NCBI GenBank assembly: GCA_022340805.1
Contig: JAJDNF010000035.1
Span: 1 to 32,817, forward strand
DNA from: Chromatiaceae bacterium
Lineage (GTDB): Bacteria > Pseudomonadota > Gammaproteobacteria > Chromatiales > Chromatiaceae
Reading direction: 5' to 3'
DNA length: 32,817 bases
Shown: positions 1 to 32,817 of the stretch, piece after piece
Layout: each line of letters begins with the position of its first letter
Position numbering within the stretch: position 1 is the first letter of the stretch
The notes under the pieces: model-generated
Told to the model about the DNA's origin: nothing
Seen by the model: only the letters and a program-made list of their open reading frames with translations
The model's database searches: none
Program-made: the position numbers and the translations under genes

Positions 1-126
1 GGTCGCCTCCTTGGTGGCGTCATAGGCCTCGCCGGCGGTCTCCTTGGTCACCTCGTAGGCATGCACGGTCGCCTCCTTGGTAGCGTCATAGGCCTCGCCT
101 GCCGTTTCCTTGGTCGCCTCGTAGGC
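1..126 (-). repeat. 66-bp in-frame tandem repeat in the lipoprotein gene
   Basis: Two adjacent copies are seen: 126 down to 61 (complete, 66 bp) and 60 down to 1 (cut by the window edge). They differ at only a handful of mostly synonymous positions, with one Ala/Val change. Near-identity at the DNA level suggests recent duplication or ongoing copy-number change. More copies may lie beyond the left edge. Confidence 0.8.
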
Positions 127-363
127 ATCGGCGGTCGTGGCCTTGGCGGACTCGTAGTACTCCTTGCTCTTGTCGGCGGCACTGTCGGCCGAATCCTTGG
201 TTGCCTGCCAGGCGGTCTCGCCGAGCTTCTTGGTCTCTTCGCTCCAGGCCTTGGCCTGCGTCTTCAGCGCGCTTTCGCTGTTGCCTTCTGCGGGGGTGTT
301 GGAATCGCTGCATGCACCGAGTAGCAGGGCCAGGCTGGCGAGGGCGATATGGGGGAATTTCAT
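1..363 (-). CDS. Repeat-containing lipoprotein (partial, runs off the left edge)
   Basis: The first 121 codons of a minus-strand gene are visible, starting at the ATG at 363; the 3' end lies outside the window. The N-terminus is a lipoprotein signal: MKF, a hydrophobic stretch, then the lipobox LLGAC with Cys18 as the predicted lipidated residue. The mature part is hydrophilic, rich in Ala, Thr, Lys and Glu. From about residue 80 it becomes tandem 22-residue units, each made of two 11-residue halves of the type AYEATKETAGE and AYDATKEATVH. This 11-residue periodicity resembles LEA-like or apolipoprotein-like amphipathic helices. I infer an envelope-anchored, helical or intrinsically disordered protein, perhaps stress-protective. 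No enzymatic motif is visible. It is separated from hflD by 38 bp and read in the same direction. Confidence 0.75.
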   Translation of the reverse strand, partial: MKFPHIALASLALLLGACSDSNTPAEGNSESALKTQAKAWSEETKKLGETAWQATKDSADSAADKSKEYYESAKATTADAYEATKETAGEAYDATKEATVHAYEVTKETAGEAYDATKEAT

Positions 364-401
364 AGCTGTTCTCTGGCACTCCATGGGTTGACCGGGCGCA
401 G

Positions 402-1064
402 TCAATCACCTCGTTCCTGCGATGACAAGTCGTTCTGTGCCGCCAAAGTGTCGAGCATGTCACGTGCCAGGCCGGCGATCGCACGTCGGCGCAACAGCAG
501 TTGCCATTTCTTGCCGCCGGCCTGGCGCCACAGCACCGCTGCGCGGACGCCGGCCAGCAGCACCGCGCGGATACGCGCGGCATTGTCGGGGTTCTGCAGG
601 TGCAGCGGTTCGCCGCGAATCATGATGCGCGGGCCCAGTGTGCTGATGCGCTCCTGATAGATCTGCGACAGCTGTTCGTGCTGGACCGAATCGCCGAGTT
701 CGAAGTGGCCGCGCCGGCGCGCCAGTGCGCTCAGGTCGTCGTGCAGCTGGCGCATGGCCTGTGCGTCCCGGCGCAGCCGGTCGGCGAGATGCAGCAGCGA
801 GATCACGTAGCGCGAAATCTCCAGGTCGCGCTGGCCCGGCTGTTCGATCTGCTGAAGCAGCGCCCGCAATCCGGGCGCGACCCCTGCGGTGCCTCCGAAT
901 ACCGCCTCGACCGACTCGGGTTCAAAGTCGAACAGGGCCTCGCGGCTGGCGGCGAAGGCGGGTGCGTCACAGCTGCCGCTGCGGGCGATGGCGCGCGCCA
1001 GCCGCGCGGCCTGAAACACCCCGCTCAATGCGATGACCCGATCTTTTTCCGCGTACTGTGCCAT
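402..1064 (-). CDS. hflD: High frequency lysogenization protein HflD homologue
   Basis: The 220-residue product matches the HflD family in length (E. coli about 213) and in its all-helical character. Recognisable stretches are RVIALSGVFQAARLA near the N-terminus, LEISRYVISLLHLADRL in the middle and GPRIMIRGEPLHLQNP about two thirds along. HflD is a peripheral inner-membrane protein that in E. coli binds lambda CII; its chromosomal role is unclear. The ATG at 1064 is chosen over an in-frame TTG at 1073 because TGAGG lies a few bases upstream of the ATG and the TTG would overlap the mnmA stop. It lies 5 bp downstream of mnmA, the same order as in E. coli, so co-transcription with mnmA is likely. 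Confidence 0.9.
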   Translation of the reverse strand: MAQYAEKDRVIALSGVFQAARLARAIARSGSCDAPAFAASREALFDFEPESVEAVFGGTAGVAPGLRALLQQIEQPGQRDLEISRYVISLLHLADRLRRDAQAMRQLHDDLSALARRRGHFELGDSVQHEQLSQIYQERISTLGPRIMIRGEPLHLQNPDNAARIRAVLLAGVRAAVLWRQAGGKKWQLLLRRRAIAGLARDMLDTLAAQNDLSSQERGD

Positions 1065-1069
1065 CTGCC

Positions 1070-2143
1070 TCAATCGATGATGCCGCCGCCCAGGCAGCTC
1101 TGGCCATCATAAAGGACCACCGATTGTCCGGGTGTCAGCGCACGCTGGGCGTGCTCGAAGCTGACCTCGAGCCGCGCGTCGGTGATGCTGGCGGTACAGG
1201 CCTGCAGCGGCTGGCGGTGGCGGCAGCGCGCCGCGCAGCGCAGCGGGCCGGCGGGTGGCTGGCCGGCGACCCAGTGCAGCTGCCGTGCAGTCAGCTGCGC
1301 GCGGTACAGCAACGGGTTGTCGTGTCCCTGGGCGACGGTCAGCACATTGCGTTCGAGATCCTTGTCGACCACGTACCAGGGTTCGTCGGGCGCGTTCGCC
1401 ACGCCGCCTATGCCGAGTCCCTGCCGCTGCCCGAGGGTGTAGTACATCAGGCCCTGGTGGCGCCCGATCAGCTGCCCGTCGCTGGTGCGGATGTCGCCCG
1501 GGTTGGCAGGCAGGTAGCGCGCCAGGAAGTCGCGGAAGCGTCGCTCGCCGATGAAGCAGATCCCGGTGCTGTCTTTTTTCTTGTGGTTGGGGAACCCGGC
1601 CCGGGCGGCCAGTTCGCGCACCTCGGTCTTGTCGAGGTCATACAGCGGAAACAGGCTGTGGCGCAGGGCCCGCTGGCCGAGCATGTACAGGAAGTAGGTC
1701 TGGTCCTTGTTGTCGTCGCTGGCCCGCAACAGCTGGCAACCGGCATCGCCGCAATGCACGCCCGCATAGTGGCCGGTCGCGATCCGGTCGGCGCCGAGCT
1801 GGAGTGCGTAGTCGAGGAATGCCTTGAACTTGATCTCGCGGTTGCACAGCACGTCGGGATTGGGCGTGCGCCCGGCGCGGTATTCGTCGAGGAAATACGC
1901 AAACACCCGGTCCCAGTACTCGCTGGCGAAGTTGATCGTGTGCAGCCGGATGCCGAGCACGCCGGCCACCGCGCGCGCGTCGGCCAGGTCCTCCGCCGCG
2001 TTGCAGTAGGCCTCGTCGTCGTCCTCCTCCCAGTTCTTCATGAACAGGGCCTCGACCTGCCAGCCCTGTTCGAGCAGACGCAGCGCGGCCACGGACGAAT
2101 CCACGCCACCGGACAGGCCGACGATGACCTTGCCCTTGCTCAC
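1070..2143 (-). CDS. mnmA: tRNA-specific 2-thiouridylase MnmA
   Basis: MnmA puts sulfur on C2 of the wobble uridine 34 in tRNA-Lys, -Glu and -Gln, taking it from the Tus relay. The protein (357 residues from a GTG start at 2143; E. coli 368) shows the PP-loop SGGVDSS at 11-17, which binds ATP. The nucleophile is Cys100 in [12 protein letters not shown], and the persulfide-carrying Cys196 lies in [11 protein letters not shown]. The GTG start is preferred because the frame stays open further upstream only into the neighbouring gene, and family members begin a few residues before the PP-loop. No strong Shine-Dalgarno is visible before it, so the start is less sure than the identity. Confidence 0.96.
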
Positions 2144-2232
2144 GCGGTGGACCGCGGTCCGGACAGGGCACAGTGGCGGGTTCGGGTCAGGGATGCTTTC
2201 GGCATTGCTGGGGCGGTGCGCTGCATGCGGGT

Positions 2233-2862
2233 CTAGAACACGAAACCCTCGGGCTTCCAACCGGCCTTCCATGTGGCCAGCTCGACCACGTCGGGCGGTT
2301 GGCCGTTGTCGCGGAACCAGGAGTCGACGACCCAGAGATCGCCACTCTGCCTCTCGCGCAGCAGCGCGGTGAAATGCGGCCAGCCGCCAACAATGAAATA
2401 GCCCCGCATCACGCGCGGTTCGACCTGATGCCAGTGCAGCAGCCCGGCCTGCTCAAACAGCGTCAGATAGGTGGTGGTGTTGGACGCTTCGTCGACACAG
2501 TCCATCTGTGCCGACAGCGTTGTGAGGCCGGCGAGGTCACCGCCACGGTCCCCCGAGGTACCGGCCAATAACCCGGCGACGCGTTCCATCTCGGCAATCG
2601 CCTCGCGGATCTGTTCGCGCTCCGCCGCGGCGCTGGCCGCCGGTTGTGCGAGGTGCCGGCCGACCTGTTGCCACTGTGCGGCGGACAGCGCGACCCGCGT
2701 GACGCGCTCACAGCCATGTTGCGAGCAGACCGGCACCTGCTCGCGGTTTAGCTCCTGCGGATAGTCATACAAGCGGTACAACTCGTCGTAGGCGTCGTTT
2801 GCGATCGCGACCCGGGCGCAACACAGCAGGGCGACCAGCAGCAGCCGCTCAGGCCAGCGCAT
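2233..2862 (-). CDS. Exported protein of unknown function, possibly papain/transglutaminase-like
   Basis: A 209-residue protein with a clear signal peptide ([21 protein letters not shown], then NDAYDEL). After cleavage there is a CSQHGC pair at about 47-52, a helical middle, and a more conserved-looking C-terminal half. In that half a Cys (MDCVDEASN), a His (WPHFTALL) and an Asp (WVVDSWF) occur in the order Cys-His-Asp. That order and spacing recall transglutaminase-like cysteine proteases, but this is inference; I do not recognise a named family. Its start overlaps the end of nudJ by 14 bp, so it is probably translationally coupled. It is inserted between nudJ and mnmA, which are direct neighbours in E. 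coli. Confidence 0.8.
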
Positions 2863-3295
2863 GCAGCGTCTCCAGGCCGAGTGCGGGCAGTGTCAGCGCA
2901 TCCTGGATGCAGCGCAGTACCAGCGGGCTGCGGGTCGGCAGGCCGCCGTCGCCGATTTCCGCAAGGGTCAGCCAGTGGGTTGCGATGATCTCAGGATCCA
3001 GGCTGCACCCCGGTATCGGGTCGCCGACCGCACCACAGAAACAGAAGCGCAGATAGGTGCGCTCGGTGTCCGGCAGGGTCCATTGATAGACCCCGAGCAG
3101 GCCGCTCGGGGTGAACGCGCAGCCGGTCTCCTCGAGTACCTCGCGGCAGACCGCCTCGAGCAAGGTCTCGCCGAACTCGAGGTGGCCGGCTGGCTGGTTG
3201 ATCACTGCCGTGCCGTCCGGACATTCCTCGACCATCAGGTAGCGGTCCTGACGGCGGATGACGGCGGCAACGGTGACGGAGGGCGACCAGGGCAT
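2849..3295 (-). CDS. nudJ: Nudix hydrolase, NudJ-type phosphatase
   Basis: A 148-residue single-domain Nudix protein. The Nudix box runs from Gly37 to Cys59: GHLEFGE, seven residues, then REVLEETGC, matching GX5EX7REUXEEXGU in full, including the metal-binding glutamates. E. coli NudJ hydrolyses nucleoside tri- and diphosphates and HMP pyrophosphate (thiamine biosynthesis). The orthologue call rests on the rluE-nudJ-mnmA-hflD gene order as well as the sequence. The ATG at 3295 lies 17 bp from the rluE stop, and the 3' end overlaps the next gene, consistent with one operon. Confidence 0.93.
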   Translation of the reverse strand: MPWSPSVTVAAVIRRQDRYLMVEECPDGTAVINQPAGHLEFGETLLEAVCREVLEETGCAFTPSGLLGVYQWTLPDTERTYLRFCFCGAVGDPIPGCSLDPEIIATHWLTLAEIGDGGLPTRSPLVLRCIQDALTLPALGLETLHALA

Positions 3296-3312
3296 CGGCG
3301 GATTCTAACATT

Positions 3313-3918
3313 TCAGCGCCGGCGCGCCGCTGGCCGCCGCGGGCCCTTGTGCCCGGTGCGGCGGCCGACCGGCGGCCCGGGCACGCTCAGCTCGCGCCAC
3401 TCGCCGGGCTGGATTTCGTCCAGACTCCATGCGTCGATAGCCCAGCGCACCAGGCGCAGGGTCGGGTAGCCGATTGCGGCGGTCATCCTGCGTACCTGCC
3501 GGTTGCGCCCCTCGTGGATCTGGATCTCCAGCCACTGGGTCGGGATATTGGCCCGGTAGCGCACCGGCGGGACGCGCGGCCAGAGTGCGGGTTCTCCGAT
3601 CAGGCGGGCGCGTGCGGGCCGGGTCGGGCCGTCGTTCAGCACGATACCTGCGCGCAGCGGATCCAGGTCGGCCTCGCGCGGGATGTTCTCGACCTGTGCC
3701 CAGTAGGTCTTCCAGGTCTGCTTGCGCGGTGCAGTCAGTTGGTGGGCCAGGGCGCCGTCGTCGGTCAGCAGTAACAGCCCCTCGCTGTCCCTGTCCAGCC
3801 GCCCGGCGGGATAGAAGCCCGGGCGGTCGATGTAGTCGGCCAGGGTCTTTCGTCCAGCCGCGTCGGTAAACTGCGACAGCACGTCGTAGGGTTTGTTAAA
3901 CAGTATCAATTGAGCCAT
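3313..3918 (-). CDS. rluE: 23S rRNA pseudouridine(2457) synthase RluE
   Basis: A 201-residue RsuA/RluB/E-family pseudouridine synthase lacking an N-terminal S4 domain, as in RluE. The catalytic Asp42 lies in [17 protein letters not shown]. Other family motifs are [12 protein letters not shown] near the start, KTYWAQVE in the middle and [13 protein letters not shown] toward the end. The Arg/Lys-rich tail ([13 protein letters not shown]) probably contacts rRNA. The reading frame remains open far upstream, antisense to icd, but homology begins at [10 protein letters not shown], so the ATG at 3918 is the start. The enzyme modifies U2457 near the peptidyl-transferase region. It is divergent from icd with a 72-bp spacer. 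Confidence 0.95.
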
Positions 3919-3942
3919 AAAATGAAGCGCGCCGCTGCCCGG

Positions 3943-3951
3943 TGCTAGAAT
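3943..3951 (+). promoter_or_regulatory. Extended -10 promoter element for icd
   Basis: TGC followed by TAGAAT gives an extended -10 box 39 bp before the icd ATG. No convincing -35 box is seen, which is normal for extended -10 promoters. The predicted start would leave a leader of about 33 nt. Confidence 0.5.
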
Positions 3952-3990
3952 CCAGATCTTCCCAAAACTCAAAGCGGATGGTTGTACCCC

Positions 3991-5247
<1,257 letters not shown>

Positions 5248-5264
5248 CAGGTGGCGCCGGACGC

Positions 5265-5294
5265 AAAAAAGCCTGCCGATCGGCAGGCTTTCTT
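5265..5294. terminator. Bidirectional intrinsic terminator between icd and the cold-shock gene
   Basis: A perfect palindrome, AAGCCTGCC-GATC-GGCAGGCTT with the centre at 5280/5281, is flanked by an A-run on the left and TTTCTT on the right. It can therefore end transcripts from both strands. It lies 17 bp after icd and 31 bp after the convergent cold-shock gene. Confidence 0.85.
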
Positions 5295-5325
5295 GTGTCC
5301 GCGGCCGGCGCCGAACGATGCTGAG

Positions 5326-5541
5326 CTACGCGGCGGATGCCGCCGCATGCAGGTTTTGCGCGTGCAGTCCTTTGGGGCCCTGTTCGACCTCGAACTCGAC
5401 CTTTTGACCTTCCTTCAGTGTTCGGTAACCTTCCATCTCGATCGCCGAGAAGTGGACGAACACGTCCTGCTCGCCGTCGTCCGGGGTCACGAAACCGTAG
5501 CCCTTGGCATTGTTGAACCACTTTACGATACCGGTGGCCAT
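5326..5541 (-). CDS. Cold-shock domain protein (CspA/CspD family)
   Basis: A 71-residue single cold-shock domain with both RNA-binding motifs: RNP1 KGYGFV at 13-18 and RNP2 VFVHF at 27-31. It begins [10 protein letters not shown] as in most Csps. The protein binds single-stranded nucleic acid and acts as an RNA chaperone. The ATG at 5541 is supported by GGAGGA centred about 10 bases upstream; a GTG two codons earlier would sit on top of that site. Its position next to clpS-clpA recalls cspD in other Gammaproteobacteria, so it may be the CspD-type member, but the sequence alone does not separate it from CspA. It has a strong promoter with a leader of about 100 nt. Confidence 0.93.
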
Positions 5542-5647
5542 AAGCACTCCTCCAAAGATGTCTTGTGCAACTAAAGGTGCAGCTTTATTCCGGCGCCCCG
5601 GGGAGGCAGTCGCCGGTTAGGGTTGTGAATTCTATGCACCAGTTTGG

Positions 5648-5675
5648 AGTATATCTGTACACCTAGAATGGTCAA
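5648..5675 (-). promoter_or_regulatory. Sigma70 promoter for the cold-shock gene
   Basis: On the minus strand, TTGACC (5675-5670) and TATACT (5653-5648) are separated by 16 bp. The predicted start near 5641 gives a leader of about 100 nt before the ATG, of the length seen in cold-inducible csp mRNAs. The DNA upstream (5676-5760) is strikingly AT-rich compared with its surroundings and could act as an UP element. Confidence 0.7.
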
Positions 5676-5952
5676 ATGCCCATTAATATGCTTTATTATT
5701 ACAGGCGATAAACAAATACTAAAACAATAACAAAAACAATATTTTGAATGGCTTTTATCATGTCTTTTCTCGCGCGCTATTCGAAGGATCCTCGCCCCAC
5801 AGCGGTGCTGCCGGCCGCTTCGCGACGCTCTGCCTGCACAAAGTCGGTGCCTGAGCGACCGGTAAAACTGGTGCGCTGCCTGGCGCGCAATACCGCGTTG
5901 TCCAACGCGCCTTTTCCCGGTCGCGCTGCAGGGTGGAGGCGCCCCGCCGCGC
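5676..5952. other. Intergenic region upstream of the cold-shock gene and clpS
   Basis: No gene is supported here. The left part, to about 5760, is AT-rich with A and T tracts. The right part is ordinary GC-rich DNA with no motif I can name. The divergent promoters of the cold-shock gene and clpS lie at its two ends. Confidence 0.6.
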
Positions 5953-5961
5953 TGCTAGAAT
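5953..5961 (+). promoter_or_regulatory. Extended -10 promoter element for clpS
   Basis: TGC plus TAGAAT, the same nine bases as before icd, lies 46 bp upstream of the clpS ATG. No -35 hexamer is apparent. Confidence 0.45.
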
Positions 5962-6006
5962 GCGCAAAAAATACGCCGACGGCGTTGGACTAGACTTAGG
6001 CAGAAC

Positions 6007-6330
6007 ATGAGTAACGAGCGCGAAATCCACGGCGGTGAAGGTGACCTTGCGGTCGAGCAGGCACAACCGAAACTAAAACGCCCGCCGATGTACAAAGTGT
6101 TGTTGCTGAACGATGACTACACGCCCATGGAGTTTGTCGTTCACGTGCTCGAGCATTTTTTCGGCATGGATCGTGAAAGGGCAACACAGGTGATGCTGCA
6201 CGTACATACCCGGGGCATGGGTGTCTGCGGGGTCTACTCGAAAGACATCGCCGAGACCAAGGTGGCGCAGGTGAATGAACATTCCCGCGCCAATCAGCAC
6301 CCTCTTCTGTGTACCCTGGAGGAGGCCTGA
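6007..6330 (+). CDS. clpS: ATP-dependent Clp protease adaptor ClpS
   Basis: ClpS is the N-recognin: it binds proteins with N-terminal Leu, Phe, Tyr or Trp and hands them to ClpAP. The 107-residue protein has a flexible N-terminal tail, then the core beginning [18 protein letters not shown]. Asn35, Asp36 and Asp37 and the later His67 (HVHTRG) correspond to the residues that bind the alpha-amino group in E. coli ClpS. The C-terminus [10 protein letters not shown] is family-typical. It lies 73 bp before clpA, as in E. coli, and the substrates made by Aat and Bpt, encoded nearby, are its ligands. Confidence 0.97.
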
Positions 6331-6403
6331 TCAGCGAGGGAGCAGCGACGAAACCGGTGAGCAGAGCCGAACTAAACGACTGGCGGTAACGGGAAGCACG
6401 ATC

Positions 6404-8668
6404 ATGTTGAGCAAAGAGCTTGAATTTACCCTCAACCAGGCCTTCAAGAGCGCCCGGGAAAAGCAGCACGAGTTCATGACGATTGAACATCTGCTGCTGG
6501 CGTTGCTGGACAATCCGACGGCCGCGCAGGTGCTGCGCGCCTGCGGTGCAGATCTCGAAATGCTGCGCAGGGACCTGTACGGCTTTCTCGAGGAAACCAC
6601 GCCGCTGATCACCGACGACGACAGTCGCGAGACCCAGCCGACACTGGGCTTCCAGCGCGTGCTGCAGCGCGCGGTGTTCCACGTGCAGTCTTCGGAGAAG
6701 CGCGAGGTCACCGGCGCCAACGTGCTGGTTGCGATCTTCAGCGAGCAGGAGTCTCAGGCCGTGTATTTCCTCGACCGCCAGGGCGTCACGCGCCTGGATG
6801 TCGTCAACTACATCTCGCATGGCATCTCCAAGGTCGCCAGCGACGACGCGACGCCGCCCGGGGCCGAGCCGGGCAGCGCAGAGGCCGAGGCCGGCGAGGG
6901 CCGTCAGGAGAGTGCGCTGGAGACTTATGCCAGCAACCTCAACGACCAGGCGCGGCGTGGCAAGATCGATCCGCTGATCGGGCGCCAGAGCGAGGTCGAG
7001 CGCACCGTGCAGATCCTCTGCCGGCGACGCAAGAACAACCCGCTGTTCGTCGGCGAGGCCGGGGTGGGCAAGACCGCGATCGCCGAGGGCCTGGCCAAGA
7101 AGATTGTCGACGGCGAGGTCCCGGACGTGTTGGCCAACTGCACGCTGTACGCGCTCGACATGGGTGGCCTGGTCGCCGGCACCAAATACCGCGGCGATTT
7201 CGAAAAGCGCCTGAAGGCGGTATTGGCCGATCTGAAACGCCAGCCCGATGCGATCCTGTTCATCGACGAGATCCACACGATCATCGGGGCGGGTGCCGCG
7301 TCGGGCGGTGTGATGGACGCGTCCAATCTGATCAAACCGGTGCTGGCCTCCGGCGATCTGCGCTGCATCGGCTCGACGACCTACCAGGAGTATCGCGGTA
7401 TCTTCGAGAAGGATCGTGCATTGGCCAGGCGGTTCCAGAAGATTGATATCAACGAGCCCACGGTCGAAGAGACGGTGCAGATCCTCAAGGGGCTGAAGAC
7501 CCGCTTCGAGGAACACCACCAGATCAAGTATTCCAACAAGGCGTTGCGCGCCGCGGCCGAGCTGGCCGAGAAGTACATCAACGATCGTCACTTGCCGGAC
7601 AAGGCGATCGACGTGATCGACGAGGCCGGGGCGGCCAATCAGCTGCTGCCGATGTCGAAGCGCAAGAAGAATGTCTCTGTGGCCGATGTCGAGGTCGTCG
7701 TGGCGAAGATTGCGCGCATCCCGCCGCGCAAGGTGTCGGCCGACGACACCGAGGCGCTGCGCAATCTCAAGCGCGACCTGCAGATGGTGGTGTTCGGTCA
7801 GGACGAGGCGATCGATGCACTGTCAGCGGCGATCCAGATGAATCGTTCCGGCCTGGGGCCCGAGCAAAAGCCGGTCGGCAGTTTCCTGTTTGCAGGCCCG
7901 ACCGGTGTCGGCAAGACCGAGGTCACGCGTCAGCTGGCGCGGGTGCTGGGCCTCGAGTTGATCCGCTTTGACATGTCCGAGTACATGGAGCGTCACACTG
8001 TGTCCCGCCTGATCGGTGCGCCGCCCGGCTATGTCGGCTTCGACCAGGGTGGGCTGTTGACCGAAGAGATCAACAAGCATCCGCATTCGGTGTTGCTGCT
8101 CGACGAGATCGAGAAGGCGCACCCCGACGTGTTCAACCTGTTACTGCAGGTGATGGATCATGGCACGCTGACCGACAACAACGGGCGCAAGGCCGACTTC
8201 CGCAACGTGATCATCGTCATGACCACCAATGCCGGTGCCAGCGAGACGACGCGTGCCTCGATCGGTTTTACGACGCAGGATCACAGCAGTGACGCGATGG
8301 CCGCGATCCGTAAACTGTTCACCCCGGAGTTCCGCAACCGCCTGGATGCGATTATCCAGTTCAACGGCCTCGACAAGTCGACCATCCTCAACGTGGTCGA
8401 CAAGTTCCTGTTCGAACTCGAGCAGCAGCTCGAAGAGAAGCGTGTGACCTTGAGCGTGGACAGCGCAGTGCGCGGCTGGCTGGCCGATCGTGGTTACGAT
8501 CCGCAGATGGGGGCAAGGCCGATGGCACGGGTCATCCAGGAGCACATCAAGAAACCCCTGGCCGAAGAACTGCTCTTCGGGCGTCTTGCGCAGGGTGGAT
8601 TGGTGCGGGTCGGGGTGGCCGACGACGAGGAGCTGTCGTTCGATATCGAGGGCGCAGCGGTCCACTGA
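6404..8668 (+). CDS. clpA: ATP-dependent Clp protease ATP-binding subunit ClpA
   Basis: Hexameric AAA+ unfoldase that feeds substrates to ClpP. At 754 residues it is close to E. coli ClpA (758). Order of domains: N-domain (about 1-145, which binds ClpS), D1 with Walker A GEAGVGKTA at about 217 and Walker B ILFIDEIH, then D2 with Walker A GPTGVGKTE at about 498 and Walker B LLLDEIEKAH. There is no ClpB-type coiled-coil insert, which fixes it as ClpA. The frame is open further upstream, but the ATG at 6404 (MLSKELEFTLNQ) matches the family start and avoids overlap with clpS. It converges on infA with 24 bp between stops. Confidence 0.97.
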   Translation: MLSKELEFTLNQAFKSAREKQHEFMTIEHLLLALLDNPTAAQVLRACGADLEMLRRDLYGFLEETTPLITDDDSRETQPTLGFQRVLQRAVFHVQSSEKREVTGANVLVAIFSEQESQAVYFLDRQGVTRLDVVNYISHGISKVASDDATPPGAEPGSAEAEAGEGRQESALETYASNLNDQARRGKIDPLIGRQSEVERTVQILCRRRKNNPLFVGEAGVGKTAIAEGLAKKIVDGEVPDVLANCTLYALDMGGLVAGTKYRGDFEKRLKAVLADLKRQPDAILFIDEIHTIIGAGAASGGVMDASNLIKPVLASGDLRCIGSTTYQEYRGIFEKDRALARRFQKIDINEPTVEETVQILKGLKTRFEEHHQIKYSNKALRAAAELAEKYINDRHLPDKAIDVIDEAGAANQLLPMSKRKKNVSVADVEVVVAKIARIPPRKVSADDTEALRNLKRDLQMVVFGQDEAIDALSAAIQMNRSGLGPEQKPVGSFLFAGPTGVGKTEVTRQLARVLGLELIRFDMSEYMERHTVSRLIGAPPGYVGFDQGGLLTEEINKHPHSVLLLDEIEKAHPDVFNLLLQVMDHGTLTDNNGRKADFRNVIIVMTTNAGASETTRASIGFTTQDHSSDAMAAIRKLFTPEFRNRLDAIIQFNGLDKSTILNVVDKFLFELEQQLEEKRVTLSVDSAVRGWLADRGYDPQMGARPMARVIQEHIKKPLAEELLFGRLAQGGLVRVGVADDEELSFDIEGAAVH

Positions 8669-8692
8669 GGGAGCGGGCTGCTCCGCGGCTGC

Positions 8693-8911
8693 TTAGCGTT
8701 CGCGATAGACGATACGACCTTTGCTCAGGTCGTAGGGTGTGAGTTCAACCTTGACCTTGTCGCCGGTGAGAATGCGGATGTAATGTTTGCGCATCTTGCC
8801 GGAGATATGTGCGGTCACCACGTGACCATTTTCCAGTTCCACGCGGAACATGGTGTTGGGCAACGTGTCGACCACGGTGCCTTCCATTTCAATTACGTCT
8901 TCTTTCGCCAT
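8693..8911 (-). CDS. infA: Translation initiation factor IF-1
   Basis: A 72-residue S1/OB-fold protein, identical in length to E. coli IF-1. It begins [11 protein letters not shown] and ends [11 protein letters not shown], both diagnostic. IF-1 binds the A site of the 30S subunit during initiation. AGGA lies just before the ATG, and a near-consensus extended -10 promoter sits about 55 bp upstream. Its place between clpA and the aat/bpt genes is conserved in many Gammaproteobacteria. Confidence 0.98.
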
Positions 8912-8965
8912 CTGATCCTGTCCGATTTGGGCAGCACCACTAACGCGCTACCTACAAGGCGCGGC

Positions 8966-8974
8966 ATTATAGCA
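8966..8974 (-). promoter_or_regulatory. Extended -10 promoter for infA
   Basis: Read on the minus strand this is TGC-TATAAT, a perfect -10 with the TGn extension and no clear -35. A start near 8959 gives a leader of about 48 nt. It lies after the bpt stop, so infA can be transcribed apart from the aat-bpt operon. Confidence 0.65.
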
Positions 8975-8998
8975 AAGCCGTTTGGCAGCGGTAGATAA

Positions 8999-9730
8999 TC
9001 AATCAGGCAGCCGGTCGCCGGCCGCAAATCGCTGCCAGCGGGCCGCGCGCCACAGCTCGATCGGGCGGTAGGCGGCCTTGTAGGCCATTTTCCGACTGTC
9101 GCGGATCCAATAACCGAGGTACAGGTAGGGCAGGCCGAGGGCGCGGGCGTGCTCGATCTGGCGCAGAATCGCATAGCTGCCGAGCGAACGCGCGGCCATT
9201 TCAGGGTCGAAAAAGGTGTAGACGGCCGATAATCCATCCCCCGCCAGGTCGGTGACGGCTACCGCGACCAGTCGGTCGCCGAGCCGGAACTCGAAGAAGC
9301 GGGTGTCGCACCAGTCGGCGCGCAGGAAGCCCAGGTAGCCGGTGGGCGAGGCGTCGGCCATGTCGCCATCCTCGTGGCGGGCCGCCGTGTACCTCTGGTA
9401 CAGCGCATAGTGCTGCGGATCGAAGGCGGCGGGTCGTTCATGCATCTGGATGTCGGCATTGCGCTGCAAAACGCGCCGCTGGATGCGTCGCGGGCTGAAG
9501 TCGCGGACCGGGATGCGCACCGAGACGCATTGCCCGCAGTGCTCGCAGCGCGGTGCGTAGACCATATTGCCGCTGCGCCGAAAACCGTATTGCAGCAGTT
9601 CACTGTAGGTCGCCATGTCCAGCTCCTGTGCCGGATCGGCGAACAGGGTGTTGCTCAGCCTTCCGGGCAGATAGCTGCACGGGTGTGGCGCGGAGAGATA
9701 CAGCGGCAGGTGACGGGTGGAGCGAATCAT
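8999..9730 (-). CDS. bpt: Aspartate/glutamate leucyltransferase Bpt
   Basis: Bpt transfers Leu from Leu-tRNA to N-terminal Asp or Glu, creating a ClpS-recognised N-degron. The 243-residue protein resembles the bacterial ATE1-like family: an N-terminal Cys cluster (APRCEHCGQCVSVRIPV, about 55-71) and a C-terminal GNAT-like half with SLGSYAILRQIEHARALGL and YLYLGYWIRDSRKMAYK. Older annotation often calls it arginyltransferase; leucyl specificity is inferred from bacterial family members. The ATG at 9730 overlaps the aat stop as ATGA and has GGAG upstream, so translation is coupled to aat. Confidence 0.93.
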   Translation of the reverse strand: MIRSTRHLPLYLSAPHPCSYLPGRLSNTLFADPAQELDMATYSELLQYGFRRSGNMVYAPRCEHCGQCVSVRIPVRDFSPRRIQRRVLQRNADIQMHERPAAFDPQHYALYQRYTAARHEDGDMADASPTGYLGFLRADWCDTRFFEFRLGDRLVAVAVTDLAGDGLSAVYTFFDPEMAARSLGSYAILRQIEHARALGLPYLYLGYWIRDSRKMAYKAAYRPIELWRAARWQRFAAGDRLPD

Positions 9731-10449
9731 GCCGCCCACTCCAGGTCGGCGGCCGGGCGACGCGGCTGGCGGCCGAGCGGGGCAGCACTTGCGCCGGCGG
9801 CCTGTTGGAGCGCGACCTGGAAGGCTGCGCGGCTGATTTCACGCGCGCCGAGGCTGGCCAGGTGGTCCGTGTACACCTGACAATCGATCAGCTGGTAGGG
9901 CTGGCGCGCGGCGATTTCGGCCAGCAGGCATAGCGCCACCTTGGAGGCGTCGGTCTGCCGGCTGAACATGGACTCGCCGAAAAACATCTGTCCGATCGCG
10001 ATGCCGTACAGGCCGCCGATCAATTCATCATCCCGCCAGACCTCCAGTGAATGCGCATGGCCGGCATGGTGGAAGGCCAGGTAGGACCCGATCATCTCCG
10101 GCACCAGCCAGGTCCCGCCGGCTGCGCCACGCGGCGCGGCACAGGCACGAATAACCCGTTCGAACGACTGGTTCACGCTGACCTCGTAGTGGCGGCGGCG
10201 CAGCGACTGACGCAGGCTGCGGGAGACATGCAGTTCACGCGGGTACAGCACCATGCGCGGCGCCGGACTCCACCAGAGTATCGGCTGTCCGGCGCTGTAC
10301 CAGGGAAAGATGCCCTGCCGATAGGCGAGCAGCAGGCGCTGCGGCGACAGATCGCCGCCGATCGCCAGCAGGCCGTTAGGGTCTGTCTCGGCCAGCCGGG
10401 TATCGGGGAAGCCGATATCCGCTGGTGTGCCGTCGAGGTCAAAGATCAC
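9727..10449 (-). CDS. aat: Leucyl/phenylalanyl-tRNA--protein transferase Aat
   Basis: Aat adds Leu or Phe from charged tRNA to N-terminal Lys, Arg or Met. The family signature is clear: DPNGLLAIGGDLSP, GIFPWYS, ILWWSPAPRMVLYP, GHAHSLEVW, FFGESMFS and LIDCQVYTDHLASLGA. The GTG at 10449 gives 240 residues (E. coli 234) and overlaps the stop of the upstream gene as GTGA. The frame is open further upstream but only antisense or alternative to that gene. Both ends of aat are four-base overlaps, so FemAB-like gene, aat and bpt form a tightly coupled unit. Confidence 0.95.
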   Translation of the reverse strand: MIFDLDGTPADIGFPDTRLAETDPNGLLAIGGDLSPQRLLLAYRQGIFPWYSAGQPILWWSPAPRMVLYPRELHVSRSLRQSLRRRHYEVSVNQSFERVIRACAAPRGAAGGTWLVPEMIGSYLAFHHAGHAHSLEVWRDDELIGGLYGIAIGQMFFGESMFSRQTDASKVALCLLAEIAARQPYQLIDCQVYTDHLASLGAREISRAAFQVALQQAAGASAAPLGRQPRRPAADLEWAA

Positions 10450-11615
10450 GTCGAATGGGTCGCTGCATACGGGCTGTGGGTGAGCATTTCGTCCATATAA
10501 TCGCGCATCCCGGCGCGCTCGTGGTCCAGGTGTCGGGCGATGGCCTGGGCAAAACGCTCGTCCGCCAGCCAGTGGGCCGAAAAGGTCGCGGTGGGCAGAA
10601 AGCCGCGCGCGAGCTTGTGCTCGCCCTGGGCGCCGGGCTCGAAGCGGGCCAGGCCGTGGCGGATGCAGTAGTCCAGCCCCTGGTAGTAACAGGCCTCGAA
10701 ATGCAGCTTGTCGAAAAACTCGCTGCAACCCCAATGGCGGCCATACAGTGTGTCTTCACCGACCAGGCAGAAGGCGGCCGCCACCGGCGAACCCGCGTGT
10801 TCGGCCATGATCAGCAGCACGGCCTGGGGCATGGTCCGGGCGATCGACTCGAAGAACGCCAGAGACAGGGTCGGGATGCCGCCGCGGCGGTGAAACGTGG
10901 ATTCGTACAGGCCGTGGAATACCGCCCAGTCGGTCGCACTGGCGGTGTCACCGTCGAGCAGGCGAAAACTCACCCCGGCCTCGGTCACCCGGCGCCTCTC
11001 CTTGCGAATGTTCTTGCGTTTTCCGGACGACAGGGTCGCCAGGAAACCCTCGAAATCGGCGTAGTCCCGGTTTGCCCAGTGGAACTGGCAGTCGACGCGC
11101 CGCATCAGACCCGACTGTTCCAGGATCTGGGTCTCGGCGGGTGTGGTAAACAGCCAGTGCAGCGAGGAGACGCCCAGCTGGCGTGCCAGTTCCAGCCCGC
11201 CCTGCATCAGCAGCGAGCGGCTGTGGGCCGGGGCGTCCGGGTGGAGCAGAAGTTTGGGGCCGGTAGCCGGCGTGTACGGAGACGCGCTGATCAGCTTGGG
11301 ATAGTAGCGCAGGCCATGGCGCTGGTACGCATCGGCCCAGGCCCAGTCGAAGACGAACTCGCCGTAGGAATTGAACTTCAGGTACATCGGGGCCGCGCCG
11401 AGCAGGCGCCCGTCCGCGTCGCGCAATGTGAGGTGGCGTGGCAGCCAACCGAAGCGTTCACCCAGGCAGTCGTTGTCTTCGAGCGCCGCCAGGAACTCGT
11501 GGCGCAGGAACGGGTAGCGCATGGCGCCGAGCGCATTCCAGGCATCGGCGTCGATGTCGCCGATGCGCTCAACGATTTGCAGGCGCAGGGCCGCGGCGGG
11601 GCGCGAATTGCTCAT
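10446..11615 (-). CDS. FemAB-like GNAT-fold protein (DUF482 type)
   Basis: A 389-residue cytosolic protein of the FemAB_like/DUF482 type, often annotated as a GNAT N-acetyltransferase or peptidoglycan biosynthesis protein. Visible features are YPFLRHEFLAALE near the N-terminus, the basic run SSGKRKNIRKERRR near the middle, GLYESTFHRRGG, and a C-terminal GNAT-like section with VAAAFCLVGEDTLYGRHWG and FEPGAQGEHKLARGF. The biochemical role of the family is not settled. FemAB proteins proper use aminoacyl-tRNA, as do Aat and Bpt, to which this gene is coupled by a GTGA overlap. The ATG at 11615 is chosen on typical length; the open frame upstream runs into the divergent PilZ gene. Confidence 0.85.
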   Translation of the reverse strand: MSNSRPAAALRLQIVERIGDIDADAWNALGAMRYPFLRHEFLAALEDNDCLGERFGWLPRHLTLRDADGRLLGAAPMYLKFNSYGEFVFDWAWADAYQRHGLRYYPKLISASPYTPATGPKLLLHPDAPAHSRSLLMQGGLELARQLGVSSLHWLFTTPAETQILEQSGLMRRVDCQFHWANRDYADFEGFLATLSSGKRKNIRKERRRVTEAGVSFRLLDGDTASATDWAVFHGLYESTFHRRGGIPTLSLAFFESIARTMPQAVLLIMAEHAGSPVAAAFCLVGEDTLYGRHWGCSEFFDKLHFEACYYQGLDYCIRHGLARFEPGAQGEHKLARGFLPTATFSAHWLADERFAQAIARHLDHERAGMRDYMDEMLTHSPYAATHST

Positions 11616-11658
11616 GAGCGTGACGGTATGACCAGCAGCGGCAGGGGTCAACGCTGCA

Positions 11659-12399
11659 ATGCCAGGGAATAAAGTTTTTGCCGTTGTGAGCGACATTACT
11701 GGGGTGAATCCAGATCCCGACCCACTCAATCTGACTGTTGGCTCGCTGCTGCAGATCCAGGCTACCGTGCCTGACCAGGCGCCACGCTACTCGGTGCGCC
11801 TGATCGGCTATCTGCCGGGTGCCAGTCTGGTGGTCACCACGCCGAGCCTGGACGGCAAGGTCCAGATCGTTCGAGAAGGCCAGCGCTTCACCGTACGCGT
11901 GCTGGTCGGTGAGCGGGTAATGGGGTTTGTCGCCAAGGTGCTGCAGACCACGATGAAGCCGTATCCGCATCTGCATCTCGAGTATCCCTCGGAATTCCAG
12001 CAGATCGTGGTGCGCAACGCCTCACGGGTGAATGCCGACCTGGCGCTGCTGGCGCGCAATACCCGGAACGCGGATGACGAGCAGAGTTTCGTTCCTGCAG
12101 CCATCGTGGATCTGAGCGAAACCGGGGCAAAGATCTCCAGCCAAGACCCGCTGGCCGCGCAGGGGGAGATGCTGCACCTGAAGTTCGAGCTGCAGATCAG
12201 CGGTGCCGGCGAAGAAATGGGGTTGCTCGGTGATGTCAAGAACGTCAGCGAGCGCATCGAACAGCACGAGGGCGGCGATCAGCGGGTGTATTTGACCGGC
12301 GTGCAGTTCCGCGCCCTGAGTCGCTATCAGCAGATCCTGCTGCACGCCTGGGTCACCGACCAGGTGCTGAAGAACACCATGCGCATGCGGCGCGACTGA
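11659..12399 (+). CDS. YcgR-like PilZ-domain c-di-GMP-binding protein
   Basis: A 246-residue protein with an N-terminal YcgR/PilZN-type domain (about 20-110) and a C-terminal PilZ domain. The c-di-GMP-binding residues are present: RxxxR as Arg119-Arg123 (RNASR) and DxSxxG as Asp151-Gly156 (DLSETG). Two-domain proteins of this kind brake or steer flagellar motility or other c-di-GMP outputs. No flagellar or cyclase gene is nearby, so the target is unknown. It is divergent from the FemAB-like gene (43 bp spacer) and convergent with trxB. Confidence 0.88.
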   Translation: MPGNKVFAVVSDITGVNPDPDPLNLTVGSLLQIQATVPDQAPRYSVRLIGYLPGASLVVTTPSLDGKVQIVREGQRFTVRVLVGERVMGFVAKVLQTTMKPYPHLHLEYPSEFQQIVVRNASRVNADLALLARNTRNADDEQSFVPAAIVDLSETGAKISSQDPLAAQGEMLHLKFELQISGAGEEMGLLGDVKNVSERIEQHEGGDQRVYLTGVQFRALSRYQQILLHAWVTDQVLKNTMRMRRD

Positions 12400-12401
12400 A
12401 G

Positions 12402-12424
12402 CGCCTGGTGGCGGCCACCAGGCG
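12402..12424. terminator. Hairpin between convergent PilZ gene and trxB
   Basis: A perfect 10-bp stem (CGCCTGGTGG / CCACCAGGCG) with a three-base loop fills the 34-bp gap between the two stops. It lacks a T-tract on either side, so termination is likely but not certain. Confidence 0.5.
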
Positions 12425-12433
12425 GCGGATGGA

Positions 12434-14564
<2,131 letters not shown>

Positions 14565-14580
14565 GGGGTCTCCGGGCCGC

Positions 14581-14612
14581 GCTGGGCGGGTAGCTAAGCG
14601 GCCACGCCCAGC
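14581..14612 (+). terminator. Possible terminator hairpin after ald
   Basis: GCTGGGCG and CGCCCAGC form an 8-bp stem with a 16-base loop, starting 17 bp after the ald stop. No T-tract follows, so this is only a candidate. The following DNA to 14714 becomes AT-rich and presumably holds the ftsK promoter, which I could not pin down. Confidence 0.3.
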
Positions 14613-14714
14613 AATGCGGCTGTCTCTCGCTGTCGAGCTGTGCAATAATTCGCAAGTTACCTGCAGAAAACTTCATAAATTGCTGTTTAGTATTGTTTAT
14701 TCGGTGTCTTTGAC

Positions 14715-16985
14715 ATGCATGCATCGCTGAGCAGACGACTCAAGGAAGGGGCGTTCCTGTTGTTGCTGGCGATCGGGGTCTATTTCCTGATGGCACTGTT
14801 TTCGTATTCCCCGGACGATCCGAGCTGGGTGTTCGAGAGTGCCAAGCAACACGCCGACAACGCCGGTGGCGTGGCCGGTGCCTGGGCGGCCAGCGTGCTG
14901 TTCATGCTGTTCGGCAAGGTCGCCTACGTGTTCCCGCTGATGATCGCGTGGGGCGGTTGGTTGATGTTTCGCGAGCGCGACGAGCAGCACCACAACGTGT
15001 ATCTGCGCGTCGCACGCTGGATCGGCTTCGCGCTGACCGTGCTGAGCGCGACCTCGCTGGCCTCGCTGCATTTCGGTGGTGCCGACGACCTGCCCGAGGG
15101 CCCCGGTGGCATCACCGGCAGCATTATCAGCAGTTCCGGCGAGGCCGTATTGAACCCGGCCGGCGCCAGCCTGCTGCTGCTCACGCTGTTGCTGGTCGGC
15201 TTCACGCTGTTTACCGGCGTGTCCTGGTTGGGGGTGATGGACAACATCGGCGGTTTCGTGCTGAACGCCTGGCGTCAGGGCCTGACGCTGGTCGGCGGCC
15301 TGGCCGAGCGGCGCCAGGCCAACCGCATGAAGCAGGAACGCCAGGAGGTGGTCAAGAAAGAGAAGGAGCGCAAGCGCGACAAGCCGCCGCCGGTGATCGA
15401 GAAAAAGGAACCGACCATCAAGCCCAGCGAGCGGGTCGAGAAGGAAAAGCAGATGACCCTGCTCGAGGTCGAGCCGAATACCGAGCTGCCGCCGCTCGGC
15501 CTGCTCGATCCGGCGAAGAAGAGCGGCAAGGGCCTGTCCAACGAGGCGCTGCAGGCGCTGTCGGTGCAGGTCGAACGCAAGCTGGCCGATTTCGGTGTGA
15601 CCGCCGAGGTGACCGCGGTGCACCCCGGGCCGGTCGTGACCCTGTTCGAGATCCAGCTGGCGGCCGGCACCAAGGTCAGCAAGGTCACCAATCTGTCAAA
15701 AGACCTGGCGCGGGCGCTGTCCACGGTGTCGGTGCGCGTCGTCGAGGTGATCCCCGGCAAGACCGTGATCGGCCTGGAGATCCCCAACGAATACCGCGAG
15801 ATGGTCTACCTGAGCGAGACGTTGCGCTCGGAGGCCTACGACCACGCCAAGTCGCCGCTGACCCTGGCACTGGGCAAGGACATCGTCGGTGAGCCGGTGG
15901 TCGCCGACCTGGCGCGGATGCCGCATGCGCTGATTGCCGGCACCACGGGTTCGGGCAAATCGGTCGCGGTCAACGCGATGATCCTGAGCCTGTTGTACAA
16001 GGCCACCGCGGAAGACATCCGGCTGATCATGATCGACCCGAAGATGCTCGAACTCTCGGTCTACGAGGGCATCCCGCACCTGCTCACGCCGGTGGTCACG
16101 GACATGAAGGAGGCGGCCAATGCGCTGCGCTGGTGCGTGGCCGAGATGGAGCGCCGTTACCGCTTGATGGCCTCGCTCGGCGTGCGCAACATCGCCGGCT
16201 TCAACAAGAAGGTCAAGGAAGCGATCAAGGCCGGTGAGCCGATCAAGGACCCGCTGTTCAAGGCCGAACCCGACCCGATCAGTGGCGACCTGCCGGAAAT
16301 CCCCGACCTCAAGACGATCCCCTATATCGTCGTCGTGATCGACGAGTTCGCCGACATGATGATGGTGGTGGGCAAAAAGGTCGAGGAACTGATCGCCCGC
16401 CTGGCGCAGAAGGCGCGTGCGGCGGGCGTGCACCTGCTGCTGGCTACCCAGCGCCCGTCGGTGGATGTCATCACCGGCCTGATCAAGGCGAACATCCCGA
16501 CGCGTATCGCGTTCCAGGTTTCCTCGCGCGTGGACTCGCGCACCATCCTCGATCAGATGGGGGCGGAATCGCTGCTCGGCCACGGCGACATGCTGTATCT
16601 GCCGGGCGGTACCAGCATCCCGCAGCGCATTCACGGCGCCTTTGTGGACGATCACGAGGTGCACCGCGTGGTCAGTTATCTGAAGCAGAACGGCGCGCCC
16701 AACTACGTCGACGAGATCCTCCAGGAACCAACCGAGGCGATACCGGGTCTATCGGCGGAGGCCTCGGGTGTGGATACCGAGGACCAGGACCCGCTGTTCG
16801 ACGAGGCGGTGCAGATCGTGACCGATTCGCGGCGTGCCTCGGTATCCGGGGTGCAGCGCCGCCTCAAGATCGGCTACAACCGTGCGGCACGCCTGGTCGA
16901 AGAGATGGAGCGCATCGGTATCGTCAGCTCGGCCGATGAACGCGGAAACCGTGACGTGTTGGCGCCGCCACCCGTAAAGGATTGA
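14715..16985 (+). CDS. ftsK: DNA translocase FtsK
   Basis: Septal DNA pump that clears the chromosome dimer-resolution region and activates XerCD. The 756-residue protein has four predicted N-terminal membrane segments within about 1-190, a short charged Lys/Glu/Pro linker (about 195-250, far shorter than in E. coli FtsK), the alpha/beta RecA-like motor with Walker [11 protein letters not shown] at about 409 and Walker [13 protein letters not shown], and a C-terminal gamma winged helix ([23 protein letters not shown]) that reads KOPS sites. The size matches the compact FtsK/SpoIIIE form. Its stop overlaps the lolA start. Confidence 0.97.
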
Positions 16986-17608
16986 TGTTGCACAGATCAC
17001 TATTTCTGGCACTGCTGATCGCAGTGCAGTCCGTTGCGCATGCCGCCGGCCCGGGCCGCGAGGCGCTGGACCGCTTTCTGGACAAGCTGTCCACGGTACA
17101 GGCGAAGTTCGAGCAGACCGTGCTGGACACCGAGAACGCCACCACCGGCACGATGCACGGCCTGTTCCTGCTGAGTCGTCCCGGTAAGTTCCGTTGGGAC
17201 TATGTGTCGCCGCACAAACAGGTGATCCTGGCCGACGGGCGCGATGTCTGGATCCTCGACGAGGAACTCAAACAGGTGACGCGGCACCACGAGCGCCTGG
17301 CGCTGAAAGGCACGCCGGCCGCGTTCCTGGCGATGGACGTGCCGGTGAGCAAAGACTTCGAGATCGTCGAGATCGGCGAGCGGCTGGGCATGCAGTGGCT
17401 CGAACTGATACCGCGCGATGCCGACAGCGACCTCAATCGCGTGCTGCTGGCGTTCGTCGATGATGAGCTGCGCCAGATGGAACTGAACGACAAGTTCGGC
17501 CAGGTGTCGCGATTCCGCTTCTTCGACATGCAGCGCAACGTGCCCATCGATCCGCAACTGTTCGTCTTCGAGGGTCACGACGACTGGGACATGCTGCACG
17601 GCAACTGA
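16985..17608 (+). CDS. lolA: Outer-membrane lipoprotein carrier LolA
   Basis: LolA ferries lipoproteins across the periplasm from LolCDE to LolB. The 207-residue protein has a signal peptide ([20 protein letters not shown]), then the LolA core with FLDKLSTVQAKFEQTV, a hydrophobic RPGKFRWDYVSPHKQ strand region and the C-terminal DKFGQVSRFRFFDMQRN. ATG at 16985 shares its first base with the ftsK stop (TGATG), so the two are co-translated. ftsK-lolA-rarA-serS is a conserved order in Gammaproteobacteria. The lipoprotein at the left edge would be a client. Confidence 0.95.
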   Translation: MLHRSLFLALLIAVQSVAHAAGPGREALDRFLDKLSTVQAKFEQTVLDTENATTGTMHGLFLLSRPGKFRWDYVSPHKQVILADGRDVWILDEELKQVTRHHERLALKGTPAAFLAMDVPVSKDFEIVEIGERLGMQWLELIPRDADSDLNRVLLAFVDDELRQMELNDKFGQVSRFRFFDMQRNVPIDPQLFVFEGHDDWDMLHGN

Positions 17609-17767
17609 GGCGAGTCGGCGCGCCCTGTGCAAGCCTGTGCCGGATCACGTCAAGGCTGCCGCAGCCTGTCCGGGGTGACTCTGCTGAGTGCCAAAGGGCG
17701 CGACCAGCGCCCGGGATTCGTGTGTCGGCGCGGGCGGTCAGCGCGCTGTGGCACCGGCGCGGATACA

Positions 17768-19117
17768 ATGCCCGGCATGCGCAATGACGACCTGTTCAGC
17801 CACGACGACCCGGGCTTGCGGCCATTGGCCGATCGCATGCGACCGCAGTCCCTCGACGGTTACCTCGGCCAGGAACACCTGCTCGGCGAAGGCAAGCCGC
17901 TGCGTCGGGCGATCGAGAGCGGCCGGCTGCACTCGATGATCTTCTGGGGTCCGCCGGGCACCGGCAAGACCACGCTGGCGCGGCTGCTGGCCGGCAGTTC
18001 GGGCTTCGATTTCCATACGCTCTCGGCGGTTCTCGCCGGGGTCAAGGACATACGCGCCGCGGTCGATCGGGCGCGCCAGGCGCGGGCGCAGGACGGGCGC
18101 GGGACGCTGCTGTTCATCGACGAGGTACACCGCTTCAACAAGAGTCAGCAGGACGCGTTCCTGCCGCATGTCGAGGACGGCACCTTTGTGTTCGTCGGCG
18201 CCACCACCGAGAACCCGTCGTTCGAACTCAACAACGCGCTGCTGTCGCGCGCGCGGGTTTACGTGCTGAAGCCGCTCGTGCTGGATGCGCTGAAGGGTCT
18301 GCTGCGGCGCGCGCTGTCGGACCAGCGCGACGGTCTCGGCGAGCAGCAGCTGCAGCTCAGCGAGGCGGCGCTCGACCTGCTTGCCGAGGCCGCGGACGGT
18401 GATGCCCGGCGCGCGCTCAACATGCTCGAGATCAGCGCCGATCTGGCCGAACAGGGTCAGATCCCGGACGCGGTCGTCAAGGAAGTCGCGGCCGGCCAGG
18501 TGCGCCGTTTCGACAAGGGCGGCGAGGCCTTTTATGACCAGATCTCGGCACTGCACAAGTCCGTGCGCGGCTCGTCACCGGATGCGGCGCTGTACTGGCT
18601 GTGCCGCATGCTCGACGGCGGCTGTGACCCCTTGTACGTCGCGCGCCGGGTGGTGCGCATGGCATCCGAGGATATCGGCAACGCCGATCCGCGCGGGCTT
18701 GAAATCGCGCTGAATGCCTGGCGGGTCCAGGAACGTCTGGGCAGCCCGGAGGGGGAGTTGGCGATCGCGCAGGCGGTCGTCTACCTGGCCTGTGCGGCCA
18801 AGAGCAACGCCGTCTACAGCGCGTTCAATCAGGCCATGCAGGCGGCGCGTGAATCGGGTTCCCTCGAGGTGCCGGTGCATCTGCGCAACGCGCCGACGCG
18901 CCTGATGAAGGAACTCGGCTATGGCAAGGCCTATCGCTATGCGCACGATGAGCCGGGAGGCTATGCGGCCGGTGAGCGCTACCTGCCGGACGAGCTCGGT
19001 GAGGTGCGTTTCTATCGGCCGGCCGACCGCGGGCTCGAGATCCGGATCGCGGAAAAGCTGGCCCAGTTGCGCGAGCTTGACCGGCAGGCGCGCAAGCCGG
19101 ATGCGCCAGCAGACTGA
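17768..19117 (+). CDS. rarA: Replication-associated recombination protein A (MgsA-type AAA ATPase)
   Basis: RarA (MgsA) is a clamp-loader-like AAA+ ATPase acting at stalled replication forks. The 449-residue product (E. coli 447) shows Walker [13 protein letters not shown], Walker [21 protein letters not shown], sensor [13 protein letters not shown], the Arg-finger region [10 protein letters not shown] and the conserved C-terminal [15 protein letters not shown]. Translation starts at ATG 17768 or ATG 17777, which differ by three residues. TACAAT at 17764-17769 could be a -10 box, which would make the mRNA nearly leaderless from 17777; this is speculative. The 159 bp between lolA and rarA show no other gene. 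Confidence 0.95.
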
Positions 19118-19136
19118 AACCCGGGATTGGTCCTGT

Positions 19137-19155
19137 AGCCGGCGGCCGGCTTTTT
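19137..19155 (+). terminator. Intrinsic terminator after rarA
   Basis: AGCCG and CGGCT form a short stem around a GCGGC loop, followed directly by a T-run. It lies 20 bp after the rarA stop and ahead of crcB. Confidence 0.6.
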
Positions 19156-19189
19156 GTAGAATGCCGACTTTGATCGCCTGGACCCACTG

Positions 19190-19564
19190 TTGAATCAAAC
19201 CCTCGCAATCGCTGCCGGCGGCGCCATTGGTGCGCTGCTGCGTTTCTGGATGTCGAACGGCATCTACGCCTTGCTCGGGCGCGGGTTTCCCTATGGCACC
19301 CTGGCGGTGAACGTGCTCGGATCGCTGGTGATGGGCTACCTGTATATCGTGATGATCGAGCGCATGGCGGTGGCAGCCGAGTGGCGTGCATTCGCGCTGG
19401 TTGGCCTGCTGGGGGCCTTCACCACGTTCTCCACGTTCTCGATCGAGACCCTGAACCTGATCGAACAGGCGGACTACGCGAAGGGTCTGGGCAATATTCT
19501 GGTCAGCGTCGTGGCCTGCGTGGGTGCGGCCTTCCTCGGCGTGATCCTGGCGAGGCAAGTATGA
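19190..19564 (+). CDS. crcB: Fluoride efflux channel CrcB/Fluc
   Basis: A 124-residue, four-helix membrane protein of the CrcB/Fluc family, which exports fluoride as a dual-topology dimer. The signature GTLAVNVLGSLVMGY (pore Asn) and GLLGAFTTFSTFSIE (Phe box and the TTFSTFS motif) are complete. No ATG lies before the conserved N-terminal GGAIGALLRF, so the TTG at 19190 is the likely start, with a poor ribosome-binding site, suggesting low expression. I saw no fluoride riboswitch upstream. The 3' end overlaps the DUF190 gene as ATGA. Confidence 0.92.
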   Translation: MNQTLAIAAGGAIGALLRFWMSNGIYALLGRGFPYGTLAVNVLGSLVMGYLYIVMIERMAVAAEWRAFALVGLLGAFTTFSTFSIETLNLIEQADYAKGLGNILVSVVACVGAAFLGVILARQV

Positions 19565-19869
19565 AAGAATGCGACGTCACCCTGGTGCGGGTGTACTGCA
19601 GTGAGAAGGGGCATCTTCACCAGCAGATCATCGATCTGCTGCACCGCGACCACCGCGTGGCCGGCGTTACCGCCTTTCGTGGTATCGCGGGTTTCGGCAG
19701 GTCCGGGCATCTGCACGAGGTCGGCCTGCTGGACGTGTCGCTGGATCTGCCGGTGATCATCGAGTTTTTCGACCGCCCCGACAAAATCGCAGACGTCCTG
19801 CGCATACTCCACGACATGGTCGGCGAGGGACGTATCGTTTCCTGGCCGGCCAAGGCCAATCTGGATTGA
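19561..19869 (+). CDS. DUF190 family PII-like protein
   Basis: A 102-residue soluble protein of the DUF190 family, which has a PII/CutA-like ferredoxin fold. Visible motifs are VRVYCSEKGHLHQQIIDLLHR, GVTAFRGIAGFG and LPVIIEFFDRPDKI. Members are often found next to crcB and are suspected ligand-sensing regulators; no ligand can be assigned here. ATG at 19561 overlaps the crcB stop by four bases, so the two are coupled. serS begins 4 bp after its stop, so all three may share a transcript. Confidence 0.9.
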   Translation: MKECDVTLVRVYCSEKGHLHQQIIDLLHRDHRVAGVTAFRGIAGFGRSGHLHEVGLLDVSLDLPVIIEFFDRPDKIADVLRILHDMVGEGRIVSWPAKANLD

Positions 19870-21156
<1,287 letters not shown>

Positions 21157-21238
21157 CCAGGCCCTGATCAATCCAACGCCTTGGCGGCACAGCGACGTAC
21201 CGCCGGAACCGATTGCGCTAAGCGGTTGATATCGCAGC

Positions 21239-21262
21239 GGCGCAAAAATCCCGTTTTGCGCC
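21239..21262 (+). repeat. Perfect 9-bp inverted repeat downstream of serS
   Basis: GGCGCAAAA and TTTTGCGCC flank a six-base loop in the 288-bp gap between serS and the next gene. It lacks a following T-run. It could be a terminator, an RNA processing site or an operator. The rest of the gap holds no supported gene. Confidence 0.7.
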
Positions 21263-21444
21263 GGAGCGTGCTCTGAGACGTCCGGAACGGTCATGTTCAG
21301 GGCCTCCCTCAGGCCCGGTCTTCGCCCGCCCTCAGGTCGGTGCAAAGCCGAGCGTTCGCCGCGCGGCTTGCGTTTCTTCAATGCCTGTCCGGCTGTCTCA
21401 GCCGATGATGTTAATTACGATTGGCATGCACGGAGCGGATAGAC

Positions 21445-21897
21445 ATGCATATGAAACGTCTAAATGGATGGGTCCTGGGTGTGCTGGGCGCTTTGGCCAT
21501 GGGCGGGTCGGCTTTTTCGGTCGCCGATACGGCGCCCCCGATACTGGTTCCCGGCCAGATGGGCGCCTACCAGCAAGGCCAGACGCGCGCACCGCAGGGC
21601 CTGGGTGGCGGTCCCGCGCGCAACCAGATGCGCGATCAGTACCGCTATGGACATGGTAACGCTGACCGTGGTCGGAGCATTGGAGGCCAGCGCGGACAGG
21701 GCATGGGCCAGGGATCCAGCTACCGACAGCCCGCATACAGCAGTCGCAGCTATGGCCAGCCAGCAGGCCAGGCCGCTTGGGACGGTTACAGCGGCCGCGC
21801 AGACGGCCGGTCCGGAGCTTACCCGGCTGAAAGCGGCAGTTATTCGCGCGGCTCCGGCGGCAACCGCGGCGCCCAGGGTGGTGGCAGGGGACGTTAG
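21445..21897 (+). CDS. Secreted low-complexity Gly/Arg/Ser/Tyr/Gln-rich protein
   Basis: A 150-residue protein with a signal peptide (MHMKRLNGWVLGVLGALAMG, cleavage likely after SAFSVA) followed by a mature region dominated by Gly, Ser, Arg, Gln and Tyr with recurrent GQ, SYR, YSSRSYGQP and RG(R)G motifs. No fold or catalytic residue is recognisable, and the composition predicts a disordered, cationic chain. The ATG at 21445 is supported by GGAG nine bases upstream; an in-frame ATG two codons later is possible. I do not know its function. Confidence 0.65.
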   Translation: MHMKRLNGWVLGVLGALAMGGSAFSVADTAPPILVPGQMGAYQQGQTRAPQGLGGGPARNQMRDQYRYGHGNADRGRSIGGQRGQGMGQGSSYRQPAYSSRSYGQPAGQAAWDGYSGRADGRSGAYPAESGSYSRGSGGNRGAQGGGRGR

Positions 21898-21988
21898 GTT
21901 CGGCCCATCAGCAAGTTGCCGCGAACTGAGCAGGGTTGCGTTGCGTCCTGAACAGGCGGAAGGCCCCAAGCAGGGACCTTTGCGTACT

Positions 21989-22078
21989 TGGTGGAGGGGG
22001 TGGGATTCGAACCCACGGAGCCCTTTCAGGCTCGACGGTTTTCAAGACCGTTGCATTCAACCGCTCTGCCACCCCTCC
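21989..22078 (-). tRNA. tRNA-Ser (anticodon UGA)
   Basis: A 90-base tRNA on the minus strand. The acceptor stem GGAGGGG pairs with CCCCTCC, the anticodon loop is CTTGAAA (anticodon TGA) in an ACGGT/ACCGT stem, the long variable arm is GAGCC-TGAAAG-GGCTC, and the T-arm is GTGGG-TTCGAAT-CCCAC. CCA is encoded. The discriminator base is A, whereas E. coli tRNA-Ser genes have G. The long variable arm confirms the class II (Ser) type. Confidence 0.96.
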
Positions 22079-22098
22079 CGGTGCGGGCACGGCCGCGA

Positions 22099-22126
22099 AG
22101 GATACCGGAATTTCCATACAAGACAA
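22099..22126 (-). promoter_or_regulatory. Promoter for tRNA-Ser
   Basis: On the minus strand, TTGTCT and TATCCT are separated by 16 bp; the predicted start is about 14 bp before the tRNA 5' end. Confidence 0.5.
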
Positions 22127-22150
22127 CAGTGTTTGCAGGCGGGACTGGCT

Positions 22151-22179
22151 TTGGAATGGCCGCCGCTATGGGGTATCCT
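22151..22179 (+). promoter_or_regulatory. Possible promoter for the Bax inhibitor-1 family gene
   Basis: TTGGAA and TATCCT with 17-bp spacing, 75 bp upstream of the ATG at 22255. Confidence 0.4.
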
Positions 22180-22254
22180 CCGGGAAACTTTCAGACCGCT
22201 GGCTGGTCTGACCCAATGACTTCAACGCGACAAACTGCCCAGGAGGCATTTGCA

Positions 22255-22926
22255 ATGAACCGTTACGAGAACGTTATCGCCCACAGCGGCAGCGAGGTGG
22301 TGTCCAGCAACAAGGTGCTGAAGAACACCTACCTGCTGCTGTCCGCCACACTTGGCTTCAGCGCCCTGATGGCGATGCTTTCGATGGCCATCGGCGTGCC
22401 GCCAATCGCGTACTTGGTCGCGGTTATCGCCGCGATGGTGCTCGGCATCTTCGTACTGCCGCGGACCGCGGAATCGGCCAGCGGTATCGGGGTCATCTTC
22501 CTGATCACCGGCCTTCTGGGTTTTGGCCTCGGATCGATCCTGAGCATGTATCTGGCGCTGCCGAATGGTCCACAGATCATCGCCACGGCGTTCGCCGGAA
22601 CCGGGATCATCTTCCTCGGCCTGTCCGGTTACGCGCTGACGGCCAAGCGTGACTTCAGCTTCATGGGCGGCTTCCTGTTCGCCGGCATGATGGTCCTGGT
22701 CCTGGCCATGATCGCCAACATCTTCCTGCAGATGCCGGCGCTGTCGCTGGCGGTATCGGCCGGCATCATCCTGGTCATGAGCGGCTTCATCCTGTTCGAC
22801 ACCAGTCGCATCATCCAGGGCGGTGAGACCAACTACATCATGGCGACCTACGGCCTTTACCTGAGTATCTTCAACATCTTTATCAGCCTGTTGCAGATCC
22901 TCGGGATCATGGGTGGCGATGAGTGA
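22255..22926 (+). CDS. Bax inhibitor-1/YccA family membrane protein
   Basis: A 223-residue inner-membrane protein with seven predicted transmembrane segments. The C-terminal block ILFDTSRIIQGGETNYIMA, with the conserved Asp in FDTSRI, and the final helix with a terminal Asp-Glu are typical of the BI-1/TMBIM family. YccA of E. coli binds and inhibits the FtsH protease, and other members act as pH-sensitive calcium leak channels; which applies here is unknown. The ATG at 22255 has a strong AGGAGG eight bases upstream, so longer upstream readings through the tRNA are not used. A strong terminator follows. Confidence 0.92.
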   Translation: MNRYENVIAHSGSEVVSSNKVLKNTYLLLSATLGFSALMAMLSMAIGVPPIAYLVAVIAAMVLGIFVLPRTAESASGIGVIFLITGLLGFGLGSILSMYLALPNGPQIIATAFAGTGIIFLGLSGYALTAKRDFSFMGGFLFAGMMVLVLAMIANIFLQMPALSLAVSAGIILVMSGFILFDTSRIIQGGETNYIMATYGLYLSIFNIFISLLQILGIMGGDE

Positions 22927-22950
22927 TCTGGTCGCCCAGGCGCCCACTGA

Positions 22951-22974
22951 CCCCGGCCTGAGGCCGGGGTTTTT
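22951..22974 (+). terminator. Strong intrinsic terminator
   Basis: CCCCGGCC and GGCCGGGG form an 8-bp GC stem with a TGA loop followed by TTTTT, 24 bp after the BI-1 family gene. Confidence 0.93.
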
Positions 22975-22998
22975 GCTTTCTGAGCGGGAAGATTCACG

Positions 22999-23181
22999 AT
23001 GGACTGGATGCGGATACTCGGGGTAGTCGCCGGGATCATGATGCTGTTCGTACTATGGCCGGCCTACAAGCACTGGTCGGCGAACAGCCCCAAAGCCGAA
23101 AAGGGCGACTGGCAGGCAGTGCTGCTGCCGCTGGCCGCGGTGGTGGGATTGATAATCCTATTGATCGTGTCGGTGAAATAG
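22999..23181 (+). CDS. Small membrane protein of unknown function
   Basis: A 60-residue protein with two predicted transmembrane helices (about 5-22, GVVAGIMMLFVLWPAY, and 40-59, AVLLPLAAVVGLIILLIV) joined by a hydrophilic loop. A GGGAAG lies about 11 bases before the ATG. It starts just after the terminator of the upstream gene and so needs its own promoter. No family recognised. It could be spurious, but the clean two-helix pattern and start context favour a real gene. Confidence 0.6.
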   Translation: MDWMRILGVVAGIMMLFVLWPAYKHWSANSPKAEKGDWQAVLLPLAAVVGLIILLIVSVK

Positions 23182-23553
23182 CTCCTGTGCCGGTTGGCCG
23201 CGCGGCATGCGCTCCGCGGCCCGGTTGTGCTCGCAACGATCGCCATGACCCTGCATCGCGCGCGGCAATACGAATTTAACGACTAAACGGCGTGGCAGGC
23301 CGCCTGCGGCTGGGCCAATCCGGACCCTGTGTGGCATGATTACCACGGACGCTGGCCCGTGGATGGGCCCGAAACCATCCGGATCTGCCGCTCGTGAGGC
23401 AGGCCGGTGCCCTCGTCGCACCTGGCTTGTCTGCTTGCCTGGCGGGGCACAGGATGCGGGAAGCGCATGCGGGCGTGTCGCCATTCGATCGGTGCACGGG
23501 CCGGAACGCACCTCCATGGCCAGAAGGTATGCGGAACGTAAGGGAGCAGGGAC
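23182..23553 (+). other. Gene-free stretch with several predicted hairpins
   Basis: No coding region is supported in these 372 bases. Three short stem-loops lie close together in the middle: CCACGG/CCGTGG (23343-23348 with 23357-23362), GGATGG/CCATCC (23361-23366 with 23375-23380, partly competing with the first) and GGTGC/GCACC (from 23406). It may be a structured leader of the next gene. I could not match it to a known riboswitch. Confidence 0.35.
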
Positions 23554-23853
23554 ATGCAAGACATGGAAAAGGTCGACAGGCAGCGTCGCCGCGAAAAGAT
23601 CGCGGACTACGTCGACGCCAACAGCAAGAGCCCGGTCGCCGGTGCTGTCTATGCGCTGCTGTATGGCCCACTGGGCTGCATCTATGCCAACCCCGAGATT
23701 GCTGTGCTTGCGGTCGTGGTCACGGTCTTCCTGGGACTGATCTATTGGCCGCTAATCGGACTGGCCTGGGTGGCCTGCGTGGTGATGGCACCGTTTCAGG
23801 TGCGTGCCTATAACGCCAGGGTTCGGCGCAGCGCCCGGTACTTTGTGATGTGA
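23554..23853 (+). CDS. Small membrane protein of unknown function
   Basis: A 99-residue protein with a charged N-terminus (VDRQRRREKIADYVDAN), two or three hydrophobic segments between about residues 30 and 82 and a basic tail ending ARVRRSARYFVM. The ATG at 23554 is preceded by AGGGAGCAGGG, a good ribosome-binding site. I do not recognise the family. It stands alone between the gene-free stretch and the gacA-like gene. Confidence 0.7.
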   Translation: MQDMEKVDRQRRREKIADYVDANSKSPVAGAVYALLYGPLGCIYANPEIAVLAVVVTVFLGLIYWPLIGLAWVACVVMAPFQVRAYNARVRRSARYFVM

Positions 23854-23949
23854 CCAAGCCTGCGTGCGCTGGGGCTCTGCCGGGCGCACAGCCTTGAGCC
23901 TGCGGTGCGGGCCGCATGCTGGCGCCTGGGACTGGCGGCGATCGCAGCG

Positions 23950-23958
23950 TGCTAACAT
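23950..23958 (+). promoter_or_regulatory. Possible extended -10 promoter for the gacA-like gene
   Basis: TGC-TAACAT lies 55 bp before the ATG at 24013. Between the two is a GGCCAG/CTGGCC hairpin (23971-23986). Confidence 0.35.
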
Positions 23959-24012
23959 CTCCGCCCATCCGGCCAGGGGTCTGGCCAGCGAGATCCATTG
24001 CGGCTTACGACC

Positions 24013-24657
24013 ATGATCCGAATCGTCCTTGTCGATGATCACGACCTTTTTCGTGCCGGCGTGCGCAGCATCCTGCAGGGCCAGGAGGGCATGGTGGTCG
24101 TCGGCGAGTTCGCCAATGGCGAAGACGCGGTCATGGCCATCCGGGCCGAACCTCCGGACCTGGTGCTGATGGACGTGAACATGCCGGGGATCGGCGGCAT
24201 CGAGGCGACACGCAAGATCCTGCATGCCGCCCCGACGGTGCGGGTGATTGCAGTGACCGTGTTGAGTGACGAACCGTTTCCGAATCAGCTGCTGGATGCC
24301 GGCGCGCGCGGCTACATATCCAAGGGCTGCGGCTCGGACGAAATGCTCAAGGCGATCCGTACCGTGATGCGTGGTGAGCACTACATCTCCGGTGACGTGG
24401 CGCAGAAGCTCACGATCGCCAGTTTCCGCAACCGCGGTGAATCGTCGCCGCTGAGCACGCTCTCGGCGCGCGAGATGCAGGTAATGCTGATGATTACGCG
24501 CGGTCAGGGTACCCAACAGATCTCCGACGCGCTGTTCCTGAGCCCGAAGACGGTGAGCACCTATCGGCATCGCCTGTACGAGAAGCTGGATGTCTCCAAC
24601 GACGTCGAACTCACCCATCTGGCCATTCGTCACGGCCTGCTTGATAACGCCCAATGA
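24013..24657 (+). CDS. uvrY: Response regulator of the GacA/UvrY type
   Basis: A 214-residue NarL/FixJ-type regulator. The receiver domain (about 1-120) has the acidic pair Asp8-Asp9, the phospho-acceptor Asp54 (VLMDVNMPG) and the Lys in YISKG. The C-terminal LuxR-type HTH (about 145-214) contains LSAREMQVMLMITRGQ and LSPKTVSTYRHRLYEKL. The tail DVELTHLAIRHGLL is close to E. coli UvrY, and the gene precedes uvrC and pgsA as in E. coli, which supports orthology (GacA in pseudomonads). GacA/UvrY is activated by GacS/BarA and turns on small RNAs that titrate CsrA/RsmA. ATG at 24013 is chosen over an upstream TTG by homology; it has no strong Shine-Dalgarno. Confidence 0.93.
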   Translation: MIRIVLVDDHDLFRAGVRSILQGQEGMVVVGEFANGEDAVMAIRAEPPDLVLMDVNMPGIGGIEATRKILHAAPTVRVIAVTVLSDEPFPNQLLDAGARGYISKGCGSDEMLKAIRTVMRGEHYISGDVAQKLTIASFRNRGESSPLSTLSAREMQVMLMITRGQGTQQISDALFLSPKTVSTYRHRLYEKLDVSNDVELTHLAIRHGLLDNAQ

Positions 24658-25289
24658 GGCCGGTGAGCTTCGACCCTGACTGTCGGCGTTGCGTTCGGCT
24701 GGCGGGCTTCCTCGACCAGGTGAAGGGTGACTTTCCGAACTACTTCTGCAAGCCGGTGCCAGCCTTCGGCAGTGCAGCCCCGGGCCTGCTGGTTGTCGGG
24801 CTCGCGCCCGGCATGCATGGTGCCAATGCGACCGGACGCCCGTTCACCGGAGATCACGCCGGCATCCTGCTGTACGAGACGCTGTACCGCTACGGGTTCG
24901 CCAGCGCACCACAGTCGCGGTCGGTGGACGATGGGCTGCAACTGATCGACTGCCGGATCACCAATGCGGTGAAATGCCTGCCGCCGCAGAACAAGCCGCT
25001 AGGCGCTGAGATCAACGCCTGTCGCGAGTTTCTTGCCGCTGAGCTGGCGGCGTTTCGGGACGGCGGCGTGGTGGTCGCGCTGGGCTCGGTTGCGCACAAA
25101 TCGGTGGTCGCCGGATTCGGACTCACGCAGAAATCCTGTGGCTTTGCGCACGCAGCCGAGCACGCGATGCCACGCGGCATCACGCTGATCGATTCCTACC
25201 ACTGCAGTCGCTACAACACACAGACGCGGCGCCTGACCGGCGAGATGTTCAAACAGGTCTTCGCCCGCGCGCGTGCGCTGCTGGCCTAG
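24654..25289 (+). CDS. Uracil-DNA glycosylase, family 4/5-like (UDGb type)
   Basis: A 211-residue uracil-DNA glycosylase superfamily protein. It has N-terminal Cys10 and Cys13 (CRRC) and Cys31-region residues fitting the Fe-S cluster of family 4/5 enzymes, motif A GLAPGMHGANATGRPFTGD, the central DCRITNAVKCLPPQNKP, and the C-terminal motif SYHCSRYNTQTRRLT in the place of the HPS-type loop. It should remove uracil or other deaminated bases. The lack of a catalytic Asp of the family 1 type and the GLAPG context point to family 5. ATG at 24654 overlaps the uvrY stop as ATGA, so a base-excision enzyme is coupled to the regulator and precedes uvrC. Confidence 0.85.
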   Translation: MRPVSFDPDCRRCVRLAGFLDQVKGDFPNYFCKPVPAFGSAAPGLLVVGLAPGMHGANATGRPFTGDHAGILLYETLYRYGFASAPQSRSVDDGLQLIDCRITNAVKCLPPQNKPLGAEINACREFLAAELAAFRDGGVVVALGSVAHKSVVAGFGLTQKSCGFAHAAEHAMPRGITLIDSYHCSRYNTQTRRLTGEMFKQVFARARALLA

Positions 25290-25354
25290 GAATGTGCGTG
25301 GCACAGCGTGACGGGCCTGGCGCCGGACCCATGCTGGCGCAGTAAACTACACGG

Positions 25355-27178
25355 GTGACTTCTCCGGATACCGCTTTCGACCACAAGGCCTTCCTGCGCA
25401 ACCTGACGCAGGGCCCGGGCGTGTACCGCATGCTCAACGTCGATGGCGAGGTGATGTATGTCGGCAAGGCCAAGAATCTGCGGCGCCGGGTCGGTAGCTA
25501 TTTCACGCGTGCCAGCAACCTGCGGATCGCGAACATGGTCACGCAGATCCGCAACATCGAGATCACCGCCACCCACACCGAGTCCGAGGCGCTGCTGCTC
25601 GAAAACAATCTGATCAAGGAGCACCGGCCGCGCTACAACGTACTGTTGCGCGACGACAAGAGTTACCCCTACCTGTTCCTGTCCGATGAGGAGTTCCCGC
25701 GGCTCGCGTTTCATCGCGGGGCGCGGCGCGCCAAGGGGCGCTATTTCGGGCCCTATCCAAGTGCCGGTTCGGTACGTGAGACCCTGCAGTTGCTGCAGAA
25801 ACTGTTTCCGGTACGCCAGTGCGAGGACAGCTATTTCCGTAACCGCTCGCGGCCCTGTCTGCAGTACCAGATCGAACGCTGCACCGCGCCCTGTGTCGGC
25901 CGCGTGAGCGCCGAGGCTTACGCCCAGGACGTGCGCGACACCGAACTCTTTCTCGAGGGCAAGGCCTCCGACGTCATCCAGCGCTGGGTGGGGAAAATGG
26001 AGCGTGCGGCAGAGCGACTGGCGTTCGAAGAGGCCGGTCGCCTGCGCGATCAGATCAGCGCGCTGCGCGCGGTGCAGGAAAGGCAATACGTCAGCGGGGA
26101 ACGCGGTGATCTGGACATCGTTGCGGTGGCGACCGAGGCGGGGGTGGCCTGTGTGCAGCTGTTTTACGTCCGCCAGGGCCGCAATCTCGGCAACAAGAGC
26201 CTGTTCCCGCGCTCGGTTGACGGTGCGGAATCGAGTGAGATCATCTCTGCGTTCATCGCCCAGTACTACCTCGGCAAGGCCGTGCCGCAGCAGATCCTGG
26301 TAAACGCCGAGCCCGGTGACCGGGCGGTGCTCGAGGAGTCTCTGAGCCTGCAGGCCGGCCGCAAAGTGGCCATTCAGTCGCGGCCACGCGGCGAGCGGGC
26401 CCGCTGGCTGAAGATGGCGGTGGACAATGCGCAGTTGGCGCTGGCCTCGCGCCTGGCCAGTGCGGGCAGTGCCCGGCTGCGCCTGAAGGCGCTGCAGCAG
26501 GCGCTCGACCTGCCGCAGCCGCCAAAGCGCATGGAGTGCTTCGATATCAGCCACACCCAGGGCGACCAGACGGTCGCCTCGTGCGTGGTGTTCGTCGACG
26601 GCGCGCCGAGCAAGGCCGATTACCGGCGCTTCAACATCCACGAGATCACCCCCGGAGATGACTACGCGGCGATGCGCCAGGCGCTCGAGCGTCGCTACAG
26701 GCGGGTGCTGGCCGGCGAGGGCAGCCTGCCGGACATCCTGCTGATCGACGGTGGCCAGGGACAGTTGTCGGTGGCGGCCGAGATCATCGAACAGTTGGGC
26801 GTAGCACAGGTCTTGCTGCTCGGGGTCGCAAAGGGGCCGGACCGCCGCCCGGGCATGGAGCAACTGTTCTTGTTGGGGCGGAGCGAGGCTCTTATACTGC
26901 CGGCTGACTCACAGGCCCTGCATCTGGTGCAGCAGATCCGCGACGAGGCACATCGCTTCGCCATCACCGGACACCGCCAGCGTCGCGGCAAGGTCAAGAC
27001 CCGGTCGGTGCTGGAAGACATTGCCGGCATCGGCCCCAAGCGCCGGTCGCGCCTTCTCAAGCAGTTTGGTGGTCTCCAGGGACTGTCGCGGGCCGGAGTG
27101 GAAGATATAAGTACCGTTGAAGGTATCAGTGAAAAGCTCGCGCAGGAAATCTACGCGGCGTTTCACGGAAATAAATGA
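25355..27178 (+). CDS. uvrC: Excinuclease ABC subunit C
   Basis: UvrC makes both incisions in nucleotide excision repair. The 607-residue protein (E. coli 610) has the GIY-YIG 3'-incision domain (PGVYRML and VMYVGKAKNL at about 22-46), a Cys-containing segment RPCLQYQIERCTAPC, the UVR motif that binds UvrB (about 200-235), the RNase H-like 5'-incision domain with MECFDISHTQGDQTVAS and ILLIDGGQGQL, and C-terminal helix-hairpin-helix repeats (IAGIGPKRRSRLLKQFGGL). The start is GTG at 25355, since the GIY-YIG domain follows at the usual distance and no suitable ATG exists. It overlaps pgsA as ATGA. Confidence 0.97.
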   Translation: MTSPDTAFDHKAFLRNLTQGPGVYRMLNVDGEVMYVGKAKNLRRRVGSYFTRASNLRIANMVTQIRNIEITATHTESEALLLENNLIKEHRPRYNVLLRDDKSYPYLFLSDEEFPRLAFHRGARRAKGRYFGPYPSAGSVRETLQLLQKLFPVRQCEDSYFRNRSRPCLQYQIERCTAPCVGRVSAEAYAQDVRDTELFLEGKASDVIQRWVGKMERAAERLAFEEAGRLRDQISALRAVQERQYVSGERGDLDIVAVATEAGVACVQLFYVRQGRNLGNKSLFPRSVDGAESSEIISAFIAQYYLGKAVPQQILVNAEPGDRAVLEESLSLQAGRKVAIQSRPRGERARWLKMAVDNAQLALASRLASAGSARLRLKALQQALDLPQPPKRMECFDISHTQGDQTVASCVVFVDGAPSKADYRRFNIHEITPGDDYAAMRQALERRYRRVLAGEGSLPDILLIDGGQGQLSVAAEIIEQLGVAQVLLLGVAKGPDRRPGMEQLFLLGRSEALILPADSQALHLVQQIRDEAHRFAITGHRQRRGKVKTRSVLEDIAGIGPKRRSRLLKQFGGLQGLSRAGVEDISTVEGISEKLAQEIYAAFHGNK

Positions 27179-27765
27179 GCCCGATCTACAATCTGCCCAA
27201 TCTCCTGACCCTGCTGCGGATCGTGTTGATCCCGGTATTCGTCGTGCTGTTCTATCTGCAGACGCATTGGGGACGCGAGGCGGCCACGCTGGTGTTCGTG
27301 CTCGCGGCGATCACGGACTGGCTGGACGGCTATCTTGCACGCCGTATGCAGCTGGTCTCGGCGCTTGGCGCCTTCCTCGATCCGGTGGCGGACAAATTGA
27401 TGGTCGCGACTGCGCTGGTGCTGCTGGTCCAGTCGGACCCGAGCATCTGGATGGCGGTCGCTGCTGCGGTGATCATCGGGCGCGAGATCGCGATTTCGGC
27501 GCTGCGCGAGTGGATGGCCGAGATCGGCAGCCGCACCAAGGTCGCGGTCTCCGAGATCGGCAAGTTCAAGACGGCGGCGCAGATGGCGGCGATCTCGCTG
27601 CTGATCTACCGCGACGATCTATGGGAGGTGCCGGTCTACACGGTCGGCGAGGTCTTGCTGTACGTCGCGGTTGCGCTGACCCTGTGGTCCATGACCCTCT
27701 ACCTGCGTGCCGCCTGGCCCAGCCTGCGGGGTGACGCCGAGCCCCCTCGGTTGCCGCCAAATTGA
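27175..27765 (+). CDS. pgsA: CDP-diacylglycerol--glycerol-3-phosphate 3-phosphatidyltransferase
   Basis: PgsA makes phosphatidylglycerol phosphate from CDP-diacylglycerol and glycerol-3-phosphate at the inner membrane. The CDP-alcohol phosphotransferase signature DX2DGX2ARX8GX3DX3D is complete: Asp48, Asp51, Gly52, Ala55, Arg56, Gly65, Asp69 and Asp73. Several hydrophobic helices surround it; 196 residues is slightly longer than E. coli PgsA (182). Its ATG overlaps the uvrC stop, and a tRNA-Gly follows, as in E. coli. Confidence 0.96.
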   Translation: MSPIYNLPNLLTLLRIVLIPVFVVLFYLQTHWGREAATLVFVLAAITDWLDGYLARRMQLVSALGAFLDPVADKLMVATALVLLVQSDPSIWMAVAAAVIIGREIAISALREWMAEIGSRTKVAVSEIGKFKTAAQMAAISLLIYRDDLWEVPVYTVGEVLLYVAVALTLWSMTLYLRAAWPSLRGDAEPPRLPPN

Positions 27766-27776
27766 CAGAAACGGGG

Positions 27777-27804
27777 TTGACACATTGTCGCAAATGCCTA
27801 GAAT
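27777..27804 (+). promoter_or_regulatory. Sigma70 promoter for tRNA-Gly
   Basis: A perfect TTGACA is 16 bp from TAGAAT. The predicted start near 27811 is 8 bp before the tRNA. It begins 12 bp after the pgsA stop, giving the tRNA its own transcription. Confidence 0.85.
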
Positions 27805-27818
27805 ACGGCGCTCGTTCG

Positions 27819-27894
<76 letters not shown>

Positions 27895-27996
27895 ATTTCT
27901 TTGTAGGTGACTGATTTTTCTCTGGTTTGTACGCCGCCACGGCGAACCGTAATCCCTAATCAGGGTTCTGTTCGCAACGTACACGGAGAAACGCGA

Positions 27997-28887
27997 ATGC
28001 CTACCTTTGGCGACACCGTCGCGGCGTTTGTCGCCGCGCGCGAGTACGATCAAGCCACGCTGTCACGGTTGGGCTTTTGGTCCGACCAGTTCGGTGATCG
28101 CGAGTTGACCAGCATCACTGCCGACGAGGTCGATGCCGCCCTAGTGCGCTTGGCCGAGCGCGGGCGACTCAAGCCGACCCGGGGACAGGAAACCCGCCGC
28201 GCCGGCAAACCCCTGGCACCCGCCAGCATCAATCGCTACATCTCCCAGTTGGGCAGCGTCTACAAGTTCGCCCGGCGCCTGCGCCTGATTCCGCGCACCT
28301 TCGTGTTCCCGACCGCCAATATCGAGAAGTCCCCCGAGCCGACCGACCCGGAGCGCTACCTGCGCGCCGAGGAAGTCGAGCGCATCCTGACCGTGACCAA
28401 GGTCATGGACCACAAGTGGGGCCGGCTGACCGCGCTGATCGTGCTCGCGTATCATACCGGCCTACGCAAATCCAACCTGCTGAACCTCAAGTGGTGCGAC
28501 GTCGATCTGGATGCCGGCACCGCGACCGTGACCCGGACGAAGAACGGCGAGCCGATCGTCGCGGCGCTCTCCAAGCGGGCGATCGCGGAGCTGCGCAAGC
28601 TGCCCGGCAAGCACCCGCCCGATGAGCACATCTTCGCCGGGCGCAACGGCCAACCGCTGCAATTCCGTTCACTGTGGCTGCGCGTAGTCGAGGCCGCTGG
28701 TCTGCCGGGCCGGAACTTTCACCAACTGCGCCACGGCTGCGGCCATGCGCTATCCACGGCCGGGGTCAATCAGGCGCAGATCATGGCGCTGATGGGGCAC
28801 AAGACCTTGACCGCCTCGGCGCGCTACATGCACCACAACGTCAGCGACAAGCAGGAGATCGTCGCCAAAGTGTTTGATCGTGCGTAG
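27997..28887 (+). CDS. int: Tyrosine recombinase (integrase)
   Basis: A 296-residue site-specific recombinase with all catalytic residues: Arg157 (HTGLRKSNLL), Lys182 (TRTKNGEP), His242 and Arg245 (FHQLRHGCGHAL), His268 (LMGHKT) and nucleophile Tyr277 (SARYMHHN). An N-terminal SAM-like core-binding domain covers about 1-105. There is no separate arm-binding domain, so it is small for an integrase. The ATG at 27997 is supported by GGAGA upstream; the open frame before it extends almost to the tRNA. It should catalyse integration into and excision from the tRNA-Gly site. Confidence 0.95.
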   Translation: MPTFGDTVAAFVAAREYDQATLSRLGFWSDQFGDRELTSITADEVDAALVRLAERGRLKPTRGQETRRAGKPLAPASINRYISQLGSVYKFARRLRLIPRTFVFPTANIEKSPEPTDPERYLRAEEVERILTVTKVMDHKWGRLTALIVLAYHTGLRKSNLLNLKWCDVDLDAGTATVTRTKNGEPIVAALSKRAIAELRKLPGKHPPDEHIFAGRNGQPLQFRSLWLRVVEAAGLPGRNFHQLRHGCGHALSTAGVNQAQIMALMGHKTLTASARYMHHNVSDKQEIVAKVFDRA

Positions 28888-28919
28888 TGACAACAACACA
28901 GTACGGAGTGTCCGCGGCA

Positions 28920-29462
28920 ATGAAGCTTTCACCGGAACTTGAGGAAAAACTAGACGGGGACGAGGCGATCCTGCGCTACTTGGATTTGTGCAAAATCGCC
29001 TACAGCGCCGGGGATCACTCGGCGCTGTTCCCGGCCTTAACGCTGTGCGCGCAGTATCAGGCGGTCATTCCCGAGTGGGCTGCGGATGCGATTCTGGCTG
29101 GCGGGGAGGCGATAGCGCGCGGCGACTGTCCGGACTTCAACACGCTGTTCGGCCTGCCATCGGCGAGTGCGAAAAGGAACGCGCAGAAAAAACGCCAACG
29201 AGAGGCGCAAATCCGTGAAAACGAGGCGCTAGTGTGCGGGAAACTGATCGCTTATCGCTGTGAAGGCGGCACCTTCAATGTCGAAGATGCGTTCGACGCG
29301 GTGGCCAGCGATGCGGGCCTCCCTCGTCGCATCGTCGAAGAAATCTACCGGCGCAATCCGGGGTTGAAGGTCATCCCCAAGGGCAACCCCGAAAACGCGG
29401 TGCATAGGGCGCTTAATGCCAAGCTACCGATGCCGCGCCGGCGAGGCCGCAAAATCCTTTAA
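28920..29462 (+). CDS. Unknown protein next to the integrase
   Basis: A 180-residue soluble protein. The N-terminal half is helical and neutral (LEEKLDGDEAILRYLDLCKIAY, then IPEWAADAILAGGEAIARG); the middle has a highly basic stretch (ASAKRNAQKKRQREAQ) and the C-terminus is basic (MPRRRGRKIL), consistent with nucleic-acid binding. I do not recognise a family. GGAG lies 11 bases before the ATG; GTG codons at 28887 and 28908 in frame are alternatives. It lies just after int and may share its mRNA. Confidence 0.75.
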   Translation: MKLSPELEEKLDGDEAILRYLDLCKIAYSAGDHSALFPALTLCAQYQAVIPEWAADAILAGGEAIARGDCPDFNTLFGLPSASAKRNAQKKRQREAQIRENEALVCGKLIAYRCEGGTFNVEDAFDAVASDAGLPRRIVEEIYRRNPGLKVIPKGNPENAVHRALNAKLPMPRRRGRKIL

Positions 29463-29555
29463 ACACACTTTCCTCGGCGAGTGTGTCTGACTCACCGATT
29501 CGCCCCCTTTAATCTCCGATTTACGCCGTGGCGGCGTTACTTTCGGAGACTATCA

Positions 29556-29795
29556 ATGCAATCAAACTACACCGCAGCTGACTTCAAGAAGGCCCGCGAT
29601 TGGGTTGCCGAACATGGCGGTCCATTATTCCCTAGCTTCTCTGCCTTCGAGTGGTTCGTCAGGTCGCACCGCAGGCAACTGATTGAGTCCGGCGAACTGA
29701 TCGTGCGGCGCGGCCCTGGCGGCACACTGGTTGGCCCAAACATCGGTCGCGTTGCCGTCGAGATCATGCAAGAGCGCCAGCGAGGTGCAGCATGA
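29556..29795 (+). CDS. Small putative DNA-binding protein (excisionase- or AlpA-like candidate)
   Basis: A 79-residue protein with FPSFSAFEWFVRSHRRQLIESGEL followed by a beta-wing-like VRRGPGGTLVGPNIGRVAVEIM. This resembles the short winged-helix fold of excisionases and AlpA-type regulators on mobile elements, but the match is by pattern only. The ATG at 29556 has GGAG seven bases upstream. It overlaps the next gene as ATGA. If it is the excisionase, it would direct the integrase toward excision. Confidence 0.7.
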   Translation: MQSNYTAADFKKARDWVAEHGGPLFPSFSAFEWFVRSHRRQLIESGELIVRRGPGGTLVGPNIGRVAVEIMQERQRGAA

Positions 29796-30046
29796 CGTCT
29801 ACCGCCAAAGAACGATTCAACGAACTGGCCGAGGTGTGCATCGAGTACCACGGCGAACAGTGGCTCGAAGCCTGGCTGGCCGCCAATCTCGGCGACGACG
29901 CCTTGCGCGCCGCCATGCTGACCGGCGCGCCGCTTCCGGCCGACAACCCCCTGTGGCAGCTGGCCCCAGCAGGCACAACCATACGCAGCATGGCGCCGTT
30001 CTGGCAGTTCCTCGCCGACCGCCTCGCGCGCGACATGACCCGATAA
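29792..30046 (+). CDS. Unknown small protein of the mobile element
   Basis: An 84-residue acidic, mostly helical protein (RFNELAEVCIEYHGEQWLEA, LWQLAPAGTTIRSMAPFWQF). No motif or family recognised. Its ATG overlaps the stop of the previous gene by four bases, so the two are translated together. A hairpin follows 8 bp after its stop. Confidence 0.65.
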   Translation: MTSTAKERFNELAEVCIEYHGEQWLEAWLAANLGDDALRAAMLTGAPLPADNPLWQLAPAGTTIRSMAPFWQFLADRLARDMTR

Positions 30047-30053
30047 ACCAAAA

Positions 30054-30076
30054 ACCCCGACCGAAGTGGTCAGGGT
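30054..30076 (+). terminator. Possible terminator hairpin inside the mobile element
   Basis: ACCCCGACC and GGTCAGGGT pair with one mismatch around GAAGT. An A-run precedes it and no T-run follows, so it would work better for minus-strand transcription. Weak candidate. Confidence 0.35.
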
Positions 30077-30162
30077 CTGCGGAATCTATCGCACAGGTTT
30101 GGCGACTTGAAGCATAGCACTGCAGTCGTGATCACGCATAGGTCGGGTCAGGAGATCCGAAC

Positions 30163-31014
30163 ATGTTTGAAAGCAATCTCGCCAATATCGCCATTGAGCT
30201 GTTGCAGGCAGATGATTCGATTCAGCAGCGCGTGAATCACACCGATCAGGAGACGGTCGATCGCTACGCCGAAGCCGCTGCTGGTGGTTGGCCGTTCCCT
30301 CCGATCGTCGTGTTCCGCGACCCCAACGGGAAACACTGGCTGGCCGATGGGTTTCACCGTGTCGAGGTAGCCGATCAGCTTGGTATCGATCAAGTCCCAG
30401 CTGAGATCCGGCTCGGCAGCCAGCGCGATGCTGTGCTGTTTGCGGTGGGTGCCAACGACCAGCATGGTCTTCCGCGCAGCAACGCTGACAAGCGGCGCGC
30501 CGTGACCACGATGCTGAACGATGCCGAGTGGTCGGCGTGGTCCGATCGCGAGATAGCCACGCAGTGTCAGGTTTCACATCCCTTTGTCGCAAAAGTTCGC
30601 GAACAATTCGAGGAGGGACTAGAGCAGATTAAGAATTTGACTGGAAACGTTTCCAGTCAAATTAACAAGCACCCGTCACCGGCAGTCCGCAAAACCGCCA
30701 ACGGCCGGACAATCAACACTGCCAACATCAGCAAGGCGAACAAGGAGCGCGCCAGAAAGCCACCGCCGACGGTGACACCCGCCAAGGCTGCACAGCAAGC
30801 GTTGCATCGATTCGGCGGCGCGTGCGCGGATCTACGCAGCGTGAAGTTGGAACGGCCCGAAATGTTCAGGGTGGCCGAGTGCCTCGTTTGCGGTTCGCGA
30901 TTCAAGCGCGGCGTCGCTGAGCGCTGGAAACGGCTTTGCATCTCCTGTTACGCCTACAACAAGGCAGCGCAGGCGCACGATGCGCAAACGCGGTGGCTGT
31001 GGTTGGTGCGATGA
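30163..31014 (+). CDS. ParB-like protein with C-terminal zinc finger
   Basis: A 283-residue protein. Residues about 20-100 look like a ParB/Srx N-terminal domain, with PPIVVFRDPNGKHWLADGFHRVEVADQLG carrying the DGxHR core (shown here in parts: PPIVVF, ADGFHR). Residues 125-150 form a helix-turn-helix (SDREIATQCQVSHPFVAKVR). A linker follows, then a zinc finger at 240-262 (Cys240, Cys243, Cys259, Cys262). The ATG at 30163 has AGGAG upstream. ParB-like proteins bind DNA for partition or gene control, and some hydrolyse CTP or cut DNA; which applies is unknown. It overlaps the ATPase gene as ATGA. A 30-bp perfect palindrome lies within its own coding sequence just after the helix-turn-helix. Confidence 0.83.
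   Translation: MFESNLANIAIELLQADDSIQQRVNHTDQETVDRYAEAAAGGWPFPPIVVFRDPNGKHWLADGFHRVEVADQLGIDQVPAEIRLGSQRDAVLFAVGANDQHGLPRSNADKRRAVTTMLNDAEWSAWSDREIATQCQVSHPFVAKVREQFEEGLEQIKNLTGNVSSQINKHPSPAVRKTANGRTINTANISKANKERARKPPPTVTPAKAAQQALHRFGGACADLRSVKLERPEMFRVAECLVCGSRFKRGVAERWKRLCISCYAYNKAAQAHDAQTRWLWLVR
30634..30663. repeat. 30-bp perfect palindrome inside the ParB-like gene
   Basis: Fifteen bases beginning AATTTGACTGG are followed directly by their exact reverse complement, centred at 30648/30649 on the sequence AAACGTTT. There is no loop. The site encodes about residues 158-168 of the ParB-like protein, in the linker after the helix-turn-helix. Perfect symmetry of this length is typical of a protein-binding site such as an operator or a parS-like site, though the sequence is not the chromosomal parS consensus. 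Confidence 0.9.
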
Positions 31015-32033
31015 GCGAGCCACCCGACAACGTGACACCGATCCGGCGCGATGAAGGCCTGGCCGGCAACGTCAGAAGCGCACGCGATCTGCTGAACATG
31101 GAGTTTGCCGAGCTGCATTGGAACATCGACGGCATCTTGCCGGCCGGAACCATGCTGCTATTCGGCAGGCCGAAGAAGGGAAAGAGTTTTCTCACGCTAA
31201 TGATGGCAATCAGCATTGCCGCCAAACGGCCTGTCTTCGGCAAGGCGACCAGCGGTAAGCGCGTCCTGTATCTCGCCTTGGAAGACAGCCTACGGCGGCT
31301 TAAACGGCGCGTGAGAGGCTGTGCGGATGCGTTGGGGATATCGCCACCGGAGTTCGCCGATGGCCTGCACCTGGCGACCACCTCCAAGCGCATCGACACC
31401 GGCCTGATTCAGGACTTGCGCGACTGGCTGGTCGCGTATGAAGACACCGGCCTAATCGTCGTTGACATGCTCAAGAAGGTGAGCGCAGCCGAGGACCGGC
31501 GCAAAAGCCTTTACGACCAGCAGGCTGAGGTTGGCCATGCGCTGACCAAACTGAGCCACGATTTCCCGGAGCTGACCATTCTAGTCGTACACCACAGCCG
31601 CAAGATGCAGGCCGACGATCCTTTCGACATGGTGAGCGGCACAACCGGCCTCAGCGGCAGCTATGACAGTCTGGCGGCTATTGCCGATAGCCCCGGCGCC
31701 CGTGTGCTGCATATAACCGGCCGCGATGTAGAAAGCGCCGCGATCCCGCTGATGATGAACGAGCGCGGCATGTACACCCTACAGATGCTGGATCTTGAGG
31801 ACATCGCGGCGGCAACAATGAGCGACACCCGGCGCGCTGTTTTCGATGCAGTCGCGAGCACTATTCCGATGGAAATCGGGGACATCATCAAGGGCTGCAA
31901 GTTGGACCGAACCGTGGTGGACAACCAGTTGACTCGACTGGTGCGCTCGGGGCTTGTCCAACGTGTGAGTCGTGGCATGTACCAGAGAAGCGGCAAGCGC
32001 TGGTTTGATGAGCCAATCCGTGATAACTACTGA
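31011..32033 (+). CDS. RepA/DnaB-like AAA ATPase (putative replicative helicase) with C-terminal winged helix
   Basis: A 340-residue RecA-fold ATPase of the plasmid RepA/AAA_25 type. Walker A is GRPKKGKS at 52-59, followed by VLYLALED (about 85-92), Walker B GLIVVDML (about 147-154) and VVHHSRK (about 198), which matches the sensor region of hexameric RepA helicases. Residues about 285-330 form a winged helix (MEIGDIIKGCKLDRTVVDNQ, then RLVRSGLVQRVSRGMYQ). I infer that it unwinds or recruits at the origin of the element. The ATG at 31011 overlaps the ParB-like stop by four bases. The repeat-rich region immediately downstream could be its origin. Confidence 0.85.
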   Translation: MSEPPDNVTPIRRDEGLAGNVRSARDLLNMEFAELHWNIDGILPAGTMLLFGRPKKGKSFLTLMMAISIAAKRPVFGKATSGKRVLYLALEDSLRRLKRRVRGCADALGISPPEFADGLHLATTSKRIDTGLIQDLRDWLVAYEDTGLIVVDMLKKVSAAEDRRKSLYDQQAEVGHALTKLSHDFPELTILVVHHSRKMQADDPFDMVSGTTGLSGSYDSLAAIADSPGARVLHITGRDVESAAIPLMMNERGMYTLQMLDLEDIAAATMSDTRRAVFDAVASTIPMEIGDIIKGCKLDRTVVDNQLTRLVRSGLVQRVSRGMYQRSGKRWFDEPIRDNY

Positions 32034-32344
32034 ACCCCAACACATACCCCCTAATAGAAGTGATAGAAAAAGAGAGTTTCTGTCAGTTCTATCGGGTGTG
32101 TGTATACCAGCGATCCGAAGCGAACATGGGTGGCGTAATGCGAGTTAGCCCCAGCGGCTCCAGCTTCGCCATGGACAACACAATCCGAAGCGACGAAGCG
32201 GAGCGACCGGAGCCAAATGCTGTATCGACCTGGGTCGGTTTGGGTTGAGCAACGTGCGAATGCGGGTCCCGTCTGGCCGCATCCACGCCGGTTTGCGCAG
32301 CGGCAGCTGATGCGGCGATTTTTCGTTGGAACTAGCGAGGCAAA
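32034..32344. other. Repeat-rich intergenic region, possible replication origin
   Basis: No gene is supported in these 311 bases. An inverted repeat GATAGAA/TTCTATC (32062-32068 and 32087-32093) encloses AGAAA/TTTCT. An 11-bp direct repeat ATCCGAAGCGA occurs at 32113-32123 and 32183-32193. CGAAGC occurs in direct orientation at 32116, 32186 and 32194 and inverted at 32163. The first part is AT-richer than its surroundings. The combination resembles iterons next to a replication gene. Confidence 0.5.
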
Positions 32345-32512
32345 ATGAGTAAGCGCACCCGTTGCCGCCTGTGCAAAAAGCGATTCACTGCCAAGCGCAG
32401 CAGTCGGCGGTGGTGCAGCAATGCCTGCAGGCAAAGCGCATATCGGCTCAGACGACTGGTAAGCCGTTTGTATCAGGATCGTGTGCCTTGGCGTTGGCTG
32501 CGGTTATCGTAA
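32345..32512 (+). CDS. Tiny zinc-finger protein
   Basis: A 55-residue, strongly basic protein with four cysteines (Cys7, Cys10, Cys24 and Cys28): CRLCKKRFTAKRSSRRWC and CSNACRQSAYRLRR. The pattern CxxC-x13-CxxxCRQxAYR is shared by small phage and bacterial zinc-finger proteins. GAGG lies four bases before the ATG, a short but usable spacing. It is a second zinc-finger protein on this element besides the C-terminus of the ParB-like protein, though the Cys spacing differs. It may bind DNA or RNA. Confidence 0.7.
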   Translation: MSKRTRCRLCKKRFTAKRSSRRWCSNACRQSAYRLRRLVSRLYQDRVPWRWLRLS

Positions 32513-32645
32513 CGGGACCTGCGTCCGCAGGCCATTGATAATCAACGACTTAGTTGGGAAAGTAATCCTGTTTCCGAGACCACCTTCGCGGACGCTGCTG
32601 TTGTGCGTCGCGCATCCCCATAGCGGACGCTCACGGGTGCCGTAG
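32513..32645. other. No gene seen; hairpin and short direct repeats
   Basis: CCTGCG/CGCAGG forms a small hairpin at 32518-32531, just after the zinc-finger gene and without a T-run. GCGGACGCT occurs twice, about 30-40 bp apart, in the following DNA. I see no credible coding region here. Confidence 0.4.
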
Positions 32646-32817
32646 CTACCGCCGCAACCGGCCAACACGAGTCATTCCCGCCAGACCGAGATCCAGTGCC
32701 AGGATCGTATAAATGCCGAGGCAAGCGAATTGATGCTCCCGGCCAAAACCGGCCTCCCAACTATATAGTCCGCGTTCGAAGCCGTTGCTTTGGTAAGCTG
32801 TGCCGATGCCGCCATTT
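32646..32817 (-). CDS. Possible C-terminal end of an unknown gene running off the right edge
   Basis: A minus-strand frame is open from the window edge to a TAG at 32646, giving 56 residues that include FERGLYSWEAGFGREHQFAC, then LGIYTILALDLGLAGMTR, and end VGRLRR. The hydrophobic stretch ILALDLGLAG recalls the start of RuvC-like nucleases, but nothing else of that fold follows. The frame may equally be open by chance. It would be the only minus-strand gene on the element, or a gene beyond it. Confidence 0.25.
   Translation of the reverse strand, partial: NGGIGTAYQSNGFERGLYSWEAGFGREHQFACLGIYTILALDLGLAGMTRVGRLRR

Follow-up and report, generated by a model that had tools for sequence, protein, structure and literature searches.

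Bacillus subtilis has several parS sites, as well as Soj. One of these sites, parS-359, lies inside parB/spo0J (PMC4442127), and in SCP1 a parS1 site is located inside parB1, with three identical parS1 sites situated around the parAB operon (PMC13245405). In SCP2 of Streptomyces coelicolor, parS is an 18-bp inverted repeat within the coding sequence of parT itself, as determined by ChIP-seq and biolayer interferometry, and ParT, whose partner is ParA, has no CTPase (ParB-N type) domain and acts in its absence (PMC12260392). Three further DNA-binding systems are relevant. StrR, of streptomycin biosynthesis, has the consensus GTTCGActG(N)11CagTcGAAc (PMC8306873); Noc reads adenine with a glutamine at ParB position 173, specificity being set at the recognition helix (PMC7383237); and KorB of RK2 is a ParB-fold clamp whose silencing reaches far from where it loads (PMC11790492).

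The locus described here also carries an inverted repeat within the coding sequence of a ParB-like gene. The window, meaning the whole stretch of DNA that was analysed, comprises 32,817 nt from Chromatiaceae bacterium (assembly GCA_022340805.1, contig JAJDNF010000035.1), and its features are given in Table 1. The region from the tRNA-Gly onward looks like an integrated element: the integrase gene directly follows the tRNA and is itself followed by small ORFs, the ParB-like gene and the AAA_25 ATPase gene, the start of which shares 4 nt (ATGA) with the stop of the ParB-like gene, and the contig ends at 32817. On the upstream side of the tRNA the genes are chromosomal, for example uvrC and a CDP-alcohol phosphatidyltransferase. 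A search for a second att copy or tRNA end returned only the tRNA itself, and no ParA-type gene was found among the integrase and four other element ORFs scanned in the window. None of eight genomes of the same genus encodes the ParB-like protein, and any match to it was present in five of the 56 genomes searched, including its own. Two other strong palindromes in the window, at 5268-5291 (AAAGCCTGCCGATCGGCAGGCTTT) and 12402-12424 (CGCCTGGTGGCGGCCACCAGGCG), are possibly ordinary terminators.

Table 1. Coordinates of features in the window and the basis on which each was assigned.
Feature	Position	Strand	Basis
tRNA-Gly(GCC), at which the element presumably inserted	27819..27894	+	adjacent integrase; no second att copy found
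Tyrosine integrase of the element	27907..28887	+	Pfam Phage_integrase E 8.9e-30
ParB-like protein P0001, 283 aa: ParB-N/sulfiredoxin-like domain, HTH, linker, C-terminal part	30163..31014	+	phrog_1033, Foldseek
Codons of residues 128-129, start of first HTH helix; 129 co-varies with dyad position 6	30544..30549	+	covariation, model
Codons of residues 138-143, turn and start of recognition helix	30574..30591	+	139 with position 5; 139-141 with positions 3-4
30-bp perfect dyad, predicted binding (loading) site of the ParB-like protein of the same gene	30634..30663	.	palindrome, family-wide dyad, covariation
Site core CTGGAAAC/GTTTCCAG	30641..30656	.	position profile; sole copy in own genome
AAA_25 ATPase (RepA- or DnaB-like, helicase-like)	31011..32033	+	Pfam AAA_25 E 4.8e-25, DnaB_C 1.9e-4

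The dyad, AATTTGACTGGAAACGTTTCCAGTCAAATT, is the longest perfect palindrome in the window and encodes residues 158-167 (NLTGNVSSQI) of the ParB-like protein. The preliminary description of this DNA had reported a perfect palindrome with neither loop nor mismatch inside a ParB-like coding sequence, and both its coordinates and its complementarity (15 + 15 nt, loop 0, 100%) were verified. It is also far beyond chance, as base composition predicts 8.8e-5 such perfect palindromes in the window, two of the 331,776 synonymous codings of NLTGNVSSQI are perfectly palindromic (codon-usage-weighted probability 1.6e-6), and recoding the entire gene synonymously 4,000 times gave no perfect arm longer than 11, against 15 in the actual gene. 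The count of copies that had been proposed gave a single copy in the host's own genome (3.49 Mb, 98 contigs, 89.9% complete), where AATTTGACTGGAAACGTTTCCAGTCAAATT is the sole match at up to three mismatches and the 16-bp core CTGGAAACGTTTCCAG is the sole match at up to one. No exact copies of AATTTGACTGGAAACGTTTCCAGTCAAATT were found in the viral contigs. Neither terminator-like nor promoter-like matches were detected at 30634-30663, and a transcription terminator was rejected as a candidate.

The protein matches phrog_1033, 'ParB-like partition protein' (E 1.1e-22), as do all 72 family members scanned. Its AlphaFold2 model (mean pLDDT 81.5) retrieved ParB-CDP (6sdk, E 8.8e-8), Noc (7nfu), KorB (8qa9) and PadC with Foldseek, so that the fold of canonical ParB, with an N domain and an HTH domain, is present. 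In the model the recognition helix opens at residue 139 and the preceding helix at residue 128. The GERR CTP motif of canonical ParB is absent from the protein sequence; at the aligned place is DGFHR, which resembles the sulfiredoxin SGCHR equally well, and CTP-clamp spreading is therefore putative. The dyad had been assigned to a protein linker, and the model is in rough agreement: residues 158-167 take in the last part of a long helix (139-164), in which model confidence drops, and the first part of the linker.

Homologues were taken from plasmid and phage collections, from further genomes, and from the best 80 of 260 confirmed genome loci and the best 80 of at least 562 viral loci, the genome and viral loci being picked by protein similarity alone. 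Many were retrieved with an alignment as the query; a single-protein query gave none in genome_contigs and three in viral_contigs. A held-out set of 76 proteins was obtained from two further viral scans (160 further viral matches, overlapping the first 80). The HTH was mapped by profile, and 158 distinct linker regions were scored from −15 nt to +135 nt relative to the HTH end. The null consisted of 200 synonymous recodings for each of 145 distinct genes.

A first look at plasmid genes revealed palindromes at the same place, in other letters, in four of six (L013, L014, L016 and L017), with no such palindrome in L012 and L015. Across the 145 genes, palindromes just after the HTH reached a score of at least 8 in 99 (5.3 expected from synonymous recoding), at least 10 in 65 (0.46 expected) and at least 12 in 22 (0.05 expected). 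At the same thresholds, 3, 0 and 0 of the 145 genes scored in the 150 nt preceding the linker region, and 6, 1 and 0 in the next 150 nt further 5'. A significant linker palindrome (p ≤ 0.05) is present in 102 genes; by source, the share is 52 of 69 for genome loci and 44 of 64 for viral ones. The placement is narrow, with 104 of the 116 palindromes scoring at least 7.5 starting between −15 and +25 nt of the HTH end. In the held-out set, 33 of the 76 proteins scored at least 10 against 0.47 expected, and the palindrome was significant in 48 and not in the other 28. Judging by their record titles, the loci that have a significant site come from cyanobacteria, alpha-, beta- and gammaproteobacteria and Planctomycetes, among others, and from one member each of Armatimonadetes, Kaiserbacteria and Ardenticatenaceae (Chloroflexi) and a Polyangiaceae MAG. 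A search with a loose degenerate pattern over 12 genomes or records was uninformative. The comparison of homologues suggested in the preliminary description, with its refuting condition, went in favour of the proposal, subject to a correction: symmetry and spacing are kept, but the sequence itself is not, and 43 of the 145 genes have no significant linker palindrome.

When 105 distinct palindromes were aligned on their dyad centres, a T-A pair was found at position 7 in 102 of them, and the other fixed positions are C at 8, G at 6, A/T at 9 and A/C at 10. The half-site consensus, from the outside to the centre, is T-M-W-C-T-G-N5 (M = A or C). Positions 3-5 use all four base pairs, with GC in 39, CG in 28, TA in 28 and AT in 9 at position 5. 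The centre is odd in 69 sites and even in 36. The window's own site is even-centred (N10), and its core has C at 8, T at 7, G at 6, G at 5, A at 4, 3 and 2, and C at 1, with their partners. Dyad centres fall in all six half-codon phases (37, 31, 25, 7, 3 and 2 of 105). As the letters and the reading frame vary between genes while the two arms change together, the constraint acts on the DNA. Conservation at the protein level is ruled out by the synonymous null and the differing reading frames.

Consensus dyads were also counted in the 1.19 Mb around the 158 genes. There were 126, of which 99 are in the linker window, four are elsewhere in the gene and 23 are outside it, and a control motif occurred 23 times in all in the same DNA. 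The 99 linker dyads are partly there by construction, since the consensus was derived from these genes, which does not apply to the 23 outside.

Mutual information between site and protein was calculated for 112 distinct proteins with a dyad over 143 protein columns, from dyads that had first been chosen to carry T at position 7. It peaks at the HTH, where position 5 is associated with residue 139 (z 30) and position 6 with residue 129 (z 20); position 4 is associated with residues 139 (best) and 140, and position 3 with residues 141 (best) and 140. For residue 139 and position 5 the pairs are H-G (37/42), E-C (21/21), D-C (11/11), Q-A (8/10) and N-T (9/10); for residue 129 and position 6 they are R-G (88/90) and N/S-T (11/11); and residue 140 pairs as K/R-G (20/21) and D-C (10/10). 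Pairing of R to G, E or D to C and Q to A fits what is chemically plausible. The gene in the window obeys this code, with R129-G6, H139-G5, and P140 and F141 with A3.

With one protein per 55% cluster (n = 21), residue 139 is the top column for position 5 (z 6.2), residue 140 for positions 3 and 4, and residue 129 for position 6 (2.1), with residue 112 close behind (2.0). Positions 9 and 10 showed no clear HTH signal in this reduced set, and three flank positions top out at no more than 1.6, one of them at residue 139 (z 1.5). When whole clades were left out, residue 139 predicted position 5 in 62 of 68 cases (commonest base 37), and residue 140 predicted position 4 in 53 of 69 (commonest base 9) and position 3 in 58 of 68 (commonest base 39); there was no gain for residue 129 on position 6 (92 of 94, versus 92) or residue 141 on position 3 (48 of 99, versus 48).

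As a control for kinship, a tree was built from the ParB-N domain alone, which is a different domain from the HTH. Changes on the same branch were in excess for residue 139 and position 5 (25 versus 10.1 expected, p 3.6e-8), residue 129 and position 6 (10 versus 1.4, p 1.7e-8) and residue 141 and position 3 (22 versus 8.9, p 4.5e-7), in each case the best column tested. For position 4 the best column was 139 (p 3.9e-6), with 140 weak (p 0.007). In the held-out proteins, position 5 was correctly predicted from residue 139 in 38 of 47 cases (baseline 10); for position 6 and residue 129 the figure was 33 of 38 (baseline 24). The prediction of position 3 from residue 141 was barely above baseline in that set (27 of 42, versus 21), and the predictions of position 4 from residue 140 (24 of 43, versus 22) and of position 9 from residue 128 (19 of 42, versus 22) failed. 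The link between residue 139 and position 5 is therefore firm and that between residue 129 and position 6 is well supported, the remaining pairs being suggestive. The computations show a dyad at the level of the DNA that is common in the family and co-evolves with the HTH.

The site is usually single. In the local stretches around 116 loci, 106 have no second copy of their own type at up to five mismatches (a reversed control matches in 4 of 116); five have one at up to three mismatches, where the control gave none. Seven of seven viral records of 19-51 kb, which are possibly fragments, carry exactly one site. A few genes without a linker palindrome carry one elsewhere. L069 has no significant linker palindrome, and the core CTGGAAACGTTTCCAG is found in its N-terminal extension, inside the peptide LTGNVSS; its residues R129, H139 and P140 are those of the window protein and residue 141 differs. 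In L162, where residue 139 is N, a consensus dyad whose position 5 is T lies 189 nt upstream of the ORF, and the linker palindrome is weak and non-consensus (p 0.04); in L170, where residue 139 is E, position 5 of the dyad is C, and the dyad starts just outside the scanned region. By eye, no consensus dyad was seen in the linker of L206 or of three of three Streptomyces StrR-like plasmid genes. The linker of L205 (phage ctpbd312, MW202545.1) contains tandem TACTAGTCAGACTAGTA palindromes of a different type. L088 (Polyangiaceae MAG) has three extra sites of its own type, in contrast to the usual single copy: one located 866 nt into the ORF and two, near each other, approximately 2 kb downstream of the gene. 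In genome G363, a 20 + 20 palindrome, TGGGTGTTGCAAATACGAAGCCTTCGTATTTGCAACACCCA, is present at L010:2045-2085 in a more distant ParB-like gene that, by eye, looks fused to a methyltransferase-like domain.

The planctomycete chromosome CP087563.1 encodes eight family genes with seven palindrome sequences among them, an identical site being present in two ParB-like genes. In a third ParB-like gene (L200, minus strand, ~2697400) the linker contains a triple 66-bp repeat, SSLINCISENPSVPDQSVAESQ, with one TCACTTATAAATTGTATAAGTGA dyad per unit, so that three tandem copies of a related site form an intragenic array. The chromosome also has two site clusters outside ParB-like genes, with sites of three types. 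These clusters, at ~1460-1560 of L198 and the matching place of L199 (CP087563.1 near 3343385 and 5713484), are near-identical and place three palindrome types side by side, one of which matches the site of L054/L047 with one mismatch and another that of L093. Both adjoin an ORF that resembles, by eye, the end of a primase-helicase.

The palindrome is very probably a self-carried ParB-type site, co-evolving with the protein of the same gene, which would bind it, as judged from this co-evolution. The earlier proposal that the gene contains a DNA site for the ParB-type protein it encodes is thereby strongly supported, through the symmetry across the family, the covariation with the recognition helix and the independence from reading frame. 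A dimer would place one recognition helix on each half-site; position 5 would be read by residue 139, position 6 by residue 129 and positions 3-4 by residues 139-141. Since the site is part of the gene, the protein and its target are transferred, passed on and altered together. Against the self-site weigh the genes with no significant linker palindrome (43 of 145, and 28 of 76 in the held-out set), the Streptomyces genes with no consensus dyad, and the weaker residue-base pairs that failed in the held-out set.

What binding would do is a separate matter. Only one of the 49 first upstream neighbours scanned (of 97) is a ParA-type AAA_31 (L115, E ≤ 1e-9), and none of the 66 first downstream neighbours scanned (of 98) is a ParA-type ATPase at E ≤ 1e-6. 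The rarity of a ParA-type gene next door speaks against ordinary partition. Of the suggestion that the palindrome is a parS-like centromere or an autoregulatory operator, the intragenic self-site stands, and these neighbour counts do not separate centromere from operator. In L115, a viral contig, the ParA-type neighbour is at 3264-3974, and its linker palindrome has the second-highest score of the set. The ParB fold, together with a single site away from promoters, favours loading and spreading as for ParT and KorB. The protein may load at the intragenic site and then spread or clamp over its own and neighbouring genes, as do ParB, KorB and ParT, which would result in feedback and/or the marking of element DNA for maintenance or replication; we hold this more weakly than the self-site, as a plausible proposal that falls a little short of probable.

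The two rivals that survive best, a purely autoregulatory operator and a replication origin, share the self-site with this proposal and differ only in the effect of binding. As an operator, the site would act as a roadblock to RNA polymerase approximately 470 nt into the gene, limiting synthesis of the protein and of the coupled ATPase. This is possible, though rather doubtful: one site per record in the host's own genome and in the seven viral records agrees with it, as do the ATGA overlap with the next gene and the dyad upstream of the L162 ORF, which is an ordinary operator position, but operators are expected near promoters, and the consensus dyads outside the genes are no more frequent than the control motif (23 versus 23). 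It is also compatible with a loading site and inseparable from one by sequence.

In lambda, the replication origin is located inside the initiator gene O. A phage-type origin of this kind within the ParB-like gene, with the ParB-like protein as the initiator that would bind there and pass on to the adjacent helicase, is an unlikely reading. The overlapping AAA_25 ATPase gene in the window would suit it, and ResIII/Helicase_C is found in 20 of the 66 first downstream neighbours scanned, and 35 of 98 loci have that helicase cluster among the two genes that follow; in addition, a match to phrog_678, 'replication initiation O-like', was obtained for one of 72 family members, and the three-site clusters of L198/L199 are beside the apparent primase-helicase end. 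However, the dyad is usually single with no iteron array (L200, with three, being the exception), the fold is that of ParB/Noc/KorB, and the same dyad layout is seen in genes of cyanobacterial plasmids that neighbour polyketide/NRPS-type genes, where the stretch shown lacks a replication gene. The occurrence of homologues beside biosynthetic genes argues against replication as the general role.

A hairpin in the mRNA, acting in attenuation, translational pausing or processing, is highly improbable. Any palindrome can fold in RNA and the arms do show compensatory changes, but the mismatches within dyads, which are mainly A-A and T-T near the centre, include fewer G-T (7) than A-C (18), contrary to the tolerance of G-U expected for RNA, and the innermost pair, where RNA cannot pair, is complementary in 64-69% of sites. 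The letters of the site also track HTH residues, and it lacks a terminator-like match. The stalling of transcription or translation before the helicase gene, which had been raised for this palindrome, is not upheld, given this mismatch pattern and the lack of terminator- and promoter-like matches. That a conserved peptide merely happens to be palindromic has a negligible chance of being right, as the recurrence of LTGNVSS in L069, which might suggest it, is at the other end of a protein with the same HTH residues 129, 139 and 140, and the synonymous null and differing reading frames exclude a peptide explanation.

Going beyond loading and spreading, it is possible, though somewhat less likely than not, that the gene is a self-contained specificity cassette, in which a reading head and its target on the same DNA diverge in lockstep and the site acts as a single identity tag in cis. 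There would be one loading point, from which the protein would spread over, silence or escort its own element without ParA, and several elements could coexist per cell under different tags, as on the planctomycete chromosome. Some elements may carry the tags of others, as the L198/L199 arrays could illustrate. If true, such a cassette would span, in a large ParB-like family, phages, integrated elements, plasmids and some biosynthetic clusters, and would be a simple route by which mobile elements keep protein and target together while specificity changes. Since a protein and its DNA target are documented together in most family genes examined, many natural recognition pairs of ParB type become available from sequence, where a screen would normally be required. 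The results also point to a concrete role for phrog_1033, a protein of phages and elements that is little more than a name so far, and suggest that the ParB fold is used with no ParA gene adjacent.

With neither a ParA partner found among the neighbours scanned in the window nor the GERR motif, the system is not classed as canonical ParABS, and would work like an intragenic parS. The likeness to SCP2 ParT-parS lies in the inverted repeat inside the coding sequence of a ParB-like gene; unlike in SCP2, a ParB-N/sulfiredoxin-like domain is present, ParA is rarely adjacent, and co-evolution of the site is seen in many phyla and in viral contigs. Whereas B. subtilis and SCP1 have several parS sites, there is usually one here, after the HTH. 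The ACTG-N11-CAGT register of StrR is equivalent to dyad positions 9-6 of the odd-centred class (69/105), and some homologues are annotated as streptomycin-type regulators. StrR sites, however, serve activation in a biosynthetic cluster and the site here is intragenic; moreover, it is present as a single copy (in the host's own incomplete genome and in 7/7 viral records) and not as several target-gene sites, as for a StrR-type regulator.

Residue 139 probably corresponds to ParB R173, judging from an alignment by eye of G170-K171-S172-R173 with Q136-V137-S138-H139, and if the positions do correspond, the Q139-A pair is like the reading of adenine by glutamine in Noc. In contrast to Noc and ParB, the residue-base pairing is readable from natural sequence, as the genes carry their own site. 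KorB shares the ParB fold, as matched by Foldseek, but uses OB sites near and far from promoters, a partner, KorA, and CTP (PMC11790492). No paper on a family-wide intragenic site in this ParB-like family was found in the open-licence literature. Intragenic parS is itself known, from parS-359, SCP2 parT and SCP1 parB1; what is new, as far as the open-licence literature shows, is its wide occurrence in a ParB-like family mostly without an adjacent ParA, together with a co-evolution of protein and site that is legible in the sequence.
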